Origin: Bifiguratus adelaidae
Taxonomy: Eukaryota; Mucoromycota; Endogonomycetes; Endogonales
DNA: 64,000 bases
Reading direction: 5' to 3'
Assembly: GCA_002261195.1 (NCBI GenBank)
Contig: MVBO01000063.1
Location: 1-64,000 of the forward strand
Below, one piece after another: positions 1 to 64,000 of the stretch (positions are counted from its first letter, which is position 1; each line of letters starts with the position of its first letter). The notes beneath the pieces were generated by a model, which made no database searches, was not told the DNA's origin, and saw only the letters and a list, made by a program, of their open reading frames with translations. Made by a program: the position numbers and the translations under genes.

Positions 1-3
1 TGG

Positions 4-885
4 TCATTCCTGATTTGATTTTGGTGCGTATACTCCACTAATTTCTCGTCGTGAACCAAAGCTCATGCCCGACTGATGTTGTCGTATGAATACGGTCAAC
101 GGCGTCGAGCAAGACACATCTAGATTGCTTACCTGATTTGCTCCTCCCGTGTAGCCATATTGGATGGAGTGGATGGCCTTGCTGGCATTCAATTGTTCTT
201 GGGTAAACTGGACCTCACGCTTGTCCGCTAATTTGGGCCCCAGGTACTAGCAGGGAATGAGTGATTGGCTAGCGACATTGGGCATACATACTGGTGCATC
301 AAATCCATTTTTGTGAGCGTAACGTGATACAGAAAAGATGGCATCGACGACCTAAGTCCGTCGATGAGATGCCAATGCCATCGAGCACATTAGACTTGCC
401 TGTAGCCGATTCTTGTCTTCATAGAGATCGATGGTCTGGAAAAGGTCATGTCGAGGTACGCCAAGAGCTTCACAGCCTTTCAAAAAGGCGGCAATGTTCT
501 CCATCTAATCCTGTTGAGTGCGACTGTTTGCGTCTGATAGGGATTCCTACCTGAACAAAGGGAATGTTTGACTTTTTGTACTTGATGGTGCCTGGACTTA
601 TCTTGTCCATGACTCTATCCACTCGTCAGTCGATCCGCTGGTCCGACATCCGCATCTTCACCTACTTGCACAATATCACCCCATCTTTCAGGCTCTCTTG
701 AAAGTCATCGGATGGAAATGGCTCACCGGACACAAGCTCAAGCCATTCTCGTGCTTGCCGCTCATGCTCGGGATCATACTTTGCATCTAGCCTCTTCTTG
801 ATCTCTACAAACCTTCATCCTCAGTTATACGTCGGTTTCACCCAGCATTTCTCTTACCTCTATCGATGCCATACAAGCGACTCAT
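4..885 (-). CDS. Calponin/transgelin family actin-binding protein (Scp1/Stg1-like)
   Basis: Six exons join into about 190 residues. The start is the ATG at 885-883 (MSRLYGIDR), followed by a charged helix and one calponin-homology domain containing EWLELVSGE, DGVILCKLM and the exon MENIAAFLKGCEALGVPRHD. A linker LGPKLADKREV leads to a C-terminal calponin-like repeat, GMSFGSRREI, and the stop codon is at 4-6. CH domain plus a single calponin repeat is the architecture of fungal transgelins, small cytoplasmic proteins that bind and bundle F-actin in cortical patches. The length fits the family and no defect was seen. The call is firm; actin bundling is known for the family, not shown here. Confidence 0.9.
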
Positions 886-933
886 GGCTTTCAAATTGCC
901 AAATATGACGAGCTTACGCGTCGCCTTTCTTTC

Positions 934-2832
934 ATGCTTTCTTCACTCCAGTTGAACGGGTTAAGCCCATTTGGGCAGGCTACAGGTACAGAGGTGGTGG
1001 TTGGACTGACGCTGATTCCCGTGTCATGGATACTCTACAAGTTTCTCTTCTATCCGCTCTATTTATCTCCACTCTCCAAGATACCTGGACCTCCGGTCTC
1101 GGCTATTCCGTTTACGGGTAACTTTTGGGATATATTCAGCTCAGAGGTGACGTTATCGACGTATTGGATGCCATCTAACGCCAATCTAGGCTGGATATCA
1201 TCAACTCAACTGGTCCTACAAGTTTCCGCGCATGGTGGGTATGTCCGATGCAATGTTTCGGCTATTGACGAACACTAGTACGTGTATCACGGTCTCTTCA
1301 ATATTCCTCGGGTCTTGTTGACGGATCCTGATCTGATTCGAGAGGTCTTGGTGACCAATGCCTACGATTATATCAAGCCTCCGAATGTGATCAAGTTTTT
1401 GGGCAAGATTGTAGGCGAAGGATTGCTGATTGCCGAGGTATGTTGTAGTGATGACAAGGAGAGATGGACTCACCTGTTCTCCAGGGCTCCGCGCACAAGC
1501 ATCAACGCAAGCACATTCAGCCCTCATTTAACCCCTCGGTGTTACGTTCTTTTGTCCCATCCTTCTTTTTGCACTCGGCTGAACTGGTAAATTTGTGGAA
1601 GGTCGATCTCATTGGTGAGGACAAGGCGGAGGTTAATATTTTGGATGGTTGTTCTCGAGCTACACTAGATATTATTGGCACAGCAGGTAGGTGTGTCAAA
1701 GCATACTTGACAGCGGCGTATTGAGTATCTCCACAGGATTCGGATATGCATTCCATGCGATTGAGGACGATGAAGATGCAGAAGGCGAGGAAAGTCCCAC
1801 ATTGCATTGGGCTTACAAGACTCTACTTGGCCCTCGGTCCATGCTTGAGCAATTGTTGCTCACATTCTTGCCCTTCTTCCGAAATCTTCCATTAAAGAGG
1901 AATTTCGCCCATCAAAAGGGTCTCAATGTCATTAGAGACACTAGTCGAGAATTGGTGGAGAAGGCGAAAGAAAGCCGGGCTGCACAAGAAACGACTGAAG
2001 TTGACGACGGCGTGCTGGGTCCCAAGGATCTATTAACCGTGCTTGTGGAGCAAAATGACAAAGGTGGTCTCACTGACGAAGAACTCGTTGGCCAAGTCAT
2101 GACCTTCCTTGTTGCTGGGTAAGAGAGACTTGAGTCTTGCTGTTCATAGGTCCACTCATGGTTCTTTCCAGGCATGAAACTACATCGGTGACACTCACTT
2201 GGTCGTTGTACCAATTGGCTCTTGATCCAGACATTCAAGACAAACTGCGGGCCGAGATCACTCCTCTCTTCTCAAAGATTGACTTCAACTCACCTGACTT
2301 TCCAAATGTGCCGAACCTCCCTACTTATGAAGAGATGAATGCTCTGCCATATCTGAACAATTTTTGCAAAGAGATTCTTCGTCTCATTCCCCCAGTGCCT
2401 TCGACCACACGAGTACCGGCCAAAGACGTGGTCCTCAACGGATATTTCATTCCCAAGGGCACGCCCATGTTCTTTTCACCGGTCGTCACCCATCGACATA
2501 CTCACTTCTGGGGTGACGACGTTATGGATTTTCGGCCTGAGCGCTGGGACGAAGCGCCCGCCAAGGACATCAGTCCATATACCTATTTTCGTGAGTATCT
2601 GGAGCATTCAATGTCATCGCAGCAAAGACTCATTCCCTCGCCAGCTTTCCTTGCCGGGCCCCGCCAATGCATCGGCAACCGATTTGCGCTCATGGAGCTC
2701 AAAGTGTTGCTCTGTACCGTCCTCTATGCCTACAAATTCCACGAGAAACCAGGTTACGTGGTCAGAAAAGCACAAGGCGTTACATGGCGTCCAAAACCAG
2801 GGATGCGTTTAATCATTGAGCGTGCTCAATAA
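934..2832 (+). CDS. Cytochrome P450 monooxygenase
   Basis: Multi-exon microsomal P450 starting at ATG 934. The N-terminus holds a hydrophobic anchor (VVVGLTLIPVSWILYKFLFY) and a proline-rich hinge PLSKIPGPP. The I-helix AG/HETTS motif spans the junction of the exon ending near 2119 and the next one. The ExxR motif is in KEILRLIPP, and the heme-binding loop is FLAGPRQCIGNRF with the cysteine ligand. Introns of about 44-50 nt lie near 1146, 1233 and 1441. The chain of about 510 residues is full length and the key motifs are intact. It would act on the ER membrane with a P450 reductase; the substrate cannot be read from sequence. It is clearly different from the tandem P450 pair at 19.8-23.8 kb. 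Confidence 0.9.
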
Positions 2833-2871
2833 TCTGTATCTACAAATTCCATTCTGCTGTACAAGTTACTC

Positions 2872-4797
2872 CTATAGTGTCATTTGGGTATCGTTTTCTT
2901 GCTTCTGACGATCGACCATCATGGCGACGATACATGTGCCAACTAAGCGCGAATGCTCAATGGGCAACACTTGGACTTTTTGTCGCAGATCATCGTCCAT
3001 TAAAAGATGTAGCGTATCCGTCATCCGCTTATGAAAGGATGGATAGGATTCATAGAGATCGCCACTCACAGCTAAGCATGACTTTCAGTACGCGAACGGG
3101 GCCAGCATTTCTGGACTTACTGATCGTCAACCCATTCTTGGGTACACCCACCCCATCGTCACTCTTGATCCGTCGTAAAGCGCCAGCCGTGAGAGCAGCC
3201 ACCAACTTGGCAGCGCGCGTCCCGATAATTTCACAGACTTTCTTGACGACCTGTCGATCACCCAGCGTGGTGTCCGACAACCCCATCATTTTCTCCAGAA
3301 TAAACGTCGTGTCATCCAATTCCGGGCTCTCGTCAGCCTCGCAGACATAAAGATAGGTTGTATCAAAAGCATAGGAAGCGTTGAGCGCGGGACTGCTTTC
3401 ACCACTGAACAAGACACCAAGATCGATCAGATGGGTAATGACCAGACGCACGAGTTCACCAAGATAGGCACCAGCCGTCATTTTCTCAAACTGGTAAAAG
3501 TGGAGCTTTTGCGACAGACGATCCAGTTGACGATCGTACCACGTGAACGGTAACTGGGTTCTCGAATTGTCGAAACCGCCCCATTCGGTGTTCACGATTT
3601 CGTCCTCGGTGCACGACTTTTTTAGGTCGAGCGACGATAGGGCGGATGTGATCTCGGAGGGCCCGGAAACCGAAGTTCTTCTCGCCTTCTTGGCGTGCGT
3701 ATTCCGTTCATAATAGGAACAGTTGGTGCCAATGTCGTGAACGATCCCGATACGCGTATTCGGATATCGATAGGCATTTGCCAAAAGTGTACATACAGAG
3801 TCTAAAAGTAATAGTGAACACGTGATGGAAAGAACGCACCACAACCTACCATTGACAATCGCTACGATGCGAACATTGAGTCCTTTTTGATCGAAGCTGT
3901 GGTGGAACATTGAAACAACTTCCTTGCCAATACTGTTGCGAAAGCTAAATCCGTGCGCAGCTTCCTTTAACAGACCCTCGTTCAACCGTATTTGTTGGAG
4001 AGGGAACCCAATGCTCATGGCCATGCTGTACATGAAGAGATCCTGACTGGACATCTCAATCTTTTCCAAGAATTCGGCTAGACAGTCGGCTACATAGTCG
4101 CTCAGCACCTCGAAATCGTCTTCGTCCTTGAAGCTATCGGGGATCTGATACTGATGTTGATGGATGGATAGATCAGATGGTGTACCCGTCAGTCGCACAT
4201 AGCACACATTGATGTCCAAGCCAGAGATTTCCAAGGCCAGATAAGTGCCTTTCTCGCGCCCGGTGGGATATCCTATGACACAAGATTAGCCATTCCACCC
4301 ATATTTCCGCCGCGGGGGGATCTTTGCCATCCAGATGAATCCAGGTGAGTAAGCTTTCGCTTGCGTGCGATGAAATCATGCAAAGCGACCGGCCGGCCTC
4401 ACATGTTCGTTATCATCCTGTGCGACCGAAGCATGACTGTCAAAATGGAGGGTGGCGGGACCTTCAGCCGTTTGGCGATAGCCGACGCCTAGGAAGCCAC
4501 AGGACGCGTCTCTATCCCTGCCCACCGATCCAATGATCAAGCAAGCTTACCTGTCACAAAGGTCGGTAGCATCATGACTTCTTGGCCATCTTCCTCTAGT
4601 CCCTTGAGTATCTCATTTTGAAATCCGCGGCTGATATCTTCCAGTCTCTCGACAGACACATCAAACAGTTGTCCAATTCTATCCACCGCTTCCTGTTGCG
4701 CGCTTGTCGCAGCAGAAAGCGTATCCAGCACAGCTGCAGGTCGCTTCACCTTGAGCTGCACAGGCGATGGCTTCTGAAACGAGGTGAACTGAGCCAT
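2872..4797 (-). CDS. Hexokinase-like protein with degenerate phosphate loop
   Basis: Four exons; start ATG 4797 (MAQFTSFQKP), stop at 2872. The full hexokinase fold is readable: PTGREKGTYLALE, GFPLQQ, the spliced VNDSVCTLLA with the catalytic-type Asp, HDIGTNCSYYE, NTEWGGFD, the long C-domain helices, and a final SGDLYESYPSFHKRM. The first phosphate loop, normally LDLGGTNFRV, reads LEISGLDINVCYV, and the sugar-site segment is also divergent. In Aspergillus, atypical hexokinases (HxkC/XprF type) are regulatory rather than catalytic, and this protein could be of that kind. The first intron (about 278 nt, 4274-4551) is long for this window. A CT-rich tract lies directly before the start codon. 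Confidence 0.85.
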
Positions 4798-5379
4798 GGA
4801 GAGAGAGAGAGTGAGATAGAGAGAGGGGGTGTATAGAAGAGACCCAAAAAAGCGAACCAGGCGAGACAAGTGAGACAAATCCGCTAAAAGGGTTGGGCGC
4901 CGCACCCAATTTCCCCCCATCTTTTTTGCTCTCACGCGCGCTTTGGTCGAGGAACCAGACCGCGGCGTTCATCCAAGTGGAAAATGATCTAGAGCCGTAC
5001 ATCGGATCCACGGGACAAGGTTTTTGATAAGACCGTGGAAGAGTAAATGATATTATTACCATGAGTCATGCAGAGGTTTCAAGAGGAGATGGTGGATGTG
5101 ATAGGGTTCTCACGCGTCCAATTGTCCCATCGATCGTCCATCTTTTGATCCAACCCTGTCTAAAGAGCGGGAATGATAGAGAGAGAGAGAGAGCGCACGC
5201 GAGAAAGGCCAAGAGGAACAAGTCCAGGGATATAGAGCCAAAGACAGAGCGCCGATCCAAAAGATGGGCTATTCGTAAGCGTTCCCTTGTTGGCTTTGAA
5301 TCCAATTTTTTGCATGTTCCTTCGCGCGCGAACGCGACCATCGGCGCCAGAGGTGCCAAAGAAAGGTCGAGGGAGAGCA
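4798..5379. promoter_or_regulatory. Divergent intergenic region with GA/CT microsatellites
   Basis: This gap separates the divergent starts of the hexokinase-like gene (4797, minus) and the GT31-GT32 gene (5380, plus). It carries a (GA)n tract at about 4798-4811, read as (CT)n immediately upstream of the minus-strand start codon, and a second (GA)n tract at about 5177-5193. Such tracts often sit in fungal promoters and 5' UTRs. No clear TATA box was found. Confidence 0.5.
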
Positions 5380-8300
5380 ATGTCCCTGTCGACGCTGAAT
5401 GTTCCGCGACGGTTCCACTTGCCCATCATTGCCTTGCGGGGTCTAAGTTCCTTGCCGGCTCTCGTAGGCATAGGGCACAATCTAGGAGGCATGTTTGGAC
5501 AGCCGGTTGCATATACCCAGGGAGATGGACCATTGCCGTATGATCTCAGGAGTGTAGGCTCTGACTACTGGATAGCCACGCTATGGGTGAGTGTGGGGGG
5601 AGGGGGATTCGAAGTGCTTGACGAACGCTGGTGCTAATCTCGACATAGTGCGTCCTTGCCGGATATTGGTCTTGGATATTCACCACGAGCATGACTCGGC
5701 GCTGGCTGTATCACTACGAGATTTCCAACGCCGTTATCCGTCTCTTCACTCTCACCATCGTCAATTGGTCCGTATCCGCCTACATCATTTCTCACTTTGG
5801 TCCGGACGACAACGTCTGGACATGGATGGTCCTCTGCATCATCTTGTTAATATGTAACATAATCAAGCTCGTCATTGGCAATCGCCCCGAGTATCATCGC
5901 AAAAGTGGAGACGCGACAGATCCGGTGCTAAACTACAAGTCAACAGCCGTAAAGGTGTTGGTGATGCCTTTTGCTTTCGTCACGTTTATCACGATGCTTA
6001 CCACAGTGCGGCGGTGGGATCATATGCGTGAGCGTTCGGTTGCACTACATCAGCAGTATGTCATTTCGCCATTACTAGAACAGGCTCATTCTTCATCCAA
6101 TCATAATCTTACCGAATTCACATTTGCATCACCGGACGCCGTCAAAGTCCTGGTCATCGTCCTTTCATCTTGGACACCAAAAGCGTTCAAAAAGAGACAA
6201 ACATTTCGAGAAACGACTGCACGTCTCATGCCTTCGCCTTCTTCCCACGTCCACTTTGCCTACCGATTCGTCTTGGGTGAATGTCCGTCCCACAGATCGG
6301 AGACGCTCATGGCCGACAAGATTGCGCAAGAACAAGCAAAATACAATGACATTCTCATTATTCCCTCATCTGATCTTTACAACGATCTCTCACGCAAGGT
6401 CTATTCTAGCCTGTTGTGGGCCAACGATTACGAATTTGATTATCTTGCCAAAACGGACGATGATATCTTTGTTCGCTTCGATACCCTTGGGAATGAGCTT
6501 GCCGCTCAAGGCAAGCAGTCCCTTTATTGGCAAGGTTTGGGATATTGGTAAGTGAATGTTTCGCTCGCCCTGTTGACCGCAATGTGCTCACGCGGATTCC
6601 ACAAGGGATATTCCTCCGATTCGTAACCTTGAAAACAAAAACGCAGCATTCGACTATCATCTACCCATGTTTCCGCCATTTACAGCTGGAGCCTTATATG
6701 TCTTATCGCGCGATGTTGTGCATCTCGTTGCACGCCGTGCACCGCGTCTTTTCACAAAGAACGAAGATCAAAATCTAGGCATATGGCTGTTCCCGCATAA
6801 TATCAAACCAAAACATGATCGACGTATTCAGCAAGCCGACGTATGCGAGGACGATATGATTGCCAAACATTTCGCGGATGACTTTGACATCAAGAAAGAC
6901 ATGTATGACATGTTCGATAATGTTGCCGAAGGCAGACGCCTTTGCCATGGCTTCAAGCAGCATTTTTGTGCCCTCTGTTATCCATGTCGCGGTAGATCCA
7001 ATCATTGGCGGGATTGGAACTTTGATTGCGACGCCAACAAAGGTGTGACCTTGTTGCATCAACCGCCGGCCACTGCCGTTGTAGAAGGCAGACAATCTGT
7101 CAAGGACAAGATGGACATTTCCATCATGGGCAAAAATGATGAATGGATCATCAAAGGGTTCTTGAGCGTCTTGACATCCGCCTTCTCACAATCACCCGAC
7201 TGGCACCGACTTTACTGGGTTACATGGACGCGAGCAGCTAAAGAATTTGGCGAGCGAGAGTTACACGCACTCGAATCCATTTGGGTACATCGACCAGACG
7301 CAGTTGTCGTTGTTCTATCGTCAACATTGTCGGAGGACATTTTGAAGCTCTATCGAGCTCACGGTTACTCGGCATATCTCGTACCCATCAACAAAGAAGC
7401 ATTGTTGCGGAATCGTTGGTATCTAGGGCCTAATGGCCACACTTGGCTACGCGATTGGGACGAATGGCAAACCTCGCCTCACTTTGTTCATCATCTTGCC
7501 GACTATCTAAAGTATCTCGTCCTTTATCGGTATGGAGGCACCGTGATGGATCTCGACATGATGTGGATGCAAGCGCCACCCAACAATCGTATAGAATTCG
7601 TAGGGGCTGACTACACTTCCGAACCCGCCGATCAAATTTGGTCCCTGGAGAAAGGCCTCTATATATCTACCAAGGTGATGAAGGCTCAACGTGGATGGGC
7701 CATGTTCCGCGAAGTCGCAGAGAAAGCGTTTGCCCCAGGCTACAATCCAGATTGTGGCACGTGCGTGGGGCCGCGCGCCATGACCGCGTTTTTCAAAGGC
7801 AACGCGGCCGAACTCGCAAGAGCTGGCTTTGTCGTCCTGCCTGCCAATGTGTTGTATCCGGTGGGAGCACTGAAGGACGGTCACTACTGGATGAGGCAAC
7901 TGTCCGAAGGATCTCGTAGCAGTCACGTTCCGAGGTCCGACATTGGTATCTCACGCTCTCGAATTCCGTCTTTTCCCAACATCCCTCCCGCCAACTATAC
8001 TCTCAAACTCGTCCTTCCAGAACGCCTCGTCTACTCTCAGTCGATAGCCGAGCCTATCCGCCCTCTGCAATTATCCGAATCACTTCCGCTTGTGACAAAA
8101 CTCTTGGCCCTTCCCCAAGGAGCATTCTATGGCAGCAGTCTCATGTTTATTCAAGGAGGTCCTGGTCAAGTCTCACACGCTAAAATATCCATTCATGCCG
8201 GCCATGGCACAATTCAAACCGGATCCAGCGTAACATCCTCCAAATACAGTCAATTCACCACCGAATTAGTCGAGGTGACACACAAGGATGTCAATCACAT

Positions 8301-8421
8301 CCTGTCTGATCTCGTCTACTCGACCACTGCATCATTACCTGATAGACTTTTCATCAGCATAGAATACCAAAGCCCTGAGCGGCAAATTGTGGAAGGCACC
8401 ATTCCCATCCAGCTTGAATAG
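5380..8421 (+). CDS. Bifunctional membrane glycosyltransferase, GT31-GT32 fusion
   Basis: Three exons (introns near 5587-5647 and 6549-6606) give a chain of about 960 residues. The order is: (1) an N-terminal region with several hydrophobic segments (about residues 45-200, e.g. WMVLCIILLICNIIKLVI); (2) a beta-1,3-glycosyltransferase domain (GT31/Galactosyl_T type) with VLIVLSSW-like start, DDDIFVRFD as the DxD motif, and PPFTAGALYVLS; (3) a GT32-type DXD domain with YLVLYRYGGTVMDLDMMW and CVGPRAMTAFF; (4) a C-terminal beta-rich domain of about 150 residues that I do not recognise. It should act on the lumenal side of the Golgi, adding two sugars or two linkages. The start is the ATG at 5380, in frame with a continuous exon. 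The two catalytic signatures look intact. Confidence 0.8.
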
Positions 8422-8765
8422 AATTAGCAGCTTCTTGTCGCGCAACTACCATTTCCCCATCGTTACAGTCCTTCCCCTTTCAATGCTGTTGCCCCCGAGA
8501 GAGCAATCGGAATTACCCAAGTGCATGGGAGTTCTCTTGAAGCGGGCCTTTCCACCGGGCCAAAGAACACCCCGTAAATGGAAGAAGGATCAACTATCGG
8601 GAACTCCCTTAACCAGCTTACAATCATTCATTAGGCTGAGGTAAGTGGATTTCCTTTCGTGGACAAATTGCTCTCTATCGCACGAGATTGTCAGCGGATG
8701 TGCAGATTTTCAGACGTATATATAAGAAGCCTTGTCCCCACACTTACCTCATCACAACCACAGAC
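8422..8765. promoter_or_regulatory. Intergenic region with TATA box
   Basis: This gap of about 340 nt has no supported gene. It carries a good TATA box (TATATATAAG) near 8717-8726, about 40 nt before the ATG of the next gene. Confidence 0.55.
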
Positions 8766-8993
8766 ATGACACACTATACCAATCCTACTGCTCCATGGCA
8801 TTTCCCTACGCGACCAACACGGGTCACCACAGACAAAAACCCAACGGCTCCCTTCCACCTTAGCAAATCATCTACGCCCCCATCAAGTACCACCTCAAGC
8901 CCTGCTGCGTCCATCTATAGTGTGGATGAAGAAAAATGGTCGACGGATGATGTATCACAAAGCAGTCTGGGTGTATGGAAACGCAAGAATTGA
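8766..8993 (+). CDS. Small hypothetical protein with duplicated NPTAP motif
   Basis: Single-exon ORF of 75 residues from ATG 8766. The sequence contains an internal near-duplication, NPTAPWHFP and NPTAPFHLS, separated by a short Thr-rich spacer. A Ser/Thr/Pro-rich stretch and an acidic tail with VDEEKWSTDDV follow. There is no signal peptide and no membrane segment. A TATA box about 40 nt upstream supports transcription. The 3' end lies 19 nt from the convergent GOST gene. I do not recognise a family; it may be an abundant small disordered protein. Confidence 0.5.
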   Translation: MTHYTNPTAPWHFPTRPTRVTTDKNPTAPFHLSKSSTPPSSTTSSPAASIYSVDEEKWSTDDVSQSSLGVWKRKN

Positions 8994-9012
8994 TTTCCTT
9001 TTGTACATTTGT

Positions 9013-10815
9013 TTAATCATCTACATGGACACTTCTATGTTCCCTTCTCATCATGCCTACCATGTTTTCGTCTCCATCGGTACTGAGTTCGAACGCCTCA
9101 TCGCCATCATCCAGAGTATGCGGTATGCGGGTGTACGGATTGGATTCGTACGGTTGGAATTGATAGCTACGACATCATGTTAGATCGACAACCACGGAGC
9201 TTCCAAAGCCATGACTTACCCTAAAAAGACGTAGAATGCAAATGTCACACATTCATTGACTGTCTCTCCTACCCATCTCACATAGTGATAGGGTAGAGCA
9301 GCATGCAAGAACTGTACAATGAAAAGTGTAATATAGATGTAGGCGACGGTGACCATGTAGAAGGTTGACCAGAGAGATAGCCGTCGCATGTTTTCATATT
9401 CCTTGTCGGGTGAATTCTTGGTTGATCGGAGGAACCTTCTTGTTTGTATGATGGTGCGTAGCATAATGATACCGCCCACCATATCAATCACGGGCAGCCA
9501 ATTGGACTATGAGATGGATGAGCAGGGCTGCGTTCGAGATGAAGACTGTATGCCCTACCCAAGCTTCGTATTGACCTGAACCGATCGCGCTTTCTTGAAT
9601 CACAATTCTCGCGATATTGGCCAACACCTGTATTAGTGTCAGCGCGTTCAATCTCGGTCAAACTACAATTGGATTCACCTGGAGTGGTAATATGGTGAGG
9701 AGAATCAGCTTGTCACGTACTGAGAGAAATGGCTTGATAAACATGTATCCCGACGCTATGAGAATGACTACAACAACACCAAGACAACCCTTCAGCCTAG
9801 TTTACGCGTTAATAGAATGATCTACTTCAATCGGGAACGGCCACACTTACAAGGCAAAGATGTAGAATCCCGTTGTCCATCCATCTGCGGCCTTCCCAAC
9901 ATCCATATAATGATACTTGGCCTATGCAAAATTTCAGGTCGCAGAATCAAACATGTCCAGGCGCCCTTACAGATTGAAACACCTTGTCTGCGGCGGTGAG
10001 TACAAAGAGCGCCAGTCTATACAAACGTCAGCGAAATTGCTCAAAAGGGCTGCCTTCCGCATACTTACAACAACCAATGAGATCGAAACACTTTGGTTTG
10101 GGGTTGTCGCAGCAGCCATATCCATGCACCACTGGCAAAAAGATAGAGCACGGCCATGCATGCATATATTTTAGATAGCGGCATATCGCCTGCACTTAAA
10201 TATCGCGGTCCTGGATTCGTTTCCGTAATCTTGAGCTATGCAACCGCTTGAGCCCAGGTAGCATTGAGCATCTCGTAACATACCCGCATCGAGACGTCTG
10301 ATCGCTGCTTGCAGCTGACAAGATAGACGTACCAGTAGCTCGCCTCCTCCCTTGTCACATCATGACTCCAGTCAAAGCTATCCCGATCCATTCAGTGATC
10401 TATGCTCTTGCCTTAGCATCCTCCTACCTCGCCTTCTGCTCATCCAATGGGAGAATAAACGCATAGCCGTCTTGTACCATCGTTTTGACGGTGTAGTCGT
10501 CCAAAAGACATTGTTCTTCCTCTGGTCTTGCGTTTTCGGGGTAGTCGGTAGCAAAGGTTGGCGGCGATAGTTGAATATAGAACGCAATCTGACCAGGATC
10601 GTCCATAGTGGAGAACTGCCAAGTGTCAACGCTGTGATCCAGACGCAACCTTGCCTTACCTCCAAGTCACTGACCGACAATTCCAACCGTCCGCCCGGCA
10701 AGAACCCAAACTCCGCAGCCAGGATATACTTGCGGTCGTCATGCGTCAGTACTAGCTCCGGCCGAGCGAGCGCAACTACTATCCATTGACATGCGAGAAG
10801 CCAAAGCCATGTCAT
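9013..10815 (-). CDS. GOST-family seven-transmembrane protein (PTM1/GPR107-like)
   Basis: Many short exons. Start ATG 10815 gives a signal peptide (MTWLWLLACQWIVVALA), then a lumenal domain (RKYILAAEFGFLPGG, QIAFYIQLSPPTF), then the family hallmark TNPGPRYLSAGDMPLSKIY at the head of the first membrane helix. Further helices include MVTVAYIYITLFIVQFL and the HYVRW region, and the cytosolic tail YQFQPYESNPYTR ends at the TAA at 9013-9015. This is the Golgi/endosomal GOST fold (GPR107, GPR108, yeast Ptm1), tied to membrane-protein trafficking. The start lies only 28 nt from the divergent ATRIP-like start. Confidence 0.8.
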
Positions 10816-10843
10816 TGTTCAAATAAACGCAGCGCGGTTCTCC

Positions 10844-13715
10844 ATGGACTTGGACGAAGAAGACGACTGGACTCAAGATCTCGACTTGGGACTCTTGGAA
10901 GCAGAGACGGCGACGGTGAATAGTCTCAGAAGCAAACGGGACGCACTGGAGCCTAACGGAGGACCTGCGACAAAGGTTGCACGCTATGAAGCTAGGTCGC
11001 ATGACAGTGAGTACGGTCGAGAGATTGCGCGGGTGAGTTGTCTATGGCTTGCTCTCTCTGCTGTCTTGTCGGTGTTGCTCATGCAGGATAGCTCAAGGAC
11101 TTGCTCATGGAAAAAGAAGGAGAGATCAAAAACCTTCGAACAGCTGACCAACAGGCAAGTTATCCCTCGCTAGGATCATCCGTGTCGCTCTGCCTTCAGC
11201 AAAGACTAATGTCCGAGAATGCTAGAGAGCACGCGATCACATGCGCACGGTTACTGAACTCGAAAGCAAGCGACAGGAGTTGAAGAATGAATACGAAGCA
11301 AAGATTGCAGCATTAGAGCGGCAACTGAAACATGATCAGACCGAGAAGGCTTTCATGGTAAGCGCAATCAATGCATGCAGCGATACATATTGCAACCACA
11401 AATTCAGTCTGGTCATGAACATGTAGCAAGCAGACATCAACCGCTTATCCAGCCCCATGAAATTGCCAGGGCAACCGACACCGAGTTCATCGACACAAAC
11501 GCCAACCACCCCGACCACAAAGTCTGCAATTGCTGGTATGTGGACATTCGCAAAGGGTGTAGATGCTAATGCTCATTACAATGCTTTAGATGCCTTCCCT
11601 TCCGTTTCTTCCTTCCACTCCCACCTTCACGCACACACAAAAACATCAAGATCACATAAAGCCATTGTTCGTCCCGCCAACTCGCGAGAACGCATGGTAG
11701 CCGTGGACGAAGAGAGCGTATCGCAACCACAACCGCAGCAAAACCAATTAATAAGAGAAAGGGTACAACAAGTGACATCCGCTATGGACATTGATGCCGA
11801 CCAAGCGGTAGCCGCATCATCCAGAGATTCACCTCGATTACGGCGCAATCCAAACAAATCAAGCATTAATACCAACATTCGAGAACAGGTAAGTCTGTTG
11901 GTGTTTGTTATGACCCTCAGGAGATTCATCATCCTCATCGATATGCAGTTGCGCCTCAAATTGACATGCAAAACCGTAAAGATGTACCCCTATGGTGCAA
12001 ATTCTCTACCGGAGGAACGAGATTGCATTGATGTGCTGCTGCAATGGAATCCTCAGGACGAAACAGATCAGTATGGTCAGTGGACTGTGGTTTACAAATA
12101 TCATTTGCTCAGGCTGTCCACGTATTTCACAGAAGTCTTCAATCAATTGAAACAAGTCTTGCTGACCTGTCTCAAGAATGTGCCTGATCAAGCGATTGAC
12201 ATTAGCCTTGAGCAATTGATGAATATGTTGGATCGATGGTGGGAGGCATGTCTCGAAGCAAAGCTGGTAATTGGATTGCAGCATCTAAGCATTGAAGCTC
12301 ATGACAAGCGCAGTATGCGATGCTTAAACCTGTACTGAGGCTACTCACTACGCTCTTGAGCACCTACGACTTTTGTCGACTATGGTGTTTGGATGGTATG
12401 ATCCCATATTATCTCTCCATGTTGCTAACATGAGGATATCAGGGATCATGGAGAGTGACATGACTTATTCCCGGTTTGCTCGATTCAAGACCTACTTTAC
12501 CCATTACCTCGAAATAATCTACATGGACCGCAAAAGCCGGAAAGAGAACACATTCTTGCCCTATTATGTACCTCCAGAGCCACCCGGAGATCAAGAGCAA
12601 GTTTGGGATGTTTTGGAATGCATTCATGCGCTTGCCGAAGTGGTGCCAGAGAGCAGGCGTGAGGAGTACGTGAGCTCAGGACAGCTGTGATAACCGTAGA
12701 CTGACCCATTTGGGTAGATTTCTGTTTGTCACGACTTTCCACAAATACCTGCTGGATGAATCCGATGCCACATTGGTCAAAACGCTTCGGTATTACATCC
12801 GCGTATTGCAGGTGCTATGCAGAAGTGAGTTAATGCCATCGACATCTCAGCCTATTCACCCAGAAAAGGTCCCAAGGTGGACATGTTCGGAAATGCCGCC
12901 CTGGATACACCAGCTGATATCCGGAAGGGCTGTCTCATTGTAAGGCCCAGTTCGACCGGTCATTATACCATACGCACTGGTTGCGTCTATAACCGTATCC
13001 TCAAGCTCATGTCCAGACACATGGAATCGGAAGAGGTCAGTTTCCGCTACAGCATTCCTGATTACCTGCTCAATGGCTCTATCACAGAGGTTCGAGCTAT
13101 ACTCGGAAATACTCCGCTGGACATGGCCGTTCTGCTCCGATCCGGATGTATATCAAGCGTTGGCCATTCGTGTGGTAAGTGTGGCGCCTGCAAACGCCGC
13201 TGGGGGCGTTCATTTGCATAACGTCTCACAAATGCCGTGTTCTTTTGCGTCAGATGTTAGACTTTGTGTTGCCCACTGCGGTCATTGAGAGCAATGGCTT
13301 AATCGACAACGAGCACGCCCATCCCCAGCTGTAGGTGTCAAAGCGCGCAAGGTCATCGCGTATTAAGCAGCTTCTAGGATTGTATTTTTAAGAGGTGTCA
13401 TTGATCGACTGCGCGTCCTAGCTCAGTGGGAGGTAGCGCAGGATTGCTTGTTCCAAACCACCACTGGATTCCATGCGCGATGGATGACGGTCTTTCTAGT
13501 CCGGCTGATTTTTGCCAAAGAGTGCAACTTTGCTATTCTTGGAGACCACAAAGGTAAAACGCGGCCTTGTTCGACAGAACCTTCCATTGACATGTCTCTA
13601 TTTTTGCACAGACTGGGCTGAGATTATGTTGAGACAATTGCTGACCACCTCACAGGTAGATGAGATTATAGAGGACTTTACCGATAGAGAAGCGCGAGAC
13701 TCGCAAGCTGTATAG
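10844..13715 (+). CDS. ATRIP/Rad26/Lcd1-like checkpoint protein (tentative)
   Basis: Long multi-exon gene. Exon 1 encodes a strongly acidic N-terminus, MDLDEEDDWTQDLDLGLLEA, resembling the RPA-binding acidic motif of ATRIP. Next comes a coiled coil (LKDLLMEKEGEIKNLRTADQQ and MRTVTELESKRQELKNEY), a Ser/Pro/Gln-rich linker with MDIDADQAV, and a helical C-terminal half (RLSTYFTEVFNQLKQVL, ILRWTWPFCSDPDVYQALAI), ending IIEDFTDREARDSQAV. This order fits ATRIP, the obligate partner of the ATR/Rad3/Mec1 kinase. Sequence identity of the family is low, so the name rests on architecture. Intron 2 (11155-11225) is of the GC-AG type. Another acidic coiled-coil nuclear protein is possible. Confidence 0.55.
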
Positions 13716-13760
13716 ATGTGTACATACTGTCTAGTTGCTATTGTACAATGCAGAGAATCG

Positions 13761-14372
13761 CTATATACATGAGCGACCAACCTCTTTCTCCTCCAATTTG
13801 ATTTGACCCTCTCTACTCTCCTTGCGGTATCGATAAGCCACCACAGCCGCGACGGTCGCTTCAAATAAGGAAAGGAACAATGGTACCAACTTTGATTCAT
13901 GGAAAGATCCAAAGGAAGCGGATCCGGCGAACCGACACCCACCCTCTACGCCAGACCCGGCATCCCCATAGACCCGACAATCGGCGTATACGCTCGGTAC
14001 ACCAGTACCGAGACGAGATACCTTGACATCAATGAGGATAGTAAATAACCAGCAGATGGCGAGTTCAAACGGTACGACGATTTTGGCGGTCAAATAGAAT
14101 AGGCGGGGATTGCTTGAAGCCTGTTCTTGGGCCACACAACTGCCGCAAACCAACAGGAGCAATGGGCATAATATGGCGGCTTGACATGCAATGCAGGTAG
14201 CATAATATTGTTGGCGCATGATATGGCATAGAAAACTATTGAGGTTGTCCGTGCTGTATTCCAGCTGTAAACATGTGGGTGAAAAGATGGTCAAATAAAT
14301 GGCCAAGGCGAACAAAGTATGGAATAAGCGCACCGTATTGACAGTTTGCAATGCTGCTGTTGATTCCTTCAT
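13761..14372 (-). CDS. Four-transmembrane hypothetical protein
   Basis: Single-exon ORF of 203 residues from ATG 14372. Hydrophobic segments fall near residues 15-35 (LFHTLFALAIYLTIF), 55-80 (ATCIACQAAILCPLLLLVCG), 95-115 (VVPFELAICWLFTILI) and 165-180 (LSLFEATVAAVVAY). A Gly/Ser/Cys-rich loop lies between the last two and the cytosolic tail is charged. The four-helix layout resembles MARVEL-type or similar small plasma-membrane proteins, but no diagnostic motif is visible. It converges on the ATRIP-like gene with a 45 nt gap. Confidence 0.55.
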   Translation of the reverse strand: MKESTAALQTVNTVRLFHTLFALAIYLTIFSPTCLQLEYSTDNLNSFLCHIMRQQYYATCIACQAAILCPLLLLVCGSCVAQEQASSNPRLFYLTAKIVVPFELAICWLFTILIDVKVSRLGTGVPSVYADCRVYGDAGSGVEGGCRFAGSASFGSFHESKLVPLFLSLFEATVAAVVAYRYRKESREGQIKLEEKEVGRSCI

Positions 14373-14741
14373 AGTGAGCAGGAGAGAATGATCGACAGAG
14401 TAAATAGGCTAGATAAAGTCAAAGTGGACCAGGGGGAGTCGTCGATCTCCTGCGAAGTAAGGACACCATATGTAGAATCCTCCTTTTGGGGTTTGCAGCT
14501 ATATATTGGCGATTCACGCGGGCTCGGTCTTATTTCTGGCGCTTTAACCGCTGACGGAAATCCCGATGGAGCGTCATGGCCATGTGGTTGAGTTACACAT
14601 GCGACCTTTAGGGTGATTCTGGACTAATCGTGCATCGGTTATCCGACACATTTTGATTTCGACGGACAAGATCCTTTCATTGACCTATGATACATATTCT
14701 ACCTATACTTTATGCACACCGGACCAAGATTAAATGTTGTG
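14373..14741. other. Intergenic, nothing recognised
   Basis: About 370 nt between the start of the four-TM gene and the 3' end of the SNARE gene. Only short reading frames without family features are present. It presumably holds a promoter and a 3' UTR. Confidence 0.4.
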
Positions 14742-15629
14742 TTACCGGAGCACAGAGATAAGAATCACCAAGACCATGATGAGAACAAAGATACAACATA
14801 GAGACTCTGTCGCGGACCATATGAGCAGGACGTACTTACGAGTGCTCGGCACTTACTGTGTTCCTTGACGGTTCTGTTGACCTTGTCGAGTCGCTTTCGG
14901 GCTGCATCTAGTCTAGCTTGACTTCGATCCACATGGAGAGAAGTCTCGTCCAGGAGCTGAACATGCGTCTCCAGTTCATCTCCAATCAAGAGCCCAAGCT
15001 CGCGTTGACGGCCAATGACTTCGCCTAGCCTGTCCAAGTTTGAATCTTGATCTACACATACCTGTAAGCCCACGAAGACTTGCAAAATGTATCTCACCTT
15101 CCATGACGCGTTGCTGTAATTGCATCAGCTGGCCATTCTCGAGGGTTTCTGGATCCACCTCCTCGTTCTGCAACCGTATTATCCTATCTCGCTGAGTTCT
15201 TGGCATGTTGCTGAATAGTTGTTCTCTATAATCCACGTTAGATGCCAAGCGAGTCAACAGCGTCCATGTTACTGTTACCTAGCCGTATCCTCTTGATAGT
15301 CCGCCATCAAAGCTTCCAACTTGTCCGTCTGCAACTGCAGTTTGACAAGTGCGTCCTCTTGCTCCTGAGTACCGCTAAACCAACGATAAATGATGTAAGA
15401 CCAAGGCACAGCGCTGAGCGTCTACAAACCTTGCCCCCGACTGCTCTGCAGCATTCAAGTCAGCCTCTAACTTCCGTATACCCTCTCTCAGCTGAACAAG
15501 GTTCTTGTGAATGGTATCGTCGAGTCTAGAATGGTCAAGGTTTCTATCCTTGGCACGATTGCGTTCAAAGACAGTCTGCAGTGTCTTGTCTGCTAATATC
15601 TTTAGTCTTGAAGCTGCCTTGCTATCCAT
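14742..15629 (-). CDS. Qc-SNARE, syntaxin-8/Syn8-like
   Basis: Start ATG 15629 (MDSKAASRLKIL). The N-terminal helices are followed by LFSNMPRTQRDRIIRLQNEE and a complete SNARE motif beginning NLDRLGEVIGRQRELGLLIG and continuing through ELETHVQLLDETSLHVDRSQ to the last heptads. The final intron joins VKEH to a C-terminal anchor, CCIFVLIMVLVILISVL, ending at the TAA at 14742-14744. That layout is a tail-anchored Qc-SNARE of the endosome/vacuole pathway. The zero-layer residue is Q (IGRQRELG region or the following heptad; the exact layer was not computed). It shares a 72 nt divergent gap with the WDR33 gene. Confidence 0.75.
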
Positions 15630-15701
15630 GCTGTCTTAAAAGTCAATGCGCTGAATAGTGTGAGCAAAGCAAGAAAGAGTCAGTCCTTTATTTGGCGTCC
15701 A

Positions 15702-17845
<2,144 letters not shown>

Positions 17846-17964
17846 TGTACGTATGTCGCGTAGGATCCGGAAGATCAAGCGCATGTAACTTAGGATGGTT
17901 CATGGTACGGCACTGTGTATAGAGGAACACAAATGCTGCAACGCGTCAAAGCGTGCTTTAAACA

Positions 17965-19715
17965 ATGGCTTCCAAAAATGTCCAGACGCCCGATGGTGTC
18001 GTGGCAAGAAAGAGCAACAATGGTAGCGAGTCAACCTATGAATGGCTGTCCAATGGGATAAAGGACGGTGTCTACACGCTCCTACGGCCAGTTGTGGCAT
18101 ATTTGGCTCCTGATCCCTATACACACACCTTTCAATCAAGGCCAAAGATGCATGCCAAACCTGCTCACTTATCGAGGTAAGCAAGCGCGGCAATGACCGT
18201 CGCATACAAGAGCTTATTACGCCTCGTGCATAGAGTCACCATGACCGAGATGGTATTGCCATCCTATTCGGATACAAGGGTAGGTTCGCCACAGTGCTGC
18301 GCTGACAAGAGCCTCACTTATACGCTCGAACATAGGGTTTTATGTACGCTGGGGTTTTGCTTGGATGGATTGATATTGCTGCCGGTATCGCTGCCAAACG
18401 GCATGCCGTGCATCCATGCGTAAGCACCTGTATTATCGCGCCCCAATTGCGCTAAGACATGTTTAGGTGACTCGAAGTGTAGACGATGTCCATTTTCTCC
18501 AACCGATCAAAACAGGAGACATGGTAGTCATACAAGCAAGTGTTAACAAAGCATGGAAGACCTCTATGGAGGTTGGCGTCCGTGTAGAAACCGAGAATCC
18601 ACTCTCCGGTCAGCGGCGTTTTGTTGCGCACGCGTATATGACGTTTGTCGCCATGAGACCCAAATCGACGGCCAAGACGTCACTTGGACGTGCTATACAA
18701 GACCATGAACCGGTTTCTGTGCCGCAAATCATACCAGTGACGGCCATCGAAAAGGTTCGCTTCAATATGGCTGAGAAAAGGCGCAATCGCCGCTTTGAAG
18801 AAAAGAAACGACCTACACAGCAGCATCTGGAGCGAATGCGAGAAAAGATGAGGGAATGGTCTCAAGGATTGCGACACGAAACCGTCAGCGATGCCGTCGT
18901 TGTCCAACATCCCGTTCTCATGACCGAACCAGATAATGATGGCAAGGAAACCCGAGCATTGACACCACCTCCACCTCTTCGCCCACGCAGATCCCTTATA
19001 CCCGAACGGGAAACTCCTACCGAAAAATCTATGGAGAACAGTTTTGCAGAGATGGTCGAACTGGTTCTGCCACAACATGCCAACACGTTACACATCACAT
19101 TCGGCGGTAAGATCATGCAATGGATGGAGAGTTGTTGTATTGCGAGTGCAAGCCGGCATGCCAGAAGCTATACGCTGACGGCCAGGTAGGCATCCTAAAA
19201 CCTGCGATGGTGAAGGTGATGCGGATGACTAAGCGCGCAATTACAGTATTGATTCGTTGCAATTCATCCAACCAACGCATGTCGGTGAAGGTGAGTCACC
19301 TTTTCTTCTACTTTACCTTGCACCTTGCTTAACCATTCTTCTTCTAGTGGTTACTATTCGGTCCATGGTCTCCCGAGCCTTCCGATCGAGCATCGAAGTC
19401 TACGTGGTGGTCGAAGGCGAAAATTTACAGACAGGAGAGATATACTTTACCAATGATGCCTTCTTTACGATCGGTAAGTGAGAACTTTGGCAAGGCACCT
19501 TCCATAATGACACTTCAACAGTTGCTGTGGACGCTGAAAGTGTCCCGATTGAGGTGCCCAAGGTTGTACCACACAATCAAGAAGAAAAGAACTTGTATGA
19601 AGGCAGTGAGCTTCGGCGGAAGAAGCGCTTGCAGGAACGACGGGAACTGGTGGAAAGAGAAAGCCCTGCAGTGTCATCTGAGGATTTGATGACAAGTCCC
19701 GTCGTCCCTCGATGA
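17965..19715 (+). CDS. Acyl-CoA thioesterase with two hotdog domains (BACH/ACOT type)
   Basis: Start ATG 17965. Domain 1 joins TMTEMVLPSYSDTRGFMYAG, WIDIAAGIAAKRHA, VDDVHFLQPIKTGDMVVIQA and RRFVAHAYMTFVAM. A charged linker (EKRRNRRFEEKKRPTQQHLE and a Pro-rich stretch) follows. Domain 2 starts VELVLPQHANTLHITFGGKI, with WMESCCIASASRHA, SLQFIQPTHVGEVVTI and EIYFTNDAFFTIVAV. The tandem hotdog fold is that of hydrolases which cleave acyl-CoA to free acid and CoA, in mitochondria or cytosol. The second domain has the canonical substrate loop and the first looks more divergent. The C-terminus is basic with a possible coiled helix. Confidence 0.85.
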
Positions 19716-19827
19716 ATTATGTCGATATTGTACATAAACTTTCTGTACATGCTTCCATAGCCTTTACAGACAGTATGTATATTGTTCTTTTCCATAAGCG
19801 CAGAATGTTCTGTGCGTCCGGGCCTGT

Positions 19828-21540
19828 TCATGGGCGGGTTGTCAGAAATACATTGCACTCTGGAGGATTTGGCCGAGAAAGGAAGAAGTGAGCGATATCA
19901 ATGTGCTTCTCCGGATGAGCTAGCTTGAAATCAAAACGACGGACAAAATGAGCCAACGCGAGTGTGGCTTCCATCCAAGCGATGCTAAGAGAATACATCA
20001 GTTTATCCGTTCAAACACGTTACCGAAATGCCACTTACTTTTTGCCAATGCACATGCGAGGTCCTATTGAAAATGGAATATGGAACTTCGCCATCTCATT
20101 CGCCTCCTCGGAAAGCCACCGATCAGGCAAGAACTTCTCGGGTTCGGGAAAGATATCGGGATCGTAGTGAATCAGGTGTGGGTTAACGCTCACTTCAGTT
20201 CCACCTGGTATAAATTGGCCTGCGATCACACGACCGCCTTTGGGCACGATCCTTGGTAAGCCCGATGGCAGTACTGTGCGAACGCGCATGGATTCCATCA
20301 ACACCGCCCAAAGCAATGGAGCATTCTCTTTGCCGAGCTGTTTGTAACTCGTCGCAGCATTCCTATCTGGCATCACTCTGTCCAGTTCTTCTTGCAGACG
20401 GGCCAAAATATCGGGATGTTCGCAGAGCAAGTAGATTGTGTTCGTCAATGTGTTGCTGGTGGTATCCGTGCCGGCAATAACGAACGCAAGACTTTCGGCA
20501 ATTTGCTCTTCATATGTGAAGCGCTCTCCTGTTTCGGGATCGACGCTGCTGATCACTAGAGCCATAAGATCTCGCCGATCAATCTTATCACCCAAGCTCC
20601 GACGAGCAGCATAGGCATCTTCAGCAAATTTGAACAATTTGCGGCGATTTGACACTCCCTTTGGCGAGATCCAGAACAAGCTCCATTCAGGAAAGTGATT
20701 GAGTATGGGAAAGGTGCTTTTAGCAGCGACCAAAGCGCGTCCAGTACCCAGCCACTTGGTAAAAGGATGATAGCCTTTCTGGATCAAGCCAAAACTTTGG
20801 CCAAAGGCTAATTCACCAATAATGTCGAAAGCCATGTAGTGCCATTCCTCGTACATGTTAACTTCAACCGGCTTATCGGCAAATTCCTTGTCAAACTTGT
20901 CCACTAGAGCAATCACGCCCGAGTCCAAAATGTAACCTTCCATGCCGCTGATATTGGAAACGGAAAAGCTGGGAGACATAATTCGACGGATCTTGTTGTG
21001 ATAGGCTGGATCGGTGGTCGAAAAGATATTGGGGGCGCCTTTAAAAGTGAAGGTGTTGTAAAAGTCTGATTTTCGGTAATGTTGCGTGCTATAGATCTCC
21101 TTCAGAGCATTCCTGTCGGAAATGCTCACTGTATTAGGACCTACGTTGACAAGTTCAAGCATGGCCACAATACCTTGTAAAATATCGCTTACCTATGCGT
21201 ACAAACCTGCCATATTGACGATGCAAGTCCTCAATGATCTTGTACTCTTTTCCACTCTTTCGCATGTTGGCCATGTAGAAACGTGACAACTTGGCCACCG
21301 TAGGACCGGGAATGTTCCTGAGAGGAGACCAGATTAAGTGATCCCCAATCTACCAAAAGTTAAGATATACTGCGTTCATCTACCCACCTATTGACTTACC
21401 AAGTAGGTGGCATAGGCGATCACACCAATACTCGCGGCCTGAAGAGGATGATCCTTGATCGATTTGGCCACCTGCTCAATCGCTCCACCTTCAGGTACTA
21501 GTGAGCCAATGTAAGAAGTGATATCGTTCACGTATTGCAT
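19828..21540 (-). CDS. Cytochrome P450, tandem copy 1
   Basis: Start chosen at ATG 21540 by comparison with the neighbouring paralogue, because both then begin with a short helix and a matching anchor (IGVIAYATYLV). Motifs: RNIPGPT, AGTDTTSNTLT (I-helix), the ExxR in MESMRVR, LPDRWL, and heme loop FSIGPRMCIGK. The last intron restores GKNIAWMEATLAL, and the chain ends FLTTRP with the stop at 19828-19830. All joins keep the frame, so this copy looks functional. A TATA-like element (minus strand, about 21.76 kb) lies upstream. An in-frame extension to 21735 is open but is more likely 5' UTR. Confidence 0.88.
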
Positions 21541-22033
21541 GTTGCGCACAGACGTGGGCAGAACAGCATTGTGGAGTCGCTTATAGTGTGAAATGGCTCG
21601 GTTAAACGACGGTCCGTAAATGGACCGCATATTCCTTTTATGGAATTTTGTTTTCTCCGATTGGGGAGACCTTTGAGCAGCGATCGAACAATGGGCAATG
21701 AGCGCCGTGGAGAACATTGGTCGAGAGCACATCATGTCTCGGTAACCATTTGGCGTGGCACAAGCGTATATAGCTTATAATTGCATTTAGACACGCCATA
21801 TTCCGCTATCTGCAATGCGGTGTAAAACCTTGATAACAAAAGGGTAACAAGGAGAGCCCAGACCAAGTGGGCACGATTTATGGGTCAGGCAGATAGATTT
21901 GACGTTGTGCCAGTACATTCAACCGTTTATTTGTACAAAAAGGTCAGATGTCATTCTTGAGTACGGTAGCACATTGCATTCAGGAGGATCTGTCGTAGAC
22001 ATTGTTTTAGCAGCTGTTCATCATTCTACGAAT
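21541..22033. promoter_or_regulatory. Region between the two tandem P450 genes
   Basis: About 490 nt containing the 5' leader and promoter of copy 1 and the 3' flank of copy 2. A TATATA element on the minus strand lies near 21764-21770. No independent gene is supported. Confidence 0.45.
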
Positions 22034-23750
22034 TCAAATACCTGGACGTGTCAGAAAGAAATGAGAGATCTTGGTTTGTTTCTCTGGATCGGCTAACGAA
22101 AACTTGAAACGCCAGACGAGATGAGCAAGTGCCAAGGTCAATTCCATCCATGCAATGCTGAGCAATGAATATCTATGAGTGAAGAGCAGATGATGCCACG
22201 GTTTACCTACTTTTTGCCGATACACATTCTAGGTCCCAAGGAGAACGGGATGTGATACCGAGCCAACTTGGCCGAATCTTCCGTTAGCCAGCGATCAGGC
22301 AGAAATTTATCGGGATTCGAAAAGATCTCAGGATCATGATGCACCATGTGAGGGTTGATACTCACTTCGGTACCTTCCGGAAGGTAGTGTCCAGCAAGGG
22401 CGCATCCACCTTTTGGTACCAAACGTGGAAGACCAGTAGGCACTACTGTACGTAAACGCATGGATTCCATCAATACAGCCCACAGGAAAGGAGCATGCTC
22501 CTTGTCCAATCGCTTGTAGCTCATCGCTGCGTTTCGATCGGGCATGACTTTATCAAGTTCTTGCTGCAATCGTTGCAAGACTTGAGGGTGTTCGCAGAGA
22601 AGGAAAATCAAATTGGTCAGCGTGTTGGACGTTGTATCCGTACCGGCGATGACAAATGCGAGGCTTTCGGTGATCTGCTCGTCATAGGTCAGTTGCTCTC
22701 CAGTTTCGGGATCGACACCATTGATGAGCAAAGACATGAGGTCCGGTCGATCAACTTCTTTGCCCATGCGTCGACGTGCGGCGTACAGGTCCTGGGCGAA
22801 TCGAAACATACGTCTCTGGTTCAGGTAACTTACGGGAGTGATACAGAACATGAGACATCCTGGAGCGCGCGCAAGAATGGGAAATGTTCCCTGGACAATG
22901 GGAATACCACGAGCTCCAGCAAGCCATTTCGTAAAAGGATGATGACCGCGATCGATCATGCCAAAGCTTTGACCGTAGGCTAGTTCACCAATAACATCAA
23001 AGGCCATACAATGCCACTCGTTGTACATGTTGACCTCAATGCCCTTCCCGGCAAATCGCTTGTCGAACTTGTCCATTAACTTAATGACACCAGAGTCGAG
23101 AATAAACCTCTCCATGGAAGCAATGTTGGACATGGAGAAGCCATGAGACATCAAACGTCGCCTCCGGTTATGCTCGGAAGGATCGCGAGTCGAGAAGATG
23201 TTTGGAACGTTCTTGAAGCTGAAGGGTGCGTGGAAATCTGATTTTATAAACTGTTGCGTGCCGTAGATCTCTTTGAGCGCGCTTGGATCGGAAAGGATGA
23301 CCGTTTTGGGGCTTATCGTTCCATTAGATTACAGAAAATGGCGTATAAATCTAAATCGTAGCAGTATCTTGAGGTGAAGGGAGACTTTGGCCTACTCACC
23401 TATACGAACGATATTGCCATAGGTCTCATGGAGGTCCTGAATCCACAAATACTCCTTTCCACTAGCGCGAATATTCGCAATGTAGAATCGCGAGAAGATA
23501 GCTGCTTTTGGACCCGGTATGTCTCGAAGAGGAGACCATAACCAGCGGTCGCTTATCTTTTGAACAGGCGCAACATGAGTCGACAAGTGATAAGGCAGTA
23601 ATAGCTTACCAGGTATATGGCATAGGCTATAGCGCTCAGGCCAGCGGCTTCCCAAGGATGGTCCCGCAAAGATCTCGCAAGGTGGTTGAGCAGACCTCGG
23701 GAGTCATTGAGCCAATCACCCGTTGAAAGGTGCATGAGTGAAAGAGACAT
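22034..23750 (-). CDS. Cytochrome P450, tandem copy 2 (possible splice-phase break)
   Basis: Close paralogue of the copy at 19.8-21.5 kb, with the same exon plan. Start ATG 23750 (MSLSLMHLSTGDW), anchor LSAIAYAIYLV, LRDIPGPKA, I-helix AGTDTTSNTLT, ExxR in MESMRLR, heme loop FSLGPRMCIGK, and end SHFFLTRPGI. At the second intron the donor after VRI at about 23400 leaves one base. The only usable acceptor (near 23311) leaves one base before the codon for Pro, so the frame does not close as it does in copy 1. Either one base has been lost, the splice site is non-standard, or there is a sequence error. All catalytic motifs downstream are intact. Confidence 0.8.
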
Positions 23751-24023
23751 GACTATAACAATGTGGTCAGACTTACGGCACTTGTAGCCAGATTTACCGC
23801 ATGCAATGTGGTCGATTTACTGCAATTTATCAGATCAAACCAATTATTCGGGATTGGCGCAACTGCACAGATCGGCAACGTCATTGTCCATTTGGGATCG
23901 ACTTGAGTATTTTCATGATAGCTGCGCCATCGATGATAAGGCGTAACGCCAAAAGAATGCTTTAGAATGCTTGTAATGTACAGTGGAAAATGCAATCTAT
24001 ACGACTCGGGTATCATGCGCAGG

Positions 24024-27000
24024 CTAAATCGAGAGTACCTCGTTCACATTTAAAGCAAACGCGTTGCCTTCGCCTCTGACGCCCTGTCGCATGTAATCTG
24101 GAATGTCGATTGTCCGAAATGTTCCTTTGATACGTGCCTCTAAATGACTCCTAGAAGGAACAAGAGCCGAGCAGTATATCCATACAGCATCGTAATGCGT
24201 CTGCTGCAAACGTCTGTACAACTCAATGCACTCCACCTGGATTTCCCGATGGTATCGCAGACTGTTTAGAAAATCCCGAGTACGAGACAGTATATCGAAA
24301 GTAACCTCATCTCGTAAGGGAACATGCTGTACGATGAGACGCAAGGTACGGAGAATAGCAATGAGCGCTTTGTGCGGCCTCGAATAGACGGAATAGCCGG
24401 GATGAGAAGGATGAAGTTGGGCTGGATCTTGCTGAATGGCATGGAAAAGTGTCTGAAATTTTGGCCAGACATCATCCATGACTCGTCGTGACAAAAAGTC
24501 TCCGCAGCCTTCAGCAATGGCTTGCATTAGGGTCAAGGCGTTCAGAATCACGTAAGGCTCTGGATCTGAAAGTCTTCGAATGAGCGAGGGCCAGATCGTA
24601 TGTATGAGCGGATTGAGTTCCAGAGGGCGATTCGACAAAACTGGTATAACCGTACGAATGAGTTTGAGAATGTCTGATCGCAAACGAGGAGACGCCGCAG
24701 CCAGAAAGTGGTGCGTTTTTCGGACAATATTGACGCAGATTTGTTGATTTCTGGTCAGTGGTGGTTGTTCAGCCTCCTTTGCTTCATGCAGTTGACCAGC
24801 TTGTTGCGCGTCTCTCATCTCATTCTCTGTCTTTTCCAAATCTTCACGTAACTCTTGCTCGGTGGGTAGTCCCAACTTGTCATCCTCTTCGTCCGTAGCT
24901 GCTTCCATCTTGTGCGCCTGGGCTAAGAAGTACTGCCCTATTTCCTCCGTACTCTTGCTCTCTTTTGCTACTTCTTCTACGTCGCCAAACCAAAACTCTG
25001 AGTATTTGCCCACAAATTCCGCAATCTCGGCTGACACGCCATCACTGCGTGCACTCTTGCTGTCTGGTTCTGAACCTGTGGGCAGCGAGCTCTCCTGATC
25101 CAATTCGCGACTGATAACCTTGACTGCGGCCAATAGACATGTGCATATATCTGCACAAATGCGCTCGTTCAGGCTCCACGCATCCAAACCATCAAACATC
25201 TCATCAATCACATCGCTGAGCAGAGGTAAGACACTGCTACCGGCGAATTGGATGAGAGCGGAGAACACACGTGGCGTCTGCGGATATAGAGCGATATTGC
25301 GCAAACGTGTGGAGATGGTGTTGACAATGTAATCAACATTATCGAGAATGAGATCTTGAGGTGAGGCATAGTCACAACTATGAGCGATAGTGGCTAACGT
25401 GAGCTGAGCTGTCGTGCTGACCCGAGCATTAGGCACGCCAATATGCTCAATGATGGGGTATAGGGCATCAATGAGCTCTAGCTTGAACGTTGACTTTAAC
25501 ACTAGTGAAGTTGTTGCGATCGTCTCCAGGACCATGCACAATGTCGAAAGGTAATCTCGGTGAGGAGAGGATGTGATCGTTTTGGTCTGAATATTGTGTG
25601 ATGTGATGCTTTGATCCGGTATTGGATAACTGACAATGTCCAGAGACACTAGTGCTCGGAAGATGTATTGCGCCAGACCATGCAACTTTGAATCTTCCGC
25701 CTGCGGCGTACCTGTATAACGGATGTTGTCTGATAATTCGCCGGACGTTGGGATTAGATTCGCTGCACCGATCAAGAGTTCATTGACGACGAACGCCGCC
25801 GGGCCCCAAAGCCCGTCCTTGTTGTTTCCGAACGCGAAATAGTTCATGCAGTGGTCGATCAGAATATCTGTGTCAGCGAGGGCGCCAATTGTGCGCAACG
25901 TGCGTTTGAGATGCTGCACCACGCGTGCATTCTCGAGGAAGACGAATCGCTTTGGCGGAAAGTTGACCGATTGGCTTTCATTTCTAGGATCGCTTAAGGC
26001 GAAATTATCGAAACCTTCAAGCAGACCCTTGACCTCCGTTACACCAAGGTCATCGTCTTCCATGCGTAACCCGTTGAACCACCCTAGTTCGACGCGGTTC
26101 CAGACGTTTCGAATAACAGTATTCGCCTCGTGCCCTAGCATGAGAGCGAAACCGCGAACAAGTGAAATGGCATTGAGTTTGCTTGATTCGTTACTGGAGG
26201 TCAGGTATTGAGGAAGCGATTCCATCCAGTTTGTCAGAGATTGCTTCAGGGTACTCGATATGGAGGTCTGAAATCGTGGATGGTTGGTAATGGCCGTTAA
26301 ATGATCTCGAGTTGGCGTCGACACCATCGAATAACTGTCATCCATGTATAAGACCAAAGTTTCGAGTAGAATACCCGTACTGTTGTCAAGTGTGAGTGTA
26401 CATGTTGACAATAGTTTGTATGCAAGGTTGGAGAACGCAAGGCGGACGGAAGGTTCGGAATGATTTCGACGGGTTAACAGTTGGTTTAATACTGCCTTGA
26501 TTTGGTGTTTGTTGCCGTTTAACCAAGCAGATGTGCGGTTTACGTTGTATGACAGTGGTTCTTGTGAATCGTGTGGATGAGAGGTAATATCACCGTTGTT
26601 ATCCGTTTTCCCTTCGCGAGCAAATTGACGCAGATCTTGGAATGAAGTAATGTCTTTGACGAGGTGGTTGTTGCTTTCGTCGGCCAACGTCTCACTAATG
26701 ACATCCCGAATCAGATCAAGTGCACGTGCTACGAGAGAGCGACTTTCAAGGTGCCCTTTAACAACCACATGTAGGAGATCCGAGAGTACCCCTGGTAATA
26801 CCGAAGCCAACACGTCCGGATCGCCTATATTATCAACCAGAACGCATCGCAATGCGTCAAGAGCTGTCATTCGGAGGTCAAGATATTGCTCATTGCGCAC
26901 AATGTCGAGCATGGAAAGAATGATTGGCCCAAGCACCGGTCGAAATGCTTCGGATCTCAGCGCAACAATCAACACTGTCTGCTGATTTTCTTCGAGAGCC

Positions 27001-27595
27001 TTCGTATAGCGTGCCCCGTCCGTCGGTCCATCCATTCTACGTACTGGCATCACTGCCATGATACACTTGACCGCAACTAGCTTCGTCTCCTCGGAAATCG
27101 ATGTTTGCCGTGCTGTTTCATCAGGATTGTGCGATAGAGCGCGTTTTATACCACCGAGACACAATGTGAACAGCAGCAAGAGCTGTTTCAACATCTCTGG
27201 TATCATGTCGTCCTGCCAGTGCCCATACTTCAGCAACCATAGTATGCACTGTAACCATGCATCCTTGATGTCATCTGGCATTGGTTCATTGTCGGTGGCC
27301 TTGGCACGCCGTCGCCATAGTCCCAACAGTGGAAACAAGACATACTCTCGCAATGTCTCGTTGAAGACCCTAGCGTGTCCACTTTCGAGCGATTCTGTCA
27401 ATGTTTGGTGAATGCCTCGTAAAAGTGTTGTGATGCGGGCGCTATTGCTTCGACTAACGAACGAGACTTTGAGCAACTCGACGCAGTCAGGCTTCAACTA
27501 CAGGTATGTCGCCTCAGTTGTTGTCGTAAAAGAGTGATAAAAGCGCTGCTCACCTTGAGGAACAGCTCCTGTCTCAAGTATTCATCATAGTCCAT
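24024..27595 (-). CDS. TTI1: TTI1, TTT-complex HEAT-repeat protein
   Basis: A short first exon (MDYDEYLRQELFLK, ATG 27595) joins a single giant exon of about 1,150 codons. The chain is alpha-helical throughout with HEAT-like repeats (e.g. VGVPNARVSTTAQLTLATIA and LIRTVIPVLSNRPLELNPLI). The C-terminus is typical of TTI1: IHTIWPSLIRRLSDPEPYVI, CGDFLSRRV, and the final YDAVWIYCSALVPSRSHLE. With TEL2 and TTI2 it forms the TTT co-chaperone that matures PIKK kinases (ATM, ATR, TOR). An acidic low-complexity loop lies near the middle of the C-terminal half. It looks complete. Confidence 0.85.
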
Positions 27596-27818
27596 TCTAC
27601 GGGAACAAACATTGGGAACTTTACAACGAACAAGGGCCAAGTCTACATGTGGAGATGAATTGAAGGGAGGAGAAGGAGGATGAAGCAGTGCGATTGCAAT
27701 GCGTAAAAACGATGACCTTTAGTCTGTACAAGCATTATTTGCGGTTAGCTAGCCGCTCGCCAAGAACCTTCGCCAAGAGGTGGCAAACGTGTCTGCCACG
27801 AGCTTGCGCGCTATCCAT

Positions 27819-28230
27819 TCACTTACTGGAGTTATTGACAGCGCCATAGCTCACGGCTGAGTGAGGCTCGTTCGGCAACGGCTGATAATGGAGACCTCCA
27901 GCCTCAAGGTCTTCAAAGTGGTCATTGTACTTGTGGATAATGTACCAAGCATGAATGATACCAGGAACTGTAAGAGAAAAAGGCAGAAGAGAGAGCAAGG
28001 TCAATAAAGACGCTGCGGAGAGTGAAAGAGGCCAGGCCAAGCAAACGACGTATCTCGACAATAGGGCCGTCAGTCACCCCAGCGGTATTCGTCCCCACAT
28101 TACCTGCGGCGAGACAGCATAGCGCAATGTTGATAAGTAGGTCAACAGAGCATCCTCGCTTGAAGAAGACAGCCACGGGAGGTAGAAAGAAGCCGACGAT
28201 AAAGAGAGTAATGTCCTTGCAAGAGTACAT
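27819..28230 (-). CDS. PMP3: PMP3/Ric1-type plasma-membrane proteolipid
   Basis: Two exons. Start ATG 28230 (MYSCKDITLFIVGFFLPPVA), then FKRGCSVDLLINIALC. A GT-AG intron follows, and exon 2 restores VPGIIHAWYIIHKY. Two hydrophobic hairpin segments and the PG(I)IHA(W/F) motif are diagnostic of this family, whose small members stabilise membrane potential under salt stress. The C-terminal tail (HFEDLEAGGLHYQPLPNE and a Ser/Asn-rich end) is longer than in yeast Pmp3, as in several fungal paralogues. Confidence 0.9.
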
Positions 28231-29785
28231 GGTCACTGTAGAACTGATAGACTAAGCGGTCGAATTTGTACCGTTTTGGATGAGGGTCGGAAGAATAAGT
28301 AAACGTGCTAATCATCCATTGCATGTCTCTTTGCCACTGAAAACTCAGTCCATGGGGTGGTTTGGTCGGATAGAACACAGGGAGCAACTGAAGGAAGTTG
28401 TGTCGGCCTGTTTATGGCTTTTCGACCATGTACAGCCCGGCAAGCTATACCGCCCTCGCTGCAATAGACCATGGGATAGGCATCATCACTCAAGCTCAAG
28501 TCAGCACTACTGCATGTCTAGAGTATTTGTAAAATGGCAAGCGCATAGGTAGACGAAGCATGTCAGGAGAATGATGGGAAAAATGCCTCGGAAGGACCAG
28601 AGTTCCCGAATCCAGCACACAAGGGTCTGGAGATTGGTCTGTCGCGGATCTATTCCTTATAGCTCCACAAACGACCAAACCAAAAGGGTATAAAACCTTC
28701 TTGTACGTACACGTGTCTCCGTTCATCCTCATGAAGCCATCGGATGGGTGATGAACGCCATCGTGACCTGCTCTTGTGGATGTGGAAATATGGCGATCCA
28801 GGCACGTATAGCTTTGACTGTTGCGGTGGGACACCTCATTCAATGCGATTTCCATACACTTCATTCACACTTATGTATCGTCGGCGGTATCTCTTTGCTT
28901 GTGAAGGGCATTTCCGACTTCCCACGACAATCTGATGCACATTTGAGATTTCCGATCACTTCAAAGGTGACCCCACGGGAACTCCGAGTTCGGCATAGCA
29001 CCTTTCAGGAAATTGGCGTTCTACACCGGCGTAAACGGTGGGACATTCTGAGAGTCTCCTGTCAAACTATCATTCGGGCCGGACAGCGTGCGCCTTCCGG
29101 TGTGCGACCATGACAGAGTCGGGAAGCAGGGATGGATCTGCCAACACGACAAACTCCAAAAGTGCGCAATGCTTGTCGACCACGTCACAATTGACATTCT
29201 ATCCGACAGCAGGTAAACGTGGGTCAACTCATAGATGTCAGACGATGTGTCAAATGAACAACAGACACGAAAAGCGGAATGTTCTTGTCCTACCTTATAC
29301 CAGATGATCCTGCAGCAAGTGATTTGTAAGCGTAATTGCTCGAATCTAGGTAGTCGATCCCTCATGGATGAACCTGACCAAAAGACGAGGCCGTACAAGC
29401 TGAATTGGGACCTTTATGTGGGACAACGCCTTCTCCAGATTTTGCCAATGTCCATAAAGGAATATAGCGCCGATCGATGATGCATTGAAACGGGAAAGGA
29501 CCCTTGTCTGCATTGTTCGCGTGGTGTCTTGAGAACATTATCCGTGAAAGAGGTGCGGCGTGAGGTATAGATGCGGGATGTACATCCGACTAAGGGGCCT
29601 CCCTTGTGGAAGGGAATCAACTTTCGAATTTCATATGTCGCTGACTTTGTTCCTGGACGGAGACGGGAATGCCAATGCCGATCGCGCAGCTGTTTTCAAC
29701 ATGGCGAAAGGTATAAATGCATCGATGTATAGAAGAGCAAGACCAGTCATTCGCTACATTTCTGGAAAGCTCAACTTCCTTCACT
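28231..29785. other. Gene-poor stretch upstream of the lipase gene
   Basis: About 1.5 kb without a gene I can support. A TATA-like element (TATAAAA) sits near 28688 on the plus strand. An ORF from an ATG near 28751 to 29113 lies downstream, but its composition is not convincing and the antisense strand is equally open. The lipase promoter occupies the right end, with a TATA box (TATAAAT) near 29712, about 70 nt before the lipase ATG. Confidence 0.4.
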
Positions 29786-30650
29786 ATGCGTCTTCATCTA
29801 TCCTTCCTCGGCGCAATTGCATTCACTGCCTCGGCGCTGGCCGCCCCAGTTGAGAAACGCAGCAGTTCGGGATGGAATGATTACTCGTGTAAGCCTTCTG
29901 CTGCGCATCCAAGGCCTCTCATTCTTGTTCATGGACTCTTTGGCAATGGTGGTCCTTGTAAGTTCAAGCCACGATTTGGCGCTTATCGTTGACACTCACG
30001 GTCGTTCAATAGATTGGGATTACATGGCACCAAGACTAGCTAATCAAGGTTATTGCGTCTTTTCTCTGTCTTATGGCGGAAACGGCTTGTTTGGAGGTAC
30101 GGGTCCAATTGAAGATAGCGCCCGCGAGCTATCATCCTTTGTCGACAACGTCCTTTCGACGACAGGTAAATCCCAGGTCGACATGGTTGGGCACTCGGAA
30201 GGCGGTCTCATGCCCCGTTATTACATCAAGAATCTTGGGGGTGCCTCCAAGGTCAATATTTTCATTGGACTCGCTCCAGTTGGTCATGGTACCACCCTGG
30301 ATGGTTTGGGTACTTTGGCTTCAAAAGTTGGCTTCTTGAATGCCTTAACAGTGGACATCTGTCCAGCTTGTGCGGAAATGATTGTTGGGTCCAGCTTCTT
30401 GACCACCCTTGACGCGGGCGGTGACACCGTTCCTGGCCCAACTTACATCACCCTCGTCACCAAGTACGATGAAGCAGTGACACCCTACACGAGCGGCGAA
30501 TTGAACGGTGCAGCCAATTACGTCCTGCAAAACTTTTGCGGTCTCGATTTTACTGAACACATCGGTATTACTTCAGACGAGCGTGCCCTTCACTTTGTCA
30601 AGAATCAATTGGATCCTGCGAACGCTACTCCTGTTAATTGCTTTGGTTGA
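29786..30650 (+). CDS. Secreted lipase/esterase (Lipase_2-like alpha/beta hydrolase)
   Basis: Start ATG 29786. A signal peptide (MRLHLSFLGAIAFTASALA) ends near a KR site, suggesting secretion and propeptide removal. The oxyanion strand reads PLILVHGLFGNGG, the nucleophile elbow is VGHSEGG (GxSxG), and the helix after it is LMPRYYIKNLGG. A conserved Asp is in TLVTKYDEAVTPY and the likely catalytic His in FTEHIGI. One 56 nt intron at about 29957-30012 joins GGPY and WDYMAPRLA. The length of about 270 residues fits extracellular class-2 lipases, which hydrolyse acylglycerols or esters. A TATA box lies about 70 nt upstream. Confidence 0.85.
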
Positions 30651-30881
30651 TCCATGCAGCAAGGATGGCGCCTCCCGCTAGGCGATGAGGAATTTTATCT
30701 TCTATCTTAGCTACTCTGTGATCTACTATACCATAGGTGTATTATACCAAATAACAGCAACGCTTGAAGCGATTTGCATCTCAATACTCTGGATTCCAAA
30801 TGGTACTACTGACACTTTACATGTATATACAGATATACACACATTGAAAAACTCGGACTGAGCCCACCTCCATTGGCCGGT

Positions 30882-32432
30882 TTAGATTTTTTCGAATCCC
30901 AAATCATCGTCTTGAATTGCCTCAGGTGACATTAAGGTGGAGGACGCCGACATTGACGACAACTGATCGCGCCTTGTTTTGGGCTTTACCCAGCTAGACA
31001 TCCAATCTGGTACCCATCGATCAATGAGGGGGTTGAAGTGATTACTGTCGCCATACATTATGGTATCACTTGGATACTCCAAAGTGAGAGCGTCGGATAG
31101 CGCTTCCTCGAGTGCATATCTATGCCGATGCAGAAACGACTGCCTGATACGACTGAATTTGTAAAGACGGTCGTAGCCCGAGTGGAGGAATGCGTTGTAT
31201 GCATCACCATAAGTTGCACGTAGAGCTGGAGACCATGAATTGACTCTTGACAATACCTAAAGGGCTGCTAAGCTACAGCTCCAGAGCTTGTGAATTGCTT
31301 TACCTCTCGCTCTTGATTGTCGTGGATCAGGGCAAGCTGCTCAAACCCTCCCGGAAACTTGGGCTTTAGGCATATGATCTTGATACCGGAGCCAACAAGC
31401 TCGCGTCTTAGGCTATTGGCGATAGCTTCAAGAGCATAATCGGTCGCAGCGGCTGGCGAAAGGAAGGGCAAGGGTACTGGGCTGGCTGGCGAACGGGATA
31501 TGAAAAGGATACGAACCGTGCGATCTGGTCGTTGCCGTAACTAATCGGTCGTGAGTACAGAGCTGCTGATCAGGAGCCACTTACCAGTGGCAGACATTGC
31601 TTGATAATGGCAATGTTGTAAAGAACATTCTCGTCAAAGTTCGCTCGCCATTGTGCAAGCTCAAGGCTTTCGAGTGGAGCCGGAATGCATTCGGTGGAGC
31701 TGTTGATAACTCCGACCAAGGAGGCTTCTGGCTGACTTTGAATGTGATCTATGGCCGCTTGCATGGATTCCGCATTCTCCTTGTCAAACACTAGAGGCAC
31801 GATTGAACCCTGTGAGTCATCATTGATTGATGATAATGTCATCCGGTCCAAGCTTTTAGCAAGCTCTGCGTTTGGCACCGTCGCATAGACTGTATATCCC
31901 TTCCTTCGAAAATACATCAAGACTGGCGCCATCACAGATGAATGTGAATTGGTTACCACTGGACATCGAGTAAGATGCGTGTACTTGCCAAGTCCCACCA
32001 CTCACCTATAGCTTCACGACGACTTGGACCAGTGGCCGTAGCTTTCATCACGCGCCGTTTCCTTCGCCGGGATATCAAAGTACTCGATAGTATATAGACA
32101 CCGACACCAGCAACAACGACAAACACGAACGCTTTGCGTTTGTTCTCAGATATCCATATCTTTGCACCTAACAGCCGGTTTATCCATCCAGGAGCCGTCG
32201 TTGCGGTCGCAGAAGCCGGTGGAGGCGGTGGAGGCATAGTGAAAGGCGGTGGTACGACTTCGTCATGAATCTTTCCAGTCACTGCGTCAGTGACTGAAGT
32301 GACAAGAGACTTGATACTATCACGGAGTTTGGCTGGAAGAGCCTGCAAGTTGGGTGTACTGTCCAGAATATCGTCAAGAGGACTCATGTCAGTACAAGAA
32401 GCGGTGCATGATGGATGTCCTTTTATGGTCAT
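30882..32432 (-). CDS. DUF1776-like short-chain dehydrogenase-type membrane protein
   Basis: Several exons. The N-terminal region (MSPLDDILDSTPNLQALPAK from ATG 32387, or the upstream ATG at 32432) is followed by a Pro-rich stretch and one membrane helix (KAFVFVVVAGVGVYILSSTLI). A Rossmann-like domain starts VVTNSHSSVMAPVLMYFRRK and includes YTVYATVPN. A segment with SPAAATDYALEAIANSLRRE corresponds to the SDR catalytic region, but the usual YxxxK is not conserved (ATDYALEA). The C-terminal part is helical. This matches the fungal DUF1776 family (yeast YNL181W/PBR1 group), probable membrane-anchored SDR relatives of unknown substrate. Confidence 0.65.
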
Positions 32433-32486
32433 GATGCATTCGGTACATCCCAGGTGTTTTTAAGTGATACCAACGAGCTTCTCAAC

Positions 32487-35400
32487 TTATGGATGGCTTT
32501 CACTAGAACGTCTCGGTGTCTGTGATGGTGGAGAAAGGAGTTGCGGAGAGGATGGTGACGATCGCATTGAAGGTGTATCGCTGCCGTTGAAATTGTTGCG
32601 ATGACTAGACTCTTTCAAGAGAAATGATATCCATGCGTCGGAGAAGGACTCTTCTGCGAAATCTTGATCGACGCTCGGTCGAGGAGCGGGTGTGCTCCAA
32701 CCTGGTGTTGCTCCAGAGTTCGTAGAGGCACTATTAGAAGGATTGCGAGCACGGATAAGGCCAACTTCGGCCTTTTGTTCTTCTGTGAAATCGAGCACGC
32801 TCGCCATAATGTTAAGGGTATCGTAACGTTTGCGATCGGCTCTCGGTGCTTTCACAAAGGTAATCAGTAAGTTTGATATCAGACGACTGCGAAGGGAAAT
32901 GCATGAGTGAACGATACACGGTCAACGCGCGTAGCTCTTACCCGTCCACATTGTTCTCTCCGCTCGTCTCCTTGAGTCGCCGCATGGCTTCCACGAGGTG
33001 CTCGTTGAGTATGACGGCTGAATGAAGAAAAATCAGATCTAGCTTTTATCTCTGTGTCCACACTCTTACCTTCATGACGAAGTTTGCCAATGAGCAACGT
33101 TCTCTCTTTCACCTCCTTCTCCAACTGCTGAACCTTGGCCGCATCTTTGCCCACTTCGCTAACTTTAGCTTCAGCTTCCTTCGCTCGAGCTTGATATTCA
33201 TAAAGTGAAGCCTTGGTGGCATTGAGTTGGTTCTGAAGATTCTCCACTGCGTACTTAATTTCCGAGTTCTTTGTCGCTTGGAATTCCTCCAAAACTGACT
33301 GCAGGTTACTCAAACTCTCCGTGTCACGAGCCTTGTCAGCCTCTAGTTTGGCCCTTCGGGCTTCGGCAATCTCCAGTTGATTCTTTGTGTTTTGGAACAG
33401 CTCCAGGACCCGATTCTTCTCTGCCTTTTCCTCGAGTGCGAATGCTTTCCATTCGTCCTTCTCTCTCTCGATACGTTCCAGTTGGGTCTTAGCAGACCGT
33501 AGCTCGTCATCCCGTTCTCCGAGTTCGCGAGAGAGCTCTTGCTGACCCTTGAAGAGCTGATCGCGAAGTCTGTCCAGCTCTTGAGATTTCTGATCCAATG
33601 CTGCATGCAATTCGTCGAGCCTCTGTATGAGTTCTGCATTTTGGTTCGTCAACTCGGATACTTTGGTACGTAAATTGCGATTCTCGTCCATCTCTGCTTG
33701 GAGACGAGGACCGACGGCGGTCTTCATCGCACTGACTTTGTCGAGGAGGCCACTGTAGTCCTTGTTGAGAATCTTGTTCTCCTCCGTAATGTTGTGGAGA
33801 TTTCGTTTGGTATTTTCTAGTTCGACTTTCAAGTTTTCAGCATCTGCCAATTTCTCCTGTAGCTGTGCCATATCCGCCTGGAGCTTCTTGTAGTTGTCCA
33901 TGACAGTTTTATCGCTACTTTCCATCCTGGAGAGCTTTTCTTCCAATTGCTCTAGTTTCTCGTTCAGAGTTTCTTTCTCTTGCGCCAATTGCGCCTTTTC
34001 TTCTTCCAATTCATACTGCTGACTTCGCAGTTGCGTTAACGCTCGCTTGTGATCTACTCAAGCAAAATTCGATGAATATTTCCTTTGAGTAGTGCATGCA
34101 ATCTTCACTAACCAGCTGAAGCCTTCTCCATCTCCTTTCTCAGCGACTCGACTTCTTTCTTCATGTATGCGTGATGATTCTCGATCTTGTTGCGTATGTC
34201 CTCCATAACAACTGCAGCATGTGACGGTATCCGACTGTCAAAGGAGTAATCTTTCTCATCGATTATGGCGACGACTCCGTCTAGTACGGCCTCTAGAGCA
34301 TCTGCTGGGCGCTTAGCGGGGTCGTATTCTCTGCGGGGCTTACTTACCCAGGCTGTTTTGACTTTGATCATCGGCTTGCTTGGATGAGTGCGCCTTGCTG
34401 AGCTTTTCCTCGAGCTCTCTCATTTCTTCTTCCAAATCCTTTCGCTTCGTCTGCTCCCCCGACAGTGTGGTGGATAGACTCTCCTTTTCTTCCAGTAGCT
34501 TCTTGTATTTTTCTGAGGAAGAAACATCTCCATCTGTCATCTGTTCGCTCGCGTGTGCTTCTACACTGCCAAACGCAGCACCTGGAAGGCTATTAAGCTC
34601 CTTTCGAAGTTCATCCAGTTGCGCAAGGAGACCTCCAGTCTTGGGCTTTCCTTTGGCAATCTTGTTGTTGCCAGCGCTTTTCGCGGCGGCGTCAATGGAC
34701 GCGGCGTTCTTTCGAATAGCGTCAACGTTGTCCTTGAGTTTCTGTATCCACTCATTGGTGTCTCGTGAACTGGCGCCACCTGCCTGAACATCAGCCCGGT
34801 TCGACTCGGCAAAGAGTTTGGTCTCTAGATTGGTAATTTGCTGTTGCAGGACCGACTTTTCGTGCTCGTGTTGACCGTTCAATTCGTGTTGAGAAGTTTG
34901 TAGCTGCTCCAGCTCCTTGGCAAGACTCTCCCGAGCAGCATCGAGGGCTTGCTTTTCCCGCGCATAATCTTCGGATTGCTGTTGGTTCGCTTCGCTGGCT
35001 TTGGCGAGCTGGGATTTGTAATCTGCGAGCTGCTTCTCAAAGTCGAGTTGGGCGTCTTGAGCAGCTGTGCTCTTTTTGCTCTCTTCCAATTGCTCCTGCA
35101 GGCTTCTGTTTTCGTCACGAACGGCGTCCAAAGCCCGTTTATGTTCATCAGCGAGGGCTTTCGACCTTACAAGTTCGGCTTCCTTATCCGCCAATTGCTT
35201 TTCGATGGTGTCGAGCTTATCGGCCTTGTCGTTGAGAGTCGCATTCTCTGCTGCCAAGCGCTTCAGGTGAGCGCCGGCTGTCACCAGTTTCTTTTCCAAG
35301 TCGGCCGCCCTCTTTGCTGACGAATCGCTGGTTCGAGACGCTGTAACATTATCAAGCTAGCATCGTTGTAAACTCGTTTGCCCTGACTGGTACGTGCAGT

Positions 35401-35600
35401 GATCTTACCGAGTGAGCAAGCTCCGTAGCCATGTCTTTGAGTTGTCGAATCTGCTCCAGCGCCTCTGCAAACCACGTTAGAATACCCATCGGGAATTATA
35501 TGGGACACATACCGGGAGCCGACAAACCTGTTTCGCCAAAGCGAGAGAGGTTCTTGATAATAGCGGCGCCGGCGCCATGTCCGTCCGGCGCCTTGGACAT
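32487..35600 (-). CDS. RUD3: RUD3/GMAP-210-like golgin with GRAB domain
   Basis: Start ATG 35600 (MSKAPDGHGAGAAIIKNLSR). The chain is about 900 residues of nearly unbroken coiled coil (heptads such as LAAENATLNDKADKLDTIEK and MEEEKAQLAQEKETLNEKLE). The C-terminal GRIP-related Arf-binding region joins LIGKLRHE, VILNEHLVEAMRRLKE, RLISNLLITFV and RADRKRYDTLNIMASVLDF. A Ser/Pro-rich tail ends at 32487. RUD3 is a cis-Golgi tether recruited by Arf1 through the GRAB domain. Exon joins across short introns (e.g. near 34.05 and 32.87 kb) keep the frame. The name rests on the GRAB signature plus the coiled-coil length. Confidence 0.78.
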
Positions 35601-35650
35601 GGACGTTGTGAACAGGTACTGCGAAAGGTACGAAAAGAAAAAGTACGAAT

Positions 35651-36905
35651 TTATTGGCGAATTTGTCGCGAGACGTCTCTAATCGTTTGAAGATAGACGC
35701 GGCACATCTCTGGGTCGGTACCTGGCATGATACCGTGACCCAAGTTGGCTATCCATTTGGCGTCTTTGCCAAAAGCCTTGACCATGTTGGTTGCAGTCTC
35801 GCGAACTTTCTCCGGTGTTCCAAACAAGACAGTGGGATCCATGTTGCCTTGCACAGCGACACGACCGCCTGTTTGTTCCTTGGCAAATTCCGGAGGAATT
35901 GTCCAGTCGAGACCAACGACACTGTAACCCATATTGGACAAATCTTTGAGCGCAAACCAGGCGCCTTTCGCGAATATGACCATAGGGACAATATCGACAC
36001 CGGCGATGGATAAATTTTCCTGAACTCTGGCAGCAATCTGGTGTAAGTATGGTAGTGAAAAGGTTCTGAAGTCCTCAGGTGACAAGTCGCCGGCCCATGA
36101 ATCAAAGACTTGAAGAATCTGACATGTGATGGTTAGACAAGATATGCGAGATGATCAGCCAAACGTACCTGAGCACCCGCTTTGACTTGACCAACCAAAT
36201 ATTCTACCGTGACATCCGTGATGTGCTGCAACAGACGGTGGCTGGCCTCGGGATACCGGTACAACCAAGTTTTGGCCTTGGTGAACAACTTCGATCCACC
36301 ACCTTCGATCATGTAGGCAAAGAGGGTCCAGGGGGCACCGGAGAAGCCAAAGAGAGGAACACGTCCCTCTAGCTTGTGCCTTGTCAAAGTGATGGCTTCA
36401 AAAACATATCCAAGCTCCTTGTTAACGTCCACATTCTTGGTCAGGCGCTCCAGATCATCTGGTGTCTCGATTGGATGCGGGAAAAAGGGTGCAGGATTCA
36501 TCAGGACTTCAAGTCCCATGGCCTGGGGAATGACGAGAATATCGCTAAAGATGATGGCCGCATCGAGCAAGCCATCGTAATATTCGATAGGCTCCAAAGT
36601 CACCTCAGACGCAATCTCAGGGGTTCTACATATCGTGAAAAAGTCGTGTTCCTTTTTCATCTCGCGGAATTCTAAGCGACATGGTGAGTTGCTGCCTGAA
36701 AGACAGCGTAGAACCTCATGCACCACTTACTTGGCAATGTCCGACCGGCTTGACGCATAATCCATACCGGTGTTCGTTCGACTTGTTCACCTGCACAATA
36801 CAAAGGATGGCAAATCAGCACCTTGCAATGAGAAGTACAGTACATATTCGCTTGCTTACCCCGCGCTGCTCGCAGAATCAAGTCATTTTTCAGAGGTGCA
36901 AACAT
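35651..36905 (-). CDS. HEM12: Uroporphyrinogen decarboxylase
   Basis: Start at ATG 36905 ([16 protein letters not shown]) matches the known short N-terminus. The joined chain has the family signatures [27 protein letters not shown] and [20 protein letters not shown], plus [32 protein letters not shown] and the C-terminal [13 protein letters not shown]. The Arg in RQAGR and the Asp in FSDI are the catalytic-site residues. It converts uroporphyrinogen III to coproporphyrinogen III in cytosolic heme synthesis. The length of about 360 residues is normal and the motifs are intact. In-frame sequence upstream of 36905 is separated by a likely non-coding stretch. Confidence 0.95.
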
Positions 36906-37109
36906 GAGTTGAGCCGGCTCTTTGTCTGTTACTACAAGAATTAGCAATTTCGGCGTTCAATTTGAGGTTGCCGCGTCGCAGCAATCTCAACAAATCCAGC
37001 GCATAGACACAAGGAATGGTAAAGAATGAGGATAATTCAGCCCTCCGGACCCAGATTAGGACTGTGCACCAGGCTAGGGAGCCATTTTCGCAAACGTATT
37101 GGTCAACGG

Positions 37110-38123
37110 TTATCCTTCTATCTTGCGTTCAAGCCAGCTTCGTACATCCTTTGAAGCTAAATCTAACGGCGTCTTTTGATCGCTATTCAAATTATCCAGA
37201 TTACCATTGTTTTCAATCAGTAATAACGCTGTCTCTCCATGGCCTTCTTCACAGGCTAGATGCAGCGGTGTGTTGGCAACGCGATCTTTTGGATTGACCC
37301 TTGCATGGGCTTGGATGAGGATGTCAGCCATAGCGGTATAGCCTAATGTCGCTGCTCGATGCCTAAGAACATATCAATGCACGTTCTCGCGCGGCGGTAA
37401 AGCATGAGATGACGTACAGCGCAGTCTGTTTGATATCATTTGTGGCATTTACGTCGACGCCTTTCTCGACAAGTAACTTAGCGATCTGATGGCGGGGCTT
37501 TAGTGCATTTGAGATAAGTAGTCGATCCTTGCTCTCACCTCAATCCTGTTCTTTGAGGCAGCATAATGTCTGGAATGCGACATCAGATGAAGGCACGGCA
37601 AGTCGTGTCCAGGCGCGCTCACTTACATTGCGGTTTGTCCGCTATCGTTAGCCCGATTGATATCGGCGTTATGTTCAATGAGTATCCTGGCAGTGCTTTT
37701 ATGACCGGCAGACACTGCAAAACAGGCGAAGAGGTTGATTAAGGACAAATGGAACGCATTTCTCCCGAGTAATTACCTGCAATAAGGAGTGGTGTCCATC
37801 CCGACTGAAATAACCCGAGTAAGCCCGCCGCACCTTATAGAGGTACCTCTTAGACCCACTTACATCATCTGCTGCATCCACCTTTGCACCTTGTCCAAGC
37901 AGAAAGTCTACAATGTCGTCATGTCCACCTGCCGCAGCCCAATGTAAAGGCGTGCGATCATCCTGGACGTGCAGGTTCATTACGTGGCACATAGGTTCCA
38001 GCCTTCGCCACCTACGTCGTCGACAGCATTCAGTGCTGTTGGCTTCTCTTTTATAAGCTGCTGTACAATATACAGCTTGCCTTCGTGCGCAGCGTTCGAA
38101 ATGCCCAAAGACTTGTCCTCCAT
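37110..38123 (-). CDS. NAS6: Gankyrin/NAS6-like ankyrin-repeat proteasome chaperone
   Basis: Seven or more small exons from ATG 38123 (MEDKSLGISNAAHEGKLYIV). Joined, they form ankyrin repeats: DDRTPLHWAAAGGHDDIVDF, SGWTPLLIA, VSAGHKSTARILIEHNADIN, SGQTAMHYAASKNRIEIAKL, KQTALHRAATLGYTAMADIL and NTPLHLACEEGHGETALLLI, with a C-terminal helix ending at 37110. At about 235 residues with about six or seven repeats, it matches PSMD10/Nas6, which binds the Rpt3 C-terminal domain during assembly of the proteasome base. Very small exons with consensus splice sites were needed, so exact boundaries are approximate. No defect was seen. Confidence 0.85.
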
Positions 38124-38650
38124 GCGCGTGAGTGTCCTCCAAATGAATGAATTTTCTGGCAAAAAAGAACAATGGCTCTAACGCTGTAGGCTTATGGTTC
38201 TTACTATCCTCTTGTTGCATGACAAATAAGTACACGGGCTTTGCATTATGCATCTGTGCATGGCGGGCAACGTGGTTCACTCTGCAATGAAACAATAACT
38301 GGTACATTTGGGTGGAGACTCAAGACACACCTTTGAGTTCCCCTAGGATTAGCTTGCAGATTGCCCGCCACAGCCTGAGAGCGATTTACGCACAGCGTAA
38401 AATAGGCAAATGTAACTGAGTGTGCCCTTCCCTACTGCGCTTAGGTGATCAACTTGATAAAAGTATGCTTTTGCAGATTTCCAAAAGATCTTCAGGTTGT
38501 TAGCTGGTCTCTATTGCCAAATCCGCGCCAGTTGACTCTTGGATCTGCCGTTGATTGACTCCTGCCTATCTAATGGCATCTCCTACTTTCGCAAGGTGCG
38601 CGCTCATCCTCAAAGGATGTCGTCAGCATAGTTCAATCGACGCCATCAAA
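38124..38650. other. Intergenic, nothing recognised
   Basis: About 530 nt upstream of gankyrin (minus strand) and upstream of the small plus-strand gene candidate. It presumably contains both promoters. No clear motif was found. Confidence 0.35.
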
Positions 38651-39229
38651 ATGGCTGATAAAGGACGCGTCAAAGCTTATGGACTCTTTGCTTTGTTCTT
38701 GCTTGTGGAAGTGTGTGGCACGGCGCCATATTGGTTCGATTGCTCTATCCCATGCCTTGTGACGAGACGTCAACTTGTCCCCAAGGTGGTTATAAAGGCA
38801 ATTATAACCATTTTGCAAGGAACAATAGCTTACGAGATCTCCCGCAGATATATGTAGACAATTCTACCTCACACCATACTTTTACCTGATAAGAGATGGT
38901 TTGCAGCGTGGTCAGATTTTGGAGTTTCGACTTTGGCATGCTTCGGAAGTCAGGAAATGCCAACGCACTTGGTCTGCCTAACATCCGTTGTGAAAGACCT
39001 CGATAAGGTCTTGGAGATTGAAGCAAAACGGAATGCAAAAACACCTACTACCTATTTATGTAAGTTAACCTGTTCAATTACGAGATGCTATGATTTACAC
39101 TTGCTTCTTGTAGGCGAACCTACTGTCCCCTGTGTTGAAAAATGCTTCGAATCTTGGCGATATTTCTTTCGCAACGTCGTCGAAACAGATGACTGGGAGC
39201 TTACCTTGGAGCATTATGGCTTTATATAA
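38651..39229 (+). CDS. Possible small membrane protein, three exons
   Basis: Exon 1 from ATG 38651 encodes MADKGRVKAYGLFALFLLVE with a hydrophobic segment. Its reading frame ends at a TAG that falls inside a GT...AG interval of about 42 nt, and removing that interval keeps the frame into WFAAWSDFGVSTLACFGSQE. A second interval of 55 nt with a consensus GTAAGT donor and TAG acceptor (about 39060-39114) also joins in frame and gives EPTVPCVEKCFESWRYFFRN, then a stop in the TATATAA at 39229. Two in-frame splices argue for a real gene of about 150 residues. No family was recognised. It could instead be chance or a pseudogene. Confidence 0.35.
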
Positions 39230-40165
39230 TACGGAAGAACCATAGTGCGAAGACGTCTTTTTCCCGGAGGATCGCCACTTCCGGCCGCCCCAAAGCTCTC
39301 TCAATATCTTCCCGGTGAGGCGGACATCGTTTGTGACAGACAGTGCAGCTAAGTCGCATATTTTACAAGTTATCACGAACGAGAAGGATACGTAGTTGAA
39401 GAAGAAACCCTTTATCTCGAATCACATCTTGCCTCCAATCCACTTAATACAGGAATACAGTTCCTGATTTTGCTGCATCATATTTTCCTGGATTGTCACT
39501 TGTCACGCTCTGATAGGATCACTATCCTTGACGAAATGGTCTTTTATCCATCGCCGACTTGGATCGCCTCACGTTTGTTTATCTCTTGCGGACGGGCCCT
39601 TTCTCAATGCTTCCCGATAGGAATTTCTCATTTTCGAGAGGAATAGTGAGCGGAGTTCTCCTTAACGATCATCAATTCCATCCTGATTCGGGGGATTCTG
39701 TGCCAACTACGTCTTGGTTTTCACCGACCGCGCAACCATCAATCAGTGTCTTCGTTGAAGGGATTAAGGGCCATGCCAACGCTTTCAATGAATTTCCGCA
39801 GCGCCTTTCATTCAATCGCGGATCAGCCTCATTGTCAATACATTTATCATTTCTATAGTCACGCAGTAAACTACAAACTTCCTAGAAACCACTGCGCATA
39901 TCGAATTCAATGCGCAACATTCCTTTGCCTACGTTGCTTAACGGAGCAGCTTTGATTGATCTTAACCTAACCAAAGTAATCACATTGTTCAATTAGCCAG
40001 AAACCACAGCGAAAACCGCTACTGGATCCCATCCAGGGACCGGACCACTCAACGATAAAGCGAAGCATGACTTGCCAGGAACAGAGGATAGCATCGGCTT
40101 AAGAGAGGTTGTTTAAACAAAACCTGTAGAAGTGATCCATTTATTCCTCTTACAAGAACAATGAT
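39230..40165. other. Gene-poor stretch upstream of FRA10AC1
   Basis: About 930 nt. An ORF of about 99 codons at 39559-39858 and a minus-strand ORF at 39095-39376 (antisense to the small gene candidate) are the longest, and neither shows a recognisable domain. No repeat or mobile element was recognised. Confidence 0.35.
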
Positions 40166-41155
40166 ATGAGTTACGGGTCAACGTATGGAGAAAGTCTTGG
40201 TCAATTGAATGCAGTACGTAGAGACACTGGACAAGTAGAATGTGGACAAGCTAATGCTATTGCATTCACAGTACGACCGTCATAAGAAGCTCATTAACGA
40301 TTACTATCGGTTCTACGCTAAGCCAGATGAACGGCCAGGCAAGCCTCCGCCGAGGGGAAAGACAGAGTATGAGATCTTGCGGGAGACCCACAAGTAGGGC
40401 CAAACACTCTTACGGCGCGCCACACCCCTTACGCGCTGACCTCTCATTTTAGGTTCGTGTGGGATGAGGAAGAAGAGAAGGCGCTGAGCTGGGAGCAGAG
40501 ACTCGCTAAAAAGTACTATAGCAAACTCTTCAAGGAGTACGCCATATGTGACTTACGGTACGCAAAGCAAGGCAAGGTAAGTAGTGAAGGCGTAACCCCG
40601 GTGAGATCCAGATATTGACGAGCAACAACTAGATTGCCATGCGATGGCGTATCGAGAAAGAAGTGATCTCCGGCAAAGGCCAATTTATCTGTGCCTCGAC
40701 CGCATGCAGCAATACCAAAGACTTGAACAGTTGGGAAGTCAACTTTGGCTTTATCGAGAATGGAGAGAAGAAGAACGCGCTCACCAAAGTGCGATTATGC
40801 CCAGATTGCTCAGACTTACTCAATTACAAGACGAAGGCTCGGTTAGTTAAACGGGAGAAGAAGCGGAAAGTGACGAACACGGATGCGAATGAGGATAATG
40901 ATCGAAAGCGAAGCAAACGTCATTCAAGGGACGAAGAGAGTGGAAAAGAACAGGCAAGATCTCCTTCAGCCGATGAAAGGAAAGGTAAGTTTGACATCCA
41001 TTGACCATCTTATTTCCGCCATTCATCAATGCACTAACACCATATGCATAGACGCGCCTTCAGCCTCCAGCGTATGGGCAGAACCAGCCCAAATGAAGCA
41101 AGATAAATCAGAAGCTGAAGAAATGGACGATTACTTGGCTGATCTCTTGCAATAA
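40166..41155 (+). CDS. FRA10AC1 family protein
   Basis: Start at ATG 40166 (MSYGSTYGESLGQLNA); an earlier ATG at 40161 stops after two codons. Joined exons give YDRHKKLINDYYRFYAKP, KTEYEILRETHK, FVWDEEEEKALSWEQRLAKK, YYSKLFKEYAICDLRYAKQG and KIAMRWRIEKEVISGKGQFI. A zinc-binding-like region, CASTACSNTKDLNSWEVNF and VRLCPDC, follows, then a Lys/Arg-rich nuclear tail. This is the Fra10Ac1 domain, a conserved nuclear family linked to spliceosome-associated complexes. The stop at 41153-41155 is separated by a single base from the next ATG on the same strand. Confidence 0.85.
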
Positions 41156-41156
41156 A

Positions 41157-41801
41157 ATGTCGCGTCGCTCCTCCATGGATGGACGCTTTACCACGCCTTT
41201 GGCTGCAAATACTATCATTGCCACACCTAACGCGCCTCAGGGCACGTCATTCTCTTTGCCTGACGCGGACACGCCTTCGAATGCGCAGTTCCGAAGACGA
41301 TTTCAAGGTAACGGTGACAGGGCGCGCGATGAAGGTGGCAGTCCTTTGGCATCACCACAGCAAGGCGTGCGTGCTCGCGTTTTGAACCCTGATCGCGGCT
41401 TGATGACCTCTCAATTGCCTAACGCCAATCGCGAAGCACCCACGACGAATCCAGCCATGGCAGGTCCCTATGGGAAAGACACCAACGAGGTGCAAAACGA
41501 TCATGCAACAAGCGGATTTCTTGGTGAGTCAGGGCCATGACATGTTTTCTACACGTCGTATACAATCTAACAGGTTTTAAGATACCGATACGATTGCTAA
41601 ATGCCTTGATCTGACCACAAAGATGGTCAAGAACCAGCAGGAAGGTAAATTTGACCTGGGGTGCCGGCGATGGTCTTATCACATTCGTCTACAGATATGC
41701 ATGCGGAGGTGATGGCAAGCTTACGTGAGAAGGTACGCGGCCTTGAGGCAGATGACTGGATCTACGCCAAGGCTTCGACTCCATCTTTTAAGTTCCGGTA
41801 A
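41157..41801 (+). CDS. Small protein with C-terminal helix, unknown function
   Basis: Start ATG 41157, one base after the FRA10AC1 stop. Exon 1 encodes a Ser/Pro/Asn-rich disordered region (RRSSMDGRFTTPLAANTII). Two introns join it to TDTIAKCLDLTTKMVKNQQE and DMHAEVMASLREKVRGLEAD, an amphipathic helix, ending DDWIYAKASTPSFKFR and the stop at 41799-41801. The total is about 165 residues. The tail motif DDWIYA after a coiled helix is probably a binding element, but I do not recognise the family. It converges on DPH2 with an 11 nt gap. Confidence 0.6.
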
Positions 41802-41812
41802 ATCCTTGGTTT

Positions 41813-43837
41813 TTATCGCTTTTCTTGATCGGTGTTCTCACCCACAACGTAACCCGAGGCGATGCCACTGCGTCCCTCCTGGATAGCGCTTGGCGCATGG
41901 TCCTCATACTTGGTCTCCAGTCCTCTCCATTGTCGACTATTCAATTGCGCGGCTAAGAGAGGTGTTATTGGATACAGTTCCGCAGACACAATGGATGGAT
42001 CTTACCCCCAGGGCCTTCAAGCACAAGCGCCAGATCAGAGGGTGCATTTCGGATTGTCAATTTCTTGAGATCATCACTAAGGTCATCTTGTGTGGCGGTC
42101 GAGCGAGGTGTCGATGTATAGATGCCGTCCTTCTTGTAGCGTCCAGTGACAAGAGAAAAGTGAGGCTCTTCATCAGACACATCACCGCTTTCTTCCTGTA
42201 TCACGAAGCAAGTTGTCAGTCACCGATCTTAATATGGAGTCTTCTTACCTCCTTGTCGTTGTCCTCTTGTACATCGCGCCGCAACACCTCGCCAAACGCG
42301 GTAACATATTCACCTGTCCAACCACCATGCAGACCAATGGCGAGTTCCATCTCCCATGGTGTCACCACCGGTCTATAAAACTCTTTGCTATCAATCAAGC
42401 TGTTTTCTGGACAGGCCACCAGCACGTAAATGTCGATTTCGGCGAAATTGGCGAGTTTGGCGACGTTGAGCTTGCCCATGGCGAACGTATAGGTGCGCTT
42501 GCCGTGTTTGCGGAGGACCTTCTTTAATCGATTCAGAATGTCCATATACGACGCTAAGGGAAGATCGAGAAAGTCAAAATCGAACCCACAGCGGCAGCTT
42601 CAAACTTACAGACTGCCAAGGTACCAACGACAATGCCCACAACATCAGCATCTCTCGCTTTTTGGACAAGATAATACCGCTTCATCAACATGCGATTGAC
42701 TTTGCTCGATTCGGCTCGAACTTCCTTGGTGACTGGATCATAACTTGATACCTGTACATGACATAAGTGGCTCACGCACATGGGGCGATGCTTTCCAAAG
42801 TTGTTTTACCTCACATTTGTTGTATACCATGAGAATGTTGGTCAATGTCAGGCTCTCTCCGCCAACATAGAAGAGACTGTAATCTTCCATCCTTTTACCC
42901 TCAGGCAAGTCAGCGTGCCGGGAAGTGGCATACGAATGATTTCCGTTTGCTGCTTCATGGTGGTCATGATTCTGCGTGCCCGACGTGTTGTCGGTGCCTG
43001 CACTGGCGGCACTCTGACAGGCACATCCAGTCGTTGTGGAGAAGGCACACGGCGCTCTGTCGAGGTTCTCGTCAGATTTGATGGGCTTGTGGAGCAATTG
43101 GGTATAATTGTATTGATTCTTCAATGTAGACAGCAGGGGATCTTGAATCACGTAAGTAAAGAAGTACCAAGTAAGAACATTCCGCAACGACTTACCCATG
43201 GCGTGAGCGTAAACAACATCGCACATGAGCATGATTGGGGTATCTTTCTCGGGATAAAGTGTTGTAAACTTTGTCGCGCAGTCATCCACATCCACTGGCT
43301 GCTGACCAAAGACATACAACACGGGTGATTCGGAAACACTATAGCAGATCAGATTAGCTATTGTATTAAGCATTCGACTTGTCCGCTTTACCTTGATAGA
43401 CATGAGCGACCGAAATGGATGATGAAATCTGCAGACACATGTCGAGCCGCTACCTGATCCACGCAGCAGCTACAATCAAGAGTAAGTAAGCCATGGATAA
43501 ACGATGCCATCGTCTTTCCACTCACCTTCCGTAGGATGTATCGGCCAGCACGAATATTTGTGCCGAAGTCCGTTGCGTCAACAGCTCTGCAACCGCTGCA
43601 GAGTCAGCCAGAAGCTCGTCCGGAAACTGTAGTGCAACCTGAACGTCGTCTTAGTCAAAAGTCGCGAATCTCCAACCTACTCACCTTTCTGAAATCCCGG
43701 GACGTAATGATGTCTACACACCGCTGAATCTCGTACACTTGCTCAATGTTGTCATGCTTCACGCTATGCGCAGGCTGTGGACGATCAATGACCGCTTGCG
43801 CATCCTCTGAAAAGTTGGAAGGACCCGCGAGTGCCAT
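41813..43837 (-). CDS. DPH2: Diphthamide biosynthesis protein 2
   Basis: Start ATG 43837. Joined exons show [79 protein letters not shown] and [12 protein letters not shown]. The central and C-terminal parts contain [40 protein letters not shown], and the family ending GRSGIASGY reached through a last 50-60 nt intron. With Dph1 it forms the radical-SAM-like [4Fe-4S] enzyme that starts diphthamide on eEF2. Cysteines in SCCVD and VACP are visible. The stop is at 41813-41815. Confidence 0.9.
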
Positions 43838-43887
43838 GACAAAGAAGAAGCGAGTGGCGTCAGAGTGGCGCTTTCACTTGGACATGC

Positions 43888-45152
43888 ATGGACAAGGCGA
43901 CGTTAAAGCGACCCGACAAGGGCGATCCCTTTCCGACTACCACTGCTCATGCTCTTAGCTACTATGGTACGCTGCGCAGGCTCTTATACGGCGCTATTAC
44001 CGTCTGGAGTTACTTTAGTCCTCTCGGCGACAATCCTTACACGCCGCATTTTATAGACGGTGTTTTGGTGCCTGAAGCCCGTAGTGTCTGGGTTCTGAGC
44101 GAAGGATGCGCTGAGAGACTTTGGTATGATGGTTTCTTTGGCAAAGGAAATATCTCTCGAGGAGAAATGACTTGGAAAGAGCGCTCGAAACGAGTTACAG
44201 GTGACGCGACGGCTCCGGTATTCAGTGAGGACTTTGTGGATATACGCAGACGGGAGAGGATGCAGCGGTCAATCATTGGTCAGCTTGAAGAACTGAACGA
44301 TACCCTTTCCGCAAGGATGAGAACTGCAAGTAGCGCCGGCGACATTTCAGTCTTTCCTTTACATGTCGATCATATCACCGAGCATTATCAGCTGGACTTG
44401 CACGAGGTGTGGTTTCTGTTCGACGCATTGAGGATATTGCGAGTGTTTGACTCGAAAGGCGTGAGTGTTCTGAACGCATTCCATCAATGAGAGTCTGATA
44501 TCTCGGCTCCCTAGGTTCTATTGACCTCCGAGGATTTATGGAACACCATTCTTCAATTGACCGACATACCGAATGCAATGTCTCTGTGGAGTTGTCCATT
44601 CGTATACACTTATGCAGCCTATCACCACTATCGTAGCAAAGGCTGGGTCGTCAAAACTGGTGTGAAGTTTGGCGTTGATTTCCGTATGTCGCTGGAAGGA
44701 TCAATTCGTACCGTGGTACTTACTTGTTTCTGTTTCCAGTTTTATACAGCAGAGGGCCTATATATCAACACAGCGAGTATGTATGCCAGCATATCAGTTT
44801 CGCTCGTAGTGTAACACCCTTCTAGATTTGCAGTCCTCGTTGTACCATCCATACCATCAACTGCTGACAAGGGCGCAAATGCAAAAGGTGACAAGATGGC
44901 ACATCCTGTGCTACGAGACTGGAGGCATCTCTTGGGCCTAAATCGGGTCTGTTTGAATGCGAAAAAGGTAATAGATCGTGCGCGCTCGTACTTAGGTGAA
45001 TGCCCACTAATTGCATCAATCGCCAGACTTTGGTAATTTGCCAACTTCAAATACCCAATCTCCTCCCACCTTACAAAAGTACCATTGTTCAATCGTGTAT
45101 AGTCAGTGACTTTGTAGTCAAACGCTGGAACAGTAATAGAGAGCGTGGATAG
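43888..45152 (+). CDS. SEN2: tRNA-splicing endonuclease catalytic subunit Sen2
   Basis: Start ATG 43888 (MDKATLKRPDKGDPFP). The N-terminal domain has HALSYYGTLRRLLYGA, ARSVWVLSEGCAERLW and the basic helix TWKERSKRV. The C-terminal nuclease domain reads HHYRSKGWVVKTGVKFGVDF, then across an intron LLYSRGPIYQHSEFAVLVV. The last intron joins LNRVCLNAKK to TLVICQLQIPNLLPPY and ends VVKRWNSNRERG. The Tyr/His/Lys triad can be placed in FLLY, YQHSEF and NAKKT. It cuts the 5' splice site of intron-containing pre-tRNAs. Its start is 50 nt from the divergent DPH2 start. Confidence 0.88.
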
Positions 45153-45258
45153 TGACGCATGTAGATCCCCAGTCTGAACCACGTGCATGATCGTTCTTTT
45201 TAAGTGAGACTGCGCCTCGATGTCAAAGCGATTAATCTTGGTCGCGTATTCATCCACC

Positions 45259-46286
45259 ATGGACAACCTGCCGATCGATTTCAATAATCCAACGGTGCAG
45301 ATATGTTCTTTAACTGCGCTTGCGGCAACTTTGGCGTTATTAGCCCGCTCCAAAGATCGCACAAGCTCCCAGAGCAAGCTGTGAGACAAATTTACATTGT
45401 GTAGCTTTCGCAAACGAGAACCGGAGGTCCATGATTTTGTGAGTAGAAATATCCCTTAGCTTGCTCTCGCCTGCCAACGCTCTATACCCTAGTCTCCCTT
45501 CGTGAACAAAGCCGAAGCCTATCTCCGATTTGCCCAAGTTGAATATGACCGTGAACAAGGAGACAGGGAAGAAAGCCCAAGTGGAAAGATGCCTTGGTTC
45601 ATATTTGAAGACGAGGTCAAGGCGGATTCTACTTTTGGCTTACGATACTTTGTTCGCAAGGGCATTCTACCTGATCTTGATAAAGATTTGACCACTGAGC
45701 AAAGAGCCAAGTCGCGGGTGTTACAAGCCTTCATTGAGGACCACTTGTACTTTTTGCTGGTCTACGAACGATGGGCGGTCGACTCAAACTTTAAGGTGGG
45801 CTTTACCCATGCACTTTGTCTGAACACGACACTAAACAATCATATTGCAAGATTACCAAATCGATGTTACTTCCACCTTTCAAATTCCCAATGAATGCAT
45901 TTGTGCCAACGCTCATTCAACGGAATGTGAAATCTATGCTTCGAGGACAAGGAACAGCCCTTTACGCTGAAGAAGAACTCTATACCATGATGGAAGAAGA
46001 CGTCAATGTGCTCGAGATGCTCTTGGATGGGCACGATTGGATTTTGGGTACAGACAAGCCCACGTTTGCGGATGCTTGCTTGTATGGATTTACAGCTGCT
46101 GTGTTGACAGCAGGCGACATGTACGCTTGCCCGCCATTTGACTAGCTATGCTGACGTGCGTCTAGGAACCCAATGTTGAGAGCTGCCCTCTTGAAATGCA
46201 AATCTCTGCTCCGGTTCACCAAGCGCGTGCGAGATCAATTCTTTCCCGAGGTCACGTTGAAGGGTCTTGAACATCTTGATGTGTAG
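45259..46286 (+). CDS. FAXC/metaxin-like glutathione-S-transferase-fold protein
   Basis: Start ATG 45259 (MDNLPIDFNNPTVQIC) gives a hydrophobic N-terminal helix (SLTALAATLALLARSK). The thioredoxin-like part reads KREPEVHDF, then across a 56 nt intron SPFVNKAEAYLRFAQVEYD, SGKMPWFIFEDEVKADSTFG. The helical domain has LQAFIEDHLYFLLVYERWAV, ITKSMLLPPFKFPMNAFVP and TDKPTFADACLYGF. A final 45 nt intron gives NPMLRAALLKCKSLL and the stop at 46284-46286. This is the 'failed axon connections'/metaxin-like GST family, often membrane-tethered. Joining exon 1 to KREPEV needs a 24 nt intron (45381-45404) or a weaker donor upstream. Confidence 0.72.
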
Positions 46287-46360
46287 CGTTGCCGCTAGCA
46301 ATGTCGAAAAAGACTGGCGTATCGCAATGCATCGTTTGCGCGTCAACATTTTCCAAGCGT

Positions 46361-47230
46361 TTAAAACCCACACTCATCCAGCCATTGTACCACTTTGTGT
46401 AGCATGTCTTGCTGTTCTGCGTGTTCAAATATATCTAAGTGACCCACGGATTTCACGGTCTCTTCGTCCACTTGTCCAGCCAAGGCATGGTACCGTTCGA
46501 TATCATCCGGCGGGACGAACTTATCGCCGTGAGATGTACACATCAGTATAGGAAAGAACGGCTCGAACGTGGTAGGTTGGATGTCCTTGTAAATCGATAG
46601 AGGTACAGTGGCGGCAGACACATCTTGGAGTGATGGCAGCTCTTTGCGGCTGGTCAAGGCGTGGGAAAACTGAGTGGCAAAATCCTTGTGGGTGTCATGT
46701 TCCCATTGGTTGCACTTGTATCGCGCAAGGAACTGAGACCGCAAGCCTTCCGTGGTGAAAGGTGATAGTAGTACCAACGCAGACACCGGATTCGACTCCA
46801 CATACTTGCACGCAGTGATCGCTTCCAACCCGTGGGCAATGAGAATCGGCGGAAAGAAGGCCATGTCTTTTCGCATCCATTGAGCGAGTTCTAACATGAT
46901 TGGTCAATATATCCTTGCAGATCAATCTCAAACATACCATGCACCCGACCTTGTATCCATTCTTCTCCTGTACTTGGAGGATTATAATTATGCTTTAGCT
47001 CTAGCGCCGTACTTTCATAGCCTAGGGTAGCCAAATGGTCCTGCCAGCCTTGCCATACACTATAACAGAACACGGCGGTCAATATGCACTTTTCCATCAC
47101 CTCGTTTTACGCACGTTTGCCTTACAAAAGGTCCCGAAAGCAGCACAACAGGCGCCGGTTTGATGCGCGTGCTCTCCTCAGCCAGCTTCCTGGACAAGAC
47201 AGTAAACGGTCGCACTCGAAGGCAAGACAT
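46361..47230 (-). CDS. Alpha/beta-hydrolase-fold protein lacking the nucleophile serine
   Basis: Start at ATG 47230 (MSCLRVRPFTVLSRKL), a basic amphipathic leader that could target mitochondria. Then PAPVVLLSGPF, joined by a 55 nt intron to VWQGWQDHLATLGYESTALE, and a second intron leads to FFPPILIAHGLEAITACKYV. The elbow position usually reads HSxGG but is HGLEA here, so the catalytic Ser is Gly. The later acid and His regions remain (TSHGDKFVPPDD and VGHLDIFEH). It is full length at about 260 residues, so it is probably a non-catalytic family member rather than a broken gene. The start lies 37 nt from the divergent small gene. Confidence 0.65.
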
Positions 47231-47267
47231 ACAGTGGAAGACGAAGGAGTGTGAAATTTTGGAGGCG

Positions 47268-47654
47268 ATGAATGCTTCAAAGCAGAGCGGACGGTTTCAA
47301 GGAACACCTCGAGGTGTCTTGGCGGGGTGGTGAGTAAATTCTATGCAATGTGGAGAGGCAAGTACTGATTGACGCTAGGTTAGGGATCGGTGTATGTAAG
47401 TATCGTTGATGCGTTATGATTCGAGTACTTTACTGATCATACCTCGACTGCAGTGGGTTTGGCGGGATATATCTTTGCAAAGTATAACGTCAAGGGTAGA
47501 CAGTATATGATGGCAGCGACAGATCATACAGGCAAGTGGATCGGAATACGGGCTGACGCTTCTTTTGCTCACCACTTTACCATCAGGGACTGATACCAAA
47601 GAGACAATGCAACCTCAGCAAGAGCGAAAGCGTTCCGTCAATCGATCACTTTGA
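47268..47654 (+). CDS. Small single-pass membrane protein
   Basis: Four short exons from ATG 47268 (MNASKQSGRFQGTPRGVLAG). Joined, the middle forms a Gly-rich helix, WLGIGVLGLAGYIFAKYNVK, followed by GRQYMMAATDHTG and a polar tail ending RKRSVNRSL. The total is about 75 residues. The third intron (47532-47586) starts GCAAGT and ends CAG, a GC-AG intron. Small one-helix proteins of this shape are common in mitochondrial inner-membrane assembly, but I cannot assign a family. Confidence 0.5.
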
Positions 47655-48137
47655 TCCTATGCGCACGCGGAAGCTTCGCAGCACGTGGGAGCGTGCCCAT
47701 GGTTCGCGTCCTTGATCGTCGCTTCCCTTTTCACACATTTCGTCGGGCATGCTGGGATATGGTCAGGCAGCGCGAATACAGGGCCCATCGAATGCCCATG
47801 GCTTGTCGGAAACAACTGATACATGAAGAGCACGCGTCGAATCCGAAGCGTGCTTCCACTCTTACCAAAATGCATCACATTGTATATAGACTTTTTTATA
47901 AGTTCTTTGCATTTAGACACTGGCGCACACTTGTATCGAGGACACGGTTTACTCCTCCTCAGGCATCCAGATCCCTCGCAAGAGGGAAGAATGCCTCTTG
48001 AAGATCGCCTTGCATGTCAAAAGCATGCTATCAAGTGTTTCCTCTTGAAAGTAGTATCCTATCTGAACTTGCGGATCACAAGAATGTATCCAAATCTATA
48101 TATATACATGACGCTCTACGCAGCAGACAAGGATATC
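47655..48137. other. Intergenic, nothing recognised
   Basis: About 480 nt between two 3' ends. Both strands carry short ORFs of random-looking composition. It presumably contains the two 3' UTRs. Confidence 0.35.
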
Positions 48138-48993
48138 TTACTCGCTCTTTACCTTTTGGCTCGTCGACACTAAGCTCATCAAGTCGATCTTAGCAATCCA
48201 GCAGGCGAGTAAGAGAATCGTGACGAGCAGATTTCCAAAGCTCGTGCCTAGTACACATGGTATAGGCCATACTTGCCATGCCCGATCCCAGTCCAGTGGT
48301 ATGACGACGGCACCTAGCCAAGCACCGAGCACATGCATCCAGGTTTGCAGTAACAGGGCAACATCCAGTGTATCGGCGCATCTAGACTTCATGTTAGCCA
48401 TACGCAATCAAGACGAGGCCGTTGATACATACTGCCATAACACGAGGACATTGAGCCATCGGTCAACGTCGAGGTCCCAGTATACAGCAAGCGGTAGGAT
48501 GGTAAGGATAGCTAAATGCGAGGCAAACAGCATTGTTCCATAGGATCCTCTAAAGTCCCTTGTCAACGCAACACGATCATACGCTGAGGTAAACCTACTT
48601 GAAGAAGGCCGCGCCGAAGAGCACGGTCATGAAGTGAACGAACATGATGCCTGCCACTGTTGTGAGCAGCGCGGGGAACACTCGCTGGTCAGGGCACTCA
48701 TGTTAGCCAGTGATTAATGCAGCGGGGCGGGGCGCTTGCTGACCTACCTTAAGTCCAGCTGCGAAAGCATAGCCAAGGCTAGCCGCCACTGCCAGCACTA
48801 GGCACGTTACCTCCAAGACAGGTAGAGGATGCTGAATGAAGTTCCAAGGTCCATCGGTCCGTTGCAATGGCACCAGAGACTGAGGTAGCCTGGTCAGCAG
48901 CAACAGGGCGTTAACGGTAGTCAGGAAGGTATGAGTGACGATGTGCGATGCAAGCGTGCCTGATCCTCTACGGCGTATCCGTGTCTTGGCCAT
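48138..48993 (-). CDS. GPI11: GPI11/PIG-F, GPI ethanolamine-phosphate transfer subunit
   Basis: Start ATG 48993 ([20 protein letters not shown]). The chain is strongly hydrophobic with about six helices, including [20 protein letters not shown], the PIG-F signature [54 protein letters not shown] and [20 protein letters not shown] partners with GPI7 and GPI13 in the ER to add ethanolamine phosphate to GPI anchors. Length (about 235 residues) and motif order fit. It lies downstream of PSMG4 on the same strand. Confidence 0.85.
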
Positions 48994-49116
48994 GCAATCA
49001 AATAAGGTGTTCCAAATGCCATTGTTCCAATTGTCTTGCTTGCTATCATACAATTACCTCACGCTTCCCATGCTTCCCATGCTTTTGCGATGCTTTTGGC
49101 CTGTCTTTTACTCTTG

Positions 49117-49647
49117 TTACCTCCGCTCTATCCTAGCCACGAGATTGGACAACGTCTTTTCGATAAAGTGAATGAGATAGGGATCGACTTGCTGTTTGTC
49201 ACTGGCCGAGAGATTGATGCTCACATAAAACTGCTTTGCGTATCGATAGGCTGGATAAACGTATAAGGAAACGTTGTCAATGCACATCCCAATGGGATCA
49301 TGCACGCAAACGGCAATGCTTCGATGCCCGAGACACTCACCCATGCGTTTGGCCAGATTTTGAGCTATCTCGGCTGAGGAACCTAAGAGAGTGGTTGCGG
49401 GTGGCATATTACCCTATGAGAAGTACGTCCATCGCCAAAGTTAGAGATATGCCGATCCTCTTTGAGCACCTATGTTACATACCTTGGAAGGCAATGCCAT
49501 GGCCAACTCTCCGAGAATGGCTTCATCACCTTCTCCCACCCAGAGCATGAGTGATCGCTTCCCCAACAATGTCACTTGAAAGTAATATGTTTGCGAGGCA
49601 TAGGGCTGACTCTCGTTGTAAGTGGTAAACGGCGTATCTTGCGCCAT
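49117..49647 (-). CDS. Proteasome assembly chaperone 4 (PSMG4)
   Basis: Start ATG 49647 (MAQDTPFTTYNESQ). Three exons. The beta-strand part reads YYFQVTLLGKRSLMLWVGEG and LGELAMALPSK, then MPPATTLLGSSAEIAQNLAK, and the last exon AYRYAKQFYVSINLSASDKQ ends LIHFIEKTLSNLVARIERR. The PATTLLG strand and the final helix are typical of PAC4. With PAC3 it templates the alpha ring of the 20S proteasome. Length of about 125 residues fits. Confidence 0.78.
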
Positions 49648-49744
49648 GTTCCAGTCCAATGTCAATGCAAGCCTATTTTGGGTTCAAAAGGCTTTGCATT
49701 GGGTATTTAATTGGGAAAGCTTAGGTGCCTTCTCCTTCTCCTTA

Positions 49745-49776
<32 letters not shown>

Positions 49777-49987
49777 TCGTACTCTTACTCCTTTACTCTC
49801 TCTTTTTTCTATCTCGCTTGCATCGATTTTGTCTCCCCTCCATCTCTATTGCTTTGCACATTGTGCCCCTGATCGCATCCCTTGATTCTGCAACGCTTAA
49901 ATAGGTACGCATTGGGCTATCTTGCATGGTATGGCGCACTCTTATTGTATCGTCTAGTGTTCTGCAGTTCTATTCTCTACGTTAGCC
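49648..49987. promoter_or_regulatory. Divergent promoter with CT microsatellite
   Basis: About 340 nt between the PSMG4 start (minus) and the NAD-GDH start (plus). It contains a (CT)n run at about 49745-49770 inside a longer pyrimidine-rich tract (49730-49850). In plus-strand orientation this resembles the pyrimidine stretches that precede transcription starts of strongly expressed fungal genes. Confidence 0.5.
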
Positions 49988-52900
49988 ATGACGGTCGTCG
50001 ATACACTGTTGGTGCCGGGGACAAATCCAAAGGATGGGGGATATACAACGAATGTGTTCAAGGAGAAGCAGCAACAAATGATTCAGGTAGCGCAGAACCT
50101 GGAGAGCAAAGGTTTCATACCCAAAGAACTGATCAAGAATGAAGTTTCGTGGTTCTATGGGCAAGTTCCGTGACCTTTGCTCATGTGCGAGCGCTCTACA
50201 GCTCAGCGTGCTTATGCTGTTTAATCTAGAAACCTTGGTATCGACGATTATTACTTTGCCATGGAGACGGTTGAGACGATATCTTCGCACATCATGGCCT
50301 TGTATGGTGCAAAGATCCTTGCCTTCACGAGGCAGGAAAAATCACTCAGCATCAATCTGGAGCGTGAAACGGACGATATCGGCGTCTATATACATACGTC
50401 CATGCCAGGTGTCAGTCAGGTGGATGGACCTCAGTACGAGCGTCGGTGAGTTTGCCATGTCCATCCAGACTTGATGGGCTTGCATTGACCGTGAGGCAAC
50501 GACTAGTATCGACACCAATTACCTTGATGTGAGCACGCCAAGCCGAGCCTTCCGAATGGAGTCTTATCGCTCCCGCGGAACCGTCTCATCTTCATCAAAC
50601 TCCCAACTTCGTTGCTACTTTGTATCCTTGTGCGATTTCGTCAATCCCACGCCAGCCGAACATCAACTTACCGACATTCATCAGTGCGCCGACAAGAATT
50701 TCTTGGGAAAAGCGACGGCCCATACCATCAGCGCTTATGAAGAGGTGATGAGCCATGTTGTGCGTCGGACCGGATTGGTGATTCGTATTTACGACATTGA
50801 AGGCGGTCGGGAAAAGAAGCTGGTCATTGGATACAAGCAAGGCAGTACCCAAAAGTTTCTAAGTGCGATGAGCGATCTTTATCACTACTATGACTTGTAC
50901 AGTTCTCGCAAATATGTCGGTGGGTACAATAGCACCTGTTGTAGCAGGATCATTCGACTTTCGCTGATTCCACAATAACAGAGCAATTCTCCAATGGCGT
51001 GACCATCATGGCCTTGTATCTCAATACACTTCCGGGCGCAAAGTCGCCTCCTATTGAGCACACGATTCATCAAGTGATGAAGGAGGCTTCTCTCATTCAT
51101 TGTTTGCCAGTGACGCCTTTGCAGTCCTTCTTCCAACGCTCCACCATGTCGGTGCAGGAAGCCATCTATGGCCATGTAGGATGGATCTTTGCGCAGCATT
51201 TTCTGAACCGTTTGGGAAGCGAGTACAAGAGCCTTGATTCCATTCTTGACCGTTCGAACCCAGTCCATGAAGAAGTCCTCAACAAGATGAAGAAGAGATT
51301 GCGAACAGATACATTTACCAGAGAATACATTCTCGACATCATCAAAATGTATCCGGAGCTTCTCAAGTTGCTCTACGCCAATTTCGGCATGGTTCACTAT
51401 GTTAATCAAGCGACTGGATCGCCCAAGTAGGCCCGCCATTAGTTTGTCCCATGAAGCTGGTTATAATATGTCTTCTTTAGGCCTACACTCTCCTATCAGC
51501 GGTTGCAAACACAAACCATCCTAAAAGATGATGAACTTCACGAAATCATTCGCAAGACCACGTCCAATTCTCACGAGCTCATGGTCCTAGAATCCTTTTT
51601 GATCTTCAACAAGCATGTGCTCAAAACCAACTTTTATCAAAACACCAAGGTGGCTTTGGCATTCCGCCTCGATCCTAGCTTCTTGCCGGAGATTGAGTAC
51701 CCTAACAAAGTGTATGGTATGTTCTTTGTGGTCGGCTCTGAATTTCGCGGTTTCCACATTCGCTTCCGAGACGTCGCGAGAGGCGGCATTCGCATTATCC
51801 GGTCCAGAAACAAGGAAGCCTATTCTATCAATCTTCGCTCCCTTTTCGACGAAAACTACGCATTAGCGGCAACACAACAAAGGAAGAATAAGGACATTCC
51901 TGAGGGTGGATCAAAAGGCACCATTCTCCTCGATATCAATCAGCAAGAGAAACCCAAAGTAGCCTTTGAGAAGTACGTGGATTGCATTCTTGATCTCCTC
52001 ATCGACGGCGAAACCCCCGGGATCAAGGACAAACTTGTCGACTTGTACAGAAAACCCGAGATCCTCTTTTTTGGACCGGATGAAGGTACTGCCGATTACA
52101 TGGATTGGGCTTCCAATCATGCACGTGAACGAGGTGCTACCTTTTGGAAGGCTTTTACAACCGGCAAATCGCAATCCATGGGTGGTATCCCTCACGACCT
52201 GTATGGTATGACAACTCGATCCGTCCACCAATACGCTCTGGGCATCTATCGCAAGCTCGGTCTCAAGGAAGATCAGGTCACTAAGTTCCAAACGGGTGGT
52301 CCAGATGGTGATTTGGGGTCGAATGAGATCAAGATTTCCCAAGATAACACCATGGCCATCGTGGATGGTTCCGGTGTCATTTATGACCCTGAAGGACTCG
52401 ACAGAAACGAATTGAACCGATTGGCCACCGGTCGGATGATGATCAATCAATTCGATACGAGCAAATTGGGTAAGAACGGCTTCAGAGTACTCATTGACGA
52501 AATCAATATCACGCTGCCATGTAAGTGGCTCCTAGCGGCAGGCTGAACGCAGAGTTCATTAATGCTTTTCGTTTCAGCTGGAGAAATAATTGACGACGGT
52601 CTGGCATTCCACAACAATTTCCACGTCAACACATTGTCGTCGGCCTTGATCTTCATTCCATGTGGAGGTCGCCCCGAATCCATTGATCTTAGCAACGTCT
52701 CTAAGCTTCTGGACATTGACGGCAATCCGCGATTCAAGTACATTGTTGAAGGTGCCAACTTGTTCTTGACGCAAGAAGCCCGACTTCGTCTGGAGAAGGC
52801 AGGGGTGATCATCTTTAAGGATGCGTCGGCCAACAAGGGCGGTGTGACGTCGTCGTCGTTGGAGGTCTTGGCCGCTCTCGCGTTCAACGATGCCGAATTT

Positions 52901-53394
52901 GCCGAACACATGTGTGTCAAGGATGGCAAGGTTCCTGCCTTTTACGAAGCATATGTCAAGGAGGTGCAACGTATCATTGAGCATAACGCCGAGATGGAAT
53001 TCGAGTGCATCTGGCGTGAACATCGTCGCACCAATTCGCCTCGCTCCTTGATCTCGGACGATTTGTCGGTCGCGATCGTGACGCTCAACGAGCAATTGCA
53101 ACACACCTCCCTGTGGGATAATCTGTCCTTGCGCAAGATGGTGCTCAAGGAAGCATTTCCTAATCTCTTGTTGCAGAAGCTCGGATTGGATGTGCTTTTG
53201 GAACGTGTTCCAGAAAACTATGTACGTGCCATCTTTGGTGCTTACTTGGCCTCTAGGTGAGTAGCCTGTGGGGGGTGGACTGGTCAACTATGGTCTAATG
53301 CCTGCGTAGATTTGTTTACAAGTTTGGTACCAATCCTAGTCAGTTTGCCTTCTTTGAATTTATGAACTCTGCCTACTTTGACAAGATGGTTTAG
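49988..53394 (+). CDS. GDH2: NAD-specific glutamate dehydrogenase (large type)
   Basis: Start ATG 49988 (MTVVDTLLVPGTNPKDGGY). Seven or eight exons give about 1,030 residues. The N-terminal regulatory half has VETISSHIMALYGAKILAF and GLVIRIYDIEGGREKKLVIG. The catalytic half has FRGFHIRFRDVARGGIRII, EGGSKGTILLDI, ILFFGPDEGTADYMDWASNH, KFQTGGPDGDLGSNEIKIS (nucleotide-binding Gly motif) and VEGANLFLTQEARLRLEKAG. The last exon gives YKFGTNPSQFAFFEFMNSAY. This 115-kDa type oxidises glutamate to 2-oxoglutarate and ammonium with NAD. It appears intact and converges on MMSDH. Confidence 0.95.
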
Positions 53395-53492
53395 ATTGGC
53401 TGTACATACAAGTAAACGCCGTACTACACTTGACACTATGTTAACGATAGACTTGAAGTCCAACGATGTATTTACACAAATATACATACAGT

Positions 53493-55215
53493 TCAGCGAT
53501 GTGTGGGCATGTTGGTGTGACCTCCCGTACTATCGACGGCATCGGCCTCACGCCATAACGCAGTGACCGTCTTGGCTTTGGAAAAGAAGAGAATACCCTC
53601 TTTCCCATACTGGTGGAGATCACCTAGGAAACTTCCTCGGCTGCCTGTAAAGGAGAACATGGGAAGCGGCACAGGGATAGGCACATTGATGCCAACTTGT
53701 CCAACATCGATCTGCTGTTCAAACTTGCGCGCAATGGCCCCAGATTGGGTGAAGATGGCGGTTCCATTACCGTACGGATTGGCATTCACCAGTTCAATGG
53801 CTTCGTCGAGCGTGTCGACCTCCAAACATACCAGGACAGGCGCGAAAATCTCTTCCTTATAACATTCCATGTACGGTTTGACACCCCGAATGATGGTTGG
53901 TCCCAAAAAGTTGCCCTTTTCGTAATCCTTGACTTGGATGCCGCGACCGTCCAAGACCATGGTAGCACCTTCGTCAAGACCTTTCTGAATCAATCCTTCG
54001 GCTCTCTCTCTGGCCGCTGTGGTGATCAAAGGACCTAGATCAGCCCCTTCGTTCATGCCCATATCGATCTTGAGCTTTTTGGCTTTTGCCGCAAGTTCAT
54101 CCATCCAATATTGTGTATTACCGACAAAGACAGCCGTGGAAAGGGCCATGCATCGTTGACCGGCAGCGCCAAATGCAGCTCCGCAAATGGCATTCAAGGC
54201 TTGTTCCTTGTTCGCATCAGGCATAACGATGCCATGATTCTTGGCCCCCATATTGCACTGAACTCGCTTCCCAGAGGCAGTTCCACGGTTCCAAATGTGC
54301 TTTCCAACGCGGTCACTGCCCACAAAACTGATCGCCTTGATGCGGGGATCGTCACACAGCGTATTAACACAGTCCACGGCACCATGAATCACATTGAGCA
54401 CGCCTGGAGGTACACCAGCCTGTGTTGCAAGCTCGGCTAAAATCATGGCTGCACCAGGATCTTTTTCCGAGGGTTTGATGACCATGCAGTTTCCGCACGC
54501 CAGTGCAACGGGAAACATCCACAAGGGGATCATGGCGGGAAAGTTGAAGGGACAGATACCGGCCACGACGCCCTTTATGCATATTAGCATGCTGTCGAGC
54601 TCTACCTTCCATCGATTACACTCACCAAAGGCTCCTTGATAGTATCTGATGGCCTTGTTAGCAGGCACTTTAAGCAAAGCTCATCGACTTACATGTATCC
54701 ATGTCCCTACTGACTGCCACGCGCTCCCCCATAAGCAAGGTAGGCACGTTGCAAGCAACTTCACAGACCTGAACGCCTCGCTCCACATCCCCACGCGCAT
54801 CAATGTAAGTCTTGCCTTGCTCTTGCACGATAGACGCCGCCAGTCGATCATGGTTCTCTCGGATAAGCGCCGCAAGCTTGGTAAGGATACGTTGACGGTT
54901 CAAGAGCGTGGTACGACGCCAAGGGCCAAAGGCCTCTTGGGCGTTGGCAATAGCGCGTTCGAGTTCACTTGGCGTCGACTCTGGAACCCAAGTGACCACT
55001 GCTTGCGTGGCCTGTCCAGGACGAAACGTTAGTCCCCTCCCACCATCACCGTTTCATCTTACCGGATCGCGCACCGGAATCCACGCGGTCGTCTCACTCT
55101 CCACAAACTCGCCTCCAATGTACATCAACGTGGTCGGGCTACCGTCAGAGCGCTTGCCCTGCGGAGCCAAAGTGCGTCCATGATAGGTAGAAGGCGTGAA
55201 GGTCTGTTTGGTCAT
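53493..55215 (-). CDS. Methylmalonate-semialdehyde dehydrogenase (ALDH6)
   Basis: Start ATG 55215 ([18 protein letters not shown]). Joined exons give [20 protein letters not shown], then [73 protein letters not shown], the catalytic [17 protein letters not shown], and [19 protein letters not shown] near the end. It converts (methyl)malonate semialdehyde to propionyl- or acetyl-CoA with NAD and CoA in valine/pyrimidine catabolism, normally in mitochondria. No strong mitochondrial presequence is visible at the chosen start, so a missed upstream exon or a non-mitochondrial form is possible. Confidence 0.92.
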
Positions 55216-55343
55216 GGTGAAGAGGTTCAATAGAACAATGGAATACTGTATTCGCGGTGAGAGATGGACACAATGCCTCTATACAACGTCCCAATGGACG
55301 GATACAACGTCAAGTTCCAAGAGAACAACGCCATGGACCCGCC

Positions 55344-56046
55344 TTAACGTGGATCATCTGGCAACAGGTATGGACAATGGGGTTTCATATGGCCGTATTT
55401 GCCGCAGTGCGTGCTAAGAAGCGTGTTGACTAGATGCTCGGGTTGCCTCCGCACTTACCATTGACCGCCAGAGAGATTGAGCGGCTTGACCACTGGAGCA
55501 CCGTTGGCATGACTGTTGGATGTACTACCATTGGATGGATTTGTCCATGAATAAGAAGAAGAGAAAGACGAGGAAGAAAAGGATATGTGAGCATGGGGAT
55601 TGGGTGGATTGGGAGAGGGGCAACGTGAAGGTGAGCGCGATGGTGAGCGTGAATTGGTGGGTGTGATTCGGCGCGAGGATGATAGAGCAGGCGTGGGCGT
55701 TGGACGACGTTCATCCATATTGCCTAATGAACGCTTGTAGAGTGTTTTGGATGCAAACTCTGTGTCAAAAGCAGGACGCGATTTCTGGATGTCCTTTGCA
55801 TCTGCAGTTCAAATGACTTAACGCGGAGAATCACATCGATGCCATGACCCCTGAAGGTGCCAATGATCTACTAGATGCGTGCATACCTGCGTTTGATAAG
55901 TCTGGAAGCCCTCCAACGCCATACTCCTCATGGTCTACCCTCATTTCACCATGACTATAGGGGGTATCTATCTCCGATCGAGTATCTGACGATGGAAATA
56001 GGTCGCGCGAAGACAAATGATCTCGATGATCCTTGGACAACATCAT
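55344..56046 (-). CDS. CCHC zinc-knuckle protein, longer member of a local pair
   Basis: Start ATG 56046 (MMLSKDHRDHLSSRDLFP). Exons join in frame: acidic/polar N-terminus, then AKDIQKSRPAFDTEFASKTL, then a Ser/Pro-rich middle (SRSPSRSPSRCPSPNPPNP), and PVVKPLNLSGGQ. The last intron (55414-55458, 45 nt) splits a TG|C codon, so the apparent Trp becomes Cys and the final exon reads CTHCGKYGHMKPHCPYLLPD. That is a C-x2-C-x4-H-x4-C zinc knuckle. The total is about 185 residues. Such knuckles bind single-stranded nucleic acid or proteins. The paralogue at 57.6 kb shares the KPLNL-GGQC core and the intron position. No known family is recognised. Confidence 0.65.
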
Positions 56047-57563
56047 TCAATTCAGCCGTCAGCTGTGAGTCAAGTGTTCGGACTACAAGAGTTGCAGGGA
56101 AACCGAATTGTTCTTTAAGATGAGGTAACGCAAGGCGACAGCAACCACGACAAGCGAGAAAAAGGCGGAAAATAGGGGCGGTAAATGAAGACAGGAGGCG
56201 AAAGTCTTCTGAGGGGGTTCAAGCCAATCTATTTCATACAAGAAGAAGACACGCGATGGAACAAGTGAAAGAAGGATTTGTCCTTTACGGGAATCGGTTG
56301 GCCTGCATAACGCTCTCGATGATTAAGTGTATTGTTTAATATCACTCGCCCTATAAATCCCAAAAACGCAGATTGTCACTATAAACACGGTGACCTTCAG
56401 AAGCAAATACAGCACAACTGACCACAAGTGGGGCCTTCCACCGCTCAATGGGGACGCTCTGATGTCGCTCCCATTCTGAGAATGTCCACGTCAAAACTCT
56501 GGTGGATGACATCTGGGCGGTCATTGCCCAACTTGGCAACGATTTCTCGAGATCATTTGCCCTTCACCGCGCTATGGCCGTCCTTGGCTGGCATACATCA
56601 TTGGGTTTTCATTCAAACGTCTAGCGACAGGATTAAGTGCTGTCAAAATCCGCTCTGCGCTTGCCTATTCGGGCCAGGAACCTGTTTTTGCAGAAGAGCG
56701 ACCACACAGCAATCGACGTAGAGTTCCATGACGACGATGAGGACGGTACAGCAGCGCCATTCTTTGGTCGTTTGCTGTTAGCGCATATCAAGTCTCGAGG
56801 TCGATGGACTGGTCCATGGGCGCAAACAACTTGCGCGCCTAGCAAAAAACGAATCTAGATGTCACGTTTGAGCGTAACAACCACAGAGATTTGCCCATGA
56901 TTTTGCCCAGCATCTCCTGCATGCAAACCGCACCTCGACAACCGGAGATCCACCACATGCTGGAAACAGACCTTGGGCCAACGCCAATCTCATCGAACCG
57001 GGCCATGTCCGCTTTTAGAAAAGGTCACGCGTGTCGTGCACGCACGTACCCCCTTCCCCAACATTTTTTAGGCGGGAGATTGGGATCATCAGGCGGTCAT
57101 TCCGTGCGGATCTTTGGATGTTGTTGACTCCAATTGTATAAACAACCATGGCTTACGGGTACCGTAAAGCCTGCAATAACGTACAGATGCAGATAATGTT
57201 ACAAAATGTTGCGAATGACAGAGTGCTAGATTTTTGGGGCGACAAAAGCAAGAAAGAAGGAAAACGAGAAAAAGTCTACGGCCGTTTGAGATTGAGCGTT
57301 GATCAAAGTGACCGAGCATGCGCAAGCAATAGACACTGAGACATCCAACACTTTGGCGGGTTGAACCAAAGAATAAGGAATGGATGTGTAGGCCAGCTTT
57401 TGTCCGGCGGGATACTTTTCTGTTGTGATTGCGTGTGAGGATGTGGATGTGAATGGGTATGAAGGATGGATGAGACAAGCGACAAGACCGTCTTAACGAG
57501 ATGGACAGTTTGCCGAGTGTCCGAGTGCCAACAAGCGTTCCTGACGCTTGTTCCGACGGGGTC
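56047..57563. other. Unresolved stretch between the two zinc-knuckle genes
   Basis: About 1.5 kb. Short frames on both strands around 56340-56860 look protein-like (one minus frame ends NLRFWDL, one plus frame contains VKTLVDDIWAVIAQLGNDF), but they overlap each other and no consistent exon model emerged. No repeat or mobile element was recognised. Confidence 0.3.
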
Positions 57564-57763
57564 TCAGGATCGGTTTCGGAGCATCGGGCAAGACGTTCGC
57601 GTGTGTCCGTACTTTCCACACCAAGAACTATTAGGCCAAAGTTGAGTATATCGCGGGGAAAAGGGAGCACGTCCCGGCGAACTCACCATTGACCACCGGT
57701 CAAGTTCAACGGCTTAATGCTGCCCTTGACTTTGAGTGTAGGCGTGCTAACAAATCCTTGCAT
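57564..57763 (-). CDS. CCHC zinc-knuckle protein, short member of a local pair
   Basis: Start ATG 57763 (MQGFVSTPTLKVKGSIKPLN). The exon ends SIKPLNLTGGQ with a split TG|T codon. A 59 nt intron (57628-57686) leads to CSWCGKYGHTRTSCPMLRNR and the TGA at 57564-57566. The product is only about 45 residues: the KPLNLTGGQ core plus one perfect C-x2-C-x4-H-x4-C knuckle. The intron sits in the same codon as in the longer paralogue. An (AT)n run at about 57850-57868 lies about 90 nt upstream and may act as a TATA element. No function can be given beyond likely nucleic-acid or protein binding. Confidence 0.55.
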
Positions 57764-58485
57764 GATATTATTGTGCGCGCAAGAGAGCGTTTGCAAGACT
57801 GAATCAAGTCGTCGACAAGAAGTTGTAAGGACCCGAACGTGCGTGGGGTTATATATATATATATATATCACAAAGAAACCTGCTTGCGAACAAGGGCCAT
57901 TCACGCCCATACCACCCAGACAAAGCGCGCGTTCAACCTTTTGACATTTTTTCTTTCCTTTTCAAACTTACAATAACATGCGTTTCATCAAACCCCACTT
58001 CCTCGGCGCAAGTGTGTCACATCGCGGCGCTCTAAAGATGGGTGGAGCCTATTCGAGACAAAGAAATTGCCAACCGCCGAAGCTTGGTGCGCCATCAGGT
58101 CAAGATTATGTCAAGAGTTGACAAGGATAGAATGAAAAAGGTTCGATGGGGTGACACGACATATATGAACCGCGGCGTTTTACTATCCTGCGCCGCACTG
58201 CTTAAACAGGCTTGGCACTGCACATTTCGTCGTTGTGCAAATAGTTGTGGCAGGTCAATATCGAGCCCAAGGATATGAAAATCCCATGAGTGGTACCGCT
58301 TTCCCATGGGCGGGAACAGAACCAAGACAGAGGTTCAACTTTTTAGTGCCTTTCTCCTTATTTTATTAGGGGGGGTTTCGGGAATGTGCACAGGTATAGA
58401 AATGGACATACCGTACAACGTTAGAACCTTGCCACGGCGTTGACCTATCGACTTGGCGTCAATAGTATACAATAAGTCGCGGAAT
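57764..58485. other. Intergenic with (AT)n run
   Basis: About 720 nt between the short zinc-knuckle gene and the 3' end of squalene synthase. It holds an (AT)n dinucleotide tract at about 57850-57868. No gene is supported on either strand. Confidence 0.4.
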
Positions 58486-59942
58486 TTAGGCGACGTATCG
58501 ATAGACAATCAAACTGAGAACGCCTATCAAAATTGCCGCGATATACAGCGAGGTGTCGTTCTTTGTTCGGGCCTCCAGGGCTTTCACCTCTTTGGGGAAA
58601 TCTTTTTCTATCATAGCTTCAATCTGCAAAAATGATGGTCAGTAACGGAACCACGCGTGGTCGCGAGTGATCGTGTCTTTTTTTCCGCTCTTTGCGCTTT
58701 CCTTACCTTGCCAACTACTATCGATACGTTCATAAAGTTCTTATTGCGGGGATCATTCTTTTGGGAAATCACCCGGACATAATGACGGAATATACCGACA
58801 ACGTCGGTCATTGTTTGGCAACCGAGAATCAATTTGACAGTCTCTCCCTTGCGGATCTTAACCTTCGTCTTGAAGACGTCAATATTTTCAAACACGAGGG
58901 CAAGTGTGGCAATGGCCATGACTTGCGGGATAGCGCAAAAGTTGAAGATGGACTGATTCTTGAGGGCTTGCAAGTAATGCAAAGCGTCAGCCACGTGCTC
59001 CATCGCATTGATCACCATGGCCGCCAAGCAATCCAGAGCTTCCCGTTCATTGGTTGGTTGCTTCGCCAAATCAGCAAACTTGAAGATGTAGTCACCCCAG
59101 ATCTCCTTTGGCCAAAACTGACGACCATCCAACAGATCTTCATGGTAGTCGCGGACGATGTTGGTCTTTTGTAAGAACAAGCCCATAGAATTGGACTTGG
59201 CTCGATCCGCTGCAATTTCAGGCCCTTCAAGCTCAGAAGCCGAGAACAAGTCGCTTAGGCCCCATCCGACCAATCCGGCAACAACGTGACAGTAGAGGTC
59301 ATAATCCTTCTTGGTCTTGATGCTGAGGTTCTCCCGGTATTCGCCATTGGCAAAATCAGCCATGCCTTTTCCCATAGCTTTGGTAATATCGGCAATGACT
59401 TGTTGGTATCTTGGCTTCAACCGCAGGAACTCTCGAATGACGGTATCAAAGGTCACCAACAAATGTCGGTCCTTTTCATTGGGACCATCTAACATAACTA
59501 TGAGAAGGTTGTACATCAGTAGATCGAGCGCAAGCACCTACTCTCGTTAAACGTCCAGCCTTCTTGATAAATAAGCTCATGAAACTTTAGCAATATCTCG
59601 GTCTTTCTCGGAAGGGGCAAAGTCATGTCATCTTCGACCGTATCCAGACCACGAAGCACGAGGTAGAATATACACACCTAAGCCAGATGGTAAGCATGTC
59701 AAAGCTACCGTTACTCGTGTCAGACTTACAGCATCACGTAGCTCAACGTCCAATTCTTGAATCACCATCGCGAAACTCCGAGATGTTGCTTCCAACAACT
59801 CATAACACTTGCGCTTGTCAGGGTCATTAGCAATTATTTGGCGGTTCTGTTTGATGTTGTTGTTGGAAGTGAAAAACTTGTACTTGATGAGCACTTTCAG
59901 CTCGGATGGGTGAGCCAGCGATGCCAGCAGTGTCCCTAACAT
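58486..59942 (-). CDS. ERG9: Squalene synthase
   Basis: Start ATG 59942 (MLGTLLASLAHPSELKVLIK). Joined exons show CYELLEATSRSFAMVIQELD, VCIFYLVLRGLDTVEDDMTL (first Asp-rich motif), CHVVAGLVGWGLSDLF, LFLQKTNIVRDYHEDLLDGR (second Asp-rich motif), FCAIPQVMAIATLALVFEN, and a C-terminal anchor SLYIAAILIGVLSLIVY ending at the TAA at 58486-58488. It condenses two farnesyl-PP molecules to squalene on the ER membrane, the first committed step to ergosterol. It is complete and shows no anomaly. Confidence 0.95.
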
Positions 59943-60020
59943 GGCTGAAATGAGAAAATTTCAATCTCTGGATTTATCCGCAGAACGAAGTTACGGGTAT
60001 CATGATGCATCAATGCCAGG

Positions 60021-61254
60021 CTAACCGACGATTTCAGAGCCAGGTATGTGTTTGATAAAGGTATTCCAATCCCAGGTTTCTTTGCTCTTATAATGACTGC
60101 ATTGGGTTAGTATGGACGAGAGGGAGGTTGGAATAGTCTCACCTGGTATCATTGGCTGTTTACACAGGGTCAGTATCAAGCATGAAATGTTCAACTGCCT
60201 GCTCTCACCTGCGCATATCACAATGTCTGCATCCGATGCCTCTTGCACCAAGCGTCCTTCCCCAAATGTTTCTATAAGTTGCTTGCAGTTGTCCATACGC
60301 CAGGTCTTCTTGCCCGATTCCTTCTTGAAGGACGGTGCGATGAAAAAGGCATGATCTTTGAATGGCTTCTCGGTATATTTTTGACCATAAGGCTCCTCGG
60401 ACAAGAACTCGTTCACCTTGTGAGATTCTTCTAGCCACTTTGGATCAATGATCCAGCGTGACGTTAGAGCGGCAGCGAAGCATTTCAATGTTCCTGAATG
60501 CAAATATCAACGCCAATCTCGGTCGTCACACAACACTTACTGGACCGTGGTGGACTAATCACATGGGTAATTTGGAGATCGAATTCATCGCTGCCTGCAT
60601 AGATGCTGTTGGACGTTAGACAATGGTAAACAAAGGAGGCCAAGGGGTTCACACTACCTTCCATTCAATTCACGGACTATCCGTTCCAGCTTCTGTATCA
60701 GGCGTAAGAGAATGTATTTGCAGACCTAATGTCAACACTGACCTCTCTGTATTTTGTATTGTAGACCTTCTCCTTGTCGCGAAAGCCAGAGAATGCCACA
60801 ACCACTACACACAGCAAAGGCGGTTAGGAATGAATTCTGTGGTTTGCAGTAGACCTACCTATCTTTGCAGTAGCCTTAACTGTCCGACCGCTACTCGTTG
60901 CTGCTATTCATATTGATGACATTAGCTCACAATCCAACAGCCTCACAAATGCTAACCTTTACTGATTACATTACTAATGTTGCCATTTGCTTCCATTGCA
61001 TCGCTTCGGGTCTTTTTAGGTGATGGCGATGTAATATCCATGTCAAGTCGAGTCAGCGTCCGCTTATTTTTTGTCTTCGAAGGGGAGTCGCTTTGTCTCA
61101 ATCTCTCTTTGAGCGTCGGTGTCTTGCTTGTCGTGGCCGTGGTGTTGATGGAGCTGATGGTAGAAGTGGTATCGGACGTTTTCTCAGTTGTGAAGGACGT
61201 GTTTCGATCTGCTAAACGGAGATTGAGTTTGTTGTTCAGATTGTGCAACCATTC
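60021..61254 (-). CDS. Tandem-BRCT nuclear protein (or C-terminal part of the coiled-coil gene)
   Basis: The coding frame opens after a TAG acceptor at about 61255 (EWLHNLNNKLNLRLADRNTS), continues through a Ser/Thr-rich, Lys-rich region (SPSPKKTRS, likely NLS), then small exons giving VVVAFSGFRDKEKVYNTKY, KLERIVRELNG, and SDEFDLQITHVISPPRSS. A final long exon has TLKCFAAALTSRWIIDPKWL, KPFKDHAFFIAPSFKKESGK and EASDADIVICAG, ending FIKHIPGSEIVG. These are two BRCT repeats of the phospho-binding type seen in DNA-damage mediators. If it is a separate gene, the first in-frame ATG is at 61041. The alternative is a single gene with the upstream coiled-coil ORF through a 32 nt intron (61255-61286). 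Confidence 0.65.
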
Positions 61255-63842
61255 CTACCACTCATCGAAGGGGAAGCATCTTCTACGGTCTTCGTTTTTG
61301 TTGATGCATTGCCTGAAGTACTTGGCTTTCTTGCGCTATCCAGCTCTTCCTTGAGGCTAGTGTTCCATTTCTGCAATTGATCCAGTTTCTCGCTCTTCTC
61401 TTTCGCACTCCTGATTTCTTTGTTCAAGGCTTCCTCTAGGTCCTCGACCTTTTGCCGCATCTTTAAATTGTCTTCATGTAAAGTCTCCTTTTCCGACGTC
61501 AAGTCTGTATACTTGGCCTGTAAAGGTTCCACAATGTCTTCAGTCATCTCCTCTGCGATACTCTGGACTTTATGATTCAGTCGAGCAATCTCGGCTTTCT
61601 GTTCCTCCGTTGTGGTATTGAGGTGATTGATCTTGTCCTGGAGTGATTCCAAATCATTTTTGAGCTGCGTGATTTCAGCTTTCATGTCCTCCGCACGTTG
61701 TTGATGTTCTCGCACGGTTTGTTCTTTCTCATCCAAAGCTTCCTTTGCTTGTCCAAGTGACGTTTCTAAACGCTCGACATTAACTTTCAAATCCTCAACC
61801 ACATCCATCTGCGCCCTCAAGTCTGCAATTTGTTGATTTGATGATTCAAGTTCTTTCAATGCATGCTGGTGATCCTGGGCCAATTGCCCCGCTTGATTAC
61901 GTGCCCCTTCAAGCATTTGATTTGTTTCAGCATTTAGCGCCTTCTGTTCAGCTAGTTGGAGCTGAAGCGTATGGACTGCGTTCTCCTTCGATGTCACTTG
62001 TTGTAATGCATCCCCAAGCTCCGTTCGCCTTTCGGCTTCCCTCGTTTTGCTCGCCGAAAGGTCCTCCTTAATTTGAGCGATGGTTTTCTCGAGCTCTGCG
62101 AGATTAGCATTGCATAAATCCAACTCAGCAGACTTCTCGCTAAGGATGGCGCGGCATTCTTTCGCCTCTTGACCCATTTTTTGACAAGCTCCTTCCAGCT
62201 CTGCTAGCGTCCGACCGACTTCCTCGGTGAAGCTTGCGTCGTTTGTGCTTGAAAGGTGATCAGGAACGGAATCGATTTCTAAATGATGTGCTAGTTGGAG
62301 TAACCTGTTTCCGCAAGCTTCGAATCGTTCGAGTTTTAGACTCGCATCTCGTATAGTTTGCTCTCTATCTTCTGCTTGCTTGTTAAGGATCTCCAGCTTC
62401 TCACTGAGATGTTTGATCTGCTCCGCATCTTGAGCATGCATCGATGTGTCATGCTCAATCTGAGATTGTTTTTGGGCAAGTTCTTCTTGCAATCTCTGCA
62501 CGGTTTCACCTAAGGATGCATTTGATTCCGCAGCCTTTTGCTCTCGCTCTGCCGAGTCCTTTTGAAGCGTTTCATTTTGCTTTTGGGCATCCGCTAACTT
62601 CGCCGATAAATCTGCTGCTTGGGCTTCCGTCAATTTGATCTGATGCTGTAAACCTGCTTTCATCATTGCGTTCTTTTCTTTTTCTTTCGTCAGGGCATGC
62701 TGAAGGTCCTCCCTCACCGTCTTCAAGTCTGCGATGTCCATCTGCAATTGCTTCATCTCCTGTTTCTTCTTGGACAACTCCTCTTCCAAAGTGGACAGTC
62801 TATCTTTCTGGTTCTTGTTCTCTTGCTTGACTGATTTCATTGCCTGTAGGGACTTTGCTTGAGCATCCAAAGTCAGTTGCATCTGCTGCACATTCTGTTG
62901 ACTGGAATTGTAGGCGTGCACTAAAAGCACGAAATCAGCGTGCAAAAGTCGACATCCCTCCTCTTCCGCCTGGAGTTGTGCGCGCAACTGATTCTTATCG
63001 GCCGTCAAGTCATTCATTGCGCGCTGCACTTCTGTATATCTTGTTTCCAGACCCTTGCAGTCGCGTTCAAGTGCCTGATTTACCGTTGAACTTTCGGCGA
63101 CTTCCTCCTGATATGCTTTGTTCTCCTCGAGAACGCGTTGCAACTCGTCGTACACGTTCGCAACTTCGGTCTCTTTTTGCTTGAACTTTGCCTTCAAGGT
63201 CTTTAAACACTTGCAGACAGCCGATTCCTGCGACGACGTTAGCTGGAGTCGGTGTCCCAACGTGTTGACTCGATTAGTCAGCTGATCTATCCGGTGGTAT
63301 GAATCCTCCAACTGCGTTCGCGTCTTGTGCTCATTTCTAAGCGCTTGCGCCAAGCTTTCATGCAATCTTGTTTCCATTTCAGCTTGCTCGAAATCCATTT
63401 GATTGAAAAGCTCATCCATGGTCTCTCGCATCTTGAGGCGGCCATTGACTTTTGCTTGGGTTATGAGAAGCGCTGGAAACATCAATTATGATATCCCATT
63501 AGTCAAAAGCAATGTAAAATGACCATAAAGGTCCAAAGTCAGCGTGGTACCTTGCTCCAAGTTCTTGGCCGCGATTTCTCCTTGACTTTTTACAGTCGCG
63601 AGCAACTGCTGATAGTCTTGCTCCTTCTCCTCAGAGAATTTAAACAGTTTGCCGGAAGCGAGTCCAGATAGCAAGTTGATCTCCTGCTCTGCCTCACCAA
63701 AAGTGAATGCAACATCTGCACAAGAGCATGTCATTAACCTTTGCAAAGTGAAGCAGCCCGCAATACCTTTCTGCAACGCTTGCAACCTTTGCAGACGGTC
63801 CATTAGCGCGTCATTTGACGTCGCAGAGCTGCCGTTTTGCAT
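61236..63842 (-). CDS. Long coiled-coil protein
   Basis: Start ATG 63842 (MQNGSSATSNDALMDRLQRL). Two introns (one near 63.73-63.77 kb, one at about 63470-63550) precede a single exon of about 740 codons. After a short globular-looking head (FTFGEAEQEINLLSGLASGK) the chain is continuous heptad coiled coil, with stretches such as KQENKNQKDRLSTLEEELSK and LEKTIAQIKEDLSASKTREA. The open frame stops at 61236, beside the BRCT-coding frame. I do not recognise the protein. It could be a golgin, spindle or chromosome-structure protein. If joined to the BRCT exons it would be a coiled-coil/BRCT chimaera of about 1,150 residues. Confidence 0.6.
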
Positions 63843-64000
63843 ATTCTAGTGCATATATGCGGCCGAAATGCCTTCGCCGAAGTCCCGTAGAGAAAGAGCT
63901 GCCGCAGTTTTCCAAATTAGGCGATGAGTGATTGCCAGGTTATTCCAGTCTTTGACACATGGAATGCTATTGTCTTCCAATATCCCACTTTTAATCATCA

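Follow-up and report, generated by a model that had tools for sequence, protein, structure and literature searches.

Two short minus-strand genes, here called A and B, which lie in a 64,000-nucleotide stretch of contig MVBO01000063.1 of Bifiguratus adelaidae (the window), belong to an intact, multi-copy gene family that is under purifying selection and whose proteins carry one CCHC zinc knuckle directly behind a fixed lead peptide. We give a little better than even odds (probability about 0.55) to the reading that these genes represent an unnamed Mucoromycota family of microproteins, some 31 to 53 residues long with gene B as a long variant, whose members would act as single-knuckle RNA-binding cofactors.

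Gene models in the window

A sequence-only reading of the window had described two minus-strand genes, 1.5 kb apart, in which KPLNL(T/S)GGQC is joined to x2-CGKYGH-x4-C, and both were found exactly where it had placed them (Table 1); no complete ATG-started open reading frame of more than 79 codons lies between the two. Its proposal that an intron splits the codon of the first knuckle cysteine held for both genes, in phase 2 each time. Gene A extends from an ATG at position 57763 to the end of its stop codon at 57564. Exon 1 encodes MQGFVSTPTLKVKGSIKPLNLTGGQ and supplies the first two bases of the cysteine codon, exon 2 completes this codon and continues with SWCGKYGHTRTSCPMLRNRS, and the spliced product of 46 residues agrees with the length of about 45 that had been suggested. 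When read unspliced, gene A gives ...GGQW followed immediately by a stop, and the open frame of gene B likewise terminates in ...GGQW, which is the false tryptophan that had been pointed out. The codon use of gene A has a z of 2.68, and a stop-to-stop frame of 197 codons, of no known meaning, overlaps the end of the gene.

At its C-terminal end, gene B reads KPLNLSGGQC-THCGKYGHMKPHCPYLLPDDPR once joined over the 45-bp intron. Its first exon (56043-55887) is a weak part of the model: codon use has a z of -0.13 over this exon and of 1.80 over the whole gene, and an in-frame ATG at 55718 offers an alternative start that would yield a shorter protein. The long Ser/Pro-rich extension attributed to gene B is present, but its length comes to about 157 residues, not 140, if exon 1 is real. 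No counterpart of this long N-terminus was seen among the relatives found, the search for longer relatives having used the cores as query. TATA-like sites occur upstream of gene A (-104 to -92) and of a further copy, C (-239), whereas none was found upstream of gene B or of copy D, and we therefore claim no common promoter.

Table 1. Positions of genes A and B and their parts in the window, and of two further copies (contig coordinates) in the B. adelaidae genome
Feature	Position	Strand	Description
Gene A	57564..57763	minus	46-aa single-knuckle microprotein; exons 57763-57687 and 57627-57564; spliced translation MQGFVSTPTLKVKGSIKPLNLTGGQCSWCGKYGHTRTSCPMLRNRS
Gene A intron	57628..57686	minus	59 bp, GTGAGT...TAATAG, phase 2, cuts first knuckle Cys codon TG|T
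Gene A CCHC knuckle	57588..57688	minus	C-SW-C-GKYG-H-TRTS-C, interrupted by the intron
TA repeat	57850..57867	minus	lies about 87-104 bases before the ATG of gene A; TATA element possible from consensus match
Gene B	55344..56043	minus	189-aa form with Ser/Pro-rich N-terminal extension; ATG 56043 (or 56046), stop codon end 55344
Gene B intron 1	55802..55886	minus	85 bp, GTATGC...CTGCAG; proposed from frame joining
Gene B intron 2	55414..55458	minus	45 bp, GTAAGT...TCTTAG, phase 2, cuts first knuckle Cys codon TG|C
Gene B core	55344..55487	minus	KPLNLSGGQC, knuckle C-TH-C-GKYG-H-MKPH-C, tail and stop codon; split by intron 2
Copy C	C146:35348-35141		lead and splice-donor pattern; MPFNLPKPQQPVKSKPSATPVIKPVNLSGGQC-SWCGRYGHAQAKCPLLKDRRR
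Copy D	C2:41266-41043		lead and splice-donor pattern; MPFAKPAPKTQKPVAPVQHIPPLNLQGGQC-TWCGRYGHSRANCTLLKSRMR

Four old paralogues in one genome

The two genes had been presented as a pair, and this description had to be given up, as the genome contains at least four paralogues. A genome-wide search of the 18.6-Mb assembly (286 contigs; the counts are lower bounds) with a pattern combining N-L-x-GGQ and a splice donor returned four exact matches, namely A, B, C and D, and no others. The latter two lie on contigs other than that of A and B and agree with these in their core and in the position and phase of the intron. With one mismatch or less allowed, the same pattern had 8 matches in the whole genome versus 1 for the reversed control. 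The additional loci were not retained: L013 to L015, read by eye over about 900 bases each, show no knuckle downstream, nor does L016 on contig C216, which reads by eye as an ABC-transporter-like ATPase and in this differs from the four family genes. When A, C, D and the Mucor relative P0003 served as protein queries against the own genome, A, C and D were recovered; gene B as query found B alone, and no protein query tied B to the other copies. Copy D gave a weak further match in the same genome, at C229:303390 (E = 0.022). Adjoining copy C, a gene on the plus strand (about 300-1333 of locus L003) looks by eye methyltransferase-like.

Across the six paralogue pairs, 16 to 18 of the 26 core residues are identical, the value being 18 of 26 alike for A-B, A-C and C-D. 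The idea of a common duplication therefore stands only in part: A and B are homologous and have the same intron phase, but A is no closer to B than it is to C, or C to D, so that a recent A-B tandem duplication is not shown. Synonymous differences are near saturation in the six pairs (pS 0.69-0.89), non-synonymous ones are low (pN 0.19-0.34), and non-synonymous changes fall under the neutral expectation in 6/6 pairs (p 0.00037-0.027), these pairs not being independent of each other. A to D are old paralogues under purifying selection, rather than a recent tandem pair. As to codon use, neither C (z 0.64) nor D (z 0.75) is distinguishable alone from the null, and the joint value for A, C, D and the final 39 codons of B is a z of 2.85.

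Relatives in other fungi and the conserved signature

The sequence-only reading had called for a profile search in other fungi. Searching with a profile built from the four copies yielded 22 candidates, 10 of them proteins with E <= 10, and nine of these 10, with E values from 2.8e-14 to 3.9e-12 and annotated lengths of 32-86 residues, come from named fungi: Radiomyces spectabilis, Umbelopsis vinacea, U. ramanniana, Mucor plumbeus, Rhizopus azygosporus, R. delemar, Sporodiniella umbellata, Thamnidium elegans, and Rhizomucor pusillus. The tenth (P0010, E = 3.1e-8) is an environmental open reading frame. These Mucor, Rhizopus, Umbelopsis, Thamnidium, Radiomyces, Sporodiniella and Rhizomucor proteins belong to the family, with the lead and knuckle of our genes and a similar size, and eight of the nine end in CPLLK, the exception being Rhizomucor. 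In at least two of them (P0001 and P0006) the long annotated N-terminus looks like translated leader, i.e. a mis-annotation, so that the typical family protein would have about 31-53 residues. Gene A used alone as query outside its genome returned no candidate, because too few exact words are held in common; it was the four-copy alignment that found the family. The peptide pattern also occurred in 7 stretches of viral contigs, none of which was confirmed.

Longer relatives were sought with five cores strung together, which gave 8 proteins at E <= 1 out of 312 candidates. P0011 from Sporodiniella (E = 2.2e-9) and P0012 from Rhizopus microsporus (E = 3.5e-5) belong to the family, and a third, the environmental P0017 (E = 0.12), is taken up with the introns below. 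The other five (P0013-P0016 and P0018) were judged unrelated, the letters of four of them having been inspected: P0014 and P0018 are Gag-like by eye and lack the NL-x-GGQ lead, while P0013 and P0015, both environmental, have two knuckles each and are without the lead. The latter, of 180 and 284 residues, begin MSVRCSWCGKYGHNRRGCPDL, and their first knuckle shares CSWCGKYGH with the family, a likeness that is probably convergent.

Umbelopsis belongs to the Umbelopsidales within the Mucoromycota, and we take the other genera to be Mucorales. The known range of the family lies in the Mucoromycota, with presence beyond it possible. The strong conservation of a core of about 26 residues in several genera of Mucorales and in Umbelopsis points to a function of that fungal branch.

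The signature was read from an alignment of 13 rows, chosen by similarity, which comprises the four own copies (B with its last 43 residues) and the nine named relatives; P0010 was left out and three rows were trimmed to their apparent start. Thirteen positions, N, L, G, G, Q, C, C, G, Y, G, H, C and the final L, are invariant in 13/13 rows. Every row has N-L-x-G-G-Q directly before the first knuckle cysteine and C-x2-C-G-x-Y-G-H-x4-C near the C-terminus, in keeping with the CCHC fold pattern C-x2-C-x4-H-x4-C with Gly before His that the family sequences show; outside the alignment, the R. microsporus protein departs from the lead (LDLTHGQC). Counting from the first cysteine, Tyr at +6 is present in all rows and Trp at +2 in 11 of 13. 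The two remaining rows, gene B and R. pusillus P0007, have His at +2 and both read VKPLNLSGGQC, which hints at an old W/H split within the family.

For comparison, 27 distinct other CCHC knuckles were collected from the B. adelaidae genome (from 30 of 32 loci matching zf-CCHC at E <= 0.02). Trp +2 is found in none of them, and hence neither is Trp +2 with Tyr +6; Phe or Tyr occupies +2 in 4, Tyr +6 occurs in one, and an aromatic residue stands at +1 in 17. Outside the family, Trp +2 together with Tyr +6 is present in four proteins that had been found through words in common with the query: P0013 and P0015 have it in their first knuckle, P0014 in its second, and P0018 in its knuckle. As unrelated environmental knuckles also have the two aromatics, the mark of the family is the lead plus the knuckle, and not the knuckle alone.

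Comparison with known families and structures

The family had been taken for an undescribed one. We found no name for it and, in a Pfam scan of 10 proteins, no model above its cut-off, but the relatives are already in the databases under the labels "hypothetical" or "CCHC-type domain-containing". A literature search of open-licence papers (titles and abstract openings) returned no description of a KPxNLxGGQC family, and the main text of one paper on conserved fungal sORFs (PMC7394265) is without the terms Rhizopus, Mucor, zygomyc-, CCHC and knuckle. PF16588 (zf-C2H2_10), the top Pfam match of gene A and of 6/8 other proteins scanned, reached at best 24.5 bits (gene A, E = 2.3e-5; cut-off 26.2) and spans the knuckle part only, without the KPxNLxGGQ lead; gene B had no match to it, and across the own genome it had 2 weak matches, neither above the cut-off. 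PF00098 (zf-CCHC, the retroviral nucleocapsid type) resembles the family in its C-x2-C-x4-H-x4-C spacing and in the Gly before the zinc His, but its best score, 16.7 bits among the 10 proteins, is under the gathering cut-off of 20.8, and the Trp +2/Tyr +6 combination of the family, absent from all 27 other genomic knuckles yet present in environmental proteins, sets it apart. The best match to PF00130 (C1_1), with 19.7 bits for P0003 (cut-off 26.5), covers half of the profile. None of the NCBIfam models exceeded its cut-off for the 4 proteins scanned, a sub-cut-off match of P0002 to the Clo7bot Cys-rich peptide model (16.1 of 31 bits) being judged chance. In neither A nor B does Pfam show an ABC domain that would go with the LSGGQ signature of ABC transporters, and the window has neither a tRNA nor an Rfam match at gathering score.

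Within the genome, the best non-family match of C (E = 0.0051) and D (E = 0.0126) is a single C-terminal knuckle in a helicase-like frame (L022, C251:50614-50724), which we take to resemble DDX41. It has the same GG-C-x2-CG-x2-GH-x4-CP-x-L frame, but belongs to a larger protein and has neither the NL-x-GGQ lead nor Trp +2 or Tyr +6. The multi-knuckle proteins of this genome (e.g. those on C218 and C224), presumably CNBP/Gis2-like, likewise have CCHC knuckles of a nucleic-acid-binding fold, but carry them in tandem, as against one in the family, and have the aromatic residue at +1 instead of +2.

A PDB sequence search gave 29 matches at E <= 10 and three at E <= 0.01, these three being a Gag protein (8c9m, E = 0.00048), TUT7 (E = 0.0018) and the CCHC protein 7c45 (E = 0.007), which the Foldseek results name as T. 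brucei RNase D; the weak matches include AIR2 (E = 0.75), LIN-28 (E = 4.4), RBBP6, and DDX41. The 32-residue P0003 was modelled with AlphaFold2 from 10 rows (mean pLDDT 78.8, pTM 0.38), and Foldseek returned 32 matches to this model at E <= 10, the best at 1.4 and none at E <= 0.001. T. brucei RNase D and the nucleocapsids of RSV and MLV stood at the top (MLV superposing at 0.4-0.5 A over 16 columns), HIV-1 nucleocapsid and Lin28 lower. Some matches are non-knuckle entries such as CTCF and KDM7A, and the weak nearest solved entries are mostly CCHC knuckles. The model is compatible with the knuckle fold and is no proof of RNA binding.

Proposed function

The proteins consist of a short variable N-terminus, the lead (K)P(L/V)NL-x-GGQ, and C-x-W-C-G-(K/R)-Y-G-H-x4-C-P-x-L, of which the knuckle, judging from its CCHC pattern, is predicted to bind one zinc ion. 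Aromatic residues in nucleocapsid-type knuckles stack on RNA bases, and by analogy Trp +2 and Tyr +6 may stack on bases of single-stranded RNA. The KPxNLxGGQ lead could extend the RNA-binding surface or, as its conservation suggests, dock onto a larger partner, and the whole would work as a small RNA-binding cofactor, not as an enzyme. We infer RNA binding because this is the usual role of the knuckle fold and because the aromatics are conserved; the best likenesses of the P0003 model, albeit with weak scores, are entries whose CCHC knuckles bind RNA (T. brucei RNase D, MLV nucleocapsid, Lin28). The proposed stacking residue is not universal, since His replaces Trp +2 in 2/13 rows, and the two aromatics, occurring as they do in knuckles outside the family, are no proof of a special function. 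A bolder version, to which we accord a rather small chance, is that of a minimal RNA-protein adaptor, encoded by intron-containing genes throughout the Mucoromycota, its lead of roughly 10 residues docking on a core RNA-processing or RNA-silencing machine and its knuckle selecting the RNA; if so, copies with Trp +2 and those with His +2 (gene B, Rhizomucor) would pick different RNAs.

CCHC knuckles can also bind protein, as that of CLIP-170, seen bound to a CAP-Gly domain, illustrates among the weak Foldseek matches, which further include chains of spliceosome entries. The knuckle might thus be a protein-docking module whose partner could belong, for example, to nuclear RNA surveillance or to the splicing machinery, any contact with RNA being secondary or absent. 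NL-x-GGQ is as strongly conserved as the finger, which is expected of a docking peptide, but the lead is also short enough to form part of an RNA-binding surface and the structural matches are all weak; we regard this alternative as unlikely, though a serious one. Descent from the Gag nucleocapsid of a mobile element, kept as host genes, would be compatible with a present RNA-binding role. Among PDB sequences a Gag knuckle matches best, and the Gag-like weak matches P0014 and P0018 have a knuckle CNWCGKYGH, also with Trp +2 and Tyr +6, a likeness that raised the odds of this origin slightly in our estimate. However, these two proteins were selected for exact words in common with the knuckle and are without the lead, the four copies have one intron site in common, A and B have no capsid domain by Pfam, and several fungal genera have retained the family, all of which leaves such an origin improbable. 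That the microprotein mainly buffers or chaperones zinc, as a small Cys/His protein might, is more doubtful still, given a single zinc site per molecule and conserved Asn-Leu, Gly-Gly-Gln, Tyr and Leu residues that are not expected zinc binders. The small size of the protein allows direct synthesis and assays for zinc, RNA and partner binding.

The intron in the knuckle codon

Each of the four copies can be joined to the same knuckle by a GT...AG intron of 45-68 bp (46 bp in C and 68 bp in D), in 4/4 cases in phase 2 within the first knuckle Cys codon. The environmental P0017, which looks unspliced, reads ...MFYS-SWCGKYGHKRPTCPLLK, with Ser in place of the first Cys, and its frame continues beyond LLK; a Ser (AGY) at this position fits an intron whose ...AG| end falls at the site used in the four copies. 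These copies thus share the intron site, probably with one outside sequence. In P0010, close to the Umbelopsis vinacea protein, the read-through ...GGQCSWC-KLL...IIG-GKYGH appears to place a phase 1 intron in the second Cys codon, so that the first-Cys site is not universal.

Splicing is supported as the best reading of A and B. It could be argued that the intron is only apparent and that the unspliced peptide ending ...GGQW is the functional product: unspliced gene A stops at once, intron retention could be regulated, and branch-site matches are poor, the sole CTNAY-like motif of the gene A intron lying 7 bases from the acceptor, too close to function, and neither intron of gene B having a CTNAY match. 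This is hardly credible, as annotation of the named homologues gives continuous proteins that include the knuckle, and as the knuckle of P0017 begins ...YS-SWCGKYGH, which is expected if an intron with the end AG| lies in that position. A similar short intron (51 bp, GTAAG...CTAAC...CAG) can be made out in the aldehyde dehydrogenase gene next to them. Gene finders easily overlook or wrongly model conserved proteins of 31-53 residues that have an intron in a zinc-binding codon.

Genomic neighbourhood

The neighbours of A and B in the window are ordinary metabolic genes. On the minus strand, an aldehyde dehydrogenase gene at 53496-54680 (Aldedh, E = 1.7e-103), which by eye extends to about 55213, and a squalene/phytoene synthase family gene at 58614-59537 (E = 2.3e-32) were recognised, and on the plus strand an NAD-glutamate dehydrogenase lies in two open frames at 51467-53257. 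Farther along, at 61239-63485 on the minus strand, a 749-residue open frame with sub-cut-off Pfam matches only has a coiled-coil-like appearance.
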